Below are positions 1 to 49,237 of a stretch of 49,237 nucleotides of DNA, in pieces. A model generated the notes under the pieces. It worked only from the letters and a program-made list of their open reading frames with translations, had not been told where the DNA came from and made no database searches. Every line of letters starts with the position of its first letter. Within the stretch, counting starts at the first letter, position 1. A program made the position numbers and the translations under genes. This DNA comes from an uncultured Eubacteriales bacterium (GTDB lineage Bacteria; Bacillota; Clostridia; Christensenellales; Aristaeellaceae). The DNA lies in contig CADCHI010000012.1 in assembly GCA_902801165.1 (NCBI GenBank), forward strand, positions 1 to 49,237, in the 5' to 3' direction.

Positions 1-77
1 TAAACTCGCTTCCCGCTTCCTTGCCTTCGTCCATCTGGCGTCCATCCGTATTCTTCTTGCATAATCCCTCCGGATTT

Positions 78-95
78 GCATTTAGAAACACACTC
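78..95. repeat. MITE terminal repeat, solitary end
   Basis: This 18-base stretch (GCATTTAGAAACACACTC, followed by TA) is identical to the right terminal inverted repeat of the 241-bp element at 42735-42975, which is also followed by TA. Sequence to its left does not resemble the interior of that element, so this is either an isolated end or a divergent family member. Confidence 0.6.
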
Positions 96-97
96 TA

Positions 98-214
98 GGG
101 ATTAGGGAATAGGGATTAGGCAGATCAGTGGCTGCCGCGTTCCACCTGCAATCCTTTGTAAAGAAAAGGCGGCAGCAGCTATTTCCAGTCCCTAATTCCT
201 TATCCCTAATCCCT
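98..214. repeat. Inverted-repeat element with heptamer-like arms (copy A)
   Basis: The left arm is a run of GGGATTA/GGGAATA-like units (98-120) and the right arm (189-213) is its approximate reverse complement. An inner stem pairs GCTGCCGC with GCGGCAGC. The core GTGGCTGCCGCGTT recurs as GTGGCTGCTGCGTT inside the similarly built element at 32843-32992. It lies directly upstream of the ABC ATPase gene and would fold in the transcript leader. Confidence 0.7.
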
Positions 215-259
215 CTTTGGACGGGACAACCCACAATCAATACGAAAGGAATAAAGGAT

Positions 260-1738
260 ATGGCAAAGGTTCTTGAGGTAAAGAACGTGACCAAGACCTA
301 TCCGGGCGTGGTGGCGCTGGACAATGTGTCCTTCGACGTGGAGTACGGCGAGATCCTGGCGCTGATCGGCGAAAACGGCGCGGGAAAGTCCACCGTCATC
401 AAGACCATCGCCGGGGCCATCAACCCGGACAGCGGCACCATCGTCATCGACGGCAAGGCGTATGAGCACCTGACGCCCTCCATCGCTCGGGACGCGGGCG
501 TGGGCGTGGTGTACCAGGAATTGAACCTGGTGCCGTCGCTGAGCATCATGGAAAACATCTTCCTGGGCGAAAAGCTGGGCGGGCGCTTCATGCCCAACTT
601 CCGGGAGATGCGCAGGAAGGCCGAGGAGGTCATGGCCGACCTGGGCGTGAAGATCGACGTCTCCACCCAGGTGCAGATGCTGTCTACCGCCCAGATGCAG
701 ATCGTGGAGATCGCCAAGGCCGTGGTGAAGAACTGCAAGCTGCTCATCATGGACGAGCCCAGCGCCTCCATCCCCATGGCCGAGGTGCAGAACATGTTTC
801 GCATCGTGCGGCGCCTGAAGGAAAAGGGAGTGGCCATCATCTACATCAGCCACCGCCTGGAGGAGCTGTTCGAGCTGTGCGACCGGGTGACGGTGTTCCG
901 GGACGGCCAGTATGTGGTGACCCGCAACGTGGCGGACATCACCAAGCAGGACCTCATCAAGTACATGATCGGCCGCGAGTTGACCGAGAAGTTCCCGGAG
1001 CGAAACGTGACCATCGGCGAGCCGGTGCTCCAGGTGAAGGACCTGACCGGCAACGGCGACTTCCACATCAACCTCGAACTGAAGAAGGGCGAGATCCTCG
1101 GCCTGGCGGGCCTGGTGGGCGCGGGCAGGACGGAACTGGCCAAGATGCTCTGCGGCGACGTGAAGCCCGATTCCGGCGAGATCGTCATACAGGGCAGGCG
1201 CATGAAGGCCGCCTCCGCCGCCGACGGCGTGGAGCTGGGCATCGGCCTGGTGCCCGAGGACCGCAAGAACGAGGGCGTGTTCCTGGAATACACCATCGAG
1301 TGGAACATCCCCATCATGAGCATGAAGAAGATCAGCAAGCTGGGCTTCATTAACTTTAAGAAGGCCGACGAGTTGACGGACACCTACGTGAAGACCCTGG
1401 ATGTCAAGACGCCCACCGTCAAGCAGCAGGTGAAGAACCTGTCCGGCGGCAACCAGCAGAAGGTGGTCGTGGCGAAGGTGCTGGCGGCGCAGAACGACGT
1501 GCTGATCTTCGACGAGCCCACCCGGGGCATCGACGTTGGCGCGAAGCGGGAGATCTACCTGTTGATGAACCGGCTGGTGGAGCAGGGTAAGTCGATCCTG
1601 ATGATCTCCTCGGAGATGGAGGAGCTGCTGGGCATGAGCGACCGCATCGTGGTGCTGCACGAGGGCGTGGTGGCCGGCGAACTCCAAAAGGACGAATTCT
1701 CGCAGGACCGGGTGCTGGAACTGGCGTCCGGCATGTAA
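260..1738 (+). CDS. Ribose/galactose-type (CUT2) ABC transporter ATP-binding protein
   Basis: This 492-residue tandem ABC ATPase matches RbsA/MglA/XylG in size and layout. The N-terminal half has Walker A GENGAGKST, the degenerate CUT2 signature LSTAQMQ and Walker B LLIMDEPSAS. The C-terminal half has a degenerate P-loop (GLVGAGRTE), signature LSGGNQQK and Walker B VLIFDEPTRGID. The ATG at 260 is chosen because it follows a GAAAGGA ribosome site and begins the conserved fold; in-frame sequence upstream is repeat DNA. It would energise uptake through the membrane protein encoded next, which is interrupted. The binding protein is not in the window and probably lies to the left. The substrate cannot be read from the sequence: CUT2 systems usually carry sugars, but the downstream decarboxylase genes leave room for another compound. 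Confidence 0.9.
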   Translation: MAKVLEVKNVTKTYPGVVALDNVSFDVEYGEILALIGENGAGKSTVIKTIAGAINPDSGTIVIDGKAYEHLTPSIARDAGVGVVYQELNLVPSLSIMENIFLGEKLGGRFMPNFREMRRKAEEVMADLGVKIDVSTQVQMLSTAQMQIVEIAKAVVKNCKLLIMDEPSASIPMAEVQNMFRIVRRLKEKGVAIIYISHRLEELFELCDRVTVFRDGQYVVTRNVADITKQDLIKYMIGRELTEKFPERNVTIGEPVLQVKDLTGNGDFHINLELKKGEILGLAGLVGAGRTELAKMLCGDVKPDSGEIVIQGRRMKAASAADGVELGIGLVPEDRKNEGVFLEYTIEWNIPIMSMKKISKLGFINFKKADELTDTYVKTLDVKTPTVKQQVKNLSGGNQQKVVVAKVLAAQNDVLIFDEPTRGIDVGAKREIYLLMNRLVEQGKSILMISSEMEELLGMSDRIVVLHEGVVAGELQKDEFSQDRVLELASGM

Positions 1739-1840
1739 GCGGGCGGGGCCCGCGCCTGTCGGCTGCCGCGCGGTCAAGCGCAAGCGCTCGCGGCGGCGTG
1801 GGTACAAAGACACAATAGATTGATATGGGGGATGTATTCC

Positions 1841-2824
1841 ATGAAAAAGCTGATTGATTTTGGTCGCAAGAACCTGGCGTGGGTGCTGCTGGTGGTCATC
1901 TGCATCATCTTCTCCTTCACCAGCAACAACTTCCTGACGCTGACGAACCTGCTGAATATCCTGAACCAGAACGCCTACATCATCATCGCCACCTACGGCA
2001 TCGCGCTGATCATGATGTCCGGCGGCCTGGACATGTCCGTGGGCTACATGATGTCCATCTGCGGCGTGCTGGCGGCCATGATGATCCTGGCCGGCGTGCC
2101 GGTGTTCCTCGCCTGCATCATCACGATCCTGGTGGCTGTCTGCTTCGGCGCGCTGGGCACGCTGCTGGAACAGCTGCTGCAGCTGCCCCGCATCTTCGTG
2201 TCCATCGGACTGAGCACCGTGTACCAGGGCATCGCCTAGGTCATCACCAACTCCAAGACCATCTCCGGCCTGCCGCAGTCCTTCAAGGTGCTGGGCCAGG
2301 GCACGATCTTCCATCCCAGCCTGACCTACGCCACCCTCATCATGATCGTGTTCGGCATCGTCATGAGCATCGTCATGGACCGCACCTACTTCGGCCGCTA
2401 CGTGTTCGCCCTTGGCGGCAATGAGAACGCCGCGCGGCTGGCGGGCATCAACGTCAAGCACATGAAGTACGCCATCGGCTGCATCGCGGGCTTCTTCTGC
2501 GGCCTTGGCGCGCTGATCCTCACCAGCCGCGTCGGCGCGGCGGCGGCCTCCACCGCGGCAGGCACGGAGATCACCGTGCTGACCGGCGTGCTGGTGGGCG
2601 GCGTGTCCGTCCGCGGCGGCGACGGCAAGATCGCCAACTGCATCGCGGGCGTGCTGATCATGGGCCTTCTGACCAACGGCATGCAGCTGGCGGGCCTGAA
2701 CACCTACTACCAGTACATCGCCAAGGGCGCGATGATGCTGCTGGTGATGTGGTTCGACGCCTTCCAGATCAAGCGCCGCGCCATTGCCGCCAACAAGCGC
2801 AAGGAAGAGCGCGCCGCGGCATAA
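1841..2824 (+). pseudogene. CUT2 ABC transporter permease (RbsC-like), interrupted by an amber codon
   Basis: Read through, the frame gives a normal 327-residue RbsC-type permease with many hydrophobic helices and the family motif SGGLDMSVG near residue 60. Codon 133 (2237-2239) is TAG; the same frame resumes at once and runs to TAA at 2824 with good conservation, so one substitution explains the break. At this position (after VYQGIA) relatives often have an aromatic residue, and TAG is one base from TAT or TAC. TAG is an ordinary stop elsewhere in the window (for example 30905-30907), so recoding is unlikely. The start at 1841 follows a GGGGGATG stretch. Without suppression the importer should be dead; a sequencing or assembly error is the alternative. 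Confidence 0.85.
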
Positions 2825-2842
2825 ACGCACCGGAGGACGACT

Positions 2843-4315
2843 ATGAACAACAGGATAACCAGCCTGCGCGATGCCCTGGACTTTCTCCGGGGCATGCCGG
2901 GCCAGTTGATCGAGACGAACGTGGTGGTGGACCCCGCCGCGGAGCTCTCTGGCGTATACCGCTATGTAGGCGCGGGTGGCACGGTCATGCGCCCCACGAC
3001 GGTGGACGGCCCGGCGATGCTCTTCCACAACGTGAAGGGCCATCCCGGAGCCAGCGTGGCCATCGGCCTGATGGCGAGCCGGGAGCGCGTGGCGCGGCTG
3101 TTCGGGTGTAAAAAGGTGGAGCTGGCCCACGTCATCCGGCGCTGCGCGGAGAACCCCATCACGCCCGTATTGGGCGAGGGCCCCGCGCCTTGCCAGCAGG
3201 TGGTGCACCGGGCGACGGACGCGGACTTCGACCTGTTCAGGCTCATCCCCGCGCCGACGAACACCCCTGTGGACGCCGGCCCGTACATCACGCTGGGCAT
3301 GTGCTACGCCACCCACCCGGACACCGGACTTTCGGACGTGACCATCCACCGCATGTGCATCCAGTCGAGGGACGAGCTGTCCATCTTCCTCCAGCCCGGT
3401 TCCCGCCACATCGGCGCGATGGCCGAGCGCGCGACGGAACTGAACCGGCCCCTGCCGATTTCGGTGTCCATCGGCGTGGACCCGGCGGTGTCTGTGTGCT
3501 CCTGCTTCGAGCCGCCCACCACGCCGCTGGGCTTCAACGAGCTGTCCATCGCTGGGGCGCTTCGTGGCGAGCCGGTGAAGATGGTGAAGTGCCTGACTGT
3601 CGACGAGCAGGACATCGCCAACGCGGAGTACGTCATCGAGGGCGAGATCCTGCCCGGCAGCAACCACGTCATCGAGGACCAGAACAGTCACACCGGCTAC
3701 GCCATGCCGGAATTCCCCGGCTACAACGGCAAGGCCAGCCACGAGTGCTGGCTGCTCAAGGTCAAGGCCGTGACCCACCGGGCGGACCCCATCATGCAGA
3801 CCTGCATCGGCCCCAGCGAGGAGCACGTGAACATGGCGGGACTGCCCACCGAGGCCAGCATATTCAGCCTCATCGACCGGGCCCTGCCGGGCAAGGTGAC
3901 GAACGTCTACGCCCACCGCTCCGGCGGTGGAAAGTACATGGCTATCCTGCAATGCAAGAAGACCGTGCATACCGACGAGGGCAAGCAGCGGCAGGCCGCC
4001 CTGCTGGCGTTCTCGGCGTTCCCGGAACTCAAGCATGTCATCCTGGTGGACGAGGACGTGGACATCTTCGACACCAACGACGTACTGTGGGCCATGAACA
4101 CCCGCTTCCAGGGGGACCGGGACATCATCGCCATCCCCGGCGTGCGCTGCCACCCGCTAGACCCCAGCGCCAGCCCGGAGTACAGCCCGTCGATACGGGA
4201 TGTGGGCGTCTCCTGCAAGACCATATTCGACTGCACCGTTCCCTTCGATCAGAAGGACCGATTCATAAGGGCGCCGTTCATGGCGCTCGACCCGGAGAAG
4301 TGGCTGCATGGCTGA
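2843..4315 (+). CDS. UbiD-family prenyl-FMN-dependent decarboxylase (LpdC/gallate-decarboxylase-like)
   Basis: This 490-residue protein has UbiD landmarks: an N-terminal segment ETNVVVDP, the FHNVKGHP strand, an AEYVIEGEILPG stretch and the acidic motif MPEFPGYNG, then GPSEEH. UbiD enzymes reversibly decarboxylate unsaturated or aromatic acids using prenylated FMN made by UbiX. From memory, the PEFPGYNG form is nearer to hydroxyarylate/gallate (LpdC) enzymes than to ubiquinone UbiD, and the LpdD-like gene two positions downstream fits that. It starts 18 bp after the permease with a CGGAGGA ribosome site and overlaps the UbiX gene by 8 bp, so the proteins are probably made together. Family is secure; the exact substrate is not. 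Confidence 0.88.
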   Translation: MNNRITSLRDALDFLRGMPGQLIETNVVVDPAAELSGVYRYVGAGGTVMRPTTVDGPAMLFHNVKGHPGASVAIGLMASRERVARLFGCKKVELAHVIRRCAENPITPVLGEGPAPCQQVVHRATDADFDLFRLIPAPTNTPVDAGPYITLGMCYATHPDTGLSDVTIHRMCIQSRDELSIFLQPGSRHIGAMAERATELNRPLPISVSIGVDPAVSVCSCFEPPTTPLGFNELSIAGALRGEPVKMVKCLTVDEQDIANAEYVIEGEILPGSNHVIEDQNSHTGYAMPEFPGYNGKASHECWLLKVKAVTHRADPIMQTCIGPSEEHVNMAGLPTEASIFSLIDRALPGKVTNVYAHRSGGGKYMAILQCKKTVHTDEGKQRQAALLAFSAFPELKHVILVDEDVDIFDTNDVLWAMNTRFQGDRDIIAIPGVRCHPLDPSASPEYSPSIRDVGVSCKTIFDCTVPFDQKDRFIRAPFMALDPEKWLHG

Positions 4316-4889
4316 GCGATTGATCATCGGCATGAGCGGAGCGTCCGGCGCTCCGCTCACTGTCGAATTATTGAGGCAATTGAGAGAACGTCACCCGGAG
4401 GTGGAGTCCCATCTCGTGGTGACGCGAAGCGCCGGGGCGACGCTGGAGGCCGAGTGCGACATCACGCTTGAACAGATGAAGGCGCTGGCCTCGGTATGGC
4501 ACGACAACGACGCCATCGGCGCGTCCATCGCCAGCGGGTCCTTCAAGACCCTGGGCATGATCGTCGTGCCGTGCAGCATGAAGACCGTGGCGGGCATCGT
4601 GTCCGGCTATTCGGACAACCTGCTGCTGCGGGCGGCGGACGTGTGCCTGAAGGAGCGACGGAAGCTGGTGCTGGTGGCGCGGGAGACGCCGCTGTCCACC
4701 GTTCACCTGCGCAACCTGTACGAGGCCAGCCGGCTCGGCGCGGTGATCCTGCCGCCGGTGCCTGCCTATTACCGAAGGCCGCTGACCCTGGAGGAATGCA
4801 CCGCCTATACCGTGCGGCGCGTCCTCGGCCAGTTTGATTTGGATGACGACGGCTATGAATGGCAGGGGATGAGTACCCATGAGGAATGA
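4308..4889 (+). CDS. ubiX: UbiX-family flavin prenyltransferase
   Basis: The protein has 193 residues, the normal UbiX length. It opens with GMSGASGAPL, the FMN-binding loop, and has a CSMKT motif that contacts the prenyl phosphate, followed by RAADVCLKERRKLVLVARETPL and a C-terminal LPPVPAYYRRP, all typical of UbiX/Pad1/LpdB. It transfers a dimethylallyl group to reduced FMN, making the cofactor used by the UbiD protein encoded just upstream. The 8-bp overlap with that gene and the 11-bp overlap with the next indicate translational coupling. A bacterium without aerobic ubiquinone synthesis would use this for catabolic or detoxifying decarboxylation. Confidence 0.93.
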   Translation: MAERLIIGMSGASGAPLTVELLRQLRERHPEVESHLVVTRSAGATLEAECDITLEQMKALASVWHDNDAIGASIASGSFKTLGMIVVPCSMKTVAGIVSGYSDNLLLRAADVCLKERRKLVLVARETPLSTVHLRNLYEASRLGAVILPPVPAYYRRPLTLEECTAYTVRRVLGQFDLDDDGYEWQGMSTHEE

Positions 4890-5238
4890 GGTCAGACACA
4901 TTCGCCTCTCGCGGGATTGCCTTGGCAGGTCGATCGAGGTCGAGACGATGGCGTTTCATGAAGGGGTTCACATCTCGGTCTATGGCGGCGACCTGGGCCA
5001 TATCGGCGCGGTCAGCATTGTAGAGCCGGGCGGACAGGTCGAGACGATCCAGTTTCCCGGCCATCGGGATGCCGTGGTCAGCGAAGCCTGGGCGAGGGCG
5101 CTCGCGGAGCTTGGCGCGGCTCCGATTGTCGTCGAGGCCGGCATTCACTTTGACGGGCTGCAAAGGGATGAGATTCGCGAGGTCCTGGACAAAACGGACG
5201 AACTGCTGGAACGGATGCGCGACGCGCTGAGGGAATAA
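4879..5238 (+). CDS. LpdD-like prenyl-FMN chaperone / decarboxylase accessory subunit
   Basis: This 119-residue protein carries HISVYGGDLGHIGAVSI, FPGHRDAVVSEAWA and VEAGIHFDG stretches. They resemble the subunit-D proteins that accompany LpdB/LpdC-type hydroxybenzoate and gallate decarboxylases and are thought to help load prenylated FMN. It overlaps the ubiX gene by 11 bp, giving the order UbiD-UbiX-D. The family call rests on recalled motifs plus the diagnostic neighbourhood. No membrane segment or signal peptide is visible, so it should be cytosolic. The operon probably ends here, because the next gene has its own promoter. Confidence 0.7.
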   Translation: MRNEVRHIRLSRDCLGRSIEVETMAFHEGVHISVYGGDLGHIGAVSIVEPGGQVETIQFPGHRDAVVSEAWARALAELGAAPIVVEAGIHFDGLQRDEIREVLDKTDELLERMRDALRE

Positions 5239-5282
5239 TCAGAAAAATCAGGTGCTTTCCTCAATTTTACAAACTTCCCGTC

Positions 5283-5311
5283 TTGAAAACACAGGACCGG
5301 CGGTGTATAAT
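5283..5311 (+). promoter_or_regulatory. Vegetative promoter of the eight-gene operon
   Basis: TTGAAA (5283-5288), a 17-bp spacer and TATAAT (5306-5311) make a near-consensus sigma-A promoter. It would produce a leader of roughly 140 nt before the first methyltransferase. Confidence 0.8.
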
Positions 5312-5338
5312 GGTAAGCGAAGACTAACAATACCCTTC

Positions 5339-5382
5339 GCCCATCCCACAGTGAGCCAAAGATGGACGGCTGTGCGGTGGGC
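5339..5382 (+). promoter_or_regulatory. Leader hairpin upstream of the methyltransferase operon
   Basis: GCCCATCCCACAG (5339-5351) pairs imperfectly with CTGTGCGGTGGGC (5370-5382), with extra pairing of AGCC and GGCT inside. It lies between the promoter and the first gene. There is no uridine tract after it, so it is not a clear terminator and may be a pausing or regulatory element. Confidence 0.45.
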
Positions 5383-5400
5383 TTTCACTTTAGACAAAGG

Positions 5401-5414
5401 TTAGGATAATCTAA
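5401..5414. promoter_or_regulatory. TTAG-N6-CTAA palindrome, candidate DtxR/IdeR-type operator
   Basis: TTAGGATAATCTAA has the same TTAG-N6-CTAA form as the three sites at 11638, 11660 and 11785. It lies about 90 bp downstream of the -10 box and 43 bp before the chosen start codon. A weak second promoter (TTTCAC-16-GATAAT) could overlap it. The operator role is inferred. Confidence 0.45.
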
Positions 5415-5456
5415 TGAATAATCGCCGATCTGCGGGCGACATGAGGAGTGAGCGAA

Positions 5457-6077
5457 TTGAAGGACTACAAGGCATTGTCCAAGAGGCATTTTGATGGGCA
5501 GGCGGCTGAATACGATCAGCGAGACACCTATTACTACTCCCAGAACGGAAAGATCAGCTGTCGTGACATCGCGGCGCAGATCAAAGGCATCGCCTATGGA
5601 GCGCTGCTGGACGTGGGCTGCGGAACCGGGTTCCTGATCGACATCCTGACGAAGCAGAGGACCGCGAAATACTGCGGCGTGGACCTCTCGGACGAGATGA
5701 TCCGCGTGGCGAGGGACAAGGGGATTCGCGGCGCGGCGTTCACGGTGGGTTCCGCTGACAGGCTGCCGTATCCCGATGAGAGCTTCGACATCGTCACCTG
5801 CTCCCAGAGCTTTCATCACTACCCCTATCCCGAGAAGGCCATGGGGGAGGCGAAGCGCGTGCTGAAGCCCGGCGGGCTGTATATTCTTTCGGATACGGGA
5901 ATCGGGGGCCTCGGCGGGTGGATCGACAATCACATCCTCTTTAAGTTGATGAAGAGCGGCGATTGCCATACCACGAACCGCAGGGGAATCGAGAAGATGA
6001 TGCAAAGAGCCGGGTTCATGATTGCGGATTCCCGACAGGTGAAGGGCATGATCTATACCGTCACCGGGAAGAAGTGA
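5457..6077 (+). CDS. Class I SAM-dependent methyltransferase (first of three)
   Basis: A 206-residue Rossmann-fold methyltransferase. Motif I is LLDVGCGTGF (about residues 46-55), the acidic SAM-ribose residue lies in CGVDLSDEM, and motifs II/III follow at SFDIVTCSQSFHHYPYPE and RVLKPGGLYILSD. TTG at 5457 is preferred because AGGAG ends 8 bp upstream; a GTG at 5448 is in frame but overlaps that site. The substrate is unknown; the SFHHYP pattern is typical of small-molecule or UbiE-like methyltransferases. It is the first gene of a compact operon and sits behind a promoter, a leader hairpin and a candidate metal-repressor site. Confidence 0.85.
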   Translation: MKDYKALSKRHFDGQAAEYDQRDTYYYSQNGKISCRDIAAQIKGIAYGALLDVGCGTGFLIDILTKQRTAKYCGVDLSDEMIRVARDKGIRGAAFTVGSADRLPYPDESFDIVTCSQSFHHYPYPEKAMGEAKRVLKPGGLYILSDTGIGGLGGWIDNHILFKLMKSGDCHTTNRRGIEKMMQRAGFMIADSRQVKGMIYTVTGKK

Positions 6078-6129
6078 ACCGGCGTCCATGCGCCTGCGCG
6101 CATTCAACCACGATCGGGAGGGGATCACC

Positions 6130-6627
6130 ATGCTCTTGACGGTTTTTCTGGCAATCGTGTTCTGCGCGGCCATGACCCTGCTGCTGATCGCGGCGGTGGC
6201 CTTCGTTCAGGACGAGCGGCTTTTCTCGTCCGCGCCGAAGGAGGCCCAGGCACTGATCAAGCCGAGGGACGAGGAGCTGTTCCATGGCGCCCGGGTCATG
6301 GGATGGGTGATGATGATTATCGGCGCACTGTTGATACTGGGCGTGGGCGTGGTTGCCATCTGGGACGGCTTCCGAAGCGGCTATTCCTTCGCGGGATTCT
6401 TCCTGCGGTTTGTGTCGATCTTCACGGTCTACAAGGTCTATGACATGATTTTCTTCGATGGGTTCCTCCTTTGCAAATACCGCTTCTTCCAGCACTACTA
6501 CCCCGAGACGGAGCAGGCGCTTACCGGCAGAAAGTACGGGTTCAACCTCAAGAGCCAGCTGTTGAAGCTGCTGGTCATATTCCCCGGGGCCTCCGCGCTC
6601 GCGGCGTGGATATGTAATTTGTTCTAA
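6130..6627 (+). CDS. Small multi-pass membrane protein, paralogue of the one at 7348
   Basis: The protein has 165 residues, with an N-terminal hydrophobic helix, a charged loop (RLFSSAPKEAQ), two further membrane helices and a C-terminal hydrophobic segment. The block YDMIFFDGFLLCKYRFF aligns with YDGIVIDRLWVGHSAFW in the protein from 7348-7824, so the two are diverged members of one family. The ATG at 6130 follows GGGAGGGG; an upstream in-frame ATG at 6088 has no good ribosome site. I do not recognise a characterised family. Two such proteins among methyltransferases suggest a membrane-associated pathway or a lipid/quinone-like substrate (inference). An 18-bp duplication covers its last six codons. 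Confidence 0.75.
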   Translation: MLLTVFLAIVFCAAMTLLLIAAVAFVQDERLFSSAPKEAQALIKPRDEELFHGARVMGWVMMIIGALLILGVGVVAIWDGFRSGYSFAGFFLRFVSIFTVYKVYDMIFFDGFLLCKYRFFQHYYPETEQALTGRKYGFNLKSQLLKLLVIFPGASALAAWICNLF

Positions 6628-6645
6628 ATATGTACTTTGTTCTAA
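6610..6645 (+). repeat. 18-bp tandem duplication across the stop codon
   Basis: ATATGTAATTTGTTCTAA (6610-6627) is followed directly by ATATGTACTTTGTTCTAA (6628-6645), with one mismatch. The first copy encodes ICNLF and the stop of the membrane protein. The second supplies the spacer before the next gene, and its end overlaps that gene's AAGAAGG ribosome site. Confidence 0.9.
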
Positions 6646-6658
6646 GAAGGTGAAAATC

Positions 6659-7342
6659 GTGACAGACAGACACTCGGAGATCCGGAACGCCTACAGGCAG
6701 ACTGGAGGCCATGTCAGCCTGTACGACGGCATGATGACCTATTCCACCTTCCTGGGGAAGGCGATCTGCCGAATCGTGTGGAACATGGACGGCGAAAAGA
6801 ACTACACCTACCTGGAGCGCGCGCTGTCCGGCGTGCCGGAGGGGTTTGCCGGGAAGCTGCTGGAGGTGCCGGTGGGTACGGGCGTGCTGACCATGCCGGT
6901 CTATCGGAGACTTCCCGGCGCGGACATCACCTGCCTGGACTATTCGCCGGACATGATGTCGGCGGCACAGGCGCGGGCGGAGGGCATGGGCCTTGAAAAC
7001 GTCCGCTTTGTGCAGGGAGATGTCGGCGCGCTGCCATTCGATGACGCGAGCTTCGACATCGTGCTCTCCCTCAACGGCTTTCACGCCTTCCCGGACAAGG
7101 AGGCGGCCTGGCGCGAGACCTTCCGGGTGCTCAAGCCCGGCGGCACCTTCTGCGGCTGCTTCTACATCCGGGGCGGCTGCGGCCGGACCGACTGGTTCAT
7201 CAGGCACCTCTACCAGCCCAAGGGCTTCTTCACGCCGCCCTACGAGACCGAGGCGAGCCTGAGGGAGCGGCTTTCAAAGCTGTATACGGAAGCGGAAGTG
7301 ACCCGCGTCGAAGGCATCGCCTGCTTCCGGTGCAGGAAGTGA
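6659..7342 (+). CDS. Class I SAM-dependent methyltransferase (second of three)
   Basis: A 227-residue methyltransferase with motif I LLEVPVGTGVLT; proline replaces the usual glycine near the SAM loop, as in some UbiE-like enzymes. It continues with ITCLDYSPDMM, FVQGDVGALPFDDASFDIV and RVLKPGGTFCGCFYIRGG. GTG at 6659 is chosen because AAGAAGG lies 8 bp upstream; another GTG at 6650 overlaps that site. The C-terminal region contains FIRHLYQPKGFFTPP. No substrate can be assigned. It lies between the two paralogous membrane protein genes, repeating a methyltransferase/membrane-protein pair and suggesting that the unit was duplicated. Confidence 0.85.
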   Translation: MTDRHSEIRNAYRQTGGHVSLYDGMMTYSTFLGKAICRIVWNMDGEKNYTYLERALSGVPEGFAGKLLEVPVGTGVLTMPVYRRLPGADITCLDYSPDMMSAAQARAEGMGLENVRFVQGDVGALPFDDASFDIVLSLNGFHAFPDKEAAWRETFRVLKPGGTFCGCFYIRGGCGRTDWFIRHLYQPKGFFTPPYETEASLRERLSKLYTEAEVTRVEGIACFRCRK

Positions 7343-7347
7343 GCGCC

Positions 7348-7824
7348 ATGATTGTCATTCAACTGATGCTGTACTGCGCCCTGTTCACGTGGATGGTGAA
7401 GCTGGGCGTGGGGAACAGTCCGCTGAACGGCCTGTTCTTCTATCCAAAGCCCGTGCAGGAGAGGGTGTACGCGCTGGGACTGACGGACCGTGAGACCGTC
7501 GGCCGGCGGAGGAAGCGGTTCATGACCGCCTTCTTCGCGGTCATGGCGGCGGCGCTCGTGCTGATCATCCGCGCCTGGAATGATATCCACGAGTTTTGGG
7601 CTGCCTACTGGCAAGTCCTGCTTTTCCTTGAAGTGATGAACTGGTACGATGGGATTGTGATCGACCGCCTGTGGGTCGGCCACAGCGCCTTCTGGGTCAT
7701 TCCGGGCACGGAGGACATTCCCTTCGTGCAGACCTGGCCGCAGGTGCTGAAAAAGCGGGTGATCCTGACGGGCATCTGGGTCGCCGGCGCCGCCATCGTC
7801 GCGGGGATCGTGGCGCTCATCTGA
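7348..7824 (+). CDS. Small multi-pass membrane protein, paralogue of the one at 6130
   Basis: This 158-residue protein has an N-terminal helix (IQLMLYCALFTWMVKLGVG), a basic loop (ETVGRRRKRF), a strongly hydrophobic helix, the WYDGIVIDRLWVGHSAFW block shared with the protein at 6130-6627, and a C-terminal helix ending in VAGIVALI. ATG at 7348 follows CAGGAAG at a proper distance and lies 5 bp after the previous stop. No characterised family was recognised. Its position before the ATC-hydrolase-like genes and its similarity to the other membrane protein argue for a shared membrane-linked role. Confidence 0.75.
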   Translation: MIVIQLMLYCALFTWMVKLGVGNSPLNGLFFYPKPVQERVYALGLTDRETVGRRRKRFMTAFFAVMAAALVLIIRAWNDIHEFWAAYWQVLLFLEVMNWYDGIVIDRLWVGHSAFWVIPGTEDIPFVQTWPQVLKKRVILTGIWVAGAAIVAGIVALI

Positions 7825-7843
7825 ATGGGAGGAAAGTCGAAAA

Positions 7844-8563
7844 ATGAGGGAAAGGGATCTGCCCTTCGACCGGTCGAAGCACGCGATCTATTCAAAGAAG
7901 GCGAAGAAGTGCGTGCGGACGCTGCTGCGCCGGTACTATGACGAACCCACGGCGGCGCGGCTGTGGGAGGAGGTCCAGCGGCAATATTGCGCGTTCCTCG
8001 AGGATGAGCCGGCCCTGGGCGGCGTGAAGATGACGGCCAGCATCTACGACCCCATACTGATCTTCGCCTGGTATGCCGTGGCCCCGGACAAGCCGCCCCT
8101 CGAGGACATTCAGCAGGATGTCTTCGACTGCTTCATGAGCGGGTTCGACGCGCTGGGAAAGCTGTTCAACCTGAACCGCAGGCTGGACAACCGCATCGCG
8201 AACCTCGCGTTCAGGAACGCCAGCGATCTGCGCAAGCGGGAGATCGAGGCGTTTCCGGGGTCCTTTCGGATGCAGGGCTATGCTTACGACAAGGAAAACG
8301 GCGTCGTCCGCTACGGCTTTGCCCAGTGCCCGAACGCGGAGTTCGCCAAGCGCCACCACATGGAGGACGTGCTGCCGGTGATGTGCAACTGCGACCACCT
8401 GGCCATGCGGAAGCTGCACGCGACGCTGATCCGGGAGGGGACGTGCTGCACCTCCGGCCTGTGCGACTACTGCATCGTGGGGGACCAGAATCCCATCGCC
8501 GGACAATACGAGCTCGCGACGCGGGACAACGGCCTGTGGGTCAGCGTGAAAAAACAAGGTTGA
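7844..8563 (+). CDS. ATC-hydrolase-like protein (L-2-amino-thiazoline-4-carboxylic acid hydrolase family)
   Basis: The protein has 239 residues. The C-terminal CNCDH and EGTCCTSGLCDYCI region, with five cysteines in a short span, resembles the ATC hydrolase family (PF14196), named after an enzyme that opens the thiazoline ring on the route to L-cysteine. Many clostridial members sit in clusters with methyltransferases and have no known function. Clustered cysteines could act catalytically or bind metal. It has a GGAGGAAAG ribosome site and follows the membrane protein by 19 bp. Family assignment is from recalled motifs; substrate inference from the family name would be unsafe. Confidence 0.65.
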   Translation: MRERDLPFDRSKHAIYSKKAKKCVRTLLRRYYDEPTAARLWEEVQRQYCAFLEDEPALGGVKMTASIYDPILIFAWYAVAPDKPPLEDIQQDVFDCFMSGFDALGKLFNLNRRLDNRIANLAFRNASDLRKREIEAFPGSFRMQGYAYDKENGVVRYGFAQCPNAEFAKRHHMEDVLPVMCNCDHLAMRKLHATLIREGTCCTSGLCDYCIVGDQNPIAGQYELATRDNGLWVSVKKQG

Positions 8564-8602
8564 TCGGCGTTCCGAACCGCGAACGCCGAAGGGGGAGGCA
8601 AT

Positions 8603-9234
8603 ATGAAACCGTACACGCCGGAGAAGCTGGTGGCGATCAGCCGCTATCAGAACTACTTTCCGACCCTGCCGGAGGAGGTCCGCGGGGAAGTCTACAGGCG
8701 GATGGATGCGCTGATCAAGGAGGAAGCGGAATACTGCGATCGGGGCAATGTCAAGCACATGGCGCAGATATTGACCTCCATCGCCCTGTACGAGGTCCTG
8801 CGGCGGCATGGTCAAACGGAAGCGGAGGCATATGGGATCGTTTCCGGGGAGATGTGGAAGTTCCTCGATCCCTCCGGGATGCAGAAGCTGGCCCGGCGGA
8901 GCTTCTTCCTGCCGCTGATGAAGAAGCTCGTCCCATTAGGCTTCAAAAAGGGTTCGGGCTTTGGCTGGCGCTACACTTGGCACAGGGACGACCCGAGGGA
9001 TGAATTTCACTTTGAGTGCAATGAATGCATCTACGCGAAGATCCTCGGGAAGCGCAACCTGATGAAGCTGGGGGGATGTGCTGCCACGCGGGCATCATCA
9101 ATTACGGGAACCTGCCGTTTACGGATTTTATCCGGACGGAGACGCTCTGCCAGGGCGGCAAGCGGTGCGATTTCCGCTTTGTGCGGCACGATACCGACGC
9201 CGGCGACGGGTGGGAGCGAACCAGGAGCATATAA
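8603..9234 (+). pseudogene. Second ATC-hydrolase-like gene, frameshifted at a G6 run
   Basis: The first part (8603 to about 9075) encodes a protein ending KRNLMKLG and then leaves frame. The +1 frame continues with MCCHAGIINYGN, RTETLCQGGKRCDFRF and a stop at 9234. This restores the Cys-rich C-terminus expected for the family (compare CCTSGLCDYC in the preceding gene). The switch lies at a run of six G (9070-9075); one extra G gives a continuous 210-residue protein. It could be a genuine inactivating deletion, a phase-variable tract or a sequencing error. The start has a GGGGAGGCAAT ribosome site. Confidence 0.8.
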
Positions 9235-9270
9235 TGCGCTTCTCATTCAAAAGAACGTCAGTCAGGGGCT

Positions 9271-9300
9271 GCTTTTCCGCCATTGCGGCGGTTGAAAAGC
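9271..9300 (+). other. Intercistronic hairpin before the MBL-fold gene
   Basis: GCTTTTC-CGCC and GGCG-GTT-GAAAAGC form a stem in the 90-bp gap between the frameshifted gene and the MBL-fold gene. There is no uridine tract, so it is more likely a processing or mRNA-stability element than a terminator. Confidence 0.4.
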
Positions 9301-9324
9301 CAACCTGCCAAGGAGGCAAATACC

Positions 9325-10194
9325 ATGGCCAGAAGGGATTCGGACAACCAAAAGCGCTCCATGAGCGCGATGTTTCGCGGCAGGGCGATCTTCAAACCGC
9401 TGAACACCGGGCGCATCGACGAGCGCGTTTCCTGCGTGCGGGAGTGGGTGGCGAACATCTTCTTCTACACGAAAAACGGCGCGACGATCATGATCGACGC
9501 GGGCTATAACTACGCGCGGCTCAGCGAGAAGATGGGCTGGCTGGACATCGACCCGGCCTCCATCCGGCACATTCTGATCACTCACCAGGACACCGACCAC
9601 GTGGGGGCGCTGGAGCCGGACAGTGAGCGGCTGTTCAAGGACGCCACCGTCTACATCGGCGAGATCGAGAACCGCTACCTGACCGGCGAGAAGCGGCGCA
9701 AGGTGATCCACGGGCTGTACAGGCTGCCCATGGTGAAGATGGACAACAAAAAGGTGCTATTGAAGGATGGCGACGTGTTCACCATCGACGGCATTAAAAT
9801 CGAATGCCTGCTGGTGCCAGGCCACACCTGGGGCCACATGGTCTACCTGATTGACGACGAATACCTGTTCACCGGCGACACGATCTGGTTCGGCGCGGAC
9901 GGCGGCTACAGCTTCATCAGCACCCTTGCGGAGGACAACCGGCTGGCCGTCCAATCCCTCGAAAAGCTGGAGGCGGATATGCGCACCAGGAAGCACCGCA
10001 TTGCGGTGATCACCGGGCACACCGGCTGGACGGACGACCTGGATTTCGCCTTTGCCCATCGGACGGAGATCTGCAAGCCCTTCACGAAGCGCTATGCCGA
10101 CCCGGAAGCGCCTTATGACGGCTATGTGGAGGACGACGACACCGAAGAGAAGGCGCGGAAGGTCCTGTTGAAGAAAAAGGAGGCAAACGCATGA
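9325..10194 (+). CDS. Metallo-beta-lactamase-fold hydrolase
   Basis: A 289-residue MBL-fold protein. The metal motif reads THQDTDH, so the usual second histidine of HxHxDH is aspartate, a variant common in clostridial MBL hydrolases. Further ligands are in PGHTWGH (about residue 177) and FTGDTIWFG, with a late histidine in TGHTGW. ATG at 9325 follows AGGAGG. The fold covers hydrolases of thioesters, lactones, phosphodiesters and more, so the substrate is open. The last bases overlap the start of the next methyltransferase (ATGA), showing coupling. A short acidic then basic tail (EDDDTEEKARKV) ends the protein. Confidence 0.85.
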   Translation: MARRDSDNQKRSMSAMFRGRAIFKPLNTGRIDERVSCVREWVANIFFYTKNGATIMIDAGYNYARLSEKMGWLDIDPASIRHILITHQDTDHVGALEPDSERLFKDATVYIGEIENRYLTGEKRRKVIHGLYRLPMVKMDNKKVLLKDGDVFTIDGIKIECLLVPGHTWGHMVYLIDDEYLFTGDTIWFGADGGYSFISTLAEDNRLAVQSLEKLEADMRTRKHRIAVITGHTGWTDDLDFAFAHRTEICKPFTKRYADPEAPYDGYVEDDDTEEKARKVLLKKKEANA

Positions 10195-11057
10195 AGGGGG
10201 ATAACGGCGTCCGGCAGAGCCGGACCGCGCCTGCGAGCGCAGCGGTGCGGGGCGATTACAAGAATTGGATGCCCAAGGGCATGATCTGGTCCTTTCTGGG
10301 CGGGGCGGTCGCCTGCGGGATCGCGGCGATCGTGCTCGATGCGCTGCTGAACGGCACGTTGAAGACCGTGTTGACGGTGGTGTTCGCAATAGCGGCGGTG
10401 GTCCTTTGCGGGCTGACCGTCTGGGCGGTGCTGATGCATCGCGCATTCAGCTACGATGGCAAGCGGCAGATGTCCCGGCAGATCATCGAGGGCACGGCGG
10501 CATATGTGAAGCTGCCCGCCGGCGGCAGGTGCCTGGATGTGGGATGCGGCAGCGGCGCGCTGGCCATCGCCGTGGCGAAGCGCAATCCCCGGGCGGAGAT
10601 CATGGGCATCGATCGCTGGGGCAGGGAATACGCATCCTTCAACAAGCAGCTGTGCGAGAGCAACGCCAGGGCCGAGGGCGTGAAGAACACCTCCTTCCAG
10701 CAGGGCGACGCCACGCACCTGGACTTTGCCGACGAGACCTTCGACGCCGTGGTGAGCAACTACGTGTACCACAACATCCCCGGCATGGCTCGAAGCGTAG
10801 ATTCGAGGCGCGTCACCGCCCGGCAGAAGTACCTGCTGGAGACCCTGCGCACGCTGAAAAAGGGCGGCACCTTCGCCATCCATGACATCTTCTCCAAATC
10901 GAAGTACGGCGACATGCAGGCGTTTGTACAGCTGCTCAGGGATATGGGCTACCAGAAGGTGGAGCTGATCGACACCACCGACGGGAAGTTCATGACGAAG
11001 TTCGAGGCGCTTTGGATGGCGCTGAGCGGATCGGCATTGCTGACGGGCGTAAAGTGA
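10191..11057 (+). CDS. Membrane-anchored SAM-dependent methyltransferase (third of three)
   Basis: The protein has 288 residues. Two hydrophobic helices (about residues 32-50 and 60-84) precede a class I methyltransferase domain with motif I CLDVGCGSGALAIAV, IMGIDRWG, FDAVVSNYVYHNIPG and LKKGGTFAIHDIF. This two-helix anchor plus methyltransferase layout is seen in clostridial proteins of unknown function. The membrane anchor agrees with the two small membrane proteins in the operon and supports a lipophilic or envelope substrate (inference). It is coupled to the MBL gene by a 4-bp overlap and is the last gene before a strong bidirectional terminator. Confidence 0.85.
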   Translation: MKGDNGVRQSRTAPASAAVRGDYKNWMPKGMIWSFLGGAVACGIAAIVLDALLNGTLKTVLTVVFAIAAVVLCGLTVWAVLMHRAFSYDGKRQMSRQIIEGTAAYVKLPAGGRCLDVGCGSGALAIAVAKRNPRAEIMGIDRWGREYASFNKQLCESNARAEGVKNTSFQQGDATHLDFADETFDAVVSNYVYHNIPGMARSVDSRRVTARQKYLLETLRTLKKGGTFAIHDIFSKSKYGDMQAFVQLLRDMGYQKVELIDTTDGKFMTKFEALWMALSGSALLTGVK

Positions 11058-11147
11058 GGATGCGGAATGCCGCGCACGGCCCGGATGTCCGGCAGGGGCA
11101 TTCACGGGACCTGTTTGCGGCCGAAGGAAAATAATTTAAACGAGAAG

Positions 11148-11199
11148 GGGCTGCCCCACGCCAGAAATCGCGGCATGGATTTCTGATGTGGGGCAGCCC
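11148..11199. terminator. Bidirectional terminator between convergent genes
   Basis: GGGCTGCCCCAC (11148-11159) and GTGGGGCAGCCC (11188-11199) form a perfect 12-bp stem with inner AGAAATC/GATTTCT pairing. T-rich sequence follows on the plus side and A/T-rich sequence (AAAATAATTTAAA) lies on the other, so it can end both the plus operon and the minus DUF2325 gene. Confidence 0.85.
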
Positions 11200-11325
11200 T
11201 CTATTCTGTTGCCTGTTTTGATAACGAAGAAGGCGGCTCGAAAGGCAAAGCTGTGAAGCGATCCCGATGAGAGCTTTGCTTCCGGCGCGGTTCTATCTCC
11301 CAATTTGGGATGGATGTCTTTCGTC

Positions 11326-11613
11326 TTACGCCTGGGTCGTCACGCGAATCAGCTCGCGCTCCAGGGCGGAGGCGCTGCCGCGGCGCAGCTTGACCAGCTG
11401 CGCCCCGTGTTTCTTGGCCTCCTTCTGGGCGCTGATGACCAGGGGGTGAGACACGGTGTCCATACAGACGAAGATGTAGTCCGGCTTTCCCAGCTGGTTG
11501 GCAAAGCTGCCTTTTTTCAGGGGTATGGCGCGCGCCGTAATGTTGTATTTGGCGCACAGGTCGCGGTAGGTGCGGCCCATGCATTCGTTGCCGCCGATGA
11601 TGATAGCGCTCAT
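11326..11613 (-). CDS. DUF2325 family protein
   Basis: A 95-residue protein beginning MSAIIIGGNECMGRTY, the glycine-rich opening of DUF2325, with a central DYIFVCMDTVSHP strand and a basic tail. The family has no established biochemical role, but in Clostridia it is often near ferrous iron transport (FeoA/FeoB) and DUF3793 genes. Its promoter (-35 TTGTCA, -10 TAATAT, 18-bp spacer, 11657-11686) is overlapped by two TTAG-N6-CTAA palindromes, so repression by a metal-sensing regulator is likely (inference). It is divergent from the DUF3793/flavodoxin operon. Confidence 0.8.
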   Translation of the reverse strand: MSAIIIGGNECMGRTYRDLCAKYNITARAIPLKKGSFANQLGKPDYIFVCMDTVSHPLVISAQKEAKKHGAQLVKLRRGSASALERELIRVTTQA

Positions 11614-11637
11614 GTTGCCTGTCCTCCGGAAATGGTA

Positions 11638-11651
11638 TTAGTTGATTCTAA
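11638..11651. promoter_or_regulatory. TTAG-N6-CTAA operator candidate 1
   Basis: TTAGTTGATTCTAA lies just downstream of the -10 box of the DUF2325 promoter, where a bound repressor would block initiation. It matches the core of the DtxR/IdeR consensus as recalled. Confidence 0.6.
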
Positions 11652-11656
11652 CACAT

Positions 11657-11686
11657 ATATTAGCATAAACTAACTTCTATTGACAA
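11657..11686 (-). promoter_or_regulatory. Promoter of the DUF2325 gene
   Basis: On the minus strand TTGTCA (11681-11686) and TAATAT (11657-11662) are separated by 18 bp. Operator candidate 2 occupies most of the interval. Confidence 0.55.
11660..11673. promoter_or_regulatory. TTAG-N6-CTAA operator candidate 2
   Basis: TTAGCATAAACTAA overlaps the -10 box and spacer of the DUF2325 promoter. It is 22 bp, or about two helical turns, from candidate 1. Confidence 0.6.
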
Positions 11687-11745
11687 GGGGTTTTCGTCTT
11701 TTGGGATTGAAGCGATGGATTGAATGTGAAATTCAGGAAAACCCA

Positions 11746-11774
11746 TTGACAACGCCAATAAGTTAGTATAATAT
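11746..11774 (+). promoter_or_regulatory. Promoter of the DUF3793-flavodoxin operon
   Basis: TTGACA (11746-11751) is followed after 17 bp by TAATAT (11769-11774); an overlapping TATAAT (11767-11772) gives a 15-bp spacer. An AGTTA-N8-TAACT inverted repeat covers the -10 region. Confidence 0.7.
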
Positions 11775-11784
11775 AACTATGAAA

Positions 11785-11798
11785 TTAGAAATAACTAA
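11785..11798. promoter_or_regulatory. TTAG-N6-CTAA operator candidate 3
   Basis: TTAGAAATAACTAA sits at the expected transcription start of the DUF3793 operon, about 10 bp after the -10 box, a position suited to repression. Confidence 0.6.
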
Positions 11799-11818
11799 CC
11801 TATGCGGAGGGATGTGCC

Positions 11819-12373
11819 ATGCTGGAACGCGCCATCATCGATCACGCTTCGCCCACGCTGGCGCGGCTCAAGCTGGGCAACCTGTTCAACCATCCCATGG
11901 GCGAAGGCTTTCCAGCGGAGTTCACAGCACTGCGCAGGCAGCTCGAGGACAGGGGCGTGACCATGACGATCCTGAAGGTCGCCCATGGCAAGGCACTGAT
12001 CTACCTCTACCGGGCGGAGGAGCTGGAAAAGGAGCTGTCCTGCGCAGGCGTGCAAAAGCTGCTCGGAGCCTGCGGCTACAGCCGGTTCGACGCGCGCGGC
12101 GCGCTTAAAACCCTGCGGGCGCGGCTGAACGGCACGGATGCCTTCCCCCACGAGATCGGCGTGTTCCTGGGCTATCCGCTGGAGGACGTGGTGGGGTTCA
12201 TCGAAAACGGCGGCAGGAACTGCCTTTCCTGCGGCTGCTGGAAGGTGTATTCCAACGAATGCGCGGCGCTTGCGGCGTTCGCGCGGTTTGAAAAGTGCAA
12301 AGCAGTCTATCAAAGGCTGTTTGCGTCGGGCTGCCCGCTGAGCCGTCTGACGGTGGCGGCAAGGCCCGCATAA
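11819..12373 (+). CDS. DUF3793 family protein
   Basis: The protein has 184 residues, with HASPTLARLKLGNLFN near the start, a central FPHEIGVFLGYPLEDVVGFIENGG and CLSCGCWKVY, all typical of DUF3793. The biochemical role is unknown. In Clostridia the family commonly lies with flavodoxins and iron-uptake genes, which fits the flavodoxin gene 21 bp downstream. It has a GGAGGG ribosome site 7 bp before the ATG. Candidate metal-repressor operators precede it. The conserved CxxCGCW could bind a metal or be redox-active, which is a guess from cysteine spacing. Confidence 0.8.
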   Translation: MLERAIIDHASPTLARLKLGNLFNHPMGEGFPAEFTALRRQLEDRGVTMTILKVAHGKALIYLYRAEELEKELSCAGVQKLLGACGYSRFDARGALKTLRARLNGTDAFPHEIGVFLGYPLEDVVGFIENGGRNCLSCGCWKVYSNECAALAAFARFEKCKAVYQRLFASGCPLSRLTVAARPA

Positions 12374-12394
12374 ACATCGAGGAGGTATATTATT

Positions 12395-12802
12395 ATGAGC
12401 AAAGTGGCAGTCGTTTTCTACAGCGGTTCCGGCAACACCGAGGCCATGGCGGACGTGATCGTGAACGCCCTGGGCGCGGACAAGATCGAGGCGGAAGCCT
12501 TCAGCGCGGCGAAGGTCGCGGACTATGACGCCATCGCCTTCGGGTGCCCGGCCATGGGCGACGAAGTGTTGGAGGAGACCATCTTCCAGCCCATGTGGGA
12601 CGACGTGAAGACCGGCCTGGCGGGCAAGAAGGTGGCGCTGTTCGGCTCCTACGGCTGGGGCGACGGCCAGTGGATGCGGGACTGGGAAGCGGACGCTGCA
12701 AGCAACGGTGTGACCCTGGCCTGCGAGAGCGTGATCTGCAACGAGGCGCCCGACGACGAAGCCACCGCCGCGCTGGAGTCTCTGGCGAAGGCCATCGGCT
12801 GA
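12395..12802 (+). CDS. Flavodoxin
   Basis: A 135-residue single-domain flavodoxin. The N-terminal phosphate loop is YSGSGNTEAMA, the next conserved loop is GCPAMGDEVLEE, and GSYGWGDGQWM matches the aromatic FMN-binding loop. Flavodoxins replace ferredoxin as electron carriers when iron is scarce, in line with the putative DtxR-type operators upstream of the operon. The gene has a perfect AGGAGG ribosome site and a size typical of short-chain clostridial flavodoxins. It is the second gene after DUF3793 and is followed 16 bp later by a secreted protein gene. Confidence 0.95.
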   Translation: MSKVAVVFYSGSGNTEAMADVIVNALGADKIEAEAFSAAKVADYDAIAFGCPAMGDEVLEETIFQPMWDDVKTGLAGKKVALFGSYGWGDGQWMRDWEADAASNGVTLACESVICNEAPDDEATAALESLAKAIG

Positions 12803-12818
12803 ATGGAGGATACGTGAG

Positions 12819-14471
12819 ATGAAGAAGCTATCGTGTATTCTGCTGGCCCTGGTGATGATGCTGGGCGCGAAGGCACTGGCGGAAACGTCCGACGTCATCG
12901 AGATCAGCACCGCCGAGGAGCTTGCCGCCATCAACGACAACCTGTCCGGCAACTACGTGCTGACCGCGGACATCGACCTCGGCGGCGCGGAGTGGACGCC
13001 CATCGGCGCGTTTGCCCCGGCTGGCGAGAGCGAGGAGGAACAGGAAACTCCCGATATGAGCCTCGCCTTCACCGGCACCTTCGACGGCCAGGGACATGTC
13101 ATTTCCAATCTCGTCATCAACCAGCCCGAGGCGTGGGCGCAGGGCCTGTTCGGCTGCGTCGCAAATGCAAAGGTGGGCAACTTCACCCTGGAGAACGCCG
13201 CCGTGGACGCCCAGCTGATGGGCGCCGACGTGGTGGGCTATGCCTACATGTCCACCGTCTCCGGCGTGAACCTGGTGAACGGCAAGGTCACCGCGCATGC
13301 GGGCGAGATGAGCGCAGAGGGCATGTACGGCGGCATCGTCGGCGCGGGCATGGGTTCCATGATCGAGAACTGCACCGCCCAGGCGGACATCGTGATCCCG
13401 GATGGCACCGCCAACGCGGGCATCGTGGGCGGCGGCCTGGAGATGACCAGCGTGGTGGGCTGCACCGCCACCGGCACCGTCACCGCGGGCAATGACTGCT
13501 ACGGCCTGGGCGGCGTGTCCGGCTGCGGCTTCGCGGCGGAGCAGTTCACGAACTGCACCGCGGAGAATGTGACCATCACCGCGGGCGACAACTGCTTCTG
13601 GATCGGCGGCGTCACCGGCTACGCCGGCGGCTATGCGGACGAGCAGTATGGCATGCCCGTGACCGTGTTCACGAACTGCGTCGCGCGGAACGTGACCGTC
13701 AACGCGGGCGAGAACGCCGACGGCATCGGCGACATCGTCGGAGCGGGCTTCTACAACGAAGAAGTCGCCCAGGCCATGGGCGCGCCCTTCGACCAGCCAA
13801 CCTCCTTTGAGCTGGTGGACTGCGCAGTGGAGAGCGACGCAGACGCCGCGGCACAGCTGCTGGAGGACGTGAAGGGCACCTACGTGGCGCTGTTCCCGAC
13901 CATCACCGATCCCGCCTACGACCAGATTTGGCTGGACCACTGCGCCGCCGTGGTTGGCGACGAGATGGCCCCGGCGGTGGCTGAGATGCTCAAGGCCGCC
14001 TGCAACGGCACCATCTACGGCCAGGAGGCCGTGGACGCCTACGGCGACGGCTCGAACGGCGCGCAGTTCGACTGCCTGTTCGTGGGCGGCGTCGACCAGA
14101 TCACCTTCGACGGCACGACGATCAGCGGCACGCTGGAGGGCGAAGCGGGGTTTTCCCACGAGTACGCCTATGTCGGCCCCCTGTCCCTGGGCGGCATGAT
14201 GGACGGCTACCTCTATGAGACCACCGACGCGGACGCGGGCGAGTTCAAGTACTTCTTCATGATGCCCGACACGCCGGCGAGCACCTATCACCTGGAGTTC
14301 CGCTATGGCAGCGACGTGGACGCCCTGACCGAGTATGCCACAGGCCCCTACGCCTACTGGCTGGCCGCGGGCTTCCCGGTGGACGCGGACCAGGAGATGA
14401 TCGAGAACGTCGTCGGCCTGTTCTGCGACGAGAACCTGGCGGAGATGGCGGAGGAACAGCCCGCCGCCTGA
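12819..14471 (+). CDS. Secreted GLUG-repeat protein with a ZinT-like C-terminal domain
   Basis: The protein has 550 residues. Residues 1-21 form a signal peptide ending AKALA. Residues about 30-330 contain an ISTAEELAAIND opening, LTADIDLGG, FTGTFDGQGH and several glycine-rich GGIVGAG/GGVTGYAGG repeats, typical of GLUG beta-repeat surface proteins. From about residue 355 the sequence resembles ZinT/YodA metal-binding domains: VDQITFDGTTISGT, EYAYVGPL, YETTDADAGEFKYFF and YHLEFRYGSD. Of the ZinT zinc-ligand histidines, only the one in YHLEF seems kept, so metal binding may differ or be lost. Its place behind flavodoxin suggests a role in metal limitation. GLUG identity is firm; the ZinT assignment was made by eye. 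Confidence 0.75.
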   Translation: MKKLSCILLALVMMLGAKALAETSDVIEISTAEELAAINDNLSGNYVLTADIDLGGAEWTPIGAFAPAGESEEEQETPDMSLAFTGTFDGQGHVISNLVINQPEAWAQGLFGCVANAKVGNFTLENAAVDAQLMGADVVGYAYMSTVSGVNLVNGKVTAHAGEMSAEGMYGGIVGAGMGSMIENCTAQADIVIPDGTANAGIVGGGLEMTSVVGCTATGTVTAGNDCYGLGGVSGCGFAAEQFTNCTAENVTITAGDNCFWIGGVTGYAGGYADEQYGMPVTVFTNCVARNVTVNAGENADGIGDIVGAGFYNEEVAQAMGAPFDQPTSFELVDCAVESDADAAAQLLEDVKGTYVALFPTITDPAYDQIWLDHCAAVVGDEMAPAVAEMLKAACNGTIYGQEAVDAYGDGSNGAQFDCLFVGGVDQITFDGTTISGTLEGEAGFSHEYAYVGPLSLGGMMDGYLYETTDADAGEFKYFFMMPDTPASTYHLEFRYGSDVDALTEYATGPYAYWLAAGFPVDADQEMIENVVGLFCDENLAEMAEEQPAA

Positions 14472-14523
14472 CCGCTGGAGGACAGCCTCCTTCTTGGGGT
14501 AACTCCACAATGCTGACGAAGAC

Positions 14524-14578
14524 GGCAAACGCGAGCACCTCCGCCGACGAAAAGGGTCGGCGGAGGTGTTCGTTTGCC
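14524..14578. repeat. Dispersed hairpin repeat, copy 1
   Basis: GGCAAACG..GCACCTCCGCCGAC pairs with GTCGGCGGAGGTG..CGTTTGCC around a GAAAAGG loop. Related copies are at 16099-16152 and 22420-22485. Each contains the core CAAACnCnAGnAnCTCnGCCGnCGAAA. It may also terminate the upstream operon. Confidence 0.8.
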
Positions 14579-14825
14579 ATGGCGGCGAAAACAGGGGGCG
14601 GGATGTGGAACACGGGGATCGAGGCGAGTCCGATGGGAATCGGCAGGATGGTCCGACCAAACAACAGAACAGCGCGATGGGGGAGCCTGCGGCGGCACGG
14701 GCTCCCCTCGGCTGTGCTCTCGGAATTGGACTGGCGAAAGACCGGCTGGAATCATCGGCAGATACGAGCCCGGACGGATTGCGGCAGGGCCGTCCAAGGC
14801 CGGTGCGGGCCGTAGGTTTTTCCTT
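14579..14825. other. Gene-free stretch with one hairpin
   Basis: No gene was recognised here. GGGGAGCC (14680-14687) and GGGCTCCCC (14699-14707) form a stem. The rest looks like eroded sequence. Confidence 0.5.
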
Positions 14826-14854
14826 TTGACAATTCTGCGGGCTGGGGATATAAT
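14826..14854 (+). promoter_or_regulatory. Perfect-consensus promoter in front of a gene remnant
   Basis: TTGACA (14826-14831), a 17-bp spacer and TATAAT (14849-14854) match the sigma-A consensus at all 12 positions. Acetyltransferase-like coding sequence resumes only about 9 bp downstream, without its start. Confidence 0.85.
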
Positions 14855-14862
14855 GACAGGAC

Positions 14863-15048
14863 TACTGGGAGATCCCCGCCCGCCGGGGGCAGGGCGTCGC
14901 GGAGCGCCTGCTGGACCTGGCAGTGGCGGACGTGTGCTCAAAGGGCATGTCGCCGGTGTGCCTCGTCAGTGACCACGTCGGTTCTACGAGCGCAACGGCC
15001 GGGAGTTCCCTTGCGTGGTCCGGGGGGAGGACACGGAAAAAACAGACG
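14863..15048 (+). pseudogene. GNAT acetyltransferase remnant
   Basis: The reading frame YWEIPARRGQGVAERLL followed by LAVADVCSKG is the acetyl-CoA-binding A-motif region of a GNAT enzyme. It runs to SDHVG (about 14980), loses one base, and continues in the next frame as FYERNGREFPCVVRGE, the usual C-terminal GNAT strand. There is no start codon and about half of the domain is missing, so this is a 5'-truncated, frameshifted fragment. A perfect promoter precedes the break, suggesting that a deletion joined promoter DNA to the gene interior. The remainder, to about 15145, holds nothing recognisable. Confidence 0.8.
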
Positions 15049-15147
15049 CGCATGTATGTATATCGATGAATTTTGAGCGCTGCTGTCAAGGGCAGCGACA
15101 TGGCCGTCCCGGCGGGTTGGGGTTCTGGCAGGGGATGAAAAAAGCGC

Positions 15148-15178
15148 TTGACTCTCACACTGTGGCAGGCATTACAAT
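15148..15178 (+). promoter_or_regulatory. MerR-type promoter with a 19-bp spacer
   Basis: TTGACT (15148-15153) and TACAAT (15173-15178) are separated by 19 bp containing an imperfect dyad centred on CACTGTG. The over-long spacer is the hallmark of promoters untwisted by MerR-family activators and implies autoregulation by the gene at 15220. Confidence 0.8.
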
Positions 15179-15219
15179 GGTTTTGAGCTCAAGGAACATC
15201 GGCATCAGGAGGTACCGCC

Positions 15220-16038
15220 ATGCTGAAGATCGGAGAATTTTCAAAGCTGTCCAGGGTCAGCGTCAGGATGCTGCGCCACTACGACGAGATCGGACTCTTG
15301 AAGCCCGCCGAGATCGACCGCTTCACGGACTACCGGTATTACAGGGAGGATCAGCTGCCGACAGCGGGTCGCATCGCCGCGCTGAAGGACATGGGCTTCT
15401 CCCTCGCCGACATCGCCAGGATGCTCGAGGCCTATGGCGACCGCGAGCGGCTGGAGCCGTTTTTTTCCACCCGGCGGGCGGAACTGGAGGCCCAGGCTCA
15501 GGATACGGCGCGCAAGCTGACGCTTCTGGATGCAGCCGTCAAGCGGCTGAGAAAGGAAGAGCACATGAGCTATGACGTAACCATCAGAACTATTCCCGAG
15601 CGCTACGCCGCCACAGTTCAGATGACCATTCCCCGCTACGAGGACGAGGGCATGGTGTGGGGCACGCTCATGCAGGAGACCTGCCGGATGAACCTCGTGG
15701 ATGCGGACCCCTGCCTCTGCGCGGTGAGCTTCCTGGACGGGGAGTACAAGGAGGAGGACGTGGAGGTGATGGCCTGGAAGACCGTGAAGGGCCGCTATCC
15801 CGACACGGAGCACGTGAAGTTCCGCACGCTGCCAGAGGTGACCGTGGCCAGCTGCACCTACAAGGGCAGCTACACCCTGATCACGGAGGTCTACGCGGCG
15901 GTGGTCGCGTGGATCGAGGCCAACGGGTATGAGCCTTCGGGGGCCATGTTCAACATCTACCACGTCAGCCCACACGAGACGCAGAACCCCGACGAGTTCG
16001 TGACGGAGGTCTGCTATCCCGTGAAGCGCCGCGGGTAA
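15220..16038 (+). CDS. MerR-family regulator with a GyrI-like effector-binding domain
   Basis: The protein has 272 residues. Residues 1-70 form a MerR winged helix (MLKIGEFSKLSRVSVRMLRH, then DYRYYREDQL) and residues 75-115 a dimerisation coiled coil. From about 120 a GyrI/AraC-effector-like domain (VTIRTIPERYAATVQM, GYEPSGAMFNIYH) resembles that of BmrR-type multidrug sensors. Such proteins bind hydrophobic cations or drugs and activate their own promoter or an efflux gene; no efflux pump lies next to it. The start follows AGGAGGTACCGCC. The 19-bp-spacer promoter immediately upstream supports autoregulation. Confidence 0.92.
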   Translation: MLKIGEFSKLSRVSVRMLRHYDEIGLLKPAEIDRFTDYRYYREDQLPTAGRIAALKDMGFSLADIARMLEAYGDRERLEPFFSTRRAELEAQAQDTARKLTLLDAAVKRLRKEEHMSYDVTIRTIPERYAATVQMTIPRYEDEGMVWGTLMQETCRMNLVDADPCLCAVSFLDGEYKEEDVEVMAWKTVKGRYPDTEHVKFRTLPEVTVASCTYKGSYTLITEVYAAVVAWIEANGYEPSGAMFNIYHVSPHETQNPDEFVTEVCYPVKRRG

Positions 16039-16049
16039 GCGGTTTACAG

Positions 16050-16078
16050 CAGTCCCGGCCCATTCAAGGCCGGGACTG
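16050..16078 (+). terminator. Terminator-like hairpin after the MerR gene
   Basis: CAGTCCCGGCC and GGCCGGGACTG form an 11-bp stem 12 bp after the stop codon. A close copy occurs at 16275-16313, so the hairpin also marks one boundary of the repeat block between them. Confidence 0.6.
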
Positions 16079-16098
16079 TCAGACCGCTGACAAAGCCC

Positions 16099-16152
16099 GC
16101 AAACGCAAGAATCTCTGCCGACGAAAAGGAATAGGTCGAGATTCTTGCTTGC
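16099..16152. repeat. Dispersed hairpin repeat, copy 2
   Basis: GCAAACGCAAGAATCTC and GAGATTCTTGCTTGC flank a GCCGACGAAAAGG loop region. It closely matches copy 3 at 22420-22485 and more distantly copy 1. It lies inside the block bounded by the two CCCGGCCCATTC hairpins. Confidence 0.85.
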
Positions 16153-16274
16153 TGTGTTGGCTGCGCCTGCAAAATGCGGTCACTTACGACCGGGTAAGCT
16201 CCCTTTTTTGCAGGCTTGCCGCCTTGCCTTGCAGGCTTTTCAACGATCTGCCAGTCTGTTGACTTTGTCAACAT

Positions 16275-16313
16275 CCATACAGCCCCGGCCCATTCCGAGC
16301 CGGGACTGTATGG
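16275..16313. repeat. Second CCCGGCCCATTC hairpin
   Basis: ATACAG-CCCCGGC pairs with GCCGGG-ACTGTAT. The stem and loop are nearly the same as at 16050-16078. The two copies bracket about 220 bp containing dispersed-repeat copy 2. It lies 17 bp before the GNAT start. Confidence 0.7.
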
Positions 16314-16329
16314 AGAAAAAGGAGCCATC

Positions 16330-17382
16330 ATGATTCTGGAGACGAAGAGGCTGTATCTGCGGGAGATGAACCCGGAGGACTTCGACGCGCTGTATCAGGT
16401 GCTCGGCGACCCGGAGACCATGTGGCACTATCCCTATACCTTCGACGGGCGGCACGTCCGGGATTGGATCGAGCGGAACATGAACCGCTATCGGCGGGAC
16501 GGCTTCGGGTTGTGGGCGGTTTGCCTGAAGGATACCGGCGAGATGATCGGCGACTGTGGCTTGACGCTGCAAGACATCGACGGGGAAATCCTGCCCGAGA
16601 TCGGCTATCACATCCGCCGCGACTGCCAGCGAAAGGGCTATGCCAGCGAAGCTGCGCGGGCCGTTCGCGATTGGGCGTTTCAGAACACGAAATACCCGGC
16701 GCTTTACTCGTACTGCAAGTACACCAATATCCCGTCGATCAAAACGGCGGAGTCCATCGGCATGCGCTTTGACCGGGAATACCCAGACGCGGTAAATGGG
16801 AGAACTCACGTCTCGGTCATTCGCAGGGAGGATTGGAAGGAGGACAGGCTCAGTCGGGAACAGGACAGGCACGGCGTCGTGGAACGCGCCGCCGGAGCGC
16901 GCATTGAAACAGGAGGAACCATGATAGAACTCAGAGCGATCACAGAGGACAACTTCATCGAGGCGTTCAACCTCAAGCTGGCGCCGGGACAGGAGCGCTT
17001 TGTCTCCCACCCGATCCGCAGCCTCGCCCAGGCCTACGTCTACAGGAACCAGTGCCAGCCCTTCGGAATCTGCGCGGAGGAGAGGATGGTCGGGTACGTC
17101 ATGGTCATCTACGACTACGACGTCCCAGAGTACGACATCTGGCATATGATGATCGACCAGTCGGAGCAGGGACACGGCTATGGAAGCGAGGCTCTGGACC
17201 GGGTGATAGATTACATCCGAACGAAGCCCTTCGGCCCTTCGGACCGGGTCGCCCTGACCTGTCACAGGGACAATGCCATTGCGAGAGGGCTGTATGAACG
17301 CAAGGGTTTCCGCGCGACGGGCGTCGAGGACGAAGACGAGATTGTGCTTGCCATGACGGTTGCGCCGATACAAGGAGGCTAA
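16330..17382 (+). CDS. In-frame fusion of two GNAT N-acetyltransferases
   Basis: The 350-residue frame contains two complete GNAT domains. Residues 1-165 (MILETKRLYLREMNPEDF, DCQRKGYASEAARAV) resemble RimJ/RimL-type enzymes. Residues 198-345 (MIELRAITEDNFIEAFNLKL, QGHGYGSEALDRVIDY) resemble spermine/spermidine acetyltransferases. The linker is low in recognisable structure, and just before the second methionine (16921) is an intact AGGAGG site with 4-bp spacing. The simplest reading is two former neighbours joined by loss of the first stop. The second domain may still be made alone. Each domain has its acetyl-CoA loop. Substrates are unknown. Confidence 0.85.
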   Translation: MILETKRLYLREMNPEDFDALYQVLGDPETMWHYPYTFDGRHVRDWIERNMNRYRRDGFGLWAVCLKDTGEMIGDCGLTLQDIDGEILPEIGYHIRRDCQRKGYASEAARAVRDWAFQNTKYPALYSYCKYTNIPSIKTAESIGMRFDREYPDAVNGRTHVSVIRREDWKEDRLSREQDRHGVVERAAGARIETGGTMIELRAITEDNFIEAFNLKLAPGQERFVSHPIRSLAQAYVYRNQCQPFGICAEERMVGYVMVIYDYDVPEYDIWHMMIDQSEQGHGYGSEALDRVIDYIRTKPFGPSDRVALTCHRDNAIARGLYERKGFRATGVEDEDEIVLAMTVAPIQGG

Positions 17383-17388
17383 GGAACG

Positions 17389-17505
17389 ATGGTCGACATC
17401 TCGATCGAACGGCTGACGCCAGAGGAATACATCGATTTTCTGAAGCGGGCCGACGACGTGATGCAGTACAACCACATCGAATGGACGGAATTTACCGTCG
17501 AATAG
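17389..17505 (+). pseudogene. Truncated N-terminal fragment, probably GNAT
   Basis: This 38-codon frame follows a GGAGGCTAAGG stretch and starts MVDISIERLTPEEYIDFLK, like the first strand and helix of GNAT enzymes, then stops at TAG. With no continuation it is either a very small protein or the stub of a third acetyltransferase gene in this operon. The 71 bp to the next stop codon contain nothing evident. Confidence 0.5.
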
Positions 17506-17576
17506 GATATGCGCCATGGGGGACGCCGGCATCGCGGTGTGCGCTCCAACCCGCCAAGGGTCTTGCGAAAGAGGTT

Positions 17577-18338
17577 CTATACGCCGTTCAGGAACCCCAG
17601 GTATTCGTCGAATACGTTGAACAGCATGTCCCCCGAGCAGACGGGGAGGATGAAGCCGCTTCCGCCGATCGAGGCAAAGTCGAACAGCTCCCGCGCGCCG
17701 GTGAGGACCAGCGCCGGGAGCACTTCGTATTTTGGCCCGAACACGATCTCCAGGTAGGGACAGTATTTCGCCGCCTGGGACACGTCCTCCGCGTCCACGG
17801 CGTCCTTCATCTTGAATTCCAGGGAGAATACCTTGTCCTCCGTGATGACGAGGACGTCCGCGTAGATGCGAACGCGGCGGGCCCGCTTCAGGCGGAACTC
17901 GAAGGCGATCTCCCAGCTCAGGCAGGGGTCGCCGATCATGTCCAGCAGGTCGGTGAAGAGTCGCGTCATCTGCTCCCGGCAGTCGCGGAAGGAGTGGAGC
18001 AGGCCCCGCGCGTCGCTGACGCTGCGGCCGATCCTCTGGCAGCCCTCGAGCAGGCGGTCCAGCCACTCGTCCTCGGTCAGGTCCAGGAACTCGTCCACCC
18101 GGCTGTAGTAGCCGGAAAACTCAAACAGCCCCGAGTGGGGCCGTTCCTGGCGGATGATGCCGTGCCACCGGTAGTCCCGGTCCTGCCAGCACAGCTCCTT
18201 GAGCAGCGGCGACGCGTACAGTATGTGGTTGACGGTGTTGCGATCCAGCTTCAGCAGCCCGGCGATCTCCCGCGCCTTGAGCCCGTCGCCCTGGCAGATC
18301 GCGGCGCACACTTTTCGCTCCAACAGCTCTTCGTTCAT
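17577..18338 (-). CDS. Winged-helix protein with PD-(D/E)XK nuclease-like domain
   Basis: The protein has 253 residues. The N-terminus (LKAREIAGLLKLDRNTVNHI, then QDRDYRWHGI) forms a winged helix of the kind found at the head of some helicase/nuclease proteins. The C-terminal half has an aspartate strand (RIYADVLVITE), an EFK triplet (VFSLEFKMK) and QAAKY, matching the D...ExK...QxxxY pattern of PD-(D/E)XK and RecB-like nucleases. I infer a DNA-binding nuclease or a nuclease-like sensor; no helicase, methylase or toxin gene lies beside it. ATG at 18338 has an AAGGAGG site. The gene ends convergent with the GNAT group. Confidence 0.6.
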   Translation of the reverse strand: MNEELLERKVCAAICQGDGLKAREIAGLLKLDRNTVNHILYASPLLKELCWQDRDYRWHGIIRQERPHSGLFEFSGYYSRVDEFLDLTEDEWLDRLLEGCQRIGRSVSDARGLLHSFRDCREQMTRLFTDLLDMIGDPCLSWEIAFEFRLKRARRVRIYADVLVITEDKVFSLEFKMKDAVDAEDVSQAAKYCPYLEIVFGPKYEVLPALVLTGARELFDFASIGGSGFILPVCSGDMLFNVFDEYLGFLNGV

Positions 18339-18364
18339 GGGGCCTCCTTGCAGCGCGGCGCGGC

Positions 18365-18967
18365 TCACGCCAGACCGCGGTCGAGCCACGCCCTCAGCGC
18401 GTCCACGTCGTCGTTGAACACGAAGGCCCGCATGCCGACGTGCAGGGCGGCCTCGGCGTTGATGGGCGTGTCGTCGATGAAGGCGGTCTCGGCGGGCTCG
18501 ATGCCGAAGCGCTTGCAGGCCAGGCGGAAGATCTCCGGGTCGGGCTTCACCAGGCCCACGTCGGCGCTGATCAGCGCGCCGTCAAAGTGGCGCAGCGCCG
18601 GGACCTGGGTTTGGAAGCGGTGAAAGGCCGTGCTGGTGTTGGAAAGCAGGTATATGCCCAATCCGCGGGCCTTGCACTCCCGGGCCAGTTCTTCCATGCC
18701 CGTGACCGGCAGTATGGCGCGGTTTTCCCGGCGGATGAGGTCGCCGACCGCGCCGTGCAGCCGGGCGGGCACCCGGACGCAAATCGAGGTGATGGCGTCG
18801 TCGTCGGAAATCGCGCCTCGGTCCTGCATGGCCCATTCCAGCGAGCGAAAGACCTCCCGCCGGAGGATGTTGGCATCCCCGGGGCCGATGCCTTGGGCGC
18901 GATAGTATCCCTCCGTGTCAAAGCGCATGAGCACGCCCACGAGGTCGAAAAGCAGGTTCCTGATCAT
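18365..18967 (-). CDS. HAD-superfamily hydrolase (HAD-IA)
   Basis: A 200-residue haloacid-dehalogenase-like protein. Motif I is LLFDLVGVL: the nucleophilic aspartate is present, but the second position of DxD is valine, as in several HAD-IA members. Motif II is LLSNTS, motif III KPDPEIF and motif IV FIDDTPIN. The helical cap between residues 18 and 80 is typical of beta-phosphoglucomutase or epoxide-hydrolase-like subfamilies. Substrate unknown. ATG at 18967 has a strong GGAGGAGG site and overlaps the asparaginase stop codon by 4 bp, so the two genes are co-translated. Confidence 0.88.
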   Translation of the reverse strand: MIRNLLFDLVGVLMRFDTEGYYRAQGIGPGDANILRREVFRSLEWAMQDRGAISDDDAITSICVRVPARLHGAVGDLIRRENRAILPVTGMEELARECKARGLGIYLLSNTSTAFHRFQTQVPALRHFDGALISADVGLVKPDPEIFRLACKRFGIEPAETAFIDDTPINAEAALHVGMRAFVFNDDVDALRAWLDRGLA

Positions 18968-19995
18968 ACTTCCTCCTCCGCACCCGGCTCTATGGTGATC
19001 TCGCCGCGCATACTTCGCTCCATGCGGACGCGGATCTCGTCCGTGGAGAGGCCGCGGCTGAACAGGTAGTAGAGCTTGGCCACGGCGGCCTCCGTGGTGA
19101 TGTCGTAGCCGCTGACGGCGCCGGCCTCCTTGAGGGCGGAGGAGGTCTCGTAGGCTCCGAGGGAGACCGTCCCGTGGGGACACTGGGAGCAGACGATGAT
19201 GATCGTGCCGTTCTCCGAGGCCTTGCGGATGATGGGCAGCAGGGAATTGGCGTGCCCAGGGATGTTCCCCGCGCCGAAGGTCTCGATCACGATGCCCCGC
19301 AGCCGCTCGGTCATGATGGAATCGAACAGCTCGAACTGTATGCCGGGGAACACCTTGATGACGCCGATGGGGAAGTTCTCGAGCGGCTGGAGGGAGAAGC
19401 TGCCCCTGGAGGGCGGCAGGAGCGCGGCGCGGTTGTAGCGGATGGCGATGCCCGCCTCCGCCAGCGCGGGATAGTTCGGCGATTCAAAGGCGATCAGGTC
19501 ATCCGCGGAATACTTGATGGTGCGGTTGCCCCGCAGCAGCTTGCCGCCGAAGTACAGGCACACCTCGTGCACCTGGCCGCCGGCGGCGATCAGCAGGGCG
19601 GTGATGATGTTGTCCCGCGCGTCGTTGCGGATCTCGCAGAGGGGGATCTGGGAGCCGGTCAGTATGACCGGCTTGCCGTTGCCCCGCAGCATGAAGGACA
19701 GGGCGGAGGCGGTGTAGGCCATGGTGTCCGTGCCGTGGAGGATGACGAAGCCGTCATAGGCATTATAATTCTCGGCGATGCGCCTGCCGATGGCGTTCCA
19801 CTCCACGACGGTGATGTTGGAGGAGTCCAGCAGCGGGTCCATGTCCACGATGTCCCACAGGGGCATGGCCTTTGAATGGAGCTCCGGCAGCTGGTCCAGC
19901 AGCGCGTGAAAGGCCTCCTTCTGGGGCGCGTAGCCCTGGGGCGTGTTCACCATGCCGATGGTTCCACCGGTGTAAATCATCAATATCTTCTTCAT
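18964..19995 (-). CDS. ansA: Type I (cytosolic) L-asparaginase
   Basis: This 343-residue protein carries both catalytic threonine motifs, IYTGGTIGM near the N-terminus and ILHGTDTMAYTASAL around residue 87, plus the lysine region YFGGKLLRGNR. It lacks a signal peptide, which fits the cytosolic AnsA class that hydrolyses asparagine to aspartate and ammonia. Length and motif spacing match the E. coli/archaeal type I family. It is followed by the HAD gene with an ATGA overlap. The ribosome site before the ATG is weak. Confidence 0.93.
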   Translation of the reverse strand: MKKILMIYTGGTIGMVNTPQGYAPQKEAFHALLDQLPELHSKAMPLWDIVDMDPLLDSSNITVVEWNAIGRRIAENYNAYDGFVILHGTDTMAYTASALSFMLRGNGKPVILTGSQIPLCEIRNDARDNIITALLIAAGGQVHEVCLYFGGKLLRGNRTIKYSADDLIAFESPNYPALAEAGIAIRYNRAALLPPSRGSFSLQPLENFPIGVIKVFPGIQFELFDSIMTERLRGIVIETFGAGNIPGHANSLLPIIRKASENGTIIIVCSQCPHGTVSLGAYETSSALKEAGAVSGYDITTEAAVAKLYYLFSRGLSTDEIRVRMERSMRGEITIEPGAEEEV

Positions 19996-20053
19996 GGCGT
20001 GCCTGTGTCGTCCTTCAAATCGAAATATTACGTCCCTTCGCGCAGGGATGGGT

Positions 20054-21187
20054 TCAGCCGTTCAGTTCGCTCCAGGCCTGCTTCAGGCCGTCGATGATGC
20101 CCAGGTGCTGGGGACACGCCGCCTCGCAGGCGCCGCAGGCCACGCAGTTGTCCGGGGTCTCGCCCTTTTCAACCATCTCCCTATAGCCCCAGTCGTGCTT
20201 CGGGTCGATGCCGTACAGAGAGGCGTTGTTCCAGACAGAGAAGGTGCCGGGAATGTTCACCCCGTTGGGACAGGGCATGCAGTAGCGGCAGCCGGTGCAG
20301 CCGATCTTCGTGCGGCTGAGGTAGGCCTCGCGCACGTCGTCCATCAGCTTGAGCTCCTCGGGGCTCATGATGTTCGGCTCCACGGTGTCAAAGATGCGCA
20401 GGTTGTCGTCGATCTGCTCCGCCTCGTTGCAGCCGGACAACACCGTGGCCACCTCAGGGTGGTTGCACAGCCAGCGGAAGGCCCACTCCACGGGGGTGCG
20501 CTTCACCGGGAAGGCGTCGTACAGCGCCTGAACGTTCTCCGGGGCCTTGGCCAGCCGTCCGCCCAGCAGGCCCTCCATGATCACTACCGGGATGCCCAGC
20601 CTGCCGGCCAGTTCCAGGCCCTTGGTGCCCGCCTGGTTGTTCACGTCCATGAAGTTGTACTGGATTTGCACCATGTCCCAGTCGTAGTCGCGGAGGATGT
20701 ACTCGAACTGGTCGTAGGGGCCGTGGAAGGAGAAGCACTTGTAGCGGATCTTCCCGGCCTTCTTCATTTCGTCAAAGAACTCCGGCGCGCCGATGGACTT
20801 GAAGTACTCCCACTTCTCCCGGTTGATGCCGTGCATCAGGTAGAAGTCGATGTGGTCGGTCTGCAGCTTGTCCAGCTCCTCCGCCAGCAGCGCCTCCATC
20901 TCCGCACGGTTGTGGACGTGCTCCGAGGGCATCTTGGTGGCGATGGTCACCTTTTCGCGGTAACCGTCCCGCAGGGCCTTGCCCAGCACGATCTCCGAGG
21001 TGCGGTCGAGGTAGACGTAGGCGGTGTCCATGTAGGTGACGCCGCCGTCGATGGCGCGGCGGATCAGCGAGATCGCCTTCTGCTCGTCGATGATGCTGTC
21101 CCCGGACGCCGCGCCGTTGAAGCGCATGCAGCCCATGCCGAACGCCGAGCCCTGGATGCCCAGCTTGCCGAAATTGCGGTACTTCAT
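20054..21187 (-). CDS. Aldo/keto reductase with C-terminal 4Fe-4S ferredoxin domain
   Basis: The protein has 377 residues. Residues 1-260 form an AKR TIM barrel starting MKYRNFGKLGIQGSAFGMG, with the catalytic region MDTAYVY and the HIDFYLMHG strand. The C-terminus has CTGCRYCMPCPNGV and CVACGACEAACPQHL, two ferredoxin-type cysteine clusters that should hold 4Fe-4S centres. Such fused oxidoreductases are common in anaerobes; their electron partners and substrates are mostly unknown. It has a GGGAGGAACAACC ribosome site and a recognisable minus-strand promoter at 21349-21377. Probably monocistronic. Confidence 0.92.
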   Translation of the reverse strand: MKYRNFGKLGIQGSAFGMGCMRFNGAASGDSIIDEQKAISLIRRAIDGGVTYMDTAYVYLDRTSEIVLGKALRDGYREKVTIATKMPSEHVHNRAEMEALLAEELDKLQTDHIDFYLMHGINREKWEYFKSIGAPEFFDEMKKAGKIRYKCFSFHGPYDQFEYILRDYDWDMVQIQYNFMDVNNQAGTKGLELAGRLGIPVVIMEGLLGGRLAKAPENVQALYDAFPVKRTPVEWAFRWLCNHPEVATVLSGCNEAEQIDDNLRIFDTVEPNIMSPEELKLMDDVREAYLSRTKIGCTGCRYCMPCPNGVNIPGTFSVWNNASLYGIDPKHDWGYREMVEKGETPDNCVACGACEAACPQHLGIIDGLKQAWSELNG

Positions 21188-21511
21188 GGTTGTTCCTCCC
21201 TTTGGTGGTCGTCGTTTATACCCTTGCGCCCGCGTATCCCTCCGAGGCGCTAAAGGCGAAACCAGAGGGATGCGCGGCGTTATAGCCGATCATAAGGATG
21301 CTTCCTGTGCGCTCGATGCCCATTGGAAGCCATTGGATGCTTGCAGCGATTATAGCAAAAAAGAACGAAAACCGCAAGCCGCGAAGCGCCTTCCGTGAAC
21401 GGCGCGGCAGAAGCGATGGTGCCCGGTCGATTCCCTGCCGGACGCCGGCGCTTGGTGGGACGGCAATGTCCGCGATAAAGGTTCAGTCGAAACGATGGGA
21501 GCGATCGGACG
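21188..21511. other. Intergenic region holding the aldo/keto reductase promoter
   Basis: No gene was recognised. On the minus strand TTGCGG (21372-21377), a 17-bp spacer and TATAAT (21349-21354) give a promoter reading into the aldo/keto reductase with a leader of about 160 nt. The remaining 130 bp near the phosphodiesterase end contain nothing notable. Confidence 0.6.
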
Positions 21512-22018
21512 TCAGCCGTCGTCCCACGCCGGGTCCCAGGGCTCGCTCGCGCGAAGCTCCGTGTAGATCATGCCGCGCTTGCCCCGGTCAGAGCGCATCA
21601 GCGAGACGTGGTCCACGACCATCTCCGCGCGGGGGACGGTCAGCGCAGGCACGCCGACGCCGCCCCGGAGCAGCGTGATGTGGGGCGAGAACTTCTTCCG
21701 ATCAAAGGGAATGTTGTCATAGGCGAGGGCGTGGCGCAACGCCAGGACGTAGCGCCGCAGCGGGGGACAGGGCTTCAGCCCGGCCCACCAGAGGTCTCCG
21801 AAGCTGCCGAAGCCGTCGAGCTCGATGGCGAAGGGCTTCACCCGGGGCAGGAAGACGGCGTCCGGATTGGGGTACTCCCCGATGAAGGCCAGGGTCAGAT
21901 GCAGGTTCTCGGGCGGCGTGAAGCGGCCCGCGATCCGCTGGTCCCGCATCTGGCGCTGCATGCGTCCGAGGGCGTCCTTCATCTCCCCGGACATGGGGAT
22001 GGCGATGAACAGGCGCAT
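21512..22018 (-). CDS. thpR: RNA 2',3'-cyclic phosphodiesterase (2H/LigT family)
   Basis: This 168-residue protein contains the paired HxT signatures of the 2H phosphoesterases: HLTLAFIGE near residue 41 and HITLLRGG near residue 113. It opens with MRLFIAIPMS, the usual ThpR start. The enzyme opens 2',3'-cyclic phosphates on RNA ends. Its start lies 2 bp after the stop codon of the upstream C_GCAxxG_C_C gene, so they share a transcript. Length is slightly short of the common 175-180 residues but both active-site motifs are present. Confidence 0.93.
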   Translation of the reverse strand: MRLFIAIPMSGEMKDALGRMQRQMRDQRIAGRFTPPENLHLTLAFIGEYPNPDAVFLPRVKPFAIELDGFGSFGDLWWAGLKPCPPLRRYVLALRHALAYDNIPFDRKKFSPHITLLRGGVGVPALTVPRAEMVVDHVSLMRSDRGKRGMIYTELRASEPWDPAWDDG

Positions 22019-22020
22019 GG

Positions 22021-22353
22021 CTACTTCACCAGCTCCTCGGCCAGCCGCGCCGCGCAGCCCACCAGATCGTTGCAGGGCACGCCGGCCCTGCGCAGCGCCC
22101 CGCATTCCACGGCCCCGTTTTCCTCGAGGAAGCGCCGCTGGAAGGCCACCACGGCGTCGGGCTTCAATTGTGCGAGCAGCTGGCAGCCCGCCAGAAAGGC
22201 TCCGCACTTTCCGCCCTCCGCTCGGGGCTTTGGGGCGGCCTGCATGGCCTGGATGGGGGAGAGGCCCAGCGCGTCGGCGAAGGCGACGGTCACCGCCTGG
22301 GCGCAGTTGAACCCGCTCCTGTGGTTGTTTCGTGCGCTTTGTTCACGACTCAT
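22021..22353 (-). CDS. C_GCAxxG_C_C family protein
   Basis: A 110-residue protein with the cysteine signature that names this family: FNCAQAV near the start, GGKCGAFLAG in the middle, then ECGALR and PCNDLVGCAA near the end. Several members are predicted redox-active or membrane-associated and occur in anaerobes, often near selenium or iron genes; function is unproven. The start has AAGGAGG at 13 bp, somewhat far. It is co-transcribed with the phosphodiesterase gene. Confidence 0.88.
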   Translation of the reverse strand: MSREQSARNNHRSGFNCAQAVTVAFADALGLSPIQAMQAAPKPRAEGGKCGAFLAGCQLLAQLKPDAVVAFQRRFLEENGAVECGALRRAGVPCNDLVGCAARLAEELVK

Positions 22354-22419
22354 GGGATTTCGCCCTCCTTTTTCTCCAGTTTAACACAGGCGGCCCGCGT
22401 TTGCAAGACGCCACAGACC

Positions 22420-22485
22420 GCCGACAAAGCCTGCAAACACAAGAATCTCTGCCGGCGAAAGAGGACGGGCAGAGATTCTTAGGCT
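22420..22485. repeat. Dispersed hairpin repeat, copy 3
   Basis: GCAAACACAAGAATCTCTGCC and GGGCAGAGATTCTT form the stem around GGCGAAAGAGGAC. It shares about 20 bp of near-identical sequence with copy 2 (GCAAACnCAAGAATCTCTGCCG). It lies between the C_GCAxxG_C_C promoter side and the end of the alpha/beta hydrolase gene. Confidence 0.85.
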
Positions 22486-22560
22486 TGAAATGCGTATTTC
22501 GGTCGATTGTGTTTGAAGGCGGATCGCGTTTGCAAGCCGCCCGTGTCGTCGTGAGTTCCT

Positions 22561-23316
22561 CTACCGAAGGCCGAAGAACGCCATGGCGGACTTGTTCGCC
22601 AGGCTCATGTGGGCGGGATTCTGGAACCTGTGGTCCGCGCCCTGGACGGGGATGAACTCGATCAGGTTGTCGTCCGCAAAGGCCTGGCTCTCCTCGAAGG
22701 GCACGATCTCGTCCGCGGTTCCGTGGAGGATTAGGAGGTCCTCCGCGCATTCGAGGTAGTCCCTCCGGCGGATGTCGTTGGCCTTGATGTCCTCCAGAAG
22801 CGACCGGGTCACGGTGATCTTCCGGTCGAAGCCGACCTGTACGTCCTTGCCCTTTGCGAGCTTGTCGAACTCGTCGTTCTTCATGATGCTGCGGGTGAGC
22901 ACGTCGTACATGCACACGGCGGGGCAGCGGAGGACGATCCTTCGGAACGGGTTTTCGTGCTCGGAGATGTACTTCAACACCAGGTAGCCGCCAAAGCTGG
23001 TCGCGTAGGCGTACAGCTCGCGCACGCCGTACCTCTCCCTGACCTCCTGGATCACGAGGCCGAGGTAGGCGTCGCAGTCCTCGAGGGTCAGCTTCTTCTT
23101 GACGTCGTCCCCGTGGGCCGGCCAGTTGAAGACGACCACGATGGTGTCCTTCCTTGTCAGCAGCATGTCGGCGAATTTCTGCGCCGCGCCGTTGTCCTTG
23201 TGACCGGCAAAGCCGGTGCAGAAAATGATGGCCTTGTCGGCGGTTCTCTCCGCCCCGTGGTAGAGCTTGCAGCGAATGTTGCTGCCCTTGGCATTGATTT
23301 CAAAATACTTATGCAT
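22561..23316 (-). CDS. Alpha/beta hydrolase
   Basis: A 251-residue alpha/beta-hydrolase-fold protein. The oxyanion strand is IIFCTGFAGHKDN, the nucleophile elbow is YATSFGGYLV (serine near residue 107), the acid lies in LHGTADEIVP (about 198) and the histidine in GADHRFQN (about 230). The layout resembles bacterial esterases or peptidase-S9-like small hydrolases. No signal peptide, so cytosolic. AAAGGATAATT precedes the ATG. It ends in TAG. The substrate cannot be predicted. Confidence 0.85.
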   Translation of the reverse strand: MHKYFEINAKGSNIRCKLYHGAERTADKAIIFCTGFAGHKDNGAAQKFADMLLTRKDTIVVVFNWPAHGDDVKKKLTLEDCDAYLGLVIQEVRERYGVRELYAYATSFGGYLVLKYISEHENPFRRIVLRCPAVCMYDVLTRSIMKNDEFDKLAKGKDVQVGFDRKITVTRSLLEDIKANDIRRRDYLECAEDLLILHGTADEIVPFEESQAFADDNLIEFIPVQGADHRFQNPAHMSLANKSAMAFFGLR

Positions 23317-23331
23317 AATTATCCTTTAACC

Positions 23332-23475
23332 TCATCCATATGGGTCCAATGTGTCAATTTGGCATGATTTAGCCCGACTCACGCGGGCCTTGCGCGTGGA
23401 ATGTCCATTGCGTCCATCGACGATGACCACGGCTCCGATGAGCCTTTTGAGGTCGGCTATGTCAAAATGCTTCAT
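23332..23475 (-). CDS. Small hypothetical ORF, possible truncated gene
   Basis: A 47-codon frame with a good AAAGGAGA ribosome site starts MKHFDIADLKRLIGAVVIVD. The N-terminus looks protein-like; the tail (SRAKSCQIDTLDPYG) looks like read-through of non-coding DNA. I see it as the start of a gene whose remainder was lost, or a very small protein. No family was recognised. Confidence 0.35.
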   Translation of the reverse strand: MKHFDIADLKRLIGAVVIVDGRNGHSTRKARVSRAKSCQIDTLDPYG

Positions 23476-23573
23476 ATCGCTGTCTCCTTTGGGCTTCTTC
23501 TGTCCATGCCCATATTATAGCACTCGCCGGCATCAAAACCGTATTCTTGTTTTTCCGGGGGACGGCATGCCGG

Positions 23574-23689
23574 GAACCATAAAGCCACCCCCCCACAAGC
23601 CGCAGGCGAACAGGGCTGTTTCAATTGTCATCGCAATGATCTTGGGCATAGTATTCGGCACCATCGATGGTCTTGCAGGTCTTTTGTGA
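23574..23689 (+). pseudogene. Short membrane-protein-like fragment
   Basis: The frame beginning at the ATG at 23574 encodes a proline-rich start (IKPPPHKPQANRA), then a single hydrophobic segment (VSIVIAMILGIVFG) and a stop, about 38 residues. It resembles the N-terminus of a small membrane protein cut short. No clear ribosome site. Low confidence. Confidence 0.3.
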
Positions 23690-23932
23690 CGTCTGCGTTG
23701 TTGTCTCAATGGAAGGTTCAAGAAGGAAATATCGTTACCAGCACATGATCCTCATAATCGGTCAACCTAACATCTCATTTGGACGTATTCCGTCAGTCTT
23801 TATGGTTTTGAACATAATCCCAAAAGTCCTGTATTTGTGACCAGTATTTAAATGCTCCAGTTTTCAAAATCCCACTCTTCCATATATACTCGTCAGAATT
23901 AAAACAACTCTGACCACTGGATTTGCATTAAG
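23690..23932. other. AT-rich gene-free stretch
   Basis: About 240 bp of clearly lower GC than the flanks, without a recognisable gene or RNA. It marks the edge of the lower-GC patch that includes the HEAT and double-GNAT genes. Confidence 0.5.
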
Positions 23933-23975
23933 AAAGGCTCCTCACCGCCGTGTGATGGCAGTGTGGGAGCCTTTT
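23933..23975 (-). terminator. Terminator of the HEAT-repeat gene
   Basis: AAAGGCTCC and GGAGCCTTTT form a stem with inner CAC/GTG pairing. On the minus strand it is followed by TTTCTT, and it lies next to the stop of the HEAT-repeat gene. Confidence 0.75.
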
Positions 23976-24581
23976 CTACTTCACTCCTGTCGCCTTGATG
24001 GCACCCAGACAGTGGATTCGTACTACACGGTTCTCGTCGGTTTCCGCTATCTGCCGCAGCTGCTCCAGATACGGCCTGACGAACCCCGGCCTGCGCTTGC
24101 CGAGAACGCGGAAGATCTCCGGCGCTTCCATCCGCACCTTGTCATCCGCATCGTGCAGGAGTTTCTCAAATATCGGCATATGATCCTCATAAATGTCAGG
24201 CGTGTTCGTAGCGATGTTTTCTGACGCCCAGATAAATGCCAGCCGGACTTTGGACTCCTCATCAGATGCGAAGCGGAACAGGCCCATCCAGTACGGTTCG
24301 ATCACAGGATAGCTGCCGCGTCCGATCCTACCGAGAGCGTTCACCGCACGCTCCCGTAAAAGCGGCTCCGGGCTGTCAAGGAAGAAAGCTATGGTCGAAA
24401 CCGCGTCCTGCACGGGCTGAGAGTAGATAAGGCCCATTTCACCAAGCAGCCAGAGCGCCTTGGCCTGTATCTTTACGGAGTCATGGTTGAGGAGAGTCGA
24501 GACATAGGGAATGCACTCTTTCCATCTGTCCTTGTCCTTTGTCAATGCTCCAAGCTCTTTATAGAGTTCCGATTCGCTCAA
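23976..24581 (-). CDS. HEAT-repeat protein
   Basis: A 201-residue all-alpha protein with several degenerate HEAT repeats, for example VKIQAKALWLLGEMG, LLRERAVNALGRIGRG, SKVRLAFIWASENIA and DKVRMEAPEIFRVLG. Such proteins are binding scaffolds; some bacterial ones resemble AlkD glycosylases, but no catalytic residues were recognised here. TTG at 24581 is chosen because AGGAG lies 8 bp upstream. GC is lower than that of surrounding genes, as for the adjacent double GNAT, suggesting that both arrived together. Confidence 0.8.
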   Translation of the reverse strand: MSESELYKELGALTKDKDRWKECIPYVSTLLNHDSVKIQAKALWLLGEMGLIYSQPVQDAVSTIAFFLDSPEPLLRERAVNALGRIGRGSYPVIEPYWMGLFRFASDEESKVRLAFIWASENIATNTPDIYEDHMPIFEKLLHDADDKVRMEAPEIFRVLGKRRPGFVRPYLEQLRQIAETDENRVVRIHCLGAIKATGVK

Positions 24582-24626
24582 TTTGTCATCTCCTGAAACT
24601 GAAATTTGTCACACAGGACGTTCCCT

Positions 24627-25511
24627 TCAGATCCGCTTCTCCAACTCATAGGCTGTGTGCCCTTTGGGATAATTCTCAAGCTTGCCTCTTGGTGTAAACC
24701 CGTTTTGGAAGAAGAAAGCGGATACCCAGTCGCAGCAATAGGACAGAATTACGTAGGCGCCTTTTTCCTTCGCTTCGCGCGCTATTTCACTGAAAAGCCA
24801 AGAGCCGATACCCTGCCTGCGATACCGTTCCTCTACCCAGATACCGTCGACAAAGGCAGTGTCGTCTTCGTCAATCCCGCAAATCACAGCAGCAATCAGA
24901 TTTCCGTCAGCATCGATGAGCTTTTTGCTGAGCGTGATATATTCGTGCTTGTCAGGCACGACCTCCTCACAAAACTCATCGAGCCCCTTGTCGATGATCC
25001 TGGCGTCTTCTTTGGAGCCGGCCTTGACCTGATAATGCTCTACGGCGGTGTTGTTTGTCGGGATGTAGTCTGGTATATCTTTGTCCAGTCGTTTCGATAG
25101 GGACCAGCTAACATGCCCCATAGGGATGTCCTTGTTGATGGTAAACACATGGTATCCGTGTTTTTCGTATAGGGGTCTTGCCTGAAAATCTGCGGTTCCG
25201 AGGCACAAATAATAGCAGTTTTTTTCTCTGGCGGCGTTTTCAGCCGCGCGAATCAGCATAGAGCCGAGGCCTTGATGGCGATACTGACCGTCCACCCAAA
25301 GCTGGGCAAGCACCGCTCTGCCCCATGCATGAATGTTCACGACGCAGCCGCCGATGACATTTTTATCTTCATCCTCCACTTTGAAAACAAGCTGTTCTTC
25401 CTTTGTATGAGGTTCCGATGGTGCCATTGAATCGCCATATGCATTGATCTTTTCTTCGATGAAGGTTTCCTCTTCCTCGGTTAATGGCTTGATCTCATAT
25501 TTCATGTTCAT
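24627..25511 (-). CDS. Double-domain GNAT N-acetyltransferase
   Basis: A 294-residue protein with two GNAT domains. The first (residues about 1-150) has QYRHQGLGSMLIRAAE and CLGTADFQARPLYEKHGY. The second (about 160-294) has ERYRRQGIGSWLFSEIAREA. Both acetyl-CoA loops (Q/RxxGxG) are intact. ATG at 25511 follows GGAG with 6-bp spacing; earlier in-frame starts are possible. Unlike the fusion at 16330, the two halves are joined by plausible protein sequence rather than an intergenic-like linker, so this looks like an established two-domain enzyme. It lies in lower-GC DNA with the HEAT gene. Confidence 0.88.
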   Translation of the reverse strand: MNMKYEIKPLTEEEETFIEEKINAYGDSMAPSEPHTKEEQLVFKVEDEDKNVIGGCVVNIHAWGRAVLAQLWVDGQYRHQGLGSMLIRAAENAAREKNCYYLCLGTADFQARPLYEKHGYHVFTINKDIPMGHVSWSLSKRLDKDIPDYIPTNNTAVEHYQVKAGSKEDARIIDKGLDEFCEEVVPDKHEYITLSKKLIDADGNLIAAVICGIDEDDTAFVDGIWVEERYRRQGIGSWLFSEIAREAKEKGAYVILSYCCDWVSAFFFQNGFTPRGKLENYPKGHTAYELEKRI

Positions 25512-25653
25512 TTTCTTCTCCATAAATTCCGATTTGTCGCTGCAAGTCATCAATGCGCAACCTGCAGGCCTTTCTTCATGTCCAGTTCAAAACCTATCTG
25601 CCAGAAGCCCATACATGGCATTTTCATCTGCGGATAAGGCATGCCATTTACGT

Positions 25654-26964
25654 TCATTTATGTGTCAGCAGACAGACCGTCTCGACGTGCCCGGTATACG
25701 GGAACATGTCCACGGGCTGGGCCCACATGAGGGCATAGCCGGCGGCGGCGAGGCGCTTGACGTCCCGGGCGAGGGTGGAGGGGTTGCAGGACACGTAGGC
25801 CACGGTGGGGATGCGGGCTTCGGCGATGGCGTCCAGCAGCGCGGTGTCCGCGCCCTTGCGGGGCGGGTCCAGTATGGCGGCGTCGAAGCGCTCGCCCCGC
25901 TTCAGCAGCCGTGGAATCTCCCGGGCGGCGTCGCCGCAGATGAAGCGGGACCTGTCCGCGAGGCCGTTGCGCACGGCGTTCTGCTTCGCGTTTTCGATGG
26001 CCGGGGCCACGATCTCGATGCCCGTGGCGCGTCGGGCCCAGCGGGCGGCGGCGAGGGTGATGGTGCCCGCGCCGCAGTAGGCGTCCAGCACGTTCAGGCC
26101 GCAGCCCGGCGCGACGCCGGCGGCCTCCAGGGCCTTGGCATAGAGGACCTCCGTCTGGTCCGGGTTGACCTGGAAGAAGGACTGGGGGGAGACCTCGAAG
26201 CTCAGCCCCAGCAGGGTCTCGGACAGCACCGGCGCGCCCCAGGCGAGGGTGCAGCGGCCGTCCAGCGCGTGGACGGGGCGGCGGTTCAGCTGGCACAGGT
26301 ATAGCGATTTCAGCTCCGGCAGTGCCGCGCGGAGGCGGGGTGCCAGGGGCTTCACCTCGGGCAGCACCGGCGCGTCGGCGCACAGCACGGCCATCAGTTC
26401 GCCATCCCGGTTCACCCGGGTCACCAGCGTATTCAGGTGAGAAGCGCAGCTGAGCCCGTCCAGGTTGACGGAGAGCCAGTTCAGCGCCCGGACGCTCTCC
26501 GGCCGCTGGAGCAGGCAGTCCTCCAGGGGGATGACCTCCCGGCTGCCGTGGGCATAGGCCCCGATGGCTCCGCGGTCGATGGGGTATTCCGCCTTGTTGC
26601 GGGTCCGGTTCGGGGACGCGCAGCCCAGGGTGGGGAGCACCGACGGCGCGTTGACGCCGCCGATGCGCTCCAGCGCGTCGGCGACCACCTGGCGCTTCAA
26701 AGCCAGCGTGCGCGCGTAGCTCATGTGCCGGGCCTGGCAGCCGCCGCAGCGCCCCGCGTGGGGGCAGTCCGGGACCACGCGGTCCGGGGAGGGCTCCACG
26801 ACCTCGACCAGAGCAGCCTCGCAGAAGCGCCCCTTGTCCTGGGTGATCTCGACCCGAACCGTTTCGCCGGGAATCGCGCCCGGGACAAAGACCGCGCGTC
26901 CGTCGGCGAGCCTGCCGACCCCTTGCAGCTCGGAGCCCACGCCGTTGATGATGATTTGTTCCAT
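25654..26964 (-). CDS. RNA (uracil-C5)-methyltransferase, RlmD/RumA family
   Basis: The protein has 436 residues: an N-terminal TRAM domain (about residues 1-55), four cysteines for a 4Fe-4S cluster (CPHAGRCGGCQ near 66-76 plus the cysteine in LEDCLLQ), SAM motif VLDAYCGAGTITLA, ILDPPRKGAD and the catalytic cysteine in VAYVSCNPSTLARD. These enzymes make m5U in 23S rRNA or tRNA. The ATG at 26964 follows GAGGTATGAG and begins the TRAM strand. Firmicutes often carry several paralogues, so the exact rRNA site is uncertain. Confidence 0.93.
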   Translation of the reverse strand: MEQIIINGVGSELQGVGRLADGRAVFVPGAIPGETVRVEITQDKGRFCEAALVEVVEPSPDRVVPDCPHAGRCGGCQARHMSYARTLALKRQVVADALERIGGVNAPSVLPTLGCASPNRTRNKAEYPIDRGAIGAYAHGSREVIPLEDCLLQRPESVRALNWLSVNLDGLSCASHLNTLVTRVNRDGELMAVLCADAPVLPEVKPLAPRLRAALPELKSLYLCQLNRRPVHALDGRCTLAWGAPVLSETLLGLSFEVSPQSFFQVNPDQTEVLYAKALEAAGVAPGCGLNVLDAYCGAGTITLAAARWARRATGIEIVAPAIENAKQNAVRNGLADRSRFICGDAAREIPRLLKRGERFDAAILDPPRKGADTALLDAIAEARIPTVAYVSCNPSTLARDVKRLAAAGYALMWAQPVDMFPYTGHVETVCLLTHK

Positions 26965-27102
26965 CTCATACCTCGGTTGATTGTAATAGGACAGCCGCCC
27001 GCGACGGGACCCGGCGAATCGGGCTCCCATGTGCAGGCGGCTGGGATTTGAAATGCTGTCGCGCTCCGGCCCGGGGACGTGCCGCCGGGAACCGGGCGGG
27101 CC

Positions 27103-27318
27103 TTACATGCCCTGCTCCAGCAGGAAGAGGCGGGCCTCCTCGGCCTCCGAGTCCAGCGCGCGAATCTCGATGTCCTCGGACGCGGCGCTCTCCTCCGGCA
27201 GGCGCTTCCGGTCGACCATGAAGCCGGCCTGCGTGAGCATGTCCTCGATGGTCTGCGCCTGCTGTTCGCCGCGGGCGATGTAGATGACGCGCCAAGGCGC
27301 GGCTGGGTTGGACCGCAT
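27103..27318 (-). CDS. Small DUF2007-like protein
   Basis: A 71-residue protein with WRVIYIARGEQQAQTIEDML followed by an acidic DSEAEEARLFLLEQ C-terminus. The pattern of a short ferredoxin-like fold, with a strand, a helix that scans the sequence, and a final EAEEA helix, resembles small clostridial proteins related to DUF2007. No enzyme motif is present. It lies 138 bp upstream of the RNA methyltransferase and divergent from the ABC exporter operon. Confidence 0.6.
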   Translation of the reverse strand: MRSNPAAPWRVIYIARGEQQAQTIEDMLTQAGFMVDRKRLPEESAASEDIEIRALDSEAEEARLFLLEQGM

Positions 27319-27463
27319 GCAGTCACCGCCTTTCCATTTTTACTCCATTATATCTCCTATTTCGCGGGAAGTCAACCGAAAAAGCCCCGCGTTTGCAGGC
27401 GTTGCCAGCACTTCGGCCCGTCGGCGGCACCGAAAGACTCAATATAAAATTCGACAAAAGCGG

Positions 27464-27492
27464 TTGACCGCCTATCACTTCTATTGTAAAAT
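27464..27492 (+). promoter_or_regulatory. Promoter of the polysaccharide exporter operon
   Basis: TTGACC (27464-27469), 17-bp spacer and TAAAAT (27487-27492) lie 60 bp before the permease start. Confidence 0.75.
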
Positions 27493-27551
27493 ACAATTGG
27501 AGCAGGATAATCCTGCGCGTTTTGACGTGGAAGGGTGATGGACTGTTGGGC

Positions 27552-28328
27552 ATGCTTCATGAAATCAGGATGACGGTGAAATACGCGCACCTGATCGTCG
27601 AGCTGGTCAAGCGCGACCTGAAACTCAAGTACAGGCGCAGCTTTCTCGGCTATTTTTGGAGCCTGTTGAATCCCCTGATGATGATGACGGTCATGATGGT
27701 CGTCTTTTCCTACATGTTCCGCTTCGACATCGAGAACTACCCGCTGTACCTGATTTGCGGGCAGACGATCTTCAACTTCTTCAACGAATCCACAAACCGG
27801 GCGATGTATTCCATACTGGAAAACAGCGCGCTGTTGAAGAAGGTCTATGTGCCCAAGTGCGTGTTCCCGCTGGCCCGCGTGCTCTCCAGCTTCACTACGA
27901 TGGCGCTGAGCCTGCTGGCGGTGCTCATCGTGATGGTGTTTACCCGGGTGCGGTTTCACCTGTCGATGCTGCTGTTCTTCGTGCCGCTGATCTTCCTGCT
28001 GCTCTTCGCCAGCGGCGTGGGCATGATCCTCTCCGGCCTGGCGGTGAAGTTCCAGGACGTGACCCACCTGTACAGCGTGCTGGTGATGATCCTGATGTAC
28101 GCGACGCCGATATTCTATCCCATCGAGGCGGTGCCGGAGAGCGTCGCCCGGTTCATACGGTTGAACCCGCTGTACGTGATCATCACGCTGTTCAGGGAGT
28201 TGATGCTGTCCGGCAGGATTCCGGCGGCGGGCAGCTGGCTGTACGCCGCGCTGGCGGCGCTGGTGATGTTCGCCATAGGATCTGCGCTGTTTGACCGGAT
28301 GCGGAAGAGCTTCATCTATTACATCTGA
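27552..28328 (+). CDS. ABC-2 polysaccharide exporter permease (Wzm/TagG-like)
   Basis: A 258-residue six-helix ABC-2 permease. The start KRDLKLKYRRSFLGYFWSLL is the hallmark of O-antigen/teichoic-acid exporters, and FREL near the end is also typical. With the next gene it forms an exporter that moves lipid-linked glycans across the membrane. ATG at 27552 is chosen; in-frame TTG codons at 27546 and 27522 are alternatives, and the GGAAGGGTGATGG stretch could serve any of them. The ATPase gene begins 18 bp after the stop. Confidence 0.93.
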   Translation: MLHEIRMTVKYAHLIVELVKRDLKLKYRRSFLGYFWSLLNPLMMMTVMMVVFSYMFRFDIENYPLYLICGQTIFNFFNESTNRAMYSILENSALLKKVYVPKCVFPLARVLSSFTTMALSLLAVLIVMVFTRVRFHLSMLLFFVPLIFLLLFASGVGMILSGLAVKFQDVTHLYSVLVMILMYATPIFYPIEAVPESVARFIRLNPLYVIITLFRELMLSGRIPAAGSWLYAALAALVMFAIGSALFDRMRKSFIYYI

Positions 28329-28346
28329 CGGGCTGGAGAAGTGCCA

Positions 28347-29093
28347 ATGAGCAATTTGATCGACGTGAAGGACGTCTCCATGCGCTTCATCATGGAGCAG
28401 GAGCGGACCAATACGCTCAAGGAATACTTTGTCAAGCTGGTTCGCCGCAAGCTGCGGTTTTCCGGCTTTACGGCGCTGGACGGCGTCAGCTTCAGCGTGA
28501 AGCCGGGGGAGGCCGTGGCGCTCATCGGCCGCAACGGCAGCGGCAAGAGCACCATGCTCAAGATCATCGCCGGCGTCATGGACCCGACGAAGGGCAGCGT
28601 GAGCGTGAACGGGAGCATCGCGCCGCTGATCGAGCTGGGCGCGGGCTTCGACCTGGACCTGACCGGCCGGGAGAATGTATTCCTCAACGGCGCGCTGCTG
28701 GGCTTCAACCACCGCTACATGGCGAACATCTACGACCAGATCGTGGACTTCGCCGAGCTGGAGCAGTTCATCGACGTGCCCGTGCGCAGCTATTCCTCGG
28801 GCATGATCGCCCGCCTGGGCTTCTCCATCGCCACCCACGTGCAGGCGGACATCCTGGTGGTGGACGAGGTGCTGGCGGTGGGCGATTACGCCTTCCAGCA
28901 GAAGTGCTACAAGCGCATGGAGGAGATGTTCGCCAAGGGCACGACGCTGATGTTCGTCTCCCACGAGCTGGACCAGGTGGAGCGGCTGTGCAAGCGCGCG
29001 GTGTGGATCGACCACGGCAAGCTGAGGGGCGACGGACCGGTGGAGGAGATCTGCGGGGCCTACATGAAGTGGATGAAAGGACAAGAGCAATGA
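28347..29093 (+). CDS. ABC polysaccharide exporter ATP-binding protein (Wzt/TagH-like)
   Basis: The protein has 248 residues. An N-terminal extension (FIMEQERTNTLKEYFVKLVRR) characteristic of Wzt/TagH precedes Walker A ALIGRNGSGKST. The signature is YSSGMIARLGF and Walker B ILVVDEVLAVGD. There is no C-terminal carbohydrate-binding module, so substrate recognition resembles TagH/RfbE-type exporters that do not need a terminated chain. The gene overlaps the glycosyltransferase start by 4 bp, tying export and synthesis together. ATG at 28347 follows CTGGAGAAG. Confidence 0.95.
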   Translation: MSNLIDVKDVSMRFIMEQERTNTLKEYFVKLVRRKLRFSGFTALDGVSFSVKPGEAVALIGRNGSGKSTMLKIIAGVMDPTKGSVSVNGSIAPLIELGAGFDLDLTGRENVFLNGALLGFNHRYMANIYDQIVDFAELEQFIDVPVRSYSSGMIARLGFSIATHVQADILVVDEVLAVGDYAFQQKCYKRMEEMFAKGTTLMFVSHELDQVERLCKRAVWIDHGKLRGDGPVEEICGAYMKWMKGQEQ

Positions 29094-30907
29094 CGGTATT
29101 ACAGGAGCTGCTGTTTCCGAACCTGGAGACCTGTTCGGACCTCGCCATGTACTTCCGCACCGAGGACGAGGGCAAGCGGGCCTACGTCGTGCCGGAGGCC
29201 GGGGAGATCCGGGTGCCCCGTTGGTGTTCGCTGGACATGGACACCTACTTCAACGGCTTCTCCGTGGGCAAGTGGCGCCGCTACACCCGGCTGGACAACC
29301 TGAGCCTGCGGCTCGAGTTGAAGGGCGAGTTTCGGGTCCAGCTGATCCACTGGCAGCGGCTCAAGGACGAGTGCACCCGAAGCGTGGTGTTCGAGCGCAT
29401 CTGCAAGGCGGAGGAGCGCACGGCCTTTGTGCTGGAGTACCCCGGCGAGCTGCCGCCTCGGGGCATGTGCGCCTGCGCGCTGCTGGCGGTGGGGGAGGAC
29501 TGCGCCTTCTACGGCGGCCAGTACGAGACCGACGTGGACGAGTCCCTCCTGAATCCGGTGGACATCGCCATCGATATTTGCACCTATCGCCGGGAGAAGT
29601 ACGTCGAGGCGAACCTCGATAAGCTGCGCCGGGACATCCTGGACGCCGCGAATTGCGAGCTGGGCCGGCACCTGGAGGTGTTTGTCTCCGACAACGGCGG
29701 CACCCTGGACGCGGGGCGGCTGAGCGACGGGCGCGTGCACGTGTTCCCGAACCGCAACGCCGGCGGCGCGGGCGGCTTTGCCCGGGGCATGCTGGAAATC
29801 CAGTCCTGCGGCAGGGCGTTTTCCCACATCCTGCTGATGGACGACGACGTGCTGATCAATTCCGACGCCCTGGTGCGCACCTATCGGCTGCTGAGGATGC
29901 TCAAGCCGGAGTGCGCGGGCAAGACCATCGGCGGCGCGCTGATGCGTCTGGACCTGCGGCACGTGCAGTACGAGTGCGGCGCGATCTGGAACGGTGTTCG
30001 CCCCAGGCCCCGCAAGCACAATCGGGACATGCGCAAGCTGAAAAACGTGCTGAAGAACGAGCAGGAGGAGACGATCGACTACAACGGCTGGTGGTACTGC
30101 TGCATGCCCATGGCGCAGGTCGTCGGCGACAACCTGCCGCTGCCCGTGTTCGTCCACCGGGACGACGTGGAGTACGGCATCCGCATCGGCAGCGACATCC
30201 TGACGCTGAACGGCATCTGCCTGTGGCACGAGTCCTTCGACAACCGCTATTCCTCCACGCTGGAATACTACGAGGTGCGCAACGACCTGATCCTGAACGC
30301 CCTGCGCGGACAGGGCTTCTCCGGCGTCCGTGCGGCCTATTCGCTGCTGTACAGGACCGTGGGGAACGTGGTGCGCTACCGCTATGAGAACTGCGATTTG
30401 ATGTTCATGGGCGTGGACGACTTTCTCAAGGGCCCGGACTTCCTGAAGCAAGCGGACCCGGAGGCGTTGAACCGTGAGATCATGGCCCGCGGCCAGAAGA
30501 TGCTGCCCATCGAACAGCTGGACATCCCCTTCCGGGAGAAGGACCACGTGCGCGGGCTGCCCCGGAAGAAGAGCTGGCGGACCACGCTGCGGGTGTACCT
30601 GCTGAACGGACACTTTCTGCCGGCGAAGGGCGTGGGCATCTCCAACGTCGCCGCCGTCTGGCCCCGGAACTTCTACCGCAAGAAGGCCGTGCTGAGCTAC
30701 GACGAATTGACCCAGAAGGGGTTTGTCTCCCGCCGCAGCCTGAAAAAGGCCCTCTCCGCCATGTTCCGGGCGGCGGGCAAAGGCTTCCAGCTGATCCGCA
30801 GGTTCGGCCCCGTCGGCAGCCAGTACCGGCTGGCCGAGGCCGAGCTGACCTCCCGGGCCTTCTGGAAGGCGTACCTGGGCCTCGAGGCGGGGGAGAAGCG
30901 GGAATAG
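29090..30907 (+). CDS. GlfT2-like galactofuranosyltransferase (GT2)
   Basis: The protein has 605 residues, near the 637 of mycobacterial GlfT2. An N-terminal beta-sandwich (about residues 1-155) is followed by a GT-A domain with IAIDICTYRRE, SDNGGT, FPNRNAGGAGGFARG, the metal site LLMDDDVL, NGWWYCCMP, HRDDVEYGIRIG and LWHESF. These are GlfT2 features, including the DDD metal-binding motif and the DD plus WHE catalytic region. A long C-terminal helical part follows. GlfT2-type enzymes add galactofuranose from UDP-Galf to a lipid-linked galactan, so a galactofuranose-containing cell-wall polymer is likely. UDP-galactopyranose mutase is not in the window. The start overlaps the ATPase gene. Confidence 0.85.
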   Translation: MTVLQELLFPNLETCSDLAMYFRTEDEGKRAYVVPEAGEIRVPRWCSLDMDTYFNGFSVGKWRRYTRLDNLSLRLELKGEFRVQLIHWQRLKDECTRSVVFERICKAEERTAFVLEYPGELPPRGMCACALLAVGEDCAFYGGQYETDVDESLLNPVDIAIDICTYRREKYVEANLDKLRRDILDAANCELGRHLEVFVSDNGGTLDAGRLSDGRVHVFPNRNAGGAGGFARGMLEIQSCGRAFSHILLMDDDVLINSDALVRTYRLLRMLKPECAGKTIGGALMRLDLRHVQYECGAIWNGVRPRPRKHNRDMRKLKNVLKNEQEETIDYNGWWYCCMPMAQVVGDNLPLPVFVHRDDVEYGIRIGSDILTLNGICLWHESFDNRYSSTLEYYEVRNDLILNALRGQGFSGVRAAYSLLYRTVGNVVRYRYENCDLMFMGVDDFLKGPDFLKQADPEALNREIMARGQKMLPIEQLDIPFREKDHVRGLPRKKSWRTTLRVYLLNGHFLPAKGVGISNVAAVWPRNFYRKKAVLSYDELTQKGFVSRRSLKKALSAMFRAAGKGFQLIRRFGPVGSQYRLAEAELTSRAFWKAYLGLEAGEKRE

Positions 30908-30925
30908 TTCTTCCCGGAATCGAAG

Positions 30926-30985
30926 ACACAGGGACAGCGCCGCCGCACACCGGTATTTGCCGGGGCGGCGGCGCTGTCCCTGTGT
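30926..30985 (+). terminator. Very long perfect hairpin after the galactofuranosyltransferase
   Basis: ACACAGGGACAGCGCCGCCGC (first arm 30926-30946) is perfectly complementary over 21 bases to 30965-30985. Outer TTCCCG/CGGGAA can extend the stem. No clear uridine run follows, so it may act as a terminator or stabiliser; it could also be a repeat. Confidence 0.6.
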
Positions 30986-31009
30986 TTCGGGAACTGTATT
31001 CATAAGGGG

Positions 31010-31040
31010 AAGATCCTTCGCTTCGCTCAGGATGACCCCG
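31010..31040. repeat. HPERSEG-type dispersed repeat
   Basis: The stretch GATCCTTCGCTTCGCTCAGGATGA is the core of a palindromic intergenic repeat found in many bacterial genomes, recognisable from the conceptual peptides HPERSEGS (minus) and RSFASLRMT (plus). It lies between convergent genes. Confidence 0.8.
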
Positions 31041-31113
31041 ACGCGGTTGCCGTTTCAAAGAGCGCGAAGCGGATGTTTTGCTCGCCTTTGTTTTTTGCGC
31101 CTTCTGCGGTTGG

Positions 31114-31908
31114 CTATGACAGCAGCGCGCGGTCGTTGGCGAATTCGTCGCCGCTGGCCTTGGCGAACTCGTTCATCAGCATCTCCACCGTGAGATGCTT
31201 TTTTTGTTCCCCGGCGATGTCCAGGATCACGCGGCCCTCGTGCATCATCACCAGGCGGTTGCCATAGGCGATGGCGTCGCGCATGTTGTGGGTCACCATC
31301 AGGGTCATCAGCTGGTTCTCTTCGATGATCTGGCGGGAGAGCTCCAGCACCTTGGCGGCGGTGCGGGGGTCCAGCGCGGCGGTGTGCTCGTCCAGCAGCA
31401 GCAGCCGGGGCTTTTTCAGCGTGGCCATCAGCAGCGTCAGCGCCTGACGCTGTCCGCCGGAGAGCAGGCCCACCTTGGCGGTCATGCGGTCCTCCAGGCC
31501 GAGGCCCAACGTGGCCAGCCTGTCCCGGTACAAAGCGCGCTCCTGGCGGGTGATGCCGATGCGCAGGGTGCGCTTCTGCCCCCGCCGGGCGGCCAGGGCG
31601 AGATTTTCCTCGATCTGCATGGTGGCGGCGGTGCCGGTCATCGGGTCCTGGAACACCCGGCCCAGCAGCAGGGCCCGGCGATGCTCGGGCAGGCCTGTGA
31701 TGTCCTGGCCGTCGATGAGGATCTGCCCCTCGTCCACCGGCCAGACGCCGGCGATGGCGTTCAGCGTGGTGGACTTGCCCGCGCCGTTGCCGCCGATGAT
31801 GGTGACGAAGTCGCCGTCGTCCAGGTGCAGGTTGACGCCGTCCAGGGCCACCTTCTCGTTCACGGTGCGGGGGTTGAAGGTCTTGCGCAGGTTGATGAGG
31901 TCAAGCAT
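31114..31908 (-). CDS. ABC importer ATP-binding protein (PF04392-associated system)
   Basis: The protein has 264 residues. Walker A is IGGNGAGKST, the signature LLSGGQRQ, Walker B LLLLDEHTAALD and the switch histidine is in VTHNM. The DEHTAALD form of Walker B is typical of ATPases serving the TrpX/PF04392 substrate-binding-protein family. It overlaps the permease gene by 8 bp and is the last of three genes (binding protein, permease, ATPase). It powers import of a small solute, possibly an aromatic amino acid or related compound, by analogy with TrpXYZ. Confidence 0.9.
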   Translation of the reverse strand: MLDLINLRKTFNPRTVNEKVALDGVNLHLDDGDFVTIIGGNGAGKSTTLNAIAGVWPVDEGQILIDGQDITGLPEHRRALLLGRVFQDPMTGTAATMQIEENLALAARRGQKRTLRIGITRQERALYRDRLATLGLGLEDRMTAKVGLLSGGQRQALTLLMATLKKPRLLLLDEHTAALDPRTAAKVLELSRQIIEENQLMTLMVTHNMRDAIAYGNRLVMMHEGRVILDIAGEQKKHLTVEMLMNEFAKASGDEFANDRALLS

Positions 31909-32821
31909 TCGCGCCGCCTCCCTTCCGGGTGCTGCCCAACTTGCCCTTCCAGTAGGGGATGGCCAGGAACACGGCCACGATCAGCGCGGAGAGCAGCTTG
32001 AGCAGGTTCGTGTTCAGGCCCAGCCACAGCACGACCTGGAGCACGATGTAGTAGATCACCGCGCCGATGGAGACGCCCAGCAGTTTCAGGGCGAAATTCC
32101 GGAACAGCTTTCCGAACAGCACGTCGCTGATGATGACCGCCGCAAGGCCGATGACGATGGCGCCGCGGCCCATGTTCACGTCCACGAAGCCCTGGTAGTG
32201 GGCCAGCATAGCGGAGGACAGGGCGACGATGCCGTTGGAGATCATCAGCCCCAGCAGCTTCGACACGTTGGTATTGATGCCCTGGGCTCGGGACATGGCC
32301 TCGTTGGCGCCGGTGGCCCGCAGGGCGCTGCCCAGCTCGGTGCCGAAGAACCAGTAGAGCAGGCCGATCAGCGCTGCGGTGATGAGCAGGGCCGTGAGGA
32401 TCGGGTTTTGCGGCGACAGCGTGCGCACGTTGCGCTGGCTGACGATCAGAGTGTACTTGGTGACGTTGATGCCCTGGTTGGCCTTGAAATCCATGATCGC
32501 CAGGTTGATGGAATAGAGAGAGAGCTGGGTCAGTATGCCGGAGAGTATGGCGGGGATGCCCATGGCGGTGTGGAACAGGCCGGTGATCAGCCCGGCCAGC
32601 ATGCCGGCAATGATGGCGAGCAGCAGCGACAGCCACAGGCTGTGGCCGGTGAGCATCAGCATGACGCAGACCGCGCCGCCGGTGGCCATGGTGCCGTCCA
32701 CCGTCAGGTCCGCCAGGTCCAGCACCTTGTAGGTGATGTAGACGCCGATGGCCATGATGCCCCAGATGAGACCCTGGGCCACCGCGCCGGGGAGGGCGTT
32801 GAGGAGAGAGGTGATGTTCAA
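31901..32821 (-). CDS. ABC importer permease (PF04392-associated, LivH-like)
   Basis: A 306-residue permease with about eight hydrophobic segments. Motifs YKVLDLADLTVDGTMATGGA and LRATGANEAMSRAQGINT are typical of the permeases paired with PF04392 binding proteins and resemble branched-chain amino-acid permeases. TTG at 32821 is selected because GGAGG lies 8 bp upstream (minus strand); an in-frame TTG at 32836 would overlap that site. An unusually long gap of 185 bp, filled with an inverted-repeat element, separates it from the binding-protein gene in the same operon. Confidence 0.88.
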   Translation of the reverse strand: MNITSLLNALPGAVAQGLIWGIMAIGVYITYKVLDLADLTVDGTMATGGAVCVMLMLTGHSLWLSLLLAIIAGMLAGLITGLFHTAMGIPAILSGILTQLSLYSINLAIMDFKANQGINVTKYTLIVSQRNVRTLSPQNPILTALLITAALIGLLYWFFGTELGSALRATGANEAMSRAQGINTNVSKLLGLMISNGIVALSSAMLAHYQGFVDVNMGRGAIVIGLAAVIISDVLFGKLFRNFALKLLGVSIGAVIYYIVLQVVLWLGLNTNLLKLLSALIVAVFLAIPYWKGKLGSTRKGGGANA

Positions 32822-32842
32822 GGTTGAAGCCTCCAAGCGGTA

Positions 32843-32992
32843 AAGTTGTCAGTCATTAGGCAACAGGCAATAGGCAACAGTCAAAATGTGGCTGCTGCGT
32901 TTTATCGCGGGATTGACTGAAAATGCGGGAGCGTCTTTCTGACTAATGCCTGTTGCCTGATGCCTGTTGACTCAGACAACTTCCAAGTTGTC
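32843..32992. repeat. Inverted-repeat element with heptamer-like arms (copy B)
   Basis: The left arm AAGTTGTC..ATTAGGCAACAGGCAATAGGCAACAG and the right arm CTAATGCCTGTTGCCTGATGCCTGTTGAC..GACAACTT are inverted repeats made of AGGCAAY units. The core GTGGCTGCTGCGTT matches copy A (98-214). It lies within an operon, between the binding-protein and permease genes. A short extra hairpin, GACAACTT-CC-AAGTTGTC, closes it. Confidence 0.8.
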
Positions 32993-33006
32993 TGCATGAT
33001 CGAGTA

Positions 33007-33951
33007 TCAGCCCTCAATCGCCACGTAGTCCTCCGGGATGGCGACGCCCAGCAGCTCGGCCAGCTCGGCGTTGTACTCCTTGGTCACGTTGGGGGCGAAC
33101 TGCACGTCCATGGCGGCGACATCCGCGCCGTTGACCAGCACCTCATATGCCATCTCACCGGTAGCGTAGCCGAGGTCGTAGTAGCTGATGGAGAGGGTGG
33201 CGACGCCGCAGCCCGCGCAGATGCCTTCCTCGCCGGCGACCACGGGCTTGGCGGCGGGCTCCACCACGTTGCGGATGGCCTCGGTGCAGGAGGCGGCGGT
33301 GTTGTCGGTGGGGATGTAGATCACGTCGCTGCCGTCACAGGCACTCTGGGCGACGGAGGCCACGTCGTTGGAGTCGGCGAAGGTGTAGTCCTCGCAGGCG
33401 TAGCCCATGCCCTCCAGATAGCCGCGGATCACGTCCACCTGGTACTTGCTGTTGGGCTCGGCGGAGCAGTACAGCAGGCCCACGGTCTGGGCTTCCGGGA
33501 ACAGCTCCTCGATCATGGCGGCCTGCTCGCTCAGCGGGGCAAGGTCGGAGGTGCCGGAGACGTTGATGCCGGTGGTGCCGGTCCAGTCGGCGATGTCCAG
33601 CGCGGTGGCGTAGTCGGTGACGGAGGTGCCCAGGATCGGGATGTCGCCAGTGGCGGCCACGGCGGCCTGCAGCGCCGGGGTGGCGTTGGCCATGATCAGG
33701 TCAACGCCGTTGGACACGAAGGTGTTGACGATGGTGTTGCAGGTGTTGGAGTCGCCGGAGGCGTTCTGCACGTCGAATTCGACGCTGTCGCCCAGCTTGT
33801 CGGTCAGGGCAGTCATGAAGCCCTCGGTGGCGGCGTCCAGCGCGACGTGCTGCACGAGCTGGCAGATGCCGACGGTGTAGGTCTGCTCGGCGATGGCCGC
33901 GGCGCTGAGACACAGCATGGCGGCGACGAGAATGGCGATGATCTTCTTCAT
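33007..33951 (-). CDS. ABC substrate-binding protein (PF04392/TrpX family)
   Basis: The protein has 314 residues, with a signal peptide MKKIIAILVAAMLCLSAAAIAEQ and predicted signal-peptidase I cleavage after AIA; no lipobox is evident, which is unusual for a Gram-positive binding protein. The mature part has VGICQLVQHVALDAATEGF, the QNASGD loop and LLYCSAEPNS, all typical of PF04392 proteins. ATG at 33951 follows GGAGG. Expression probably depends on the structured leader upstream, which contains two terminator-like hairpins. Confidence 0.92.
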   Translation of the reverse strand: MKKIIAILVAAMLCLSAAAIAEQTYTVGICQLVQHVALDAATEGFMTALTDKLGDSVEFDVQNASGDSNTCNTIVNTFVSNGVDLIMANATPALQAAVAATGDIPILGTSVTDYATALDIADWTGTTGINVSGTSDLAPLSEQAAMIEELFPEAQTVGLLYCSAEPNSKYQVDVIRGYLEGMGYACEDYTFADSNDVASVAQSACDGSDVIYIPTDNTAASCTEAIRNVVEPAAKPVVAGEEGICAGCGVATLSISYYDLGYATGEMAYEVLVNGADVAAMDVQFAPNVTKEYNAELAELLGVAIPEDYVAIEG

Positions 33952-33978
33952 GTTTTTTTCCTCCTGAAAAATATAATC

Positions 33979-34010
33979 AAAAAAGCGGCTCTCATCCAAA
34001 GAGCCGCTTT
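33979..34010 (-). terminator. Leader terminator directly before the binding-protein gene
   Basis: On the minus strand AAAGCGGCTCT and AGAGCCGCTTT form an 11-bp stem followed by a run of T. It ends about 28 bp before the start codon and after a consensus promoter, a layout expected for transcription attenuation. Confidence 0.8.
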
Positions 34011-34050
34011 GATGAACGCCTTTGTTCAGCCAAACGGGGCCTTTGGGACG

Positions 34051-34170
34051 CTATGGATCGATATAGCCGCCAATGTAAAAGCGCGGCACGCTAAAAAAGC
34101 GTGCCGCGCTGCTAAACAGGAAAGAGGAACGGGCGGAGGACGCGGATATGGAGCTGTTGGACTTCTTCAT
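34051..34170 (-). CDS. Possible leader peptide, serine-rich
   Basis: A 39-codon frame begins with ATG (34168-34170) 50 nt after the promoter and ends at TAG. It encodes MKKSNSSISASSARSSF, rich in serine (about 12 residues), and continues through the first leader hairpin. A GGAAAGGCGG stretch could serve as ribosome site. Translation is not proven; the frame may be incidental. Confidence 0.3.
   Translation of the reverse strand: MKKSNSSISASSARSSFLFSSAARFFSVPRFYIGGYIDP
34076..34110 (-). promoter_or_regulatory. Upstream leader hairpin, possible first terminator
   Basis: AGCGCGGCACGC and GCGTGCCGCGCT form a perfect 12-bp stem with a TTTTTTA loop, followed on the minus strand by TTTTAC. It is the first of two hairpins in the leader of the binding-protein operon. 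Confidence 0.6.
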
Positions 34171-34218
34171 GCTGCGCACCGCCTTTCCAGAGGACTTTTC
34201 GCCCTCAACTTGCAGATT

Positions 34219-34247
34219 ATTATAATCATCCCCATGGGATTTGTCAA
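34219..34247 (-). promoter_or_regulatory. Consensus promoter of the PF04392 ABC operon
   Basis: On the minus strand TTGACA (34242-34247), a 17-bp spacer and TATAAT (34219-34224) match the sigma-A consensus fully. The leader to the binding-protein gene is about 260 nt. Confidence 0.85.
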
Positions 34248-34316
34248 CAACGTATCACAGCGCTAAAGCGTTAAAATACAGTAAAACAATGGGGATTATC
34301 TGCCGACGGAAGGGGA

Positions 34317-35036
34317 TCAGAGGTGCACCACCGTGCCGATGTCCGCGCCTTGGGCCACCTTCACGATGTTGTCCAGGTCGTCCATGTTGAAGATGCGGAT
34401 GACGGGGATGCGCTGGTCCTGGCACAGCTGGAAGGCGGAGGTGTCCATCACCTTGAGGCCCTGTTCGATGGTCTCGCGGTAGGTGATGTCCCTGATCAGC
34501 CTGGCGTTGGGATTCTTGCGGGGGTCGGAGTCATAGACGCCGTCCACCGTGGTGCCCTTGAACACCGCGTCCGCGCCGAGCTCGGCGGCCCGCAGGGCCG
34601 CGGCGGTGTCGGTGGTGAAGAAGGGGTTGCCGCTGCCGCCGGAGAGCAGCACGATGTCGCCGCGTTCCATGGCCGCGATGGCGCGGTCGGCCCGGTACAG
34701 GTCGGCGAAGCGGGTCATCTCCTGGGCGGTGAACACGGTAGCGCCGCGGCCCAGGCGGACGATGGCGTCCTGCACGGCCAGGGCGTTAATGATGGTGGCC
34801 AGCATGCCCATCTGGTCGGCCAGCACGGGGTTCATCTGGTCGGTGAAGCGGCCGCGCCAGATGTTGCCGCCGCCCATGACCACGCCCACCTGCACGCCCA
34901 GGTCGTGCAGGGCCACGATGGCCTTCGCCGCGCGGTCCACGCGAGCCGCGTCGAAGCTGTGGGAGGCGTTGCTCTCGGAAAACTTCTCGGGCGCCAGGGT
35001 CTCACCCGAGAGCTTGAGGATAATGCGCTTGTACAT
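34317..35036 (-). CDS. pyrH: UMP kinase
   Basis: The protein has 239 residues, the usual PyrH length. It starts MYKRIILKLSGETLA and has VVMGGGNIWRG, the bacterial UMP-kinase signature, DAVFKGTTVDGVYDSDP and a C-terminal FNMDDLDNIVKV. It phosphorylates UMP to UDP as a hexamer in the cytosol. The usual partner frr does not follow; instead the gene lies at the end of a minus-strand group after tsf and a secreted protein gene. GAAAGGACG precedes the ATG. Confidence 0.97.
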   Translation of the reverse strand: MYKRIILKLSGETLAPEKFSESNASHSFDAARVDRAAKAIVALHDLGVQVGVVMGGGNIWRGRFTDQMNPVLADQMGMLATIINALAVQDAIVRLGRGATVFTAQEMTRFADLYRADRAIAAMERGDIVLLSGGSGNPFFTTDTAAALRAAELGADAVFKGTTVDGVYDSDPRKNPNARLIRDITYRETIEQGLKVMDTSAFQLCQDQRIPVIRIFNMDDLDNIVKVAQGADIGTVVHL

Positions 35037-35049
35037 TGTGATCGTCCTT

Positions 35050-35874
35050 TCAATCTTCGTATTCGCCCATCATGGAGAGGATCTCCGCCGCCTGCTCCGG
35101 GCTGTCAAAGCGTAGGTCGCTGAAATCCCGGGTGCGGCCCCAGCCGAAGAGGCCGCCGTAGAGGAGCGGCGTCCAGCCCTCCGGCGCGCGCTCGTAGTAA
35201 CCATCGAACCGCAGCGTCGCGCTGGCATCAAAGGGCATCTCAAACAGCACCTCGGAGCGCTCGTCGGGATCGCTGTAAAGGCTGGAGGTCTCCTTGATGG
35301 CGTAGAGGGTCATGCTGTCGTTGTCGGGAAAGTCCTCGGCGAACTCGCCCAGGTCGACCATGAAGCACTCCTCGCGGACATAACCGCGGCAGGGCTGGCT
35401 GCCGTCTGTGAACTCGATGAAGCAGTAATCGCCCTCGAAGGCCAGGAAGAGCACCTCTTCACCTTCGGGAAGCTCCTTTCGAACCTCGGCATGCAGGTCC
35501 GGCGCTGCGAAAACCTGCGCGGCGGAGACGAGACGGCGCGGCAGGCGGCTGTGTTCCGCATAGGGGATGTCGTCCTCGAGGCGGATGCCGGTGAATTCGG
35601 CGTAGGCCCGCACGCGGCTTTCGGAAAACCTGAACTCGCACAGGACCCAGGGGCTCTGGCTGCCCTGTTCGAGCTCGATGGCCACGACGGAGGCATCCCG
35701 GGGAAGCTCGCAGCACTGCGCGTACTGCTTCCCGGGACCTGTTCGGAAGGCGAGGGGACCGTCGTGGAGCGCCCAGGTCCCGCCAGGGTTCCAGGAGGCC
35801 AGCGCCGGAACTGTCGACAGCGCCAGCAGCGTGAGAGCCAGCGCGATGAGGCGCGGGAACGTGGTTTTGCGCAA
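35050..35874 (-). CDS. Secreted SH3-like domain protein
   Basis: A 274-residue exported protein. A signal peptide MRKTTFPRLIALALTLLALS ends near PALA-S. Three SH3b-like segments follow, each with a glycine/arginine 'fresh-coat' pattern: LAFRTGPGKQYAQC, QVFAAPDLHAEV and SSLYSDPDERSEV. SH3b domains bind cell wall or protein peptides. TTG at 35874 is chosen since GGAGG precedes it by 8 bp. The gene lies between tsf and pyrH, an unusual place for an envelope protein, only about 30 bp beyond a strong terminator, so its own promoter is not obvious. Confidence 0.75.
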   Translation of the reverse strand: MRKTTFPRLIALALTLLALSTVPALASWNPGGTWALHDGPLAFRTGPGKQYAQCCELPRDASVVAIELEQGSQSPWVLCEFRFSESRVRAYAEFTGIRLEDDIPYAEHSRLPRRLVSAAQVFAAPDLHAEVRKELPEGEEVLFLAFEGDYCFIEFTDGSQPCRGYVREECFMVDLGEFAEDFPDNDSMTLYAIKETSSLYSDPDERSEVLFEMPFDASATLRFDGYYERAPEGWTPLLYGGLFGWGRTRDFSDLRFDSPEQAAEILSMMGEYED

Positions 35875-35905
35875 CGGACAGGCCTCCTCTCTTTGACGCA
35901 ACCCG

Positions 35906-35938
35906 CAAAAAAGGGAACGTATGAATACGTTCCCTTTT
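35906..35938 (-). terminator. Terminator of rpsB-tsf
   Basis: On the minus strand AAAAGGGAACGTAT and ATACGTTCCCTTTTTT form a classic intrinsic terminator 12 bp after the tsf stop. Confidence 0.9.
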
Positions 35939-35949
35939 GAAGTTTTGGC

Positions 35950-36873
<924 letters not shown>

Positions 36874-36975
36874 AGTGTATTCCTCCCAGAATGATTGTCG
36901 TCGGACGCCTGTTCGCGCCCTTTACGCGATTCAAGCGGCACCCGTTGGGGCGTCGCATGAATCAGAAACCCTATT

Positions 36976-37695
36976 TTATTCGGCGGCTGCGGGAGCCTCG
37001 TCCTCGGTCTGCTCGCCCTGCTTGCCCTCCAGAACGGCGTCAGCCAGCTTGCCGGCGATCAGCTTGACAGCGCGGATGGCGTCGTCGTTGCCGGGGATGA
37101 CGTAGTCGATCTCATCGGGGTCGCAGTTGGTGTCGACGATGGCGACGATCGGGATGCCCAGGGTGCGGGCCTCGGCCACGGCGATGCGCTCCTTGCGGGG
37201 ATCGACGATGAACAGGGCGCCGGGGAGCTTCTTCATCTCGCGGATGCCGCCCAGGTTCTTCAGCAGCTTTTCGCGCTCAGCGCACAGCTTGATGACTTCC
37301 TTCTTGGGCAGGACGTCGAACTGGCCGTTCTTCTCCATCGCGTCGATGTCGTTCAGCCTCTTGATGCGGGTCTGCATGGTGCGGAAGTTGGTCAGGGTGC
37401 CGCCCAGCCAGCGGTTGTTCACATAGAACATGCCGCAGCGCTTGGCCTCGGACTCGATGGACTCCTGCGCCTGCTTCTTGGTGCCGACGAACAGCACGCT
37501 CTTGCCCTCCAGGGCGATGTCGCGCACGAACATGTACGCCTCGTCGATCTTGCGAACGGTCTTCTGCAGGTCGATGATGTAGATGCCGTTGCGCTCGGTG
37601 AAGATGTACTGGGCCATCTTCGGGTTCCAGCGACGGGTCTGATGGCCGAAGTGAACGCCGGCCTCCAGCAGCTGCTTCATGGAAATGACTGCCAT
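36976..37695 (-). CDS. rpsB: 30S ribosomal protein S2
   Basis: A 239-residue protein with the S2 signatures [58 protein letters not shown] and [21 protein letters not shown]. Binds the 30S head/back of the ribosome and recruits S1. AAGGAGGGAAAC precedes the ATG. The 102-bp gap to tsf holds no clear terminator, so both genes form one transcript from the promoter at 37811-37840. Confidence 0.98.
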
Positions 37696-37810
37696 AGTGG
37701 GTTTCCCTCCTTGTTTTTTCCACCTTTTGCTTCAACTCCCCAGGACACCATGAGCTTGCGCCCTACGGTCAACCGCCCTGCGAATCGGCAAAAGTGCGTT
37801 TTACCGAAAA

Positions 37811-37840
37811 ATTATAACACAGATGAATCGACTTATGCAA
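37811..37840 (-). promoter_or_regulatory. Promoter of rpsB-tsf
   Basis: On the minus strand TTGCAT (37835-37840), an 18-bp spacer and TATAAT (37811-37816). The leader to rpsB is about 110 nt and could hold a ribosomal-protein autoregulatory structure, which I could not define. Confidence 0.65.
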
Positions 37841-37903
37841 GGCCCGCAGGTTAAATCTGGACAAATTCTGAACTTCCGGCGGCTTGCGGACTGTCAATTT
37901 CGG

Positions 37904-37938
37904 CGAAAAACTCCCGCCGGCGCAAAACCCGGCGGGAG
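37904..37938 (-). terminator. Terminator of the aroE operon
   Basis: On the minus strand CTCCCGCCGG and CCGGCGGGAG form a 10-bp stem followed by TTTTT, 32 bp after the aroE stop. Confidence 0.9.
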
Positions 37939-37969
37939 CGATCAATTTCTTCCTGGGGATGCGCTGGCC

Positions 37970-38827
37970 TCACAGCCCGAATTCGGACTTCAGCTTGGCG
38001 TACATCACGTCCCGGGGGGCCTTGCGGCCCGTCCACAGCTCGTAGTTGATGCAGCCCTGGTTCACCAGCATGCCCAGGCCGTCGAGGGTCCTCGCGCCGC
38101 GGGCGGCGGCGTTCTTCAGGAAAGGCGTGTCCACGGGGTTGAACACCACGTCGCAGACCACCATGCCGGGGCGGACGCCGTCGAAGTCGACGTCCGGGCA
38201 GGCGTTCACGTCCGGGTGCAGGCCCACGCAGGTGGCGTTGATCAGGATGTCGGTCCCGTCGGGGATCTGCGCCGTGCCGCTCCAGGGCAAGTATATTGCC
38301 TCTGCAGGCGTGTGGGCGTTGATGGCCTGGGCCAGGCTCCGGCCCCGCTCGGCGTTGCGGTTGATGACGGCGATGGCCTTCGCTCCGGCCAGCGCACACT
38401 CCACGCCGATGCTGCGGGCCGCGCCGCCCGCGCCGAGGATCGCGACCCGAGCGCCTTCCAGGGAGACGCCGGCGTCCGTCAGGGACTGCACGAAGCCCTT
38501 GCCGTCGGTGTTCTCGCCGAACATCGTGCCGTCCTCGCGGCAGACCACGGTGTTCACCGCGCCGATGACCCGGGCGGCCTCGGACAGCTCGTCCATGTGC
38601 TTCAATACGTTGATCTTGTGGGGCATCGTCAGGTTGACGCCCCGCATGTTGAAGGCCCGCACGCCCGCCATGGCGGCGTCCAGGTCCCCGGGCAGCACCT
38701 TCACGGTGATGTAGCGCCAGTTCAGTCCGGCGGCCTCGAAGCCTGCCTCCTCCATGACGCCGGTGGGGTTGCCGTCCACGGGGTCGCCCAGCACGCCCAC
38801 CAGCTCCGCGCGATAGTTCTTTTCCAT
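37970..38827 (-). CDS. aroE: Shikimate dehydrogenase
   Basis: A 285-residue protein with the shikimate-binding GNPTGVMEE start, NLTMPHK (catalytic lysine), GAVNTVV, ENTDGKGF, the NADPH loop AILGAGGAARSI and the NRNAERG cofactor-selecting region. It reduces 3-dehydroshikimate to shikimate in aromatic amino-acid synthesis. The start has GGGAGGAACACC. It is the third gene of a minus-strand operon after DUF523 and the threonine aldolase. Confidence 0.95.
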   Translation of the reverse strand: MEKNYRAELVGVLGDPVDGNPTGVMEEAGFEAAGLNWRYITVKVLPGDLDAAMAGVRAFNMRGVNLTMPHKINVLKHMDELSEAARVIGAVNTVVCREDGTMFGENTDGKGFVQSLTDAGVSLEGARVAILGAGGAARSIGVECALAGAKAIAVINRNAERGRSLAQAINAHTPAEAIYLPWSGTAQIPDGTDILINATCVGLHPDVNACPDVDFDGVRPGMVVCDVVFNPVDTPFLKNAAARGARTLDGLGMLVNQGCINYELWTGRKAPRDVMYAKLKSEFGL

Positions 38828-38842
38828 GGTGTTCCTCCCGGC

Positions 38843-39880
38843 TCAGTAGAGCGCTCTCAGGTCGGCGATCAGGCTGTCCACCTGCTTCTCCTTGGTGGCC
38901 CAGCTGGTGCAGAAGCGCACGGCGGTGTGCTTGCTGTCCACCCGCTGGATGGTGGCGTAGCTGTACTTGTAGCGCAGCATGTTCAGCACCGCGTCCGGCA
39001 GTATGGGGAACTGCTGGTTGGTGGGGCTGTCGTAGAGGAAGGGGATGCCCAGCTCGGTCATGGCCTGCTTGAGCCGCATGGCCAGCTGGATGGCGTGCTC
39101 GGACAGCTTGAAGTACAGGCCGTCCTTGAAGACCTCCTCGAACTGGACGCCCAGCAGGCGCCCCTTGGCCAGCATGCCGCCCTGCTGCTTGATCATGTAG
39201 CGGAAGTTGGGCTTCAGCGCGTCGGAGGAGATCACCAGCGCCTCGCCGAACAGCAGGCCCTGCTTGGTGCCGCCGATGTAGAAGGCGTCGCAGACGTGGG
39301 CCAGGAACGGCAAATCCAGCGTGTTCTCCGGGGAGGCCAGGCCGTAGCCCAGCCGCGCGCCGTCCAGGTACAGCGACAGCCTCCAGCGGTCGCACACGGC
39401 CCGCATGGCGATCAGTTCCTCGCGGCTGTACAGCGTGCCCACCTCCGTGGGGTTGGAGATGTACACCGCAGCGGGCATCACCATGTGCTCGTGGGACTCG
39501 TCGGAGAAGTGCAGGCGGCAGCACTCGGAGACCTGGCCCGCGTCCAGCTTGCCGTTGGCGGCGGGCAGGGCGATCACCTTGTGGCCGCCGGCTTCGATGG
39601 CGCCGGTCTCGTGGACGGCGATGTGGCCGGTGTCCGCGCTGATCACGCCCTGGTAGGGCCGCAATATCGCCGAAAGCACCGTGGCGTTGGTCTGAGTGCC
39701 GCCCACCAGGAAGTGGACGTCCGCCTCCGGGGTATGGCACAGGCGGCGGATGGCCGCCGCCGCCTCGCGGCAGTGATCGTCCTCGCCGTAGCCGGGGGTC
39801 TGCTCCATATTGGTCTCCAGCAGGCGCTCCATGATCTTCGGGTGGGCGCCTTCGAGATAATCGCTGTTGAACAGTATCAT
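38843..39880 (-). CDS. Low-specificity L-threonine aldolase / beta-eliminating lyase family
   Basis: A 345-residue fold-type I PLP enzyme. MILFNSDYLEGAHPKIM is the typical opening, LVGGTQTNATV binds the cofactor phosphate, YLDGARLGYG contains the PLP aspartate and FYIGGTKQG contains the Schiff-base lysine. The family cleaves threonine or allo-threonine to glycine and acetaldehyde. ATG at 39880 is chosen because it gives an ATGA overlap with the DUF523 stop and a proper AAAGGTG spacing; a second ATG six bases earlier is possible. Confidence 0.88.
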   Translation of the reverse strand: MILFNSDYLEGAHPKIMERLLETNMEQTPGYGEDDHCREAAAAIRRLCHTPEADVHFLVGGTQTNATVLSAILRPYQGVISADTGHIAVHETGAIEAGGHKVIALPAANGKLDAGQVSECCRLHFSDESHEHMVMPAAVYISNPTEVGTLYSREELIAMRAVCDRWRLSLYLDGARLGYGLASPENTLDLPFLAHVCDAFYIGGTKQGLLFGEALVISSDALKPNFRYMIKQQGGMLAKGRLLGVQFEEVFKDGLYFKLSEHAIQLAMRLKQAMTELGIPFLYDSPTNQQFPILPDAVLNMLRYKYSYATIQRVDSKHTAVRFCTSWATKEKQVDSLIADLRALY

Positions 39881-40368
39881 TCGCATTCACCTTTCAGTTG
39901 CTCGTCGGGCCCGGGAAAGCCGGCTTCGCGTTCGAGTTCCGCAAACTCGGATTCATTGATCACGCGCACGCCGAGGGCCTCCAGGGCCTCGGCGGTCACG
40001 CCCCGCCCGGGAACGCGCCTCCCGGAAAAGCTGCCGTCGTAGATCTCGCCCCGGCCGCAGGAGGGGCTGCGGGACTTGAGCACGGCCAGCTCCGCGCCAT
40101 AGAGGTCAGCCAGGCGGCAGGCCTGCTCCGCGCCGTGCCGGAACTGGGTGGTGACGTCCGTTCCATCGGCGGCGACCACCCGATCGCCCCGCCGCTCGGC
40201 GGGGGTCCGGGGCGTCGGCAGGCCGCCCAGCTGCTCCGGGCAGATGGGGACGAACTGGTATCGGTCCATCCGCGCCAGGACTTCGGGACAGGGCTGCGCG
40301 CCGCCGTCGTAGCGGCAGGCAATTCCCAGCAGGCAGGCGCTGACGAGCGCGACGGGTCTGTCGCCCAT
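39877..40368 (-). CDS. DUF523 family protein
   Basis: A 163-residue protein with the DUF523 (YbbK) marks SACLLGIACRYDGG, PICPEQLGGLPTPR and LKSRSPSCGRGEIYDG. Conserved cysteines in CLLG, CR, CPE and SCG suggest metal or Fe-S binding; function is not established. ATG at 40368 follows a G-rich site; an ATG 21 bp upstream is an alternative. First gene of the DUF523-aldolase-aroE operon. Confidence 0.9.
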   Translation of the reverse strand: MGDRPVALVSACLLGIACRYDGGAQPCPEVLARMDRYQFVPICPEQLGGLPTPRTPAERRGDRVVAADGTDVTTQFRHGAEQACRLADLYGAELAVLKSRSPSCGRGEIYDGSFSGRRVPGRGVTAEALEALGVRVINESEFAELEREAGFPGPDEQLKGECE

Positions 40369-40496
40369 GGGCAGCCCCCCTTCCGGCATATTTCAGTAGC
40401 ATAATATTAGCACGGATCGACGCGAATGTCCACCGGAAAAGGGTGAATTATCGGGAAAGGAATGGAGGTTTTGCCCGCAAATTTCCGGGGGATACA

Positions 40497-40524
40497 TTGA
40501 AAAAAGAAGAATCGGTGTTATAAT
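40497..40524 (+). promoter_or_regulatory. Promoter of the mannitol-1-phosphate dehydrogenase gene
   Basis: TTGAAA (40497-40502), 16-bp spacer, TATAAT (40519-40524), about 45 bp before the start codon. Confidence 0.75.
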
Positions 40525-40568
40525 GGTGGCAGACGCGCAAAAGGCGCATGCGGATAGGAGGAATTGCG

Positions 40569-41732
40569 GTGAAGACGGCGGTTATGTACGGCGGCGGCAA
40601 TATCGGCCGCGGGTTTATCGGCAAGGTGTTTGCGGATTCGGGCTATGAGGTGTGCTTCCTGGACATCATGCAGGACATCATCGACGAGATGAACGCCCGG
40701 GGGCAGTACACGGTGCGCATCGTCTCCAACGAGGGGGAGACGGACACCACGGTGAAGCCCGTGCGGGCGGTGAATTCGCTGACGGACGCGGCCATCGACG
40801 AGATCGTGAACTGCGAGATCATGGCCACGGCGGTGGGCGTGAACGTGCTGCCCAGGATCGCGCCGGTCATTGCCAAGGGCATGGTGGCCCGCATGGAGCG
40901 GACCGGGAAGCCCCTGGACATCATACTGTGCGAAAACCAGCTGGGCGCGGACGAGCTGATGCGCGGCTGGATCTATGAAAAGCTGACCGAGGACCAGAAA
41001 AAGTGGGCGGACGACAACCTGGGCCTGGTGGAGGCGTCCATCGGCAGGATGGTGCCGCCGCTGACGCCGGAGATGCGCGCCCAGGACAAGCTGCTGATCT
41101 GCGTGGAGCCCTACTGCGAGCTGCCCGTGGACAGGGACGCCTTCAAGGGCGAGATCCCGGACCTCGTGGGCCTGATTCCCTACACGCCCTTTGAGTTCTA
41201 CATCAAGCGCAAGCTGTTCCTGCACAACGGCGGCCATGCGCTGTGCGCCTACCTGGGCTATGAGAAGGGCTACGAGTACATCTGGCAGGCCATCGCCGAC
41301 CCGGAGATCTACCAGGCCGCCAAGGCCAGCATGATGGCCAGCGCCCAGGCCCTGGTGCACAAGTTCGGCGAGGGCGTCCGGGACAACGTGGAGAACAACG
41401 TCACTGACCTGCTGTTCCGCTTCCAGAACAAGGCCCTGAAGGACACCGTGGCCCGCGTTGGCGCGGACCCGGTGCGCAAGCTGCGCCGGAACGACCGCAT
41501 CGTTGGCGCGGCGCTGTTCGCCATGGAGCAGGGCGTGGACCCGGCCCCCATTGTGAAGGGCATCCTGGCGGCGCTGAAATTCGACCGGGCGGAGGACGCC
41601 ACCGCGCCGGAGATCCAGAAGGCGTTGAAGGAGCAGGGGATCGACGGCGTGCTGGAGCACTACATGGGCCTTTCGCCCGAGGAAGCGCTCTACGGCGAGA
41701 TCCGGGCGGCCTACCTGAGGGACGGAGAGTAA
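40569..41732 (+). CDS. mtlD: Mannitol-1-phosphate 5-dehydrogenase family protein
   Basis: A 387-residue polyol dehydrogenase. Its N-terminal Rossmann loop is MYGGGNIGRGFIG, followed by AVGVNVLPRIAPVIA, ILCENQLGADE and the catalytic lysine region YIKRKLFLHNGGHALCAYLG. MtlD interconverts mannitol-1-phosphate and fructose-6-phosphate with NAD. GTG at 40569 has AGGAGG 7 bp upstream; the ATG at 40548 is upstream of that site. No mannitol PTS genes are nearby, so the physiological substrate may be another polyol phosphate. A GNAT gene follows 12 bp later. Confidence 0.88.
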   Translation: MKTAVMYGGGNIGRGFIGKVFADSGYEVCFLDIMQDIIDEMNARGQYTVRIVSNEGETDTTVKPVRAVNSLTDAAIDEIVNCEIMATAVGVNVLPRIAPVIAKGMVARMERTGKPLDIILCENQLGADELMRGWIYEKLTEDQKKWADDNLGLVEASIGRMVPPLTPEMRAQDKLLICVEPYCELPVDRDAFKGEIPDLVGLIPYTPFEFYIKRKLFLHNGGHALCAYLGYEKGYEYIWQAIADPEIYQAAKASMMASAQALVHKFGEGVRDNVENNVTDLLFRFQNKALKDTVARVGADPVRKLRRNDRIVGAALFAMEQGVDPAPIVKGILAALKFDRAEDATAPEIQKALKEQGIDGVLEHYMGLSPEEALYGEIRAAYLRDGE

Positions 41733-41744
41733 GCGGAGGTTTCC

Positions 41745-42257
41745 ATGGAGGAATTCAGGCGCGCCGAGGCGCGGGACATGGACGAGATCATGCGGGTGGT
41801 GCACGAGGCGCAGGCCTTCATGCGCACGCTGGAGATCGACCAGTGGCAGGACGGCTATCCCGAGCCGGAAATCCTGCTGGCGGACATCGCCATCGGCCAG
41901 CTGTACGTGTTCGCCGAGGACGAGCGCGTGCACGCGGTGGCGGCGCTCTCACTGGAGCCGGAGCCGGTGTACGGGGAGATCGAGGACGCCTGGCAGGGGA
42001 AAGGCCCCTACCTGACCATCCACCGCATGGCCACGGACGACGCGGCCCGGGGGAGGGGGCTCGCCGCGCGGATGCTCGGGCAGGCGGAGCGCATCGCCGC
42101 CGAACACGGCTGCGGCGCTGTGCGCGTGGACACCCACACAGGGAACGCCGCCATGCGCCGCTTCCTGGAGAAGCACGGCTTTGTCTACCGGGGCATCGTG
42201 CACTACTACGTGAAGAAGGGCGACCCGGTGCGCGTGGCCTACGAAAAGTTAATGTGA
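41745..42257 (+). CDS. GNAT N-acetyltransferase
   Basis: A 170-residue GNAT enzyme with TIHRMATDDAARGRGLAARM as the acetyl-CoA loop and VDTHTGNAAMRRFLEKHGF as the C-terminal signature. WQDGYPEPE in the N-terminal half is typical of a clostridial subgroup of unknown substrate. It follows mtlD with a GGAGGTTTCC site and is probably co-transcribed. Confidence 0.9.
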   Translation: MEEFRRAEARDMDEIMRVVHEAQAFMRTLEIDQWQDGYPEPEILLADIAIGQLYVFAEDERVHAVAALSLEPEPVYGEIEDAWQGKGPYLTIHRMATDDAARGRGLAARMLGQAERIAAEHGCGAVRVDTHTGNAAMRRFLEKHGFVYRGIVHYYVKKGDPVRVAYEKLM

Positions 42258-42310
42258 TGTTGCCATAAGAAATTCTACGTTAAAAACTATAATTTTGAGA
42301 AAATAATATG

Positions 42311-42339
42311 TTGACAAACGGGGATTTCCGTGGTAATAT
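42311..42339 (+). promoter_or_regulatory. Promoter of the structured ncRNA
   Basis: TTGACA (42311-42316), 17-bp spacer, TAATAT (42334-42339). No coding gene follows; a structured RNA and a terminator do. Confidence 0.8.
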
Positions 42340-42345
42340 ATAGCC

Positions 42346-42650
42346 AGAAAGAGGGAGAACAAAAAACCTCTTGGGAGATGACAGATCTCCAAAACAGAAA
42401 AACGGGGAGGCGATGCCATTGTACTATAGCGAAGCACAGTTCCTGGCCTGCATTTCCCGAATGATTCGAACTTGATCAATCAAACAGGGAACCAATTTCC
42501 AAGGTGAGACAACAGGTTCATCCCATGAAGTGAAATGATTGCTCACGGGAAATGCAGGCACCCTTGTTACTCCGGGTAAGGAGTTTCAGAATAGAACAAC
42601 TCAATATGTTCTTCAAATCCCGCCGACAGCAGATGCCGGCGGGTTTCTTT
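42346..42650 (+). ncRNA. Structured non-coding RNA, family unknown
   Basis: A roughly 305-nt transcribed region between a near-consensus promoter and an intrinsic terminator contains no credible gene. It has a 5' hairpin GGAGAT-GACAG-ATCTCC and a perfect 14-bp long-range stem (GCCTGCATTTCCCG at 42446-42459 with CGGGAAATGCAGGC at 42546-42559) enclosing about 86 nt. Its composition is more AT-rich than neighbouring genes. It is not RNase P RNA, tmRNA or SRP RNA by the signatures I know. 6S RNA or an orphan class such as raiA are possible; I could not match either. Confidence 0.7.
42619..42650 (+). terminator. Terminator of the ncRNA
   Basis: CCCGCCG (42619-42625) and CGGCGGG (42637-42643) form the stem, followed by TTTCTTT. 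Confidence 0.88.
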
Positions 42651-42734
42651 GCGCTGTCGGGTTCGGAATGTGCCGGCTTGCGGCTGTGGTACCACTCCGG
42701 CAGGGGAATGCTCGTCATGTCGATTCCGCGCCTA

Positions 42735-42975
42735 GAGTCTGTTTCTAAAATGCCTGAAGCGCATTTTCGGCGTATTAGACTGCATTTCTGCGTTGATTTC
42801 CCTTGACTTAGTGCCACTAAGCCTGCGAGGCGACAAACCTTCAGGTTTGTCGGTCGGCTTTTGGCCGACTGCCGACGTCACAATCCTATGGATTGGGACG
42901 CGGCACCGGGAAATCGCCTTGAAATGCAGCCAAATCCACTCGAAACTGCATCTCCCAGCATTTAGAAACACACTC
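42735..42975. mobile_element. 241-bp MITE flanked by TA
   Basis: The ends GAGTCTGTTTCTAAAATGC and GCATTTAGAAACACACTC are inverted repeats, and each end abuts TA (42733-42734 and 42976-42977). This is the pattern left by IS630/Tc1-mariner elements. The interior holds several nested palindromes (CTTAGTGCCACTAAG, CGACAAACC..GGTTTGTCG, GTCGGC..GCCGAC) and no gene. A diverged partial copy lies at 45467-45540 and a lone end at 78-95. Confidence 0.85.
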
Positions 42976-43040
42976 TAAGTTGAGTTATTCCCGAATTGTG
43001 ACGTCAATCCAGCAGTTTTCGCGCGTTTGCGGGTCAAAGC

Positions 43041-43069
43041 TGGACAATTTGCGGCACTGCCCTTATAAT
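43041..43069 (+). promoter_or_regulatory. Promoter of the small secreted protein gene
   Basis: TGGACA (43041-43046), 17-bp spacer, TATAAT (43064-43069), about 50 bp before the GTG start. Confidence 0.75.
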
Positions 43070-43117
43070 GAAGCCAAAGCCCGGCGGCCTGCCGCAGGCG
43101 AATTGGAGGTGGATAAC

Positions 43118-43699
43118 GTGAAAAAGCTGATACTGGCGCTGTTGATCGCCGCGCTGCTGCTGCCCTGCGCCGCGCTGGCCGAGGAGGATGGCGATTTTGG
43201 CTTTGACTTTGGAGATGAGGGCTACACCGGCGAGTGGGTCCGCGTGGACGGCATGAGCCTGGAGTTCTGCCTGCCCGAGGGCTGGGAGCAGACAGGAGAG
43301 GCCGCCTACGCCGCCACGGACGACGCCGGGAATACGGTCGCGCTGACGATCACCATCGCCGCCGAGGGCGTGGAGGACATCCTCGCCTGGGGAGAGAGCA
43401 ACCTGAACGTCTACGAGGTCTGCGGCGCTGGCTTCTACGACGTGCTGGTGGAGGAGACCGACGATCGGCTGACGGTCTGGTTCCTGGACAATACGGACTG
43501 CCTGATCCGCTTTGAATTCGTCCGCTCCGCCAGGGAAGCCCTGACCCGGGACTTTGCGCTGCAGATCGTGGGCAGCATCAACGAGAGCTGGCTCGACGAG
43601 GGCCCGATGCTCAGCGACGAGGAGGACGTGTTCGACGTCTTCTCGGAGTTCGACTTCGAGGACGGGCTGGAGGACGAGACTTCCGATTCCGAGGGCTGA
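43118..43699 (+). CDS. Small acidic secreted protein
   Basis: A 193-residue exported protein. The signal peptide MKKLILALLIAALLLPCAALA ends AALA-EE. The mature part begins with an acidic, glycine-rich stretch (EEDGDFGFDFGDEG), has a compact domain with MSLEFCLPEGWEQTG and TLTITIAAEG-like strands, and ends with a highly acidic tail (DEEDVFDVFSEFDFEDG). Proteins with a 'LEFxLPxGW' strand occur in clostridial secretomes; function unknown. GTG at 43118 follows GGAGGTGGATAAC. The leader promoter is close. Confidence 0.8.
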   Translation: MKKLILALLIAALLLPCAALAEEDGDFGFDFGDEGYTGEWVRVDGMSLEFCLPEGWEQTGEAAYAATDDAGNTVALTITIAAEGVEDILAWGESNLNVYEVCGAGFYDVLVEETDDRLTVWFLDNTDCLIRFEFVRSAREALTRDFALQIVGSINESWLDEGPMLSDEEDVFDVFSEFDFEDGLEDETSDSEG

Positions 43700-43730
43700 T
43701 ATTCAAGGGAAAACGATGACGATGTTTGAT

Positions 43731-43761
43731 CGCCCGTCCCGCGATGACAGCGGGGCGGGCG
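43731..43761 (+). terminator. Hairpin after the secreted protein gene
   Basis: CGCCCGTCCCGC and GCGGGGCGGGCG form a 12-bp stem (one G-U pair) 31 bp after the stop. It lacks a strong uridine tract. Confidence 0.55.
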
Positions 43762-43832
43762 ATTGCAATAGTGTGAATGGTGCAAAAGAACGATGTAAAT
43801 TGCGTAAATTTTCCAAAATCGAGAATTGGGTA

Positions 43833-43861
43833 TTGACAACCGGGGCGTTTTGATGTATTAT
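43833..43861 (+). promoter_or_regulatory. Promoter of the tRNA operon
   Basis: TTGACA (43833-43838), 17-bp spacer, TATTAT (43856-43861); the first tRNA begins 41 bp downstream. Confidence 0.8.
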
Positions 43862-43901
43862 AATTCACGTCGCCGCGACAAGCGGCACTGTGAGAACAAT
43901 T

Positions 43902-43977
43902 GGGAGCATAGCTCAGCTGGGAGAGCATTTGCCTTACAAGCAAAGGGTCACAGGTTCGAGCCCTGTTGTTCCCACCA
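43902..43977 (+). tRNA. tRNA-Val (anticodon TAC)
   Basis: A 76-nt cloverleaf with encoded CCA. The acceptor GGGAGCA pairs with TGTTCCC, the anticodon loop reads CTTACAA and the T-loop is GGTTCGAGCCC-like. Confidence 0.97.
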
Positions 43978-43981
43978 ATGT

Positions 43982-44058
43982 GGTGCGGTAGTTCAGTTGG
44001 TTAGAATGCCAGCCTGTCACGCTGGAGGTCGAGGGTTCGAGCCCCTTCCGCATCGCCA
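43982..44058 (+). tRNA. tRNA-Asp (anticodon GTC)
   Basis: A 77-nt cloverleaf with encoded CCA; acceptor GGTGCGG/CCGCATC and anticodon GTC in CTGTCAC. Confidence 0.97.
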
Positions 44059-44061
44059 TTA

Positions 44062-44137
44062 GCCCAGGTAGCTCAGTCGGTAGAGCAGTAGACTGAAAAT
44101 CTACGTGTCGATGGTTCGATTCCGTCCCTGGGCACCA
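44062..44137 (+). tRNA. tRNA-Phe (anticodon GAA)
   Basis: A 76-nt cloverleaf with encoded CCA; acceptor GCCCAGG/CCTGGGC and anticodon GAA in CTGAAAA. Confidence 0.97.
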
Positions 44138-44140
44138 TTT

Positions 44141-44216
44141 GCGGTAGTAGCTCAGTTGGTAGAGCGCCACCTTGCCAAGGTGGAGGTCGCGAGTCCGAGT
44201 CTCGTCTACCGCTCCA
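44141..44216 (+). tRNA. tRNA-Gly (anticodon GCC)
   Basis: A 76-nt cloverleaf with encoded CCA; acceptor GCGGTAG/CTACCGC and anticodon GCC in TTGCCAA. Confidence 0.97.
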
Positions 44217-44253
44217 TTTTTTTCGGCGAATGCCTGTGCATGCGCCGCAATTT

Positions 44254-44328
44254 GGTGCCATAGCCAAGTGGTAAGGCAAAGGTCTGCAAAACCTTCATTC
44301 CCCGGTCCGAATCCGGGTGGCACCTCCA
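44254..44328 (+). tRNA. tRNA-Cys (anticodon GCA)
   Basis: A 75-nt cloverleaf with encoded CCA; acceptor GGTGCCA/TGGCACC and anticodon GCA in CTGCAAA. Last of five tRNAs in the operon. Confidence 0.97.
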
Positions 44329-44330
44329 AG

Positions 44331-44360
44331 GAGCTGTCTCGTTGAGACAGTTCTTTTTTT
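44331..44360 (+). terminator. Terminator of the tRNA operon
   Basis: GAGCTGTCTC and GAGACAGTTC form a stem followed by seven or more T. Confidence 0.95.
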
Positions 44361-44435
44361 GTACAATAATAGCAAGACGCCGCGTTCCATGGGGGACGCG
44401 GCGTCTTGCGGTTTGCGCGGCGGGGGTCAGGCTGC

Positions 44436-45164
44436 TCACTTCTCCAGGCGCAGCTTCCGACAGTACTGGGTGCACAGCTTGTCCGTGCAGTTGACGCACT
44501 TCAGGGCGGCGTTGGTGCGCTCCCAGAAGCGCTCGGGGTAGAGCATCACGCAAACCTCCCAGACCACCCACACCGCGAAGGCGATGATCAGCAGCGAGGT
44601 GGTGTACAGCCCGGGCGTCAGCACGAAGGGGGAGAACATCATCAGGTGGTCCCAGTTGAAGATGCGGCAGGTGGTGCAGCAGCGATTGCGCATGATCAGC
44701 CGGAAGGGGCACCAGATCAGCACGCAGATCAGGTCGCAGACGTAGAACAGCACCGCCACGAGGAAGATCTCGTTCCGGCCCAGCACGCCGGTGAAGAACA
44801 GCGCCGCCAGCACGGCCAGCACGCCCACCCAGATCAGGAACACCTTGTACGCGGCCTTGGTGGTGGTGACGATGTGCTCCTTCAGCGCCTTGTAGTTGAT
44901 GGCCTCCCGCAGTGGGCGGAAGCGGTGGCGGAACAGCTTCTGGGAGCCCAGGGGCAGGTCCTTCTGGACGGGGACCAGTTGGCCCACCATGTCTATGATC
45001 CACACCAGCCACAGCGCGTGCAGCGGCGAGAGGCGGGCGAAGAAGTCCCATCCCCGAAGAACGTCGAAGGCCTCCCTGCGCCGCAGGTACAGGTAAACCA
45101 CCGCCAGCGCGGCGAGCACTCGTCCGATCAGCCGCGCGAAGTAAAACTTGCGAATTCTCGACAT
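44436..45164 (-). CDS. Cys-rich integral membrane protein
   Basis: A 242-residue protein with about five hydrophobic helices. Between helices 4 and 5 is RNRCCTTCRIFNWDHLM, and the C-terminus has CVNCTDKLCTQYCRK; the spacing CxxC...CxxxC could bind a metal or Fe-S cluster on the cytoplasmic side. I recognise it only as a conserved membrane protein of anaerobes with no assigned role. A minus-strand promoter (TTGACA-16-TATGAT) lies at 45257-45284. GAGAGGCAGG precedes the ATG. Confidence 0.75.
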   Translation of the reverse strand: MSRIRKFYFARLIGRVLAALAVVYLYLRRREAFDVLRGWDFFARLSPLHALWLVWIIDMVGQLVPVQKDLPLGSQKLFRHRFRPLREAINYKALKEHIVTTTKAAYKVFLIWVGVLAVLAALFFTGVLGRNEIFLVAVLFYVCDLICVLIWCPFRLIMRNRCCTTCRIFNWDHLMMFSPFVLTPGLYTTSLLIIAFAVWVVWEVCVMLYPERFWERTNAALKCVNCTDKLCTQYCRKLRLEK

Positions 45165-45256
45165 TGAGCCTGCCTCTCTGCTTCGACGGCCCTCATGCCG
45201 CCGGTAACTCCATGGACGCTCCTGTCGGCGCGCCTTGTGCCATGGTTCACGCTGTA

Positions 45257-45284
45257 ATCATATCACATCGGAAGCATTTGTCAA
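45257..45284 (-). promoter_or_regulatory. Promoter of the Cys-rich membrane protein gene
   Basis: On the minus strand TTGACA (45279-45284), 16-bp spacer, TATGAT (45257-45262), about 93 bp before the start. Confidence 0.65.
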
Positions 45285-45367
45285 GGGAAACCGATCCCGG
45301 ACAATTTGACGCCGGGAGTGGGGCGGCGGGCCTGCCTGTAAGATGAGGGAGGTCGCAGACAGCGCTA

Positions 45368-45423
45368 AAGAGCCCCGCGAAGCCGGCCGCCTGCTCGGGC
45401 GGACGCACACTTCGCGGGGCTTT
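45368..45423 (-). terminator. Terminator of the CDF transporter gene
   Basis: AAGAGCCCCGCGAAG and CTTCGCGGGGCTTT form a strong stem with a partly paired loop; CTCTTT follows on the minus strand. Confidence 0.75.
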
Positions 45424-45466
45424 CCTTGCCGTTCGGACATCCCCGGCGCTGGACGCCGGGATTATT

Positions 45467-45540
45467 ATGTCAAGGGAAATCAACGCAGAAATGCAGTCAA
45501 AAACGCTGAAAAAGCGTTCAGGCATTTTAGAAGCAGACGC
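45467..45540 (-). repeat. Partial, diverged MITE copy
   Basis: Read on the minus strand, this matches the first about 75 bp of the element at 42735 (shared blocks TTCTAAAATGCCTGAA, CTGCATTTCTGCGTTGATTT, CCCTTGAC). It ends at a TA that forms part of the CDF stop codon. The other end is missing. Confidence 0.75.
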
Positions 45541-46721
45541 TACTTCTCCTCGCTGAAGTCGGTGTCCATGCCGACCTGGAGGGCGTATTCGGGATAGGCA
45601 CTCTGGACCAGCGCGCACACCTCGCGGTAGACCGCGCGTCGGTCTGCGGCGTCGAAGCTGATGATGATGTCAAAGCGCATCGTCCTGGCCTCGCGGTCGA
45701 TGTAGAAGCCGTGCATCTGCAGCACGTGGGGGTGGGACAGGGCGATTTTCGCCACGTTTTGCCGGGCCTGCATGGCCTCGGGGTCCTTCGTGTTGACGGA
45801 GTACACGCCGACGGCGGTCAGGATCACGTCGTGCTTGTGGTAGACCTCCAGGCTCACCCGGCGGATCAGCTGGTCCAGCTGGTCGGCGGTGAGGGTATCC
45901 GGCACCTCGATGTGGACGGAGCCGTTGTAGCTGTCCGGGCCGTAGTTATGCAGGATCAGGTCGTAGGCACCGCTGATCTCCGGGAAGCTGTTGATTGTCC
46001 GCTTGATGTCCCGGGCCAGCTCCGCGTCCACGCGCTCGCCCAGCACCTTCGAGAGCGTATCCCGAAGCATTTCGATGCCGGACTTGATGATGACGGCGGC
46101 GATGATCGCGCCCAGCCACGCCTCCAGGGAGACGTGGAAGATCAGGTAGATGGCGGCGGCCACCAGCGTGGAGGCGGAGATGATGGAGTCCAGCGTGGCG
46201 TCCTCGCCGGAGTTGACCAGGGAGTCCGAGTGCACGCTCTCGCCGACGCGCTTCACATAGCGACCCAGCAGGATCTTCGTCACCACGCCCACCGCCACGA
46301 TGATCAGCGCCACGACGGAGTAGTCCGGCACGTCGGGGTGGATGATCTTCTTGATCGATTCCGTCAGCGCGGTGACGCCCGCGTACAGCACCAGCAGCGA
46401 TATGACCATGGCGCTGAGGTACTCGATGCGCCCATAGCCGAAGGGGTGCTTCCTGTCCGCCTCCCGGCCCGCCAGCTTCGTGCCGACGATGGTGATGACG
46501 GAGCTCGCGGCGTCGGAGAGGTTGTTCACTGCGTCCATGACGATGGCGATGGAGTTGGAGGTCAGGCCGACCACCGCCTTGAAGGCCGCCAGGAACACGT
46601 TGGCGAGGATGCCGATGACGCTGGTCCGTATGATCTTCCTGTCGCGCTCGGAGGCCTTGCCCGCGTCGGGCTGCTCGGCGCCCTGCTGCATGGTGTTTAG
46701 AATGTCCTTTGAAACTGCCAT
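45540..46721 (-). CDS. Cation diffusion facilitator (CDF) metal exporter
   Basis: A 393-residue CDF protein. Six membrane helices are followed by a cytoplasmic domain. Metal-site motifs are DAVNNLSDAASS (helix 2) and HSDSLVNSGEDATLD (helix 5, where D/HxxxD is D...D). KHPFGYGRIEYLS is the classic CDF loop. The C-terminal region (about residues 215-390) contains tandem ferredoxin-like domains, longer than in minimal YiiP. Likely substrates are Zn, Fe or Mn. GGGGGTTATTTC precedes the ATG. The stop codon lies within the terminal TA of a MITE remnant. Confidence 0.95.
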   Translation of the reverse strand: MAVSKDILNTMQQGAEQPDAGKASERDRKIIRTSVIGILANVFLAAFKAVVGLTSNSIAIVMDAVNNLSDAASSVITIVGTKLAGREADRKHPFGYGRIEYLSAMVISLLVLYAGVTALTESIKKIIHPDVPDYSVVALIIVAVGVVTKILLGRYVKRVGESVHSDSLVNSGEDATLDSIISASTLVAAAIYLIFHVSLEAWLGAIIAAVIIKSGIEMLRDTLSKVLGERVDAELARDIKRTINSFPEISGAYDLILHNYGPDSYNGSVHIEVPDTLTADQLDQLIRRVSLEVYHKHDVILTAVGVYSVNTKDPEAMQARQNVAKIALSHPHVLQMHGFYIDREARTMRFDIIISFDAADRRAVYREVCALVQSAYPEYALQVGMDTDFSEEK

Positions 46722-46837
46722 GAAATAACCCCCTTGGACGATATGAGGCTCTCGGGTGTGGTGCCCGGGGACTTTGTTTTTCTCGAATTATAGCACCGCT
46801 GCAGCGGGATGTAAATGCATTGTGGCAATAAATGACG

Positions 46838-46863
46838 TGGCGCGGAGTTCACGCTCCGCGCCG
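46838..46863 (-). terminator. Hairpin after metK
   Basis: GGCGCGGAG and CTCCGCGCC form a 9-bp stem just beyond the metK stop; the following minus-strand tract is only moderately U-rich. Confidence 0.6.
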
Positions 46864-46870
46864 CTATGGA

Positions 46871-48019
46871 TTATTTTAGATATGCCTTCAGCGCTTCCAC
46901 CTTGTCCAGGCGCTCCCAGGGCAGGTCCAGGTCCGCCCGGCCGAAGTGGCCGTAGCTGGCGGTCTGGCAATAGATGGGCCGCTTCAGGTCCAGGTCGCGG
47001 ATGATGGCCGCCGGGCGCAGGTCGAAGCAGGCATTGACGATCTCAGCCAGCCTGTCGTCCGGCAGCGCGCCGGTGCCGTAGCTGTCCACGAACACGGAGA
47101 CGGGCTTCGCCACGCCAATGGCGTAGGCCACGCCGACCTCGCACTTCTTCGCCAGGCCCGCGGCCACCAGGTTCTTGGCCACGTGGCGCATGGCGTAGGC
47201 GGCGCTGCGATCCACCTTGCTGGGGTCCTTGCCGGAGAACGCACCGCCGCCGTGGTGGGCGTAACCGCCGTAGGTGTCCACGATGATCTTGCGACCGGTG
47301 AGGCCGGAGTCGCCCTGGGGACCGCCCACGACGAAGCGTCCGGTGGGGTTGACGAAGTACTTGGTGTTCTCGTCAAGCAGAGCGGCGGGGAGGATGGGGC
47401 GCACCACGTGCACCATCAGGTCGTGGTAGATGGCGTCCTGGGTGACCTCCGGGGCGTGCTGGGTGGAGAGCACCACGGCGTCGATGCGCACGGCGCGATC
47501 GTCGTCGTACTCGATGGTGACCTGGGCCTTGCCGTCGGGCCGCAGGTAGGGCAGGGTGCCGTCCTTGCGGACCTGGGCCAGACGCTTGGTCAGCCGGTGG
47601 GCCAGGGAGATGGCCAGGGGCATGTATTCCTCGGTCTCGTCGCAGGCATAGCCGAACATCATGCCCTGGTCGCCGGCACCCTGGTCGGCGTTCTCGCGCA
47701 CCACGCCCTGGGCGATGTCCGGGGACTGCTCGTCCAAGCTGACCAGCACGGCGCAGGAGTGGCCGTCGAAGCCGTACTTGGCGCGGTCATAGCCGATCTC
47801 GACGATCTTGTTGCGGACGATCTGGTCGATGGGCACATAGGCCGAGGTGCTGATCTCGCCCATCACCAGCACCATGCCGGTGGTGGCGGCGCACTCGCAG
47901 GCCACGTGGGCCTCCGGGTCCTGGGCCAGTATGGCGTCCAGGACGGCGTCGGAGATCTGGTCGCAGATCTTATCGGGATGTCCCTCGGTGACGGATTCAG
48001 AGGTGAAGAAGTGACGCAT
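46871..48019 (-). CDS. metK: S-adenosylmethionine synthetase
   Basis: A 382-residue protein with [20 protein letters not shown] at the start, the [15 protein letters not shown] loop and [19 protein letters not shown] near residue 260, all MetK signatures. It makes SAM from methionine and ATP, the cofactor for the methyltransferases elsewhere in the window. ATG at 48019 follows AAAGGAGAGC; extension upstream would run into the riboswitch. Its expression is under SAM-riboswitch control. Confidence 0.98.
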
Positions 48020-48050
48020 TTTGATGCTCTCCTTTGATATTTCGATCAAC

Positions 48051-48086
48051 AAAAAACCCGCCTTTGGGCGAGTTCGATGAATCAAA
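48051..48086 (-). terminator. Riboswitch-controlled terminator
   Basis: On the minus strand AACTCGCC-CAAA-GGCGGGTT followed by TTTT, directly after the aptamer and 30 bp before metK. Its 5' arm region can pair alternatively with the aptamer's 3' segment. Confidence 0.88.
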
Positions 48087-48207
48087 GCTCGCCTCATCTT
48101 TCGGCTTCGGGGTTTTCCCCCTGCCGCAGGAATTGGCACCTTGCCGACATTTCTGCCGACCGGTTGCCGGGCGTCATCGGGCCTGTCCCTCAGCCACTCT
48201 GGATAAG
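48087..48207 (-). promoter_or_regulatory. SAM-I (S-box) riboswitch
   Basis: On the minus strand the S-box core appears in order: CTTATCCAGAGTGGCTGAGG, GACAGGCCCGATGACGCCCG, GCAACCGG, AAGGTGCCAATTCC and GAAAGATGAG. This is the canonical SAM-I aptamer upstream of metK; SAM binding should favour the terminator at 48051-48086. Confidence 0.97.
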
Positions 48208-48228
48208 GCATTTTCTGTTGTCGAGAAC

Positions 48229-48257
48229 ATTATAGCCGCTCGCGTATTAAGAATCAA
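48229..48257 (-). promoter_or_regulatory. Promoter of metK
   Basis: On the minus strand TTGATT (48252-48257), 17-bp spacer, TATAAT (48229-48234), about 20 bp before the riboswitch. Confidence 0.8.
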
Positions 48258-48295
48258 GCATTTGCGGGTTTCAATGCGGAATTGCGGCGCGGCAT

Positions 48296-48324
48296 TTGAC
48301 AAAATCCGCGGCAGCATATAAAAT
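48296..48324 (+). promoter_or_regulatory. Promoter of the phospholipase C-like gene
   Basis: TTGACA (48296-48301), 17-bp spacer, TAAAAT (48319-48324), 40 bp before the start codon, divergent from the metK promoter. Confidence 0.78.
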
Positions 48325-48363
48325 GAAGAATACACGAGATGAAGGCATGAAAGAAGGCTTCAA

Positions 48364-48987
48364 ATGGCATTGACGATGGTGCACCTTCTGGCGGGGGACC
48401 TGTGGGCCAGGGGGCATGAGGAATACCGGAACTCGCCGGAGTTCCACTATGGCGTGATCTCGCCGGACGCCATCCACGTCCGGGACGGCAGCGACAAGTC
48501 CCACAAGGACGAGATCCATCTGTATAACTGGAGAAGTCCCCACCCGGACGAGGTCATCGCCTACTGGCGGGAGCACCACACGCCCTTCGACATCGGCTAC
48601 GGCGTGCACGTGCTGACCGACGCCCAGTGGGTGCCGCGCTACATGGAACGGTTGAAGGGAATGCTGCTGCCCAGCGGCCTGCTGGACACCAACATCTACT
48701 ACAACGATACCTTCGTGACCGACTTCCGGCTCTACCACCAGACGCCCCGCCTCCAGCAGATCCTGGAGATGATCGGACCCGCCCAAACGCCGGAGGATCA
48801 CCCGCTGCTGACGGCCCACGAGTTCAGTACCTGGCGGGACAACCTGATCGAGGCCTATCACGGCGAGTGCCCGAAGCACGATCCCGTGCGCTTCGTCACC
48901 GAGGCCTATGTGCTGGAGTTCGTGCGGGACAGCGTCGCCATGATCGACGAGGTGTACACCCGGGCCTTCGGCGGGGCAGGAGTGTAG
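48364..48987 (+). CDS. Zinc-dependent phospholipase C-like protein
   Basis: A 207-residue protein with HLLAGDLW near the start, PEFHYGVISPDAIHVRDGSDKS, HLYNWRSPHP, DIGYGVHVLTDAQWVP and YNDTFVTDFRLYH. The pattern of histidines and aspartates matches the bacterial zinc-dependent phospholipase C/P1-nuclease-like family found in Firmicutes. No signal peptide is visible, so it probably acts in the cytosol on a phosphoester not yet known. Family by recalled motifs. Confidence 0.75.
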   Translation: MALTMVHLLAGDLWARGHEEYRNSPEFHYGVISPDAIHVRDGSDKSHKDEIHLYNWRSPHPDEVIAYWREHHTPFDIGYGVHVLTDAQWVPRYMERLKGMLLPSGLLDTNIYYNDTFVTDFRLYHQTPRLQQILEMIGPAQTPEDHPLLTAHEFSTWRDNLIEAYHGECPKHDPVRFVTEAYVLEFVRDSVAMIDEVYTRAFGGAGV

Positions 48988-49048
48988 GAGGGCAGACGCA
49001 CACCGCATGGTTTTCCTCCGGTCGGCGAACTTTTTTGCTGAAAGGGTA

Positions 49049-49077
49049 TTGACAAAATCTGCTGCCTGCATTATAAT
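49049..49077 (+). promoter_or_regulatory. Promoter of tRNA-Leu
   Basis: TTGACA (49049-49054), 17-bp spacer, TATAAT (49072-49077): full consensus; the tRNA starts 62 bp downstream. Confidence 0.85.
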
Positions 49078-49138
49078 GTCTCTCGTTGGTTGTCGCGGCT
49101 GCATTTCAGCGAAGGCAAGCGCGGCCGTACCCGGCTGT

Positions 49139-49223
49139 GCGGGCGTGGCGAAATTGGCAGACGCGCCAGATTTAGGTTCTGGTGCCAAACGGCGTATGGG
49201 TTCAAGTCCCTTCGCCCGCACCA
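49139..49223 (+). tRNA. tRNA-Leu (anticodon TAG)
   Basis: An 85-nt type II tRNA with a long variable arm and encoded CCA. Acceptor GCGGGCG/CGCCCGC; anticodon loop TTTAGGT between CCAGA and TCTGG gives TAG. Confidence 0.97.
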
Positions 49224-49237
49224 TTTCCGGTTATGCG

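Follow-up and report, generated by a model that had tools for sequence, protein, structure and literature searches.

A shared TTAG-N6-CTAA box and a paired-box leader connect a methyltransferase/ATC-hydrolase operon with a probable iron-limitation response in Clostridia

The DtxR/IdeR regulon of high-GC Gram-positive bacteria targets iron uptake, with repression achieved by occluding RNA polymerase, and its published consensus, TTAGGTTAGCCTAACCTAA, contains TTAG-N6-CTAA, as an earlier note on the DNA described here had said of the spacing of DtxR/IdeR operators (available part of PMC7762939). In Clostridioides difficile, expression of fldX and zupT is reported to rise, and that of hyd and a pfl branch to fall, when Fur is lost or iron is low (available part of PMC6311696). 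In the open-licence literature searched, no mention of the TTAG-N6-CTAA motif itself, in any of four spellings, was found, nor any paper joining DtxR, feoAB, flavodoxin, regulon and Clostridium. Here we describe this palindrome in a stretch of 49,237 nucleotides (the window) from an uncultured Eubacteriales bacterium, where it is found at a methyltransferase/ATC-hydrolase operon and between the divergent DUF2325 and DUF3793-flavodoxin genes. As read from the sequence, a shared candidate operator links both loci, and the box is a putative metal box, most likely one for iron.

Palindromes and promoters in the window

Exact copies of TTAG-N6-CTAA are located at 5401, 11638, 11660 and 11785, and the 49,237 bases contain no fifth copy, in agreement with the earlier note. 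Its estimate of less than one chance match in 49 kb is also borne out: the expectation from dinucleotide shuffles is 0.05, and four sites were reached in 0 of 100 shuffles. Allowing one mismatch adds just 5314 and 11763, each of which lies within one of these same two regulatory regions. By count, the one-mismatch matches are not significant (6 vs. 3.4 expected, with 20 shuffles reaching 6); it is their placement, not their number, that is telling. Between 5200 and 12000, six promoter-like matches are found vs. 2.1 expected, of which the top two are those of the operon leader (5283-5311; 11/12) and of DUF3793 (11746-11774; 10/12), while the DUF2325 promoter match (11686-11657 on the minus strand; 9/12) is one among four with that score. 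The boxes at 11763 and 11660 each overlap a -10 box, and those at 11785 and 11638 are situated 22 bp farther downstream (Table 1).

The operon encodes three class I methyltransferases, two ATC_hydrolase-like proteins, a metallo-beta-lactamase-fold hydrolase and two proteins without a Pfam family, W2 and W4, which are ~20% identical in a forced alignment. W6 appears to be frameshifted near 9,070, and the structure predictions are of low confidence, with a mean pLDDT of 49.8 for W5 and 62.4 for W2. Papers on DUF6796/ATC-hydrolase and DUF2325 in the open-licence literature searched provided context only. DUF3793 itself came up in a single paper on an unrelated subject, and that literature yielded no support for the statement that a relation to iron is common for DUF3793 and DUF2325 in Clostridia. 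For a DUF2325 protein of Campylobacter, control by PerR is reported and metal binding is speculated (available part of PMC9426514).

Table 1. Features of the two loci, with positions in the window
Feature	Position	Strand	Basis
Operon leader promoter, TTGAAA - 17 bp - TATAAT	5283..5311	+	promoter scan, relatives' leaders
Box 1, GTAAG-CGAAGA-CTAAC, immediately after the -10, over the expected transcription start	5313..5328	+	mismatch scan, relatives' leaders
Leader hairpin, stem of up to 13 bp (GCCCAUC..CACAG / CUGUG..GGUGGGC)	5339..5382	+	folds, covariation over 43 leaders
Box 2, GTTAG-GATAAT-CTAAT (site 5401)	5400..5415	+	exact scan, relatives' leaders
W1, class I methyltransferase (start possibly TTG 5457)	5448..6077	+	Pfam; start read from sequence
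W2, helical, probably membrane protein, no Pfam family	6088..6627	+	Pfam search, low-confidence model
W3, class I methyltransferase	6650..7342	+	Pfam
W4, small protein with hydrophobic stretches, no Pfam family	7330..7824	+	Pfam search
W5, ATC_hydrolase-like (PF14196), C terminus Cys-rich	7844..8563	+	Pfam
W6, second ATC_hydrolase-like protein, under Pfam cut-off	8603..9295	+	Pfam
W7, metallo-beta-lactamase-fold hydrolase	9283..10194	+	Pfam
W8, class I methyltransferase, N-terminal hydrophobic segment (by eye)	10191..11057	+	Pfam
DUF2325 protein	11326..11613	-	Pfam
Box downstream of DUF2325 promoter, GTTAG-AATCAA-CTAAT on minus	11637..11652	-	exact scan
Box over -10 of DUF2325 promoter, GTTAG-TTTATG-CTAAT on minus, 22 bp from the 11637..11652 box	11659..11674	-	exact and promoter scans
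One-mismatch box over -10 of DUF3793-flavodoxin promoter, GTTAG-TATAAT-ATAAC	11762..11777	+	mismatch and promoter scans
Box just downstream of DUF3793 promoter, ATTAG-AAATAA-CTAAC	11784..11799	+	exact scan
DUF3793 protein	11819..12373	+	Pfam
Short-chain flavodoxin	12395..12802	+	

The composite leader of the operon

The earlier note had treated 5401 as the sole leader site; the exact site is real, but it has an upstream partner at 5314, which had been missed, and the two flank a hairpin. Judged from its sequence, the leader is a new composite cassette, in which box 1, lying over the expected start, follows a -10 box and is itself followed by a hairpin that covaries and, ~85 bp on from box 1, by box 2. 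Two closely related patterns retrieved 50 distinct matches, from which L112 and L125 were removed as chance, leaving 48 plausible distinct leaders; box 2 is recognisable in 45 of the 48 (not in L052, L085 and L117) and is an exact TTAG-N6-CTAA in 42 of these 45. In the leaders of relatives, the -35 is similar, in most cases CTTGAAA or CTTGCAA-like, and is accompanied by TATAAT, which was part of the search pattern. Box 1 mostly begins with GTAAG rather than GTTAG (37 of 45 leaders), a figure to be read with the collection patterns, the first of which required TAAG and the second of which accepted TAAG or TTAG. Similar cassettes in Clostridia MAGs precede shuffled combinations of methyltransferase, ATC-hydrolase-like, hydrolase and ABC genes. 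A single match among viral contigs, which lacks a second box, and a Legionella match were both judged chance, and a viral origin of the leader was rejected.

The hairpin was aligned over 43 of the 45 leaders, L078 and L079 being left out for their shortened hairpins. Two-sided cells number 25 vs. 9.9 in shuffles, none of 500 of which scored as high, and pairs with two-sided change number 6 vs. 3.9, a value matched by 16 of 500, in shuffles that ignore relatedness. The covariation score is 0.234 vs. 0.156 for shuffles, with slid versions at or below 0.100. A permissive Rfam search of three leader loci returned one match, which is far under the gathering score and off the leader, and no family fits.

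The box in relatives and its candidate regulators

In the whole assembly (3.55 Mb), the genome-wide search that the earlier note had proposed gives a divided answer. The word is rare and not enriched overall, with 10 exact sites vs. 45 for the reversed pattern, but besides the four in the window, two further leader operons, a ZIP transporter, an ABC pair and a [2Fe-2S] NuoE-type subunit have sites upstream of them, five in all; the last of the ten (C7) is apparently a chance match. In seven relatives, RTTAGN6CTAAY has 61 sites vs. 23 for the reversed pattern. Read by hand, with gene starts in the MAGs called by us, 30 of the 61 precede DUF3793-flavodoxin, DUF2325, ZIP (once via an AraC gene), FTR1, feo or dtxR genes, 8 are leader boxes and 3 are before NuoE-type or PFL genes, while the remaining 20 precede other operon-type genes or those for GLUG-like proteins or are unassigned; about a third of the sites are therefore either unassigned or without an obvious link to metals. 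The FTR1 iron permease has a box in three of the seven relatives.

Among the 30 feoA loci examined, 12 exact boxes are found in six whole loci, where 11 control palindromes give 0-6 matches, and boxed feoA-feoA-feoB loci occur in six relatives of four genera. In narrower windows, covering the 450 bp ahead of the feoA match, the box (4 matches in 3 loci) is not above the best control, AGTT (3 in 3), several of whose matches are themselves box-like palindromes; some feo boxes fall outside these windows because the feoA match is the second feoA. The other 24 feoA loci lack an exact box, eight of them (L178-L180 and L193-L197) having a GTTAA-N6-TTAAC palindrome instead, and the feo promoter of this genome has an N10 variant only. 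In the 450-bp upstream regions of 30 dtxR matches, five exact boxes are found in four (controls 0-1), at 47-53 bp before the start in three loci and ~330-350 bp before it in L159, and 26 of the 30 have none; over whole dtxR loci, the excess is bare, with 6 matches in 4 loci vs. 5 in 4 for the control TGAT. As feo, FTR1, ZIP, DUF3793-flavodoxin, DUF2325 and some dtxR genes, at which the box is found, constitute a clostridial iron-limitation set, a metal-responsive regulon that includes the operon is well supported comparatively.

These comparisons suggest with fair confidence that an iron-responsive repressor, most probably from the DtxR family, uses the TTAG-N6-CTAA sites as its operators (RTTAG-N6-CTAAY). 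The search for such a gene had a mixed outcome: no DtxR C-terminal domain was found in this 88.6%-complete assembly, but a DtxR-type regulator is present in 40 of 44 genomes (38 above the family cut-off), including 24 of the 27 that bear leaders, and its four absences compare with 5.2 expected from incompleteness alone. It was not found in G086 (96%) or G108 (94%), two relatives that bear the leader and whose assemblies are well completed. On the proposal that one metal-responsive repressor controls both loci, the shared operator and the iron-gene company in relatives speak in favor and the lack of a DtxR gene in the assembly searched speaks against. The DtxR-type proteins of most relatives examined look short, of MntR-like length, with EDYLE near the N terminus but a Cys at the position of MntR Glu99. 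We take EDYLE to be an MntR pattern and the Cys to be a DtxR pattern.

A MarR-family protein encoded beside feoAB, which would sense iron or another signal and control the same boxes, is an unlikely regulator, even though its own promoter carries ATAAGTTAG-N10-CTAACTTAT. In G036, whose homologue is 45% identical, an exact TTAG-N6-CTAA precedes feoA and the promoter of the homologue itself bears a copy with one mismatch, and GTTAG-, GTTAT- or GTAAG-type half-sites are found in five further feo-linked MarR promoters (L130, L131, L133, L135 and L136), but not a clear box in L132 and L134. This MarR is found in only 11 of 44 genomes (E<=1e-12), does not adjoin feoA in G189 and is missing from well-completed genomes that keep the leader, for example G016 (99%), G091 (97%) and G086 (96%); present in just 8 of 27 leader-bearing genomes, it was ranked lower as a universal regulator. 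A TetR protein (LmrA/YxaF-like) adjoining the C77 leader was rejected as a common regulator, being found in 3 of 44 genomes at E<=1e-20. That a Fur-family protein reads an unusual box is very improbable, although equivalent genes are under Fur in C. difficile (available part of PMC6311696). The 88.6%-complete assembly, which may lack a third, does have two FUR-family genes, but by their neighbors one looks Zur-like (beside an ABC ATPase) and the other PerR-like (beside a rubredoxin-like frame), and TTAG-N6-CTAA was not found in either locus. The box is also, we presume, unlike a Fur box.

The leader boxes could instead act as RNA, with CUAAC of box 1 pairing with GUUAG of box 2 and closing the hairpin into a riboswitch-like element. 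Such pairing is feasible in 45 of 45 leaders; four leaders in which box 1 has CTAAT have ATTAG in box 2, and two others keep GTTAG, with which G-U pairing is still possible. Nevertheless, we regard this explanation as improbable: complementarity between the N6 cores of box 1 and box 2 does not exceed chance (78 matches vs. a shuffled mean of 72.8, p=0.23, 45 leaders), the same box is found on other promoters without the cassette, and the boxes persist where the hairpin is shortened (L078 and L079). Chance clustering of an AT-rich word would fit a short motif with non-significant one-mismatch counts that is genome-wide rarer than its reversed control, but it is hardly credible for four sites vs. 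0.05 expected in the window, situated on promoters and recurring at the same genes across genera.

Proposed control and comparison with known systems

Based on the preferred reading, an iron-responsive, DtxR-type repressor, we propose that when iron is sufficient, metal-loaded repressor dimers would prevent transcription by sitting on or just past the -10 at three promoters, those of the leader, DUF2325 and DUF3793-flavodoxin, and that when iron is short, the repressor would be released and the uptake systems, flavodoxin and methyltransferase/ATC-hydrolase operon would be made; that the signal is iron, that the protein is DtxR and that the control is repressive are what we infer. In the leader, box 1 would cover the expected start, while box 2, ~85 bp downstream, may provide a second block or allow loop formation, and the hairpin may act in the transcript. 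The operon is thus predicted to be probably part of an iron-shortage response. It is conceivable, if doubtful, that in gut Clostridia such combinatorial iron-repressed operons make, modify and export a small molecule, namely an anaerobic metabolite for scavenging or sparing iron, and that the hairpin adds a second, RNA-level control between two repressor boxes; that the product of this operon is an iron-scavenging metabolite is our guess.

An operon without known function and the DUF3793 and DUF2325 families are thereby placed in a probable iron-limitation response, and because of this probable membership, function can be directly tested by culturing a carrier both with iron and without it. 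The leader cassette can serve to search for further parts of the system, and the box is a recognisable candidate iron signal for those gut Clostridia in which a DtxR-type regulator seems to take the place that Fur has in C. difficile.

Compared with the DtxR/IdeR operator, the N6 core here is unconstrained and the outer repeat is missing. Among solved structures, those closest to a relative's DtxR protein are MntR, the regulator of Bacillus subtilis and its relatives, followed by DtxR/IdeR; unlike those of MntR, the targets here include feo, FTR1 and flavodoxin, which argues for iron rather than manganese. The Fur regulon of C. difficile has a similar gene set, with feo, fldX and zupT, and alters hyd and pfl (available part of PMC6311696), whereas another regulator family and another box are proposed here. 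Like bacterial 5' leader RNAs in Rfam, the leader described here contains a conserved, covarying hairpin.

Boxes in the window and in the rest of the genome

The earlier note had counted four copies of TTAG-N6-CTAA in the window and no other, which the scan bears out, with four observed against 0.05 expected over the whole window (see the table). With one mismatch permitted, the only extra copies are two inside the same two regions, the leader of the methyltransferase operon and the divergent DUF2325/DUF3793-flavodoxin locus, and the resulting total of six is not significant by number alone. Within 5200-12000, the leader and DUF3793-flavodoxin promoters are the two best promoter-like matches, and the DUF2325 promoter shares the next rank with three others. 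The claimed overlap of boxes with promoter regions at DUF2325 and DUF3793 also holds: one box overlaps each -10 element, and a second lies 22 bp downstream. Two boxes 21-22 bp apart are found at all four DUF2325 promoters examined (the window, L229, L240 and L245), and because this distance corresponds to two helical turns, it suggests that two dimers could bind on one face of the DNA.

Coordinates of the features discussed
Feature	Contig or locus	Position	Exact start of TTAG
UbiD-like decarboxylase, UbiX-like flavoprotein, PAC_bac protein	window	2843-5238	
Leader box 1 (one mismatch)	window	5313..5328	5314
Leader hairpin	window	5339..5382	
Leader box 2 (exact)	window	5400..5415	5401
Operon W1-W8	window	5448-11057 (+)	
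Second ATC_hydrolase-like gene	window	8603-9295	
DUF2325 promoter boxes (exact)	window	11637-11674	11638, 11660
DUF2325/DUF3793 locus, box with one mismatch	window		11763
DUF2325/DUF3793 locus, exact box	window		11785
Weak GLUG-motif match	window	12819-14471	
Leader boxes	C77; C20	5997; 15715	
ABC transporter box	C20	7077	
Wider-spaced box (N10)	L016	8098-8130	

The 3.55-Mb assembly has 10 exact sites, four of them within the window, and the reversed pattern has 45. Two sites, on contigs C77 and C20, lie in leaders that share the plan of the operon's leader. At a ZIP transporter gene (C63) a site lies shortly upstream of the -10, at an ABC transporter gene pair (C20) one follows the -10 immediately, and a NuoE-type [2Fe-2S] subunit gene (C34) has one about 170 bp upstream. 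The tenth, on C7, is not flanked by R and Y and probably reflects chance. Just upstream of the window's leader are UbiD-like, UbiX-like and PAC_bac genes, ahead of which the scan, allowing one mismatch, found no box.

The composite leader and its genes

A search pattern built from three leaders of this genome matched 27 of 300 same-family genomes, this one counted, and its reversed control matched none. Of the 45 stretches matched by a slightly wider pattern in a collection of 84,980 species, one is from Legionella and the other 44 have Clostridia-type titles; 30 of these 44 bear isolate names with RUG (rumen-type) or RGIG (deer and sheep gut). The 50 distinct matches from all sources were aligned and two were set aside as chance; 45 of the remaining 48 have a second box, not itself specified by the pattern searched for, at 78-92 bp from box 1 in 43 leaders and at 62 or 70 bp in two. 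The six-base core of box 2 varies widely, as would be expected of a DNA site bound by a dimer. Box 1 shows some preference: its seventh base is G in 40 of 45 leaders.

Between the boxes sits a hairpin with a 13-pair stem, of which 89.3% are standard pairs across 43 leaders (40 distinct). Stem cells changed on both sides number 25 versus 9.9 in shuffles, a count equalled in none of 500 shuffles, and no fitting Rfam family was found for the leader. At L078 and L079 the hairpin is much reduced and both boxes are retained, which provides a natural test of the hairpin's role.

At many leader loci the downstream genes are drawn from one shared set in differing orders: the window's three methyltransferases, two small hydrophobic proteins and metallo-beta-lactamase-fold hydrolase, together with ATC_hydrolase-like proteins, DUF6796 proteins, alpha/beta hydrolases and ABC pairs. 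The set was unmatched at some leader loci, e.g., L080, L097, L100, L102 and L120. At L089, from another genus, the leader operon is followed by a DUF3793-flavodoxin gene whose promoter has the two-box plan of the window, with one mismatch per box. In a passage of one paper (PMC5847659), the ATC_hydrolase family (PF14196) is said to resemble the HNOB and V4R domains; a passage of another (PMC8401325) gives one member a provisional assignment within a tetrapyrrole gene cluster. With these two descriptions, the methyltransferases and the ABC pairs taken together, a small-molecule pathway is at most plausible for the operon. The second ATC_hydrolase-like gene appears to be frameshifted near 9,070, by sequencing error or a real break: its C-terminal part ceases to align with homologues there, and a relative at L116 matches it in two pieces. 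Downstream of the window's flavodoxin is a weak GLUG-motif match; in G108, a box is just upstream of two GLUG-motif proteins, assigned by Pfam at L250 and solely by resemblance at L248.

Candidate regulators

Judged from sequence, a DtxR-family protein is the most likely regulator of the boxes, with the feo-linked MarR protein second. This ranking rests on occurrence (DtxR in 40 of 44 genomes, MarR in only 11), on the two FUR-family genes of this genome, which are without a box and look Zur-like and PerR-like by their neighbours, and on a close relative's DtxR, which aligns best with MntR and next with DtxR/IdeR. TetR, present in 3 of 44 genomes, was rejected as the shared regulator. DtxR-type proteins, which the earlier note advised looking for, occur in most genomes tested, including 24 of the 27 that bear leaders, but none was found in this assembly. 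The four absences, of which this assembly is one, are fewer than the 5.2 expected from incompleteness alone; two others, G086 and G108, bear boxes yet yielded no DtxR-type protein. Also against DtxR, the exact box is absent at 26 of 30 dtxR loci and 24 of 30 feoA loci. As for MarR, its gene heads the feoAB operon of this genome, where the promoter has ATAAGTTAG-N10-CTAACTTAT, a spacing variant of the box.

Wider-spaced relatives of the box, in which 10 bases separate the half-sites, likewise occur on some feo promoters (L172, L175, L191 and L192; L016 at 8098-8130). In four relatives (G060:C43, G201:C42, G254:C181 and G278:C111) a distance of about 3 kb separates a DtxR gene from the MarR gene preceding feoA, as if marR-feoAB-dtxR were a single unit.

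A probable link to iron

Six relatives, belonging to four genera, have exact boxes in their feoA-feoA-feoB loci. Over 30 feoA loci there are 12 boxes in six, versus 0-6 for 11 other TTAG-letter palindromes; the strongest control, AGTT, has 6 matches in 6 loci, and several of these are feo-promoter palindromes that resemble the box. In the 450 bp before the feoA match the box does not clearly exceed AGTT (4 in 3 loci versus 3 in 3). Upstream of dtxR, five exact boxes are spread over 4 of the 30 loci (0-1 for the controls), at 47-53 bp from the start in three loci and as a pair 330-350 bp away in the other, and over whole dtxR loci the margin is small (6 versus 5 for the best control).

Stronger support for iron than these counts comes from position in seven relatives, where the 16-base form RTTAG-N6-CTAAY has 61 sites versus 23 for the reversed control. 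By hand count, 30 precede metal or flavodoxin-type genes, 8 are leader boxes, 3 precede NuoE-type (two) or pyruvate formate-lyase (one) genes and 20 are at other genes or unassigned. DUF3793-flavodoxin is boxed in all seven, although in G128, where the box is common to it and the divergent DUF2325, the DUF3793 match covers just a fragment. ZIP is boxed in five (four directly, G091 via an AraC gene), the FTR1 iron permease and DUF2325 in three each, dtxR in two and feo in one. Three genomes have a gene for a small AraC-type regulator divergent from FTR1 (identified by Pfam at L225, by resemblance at L235 and L249), and in another (L217) such a gene precedes ZIP; this protein could be an additional metal regulator. 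In C. difficile, according to a passage of PMC6311696, Fur or low iron controls largely the same gene set as that boxed in the relatives here.
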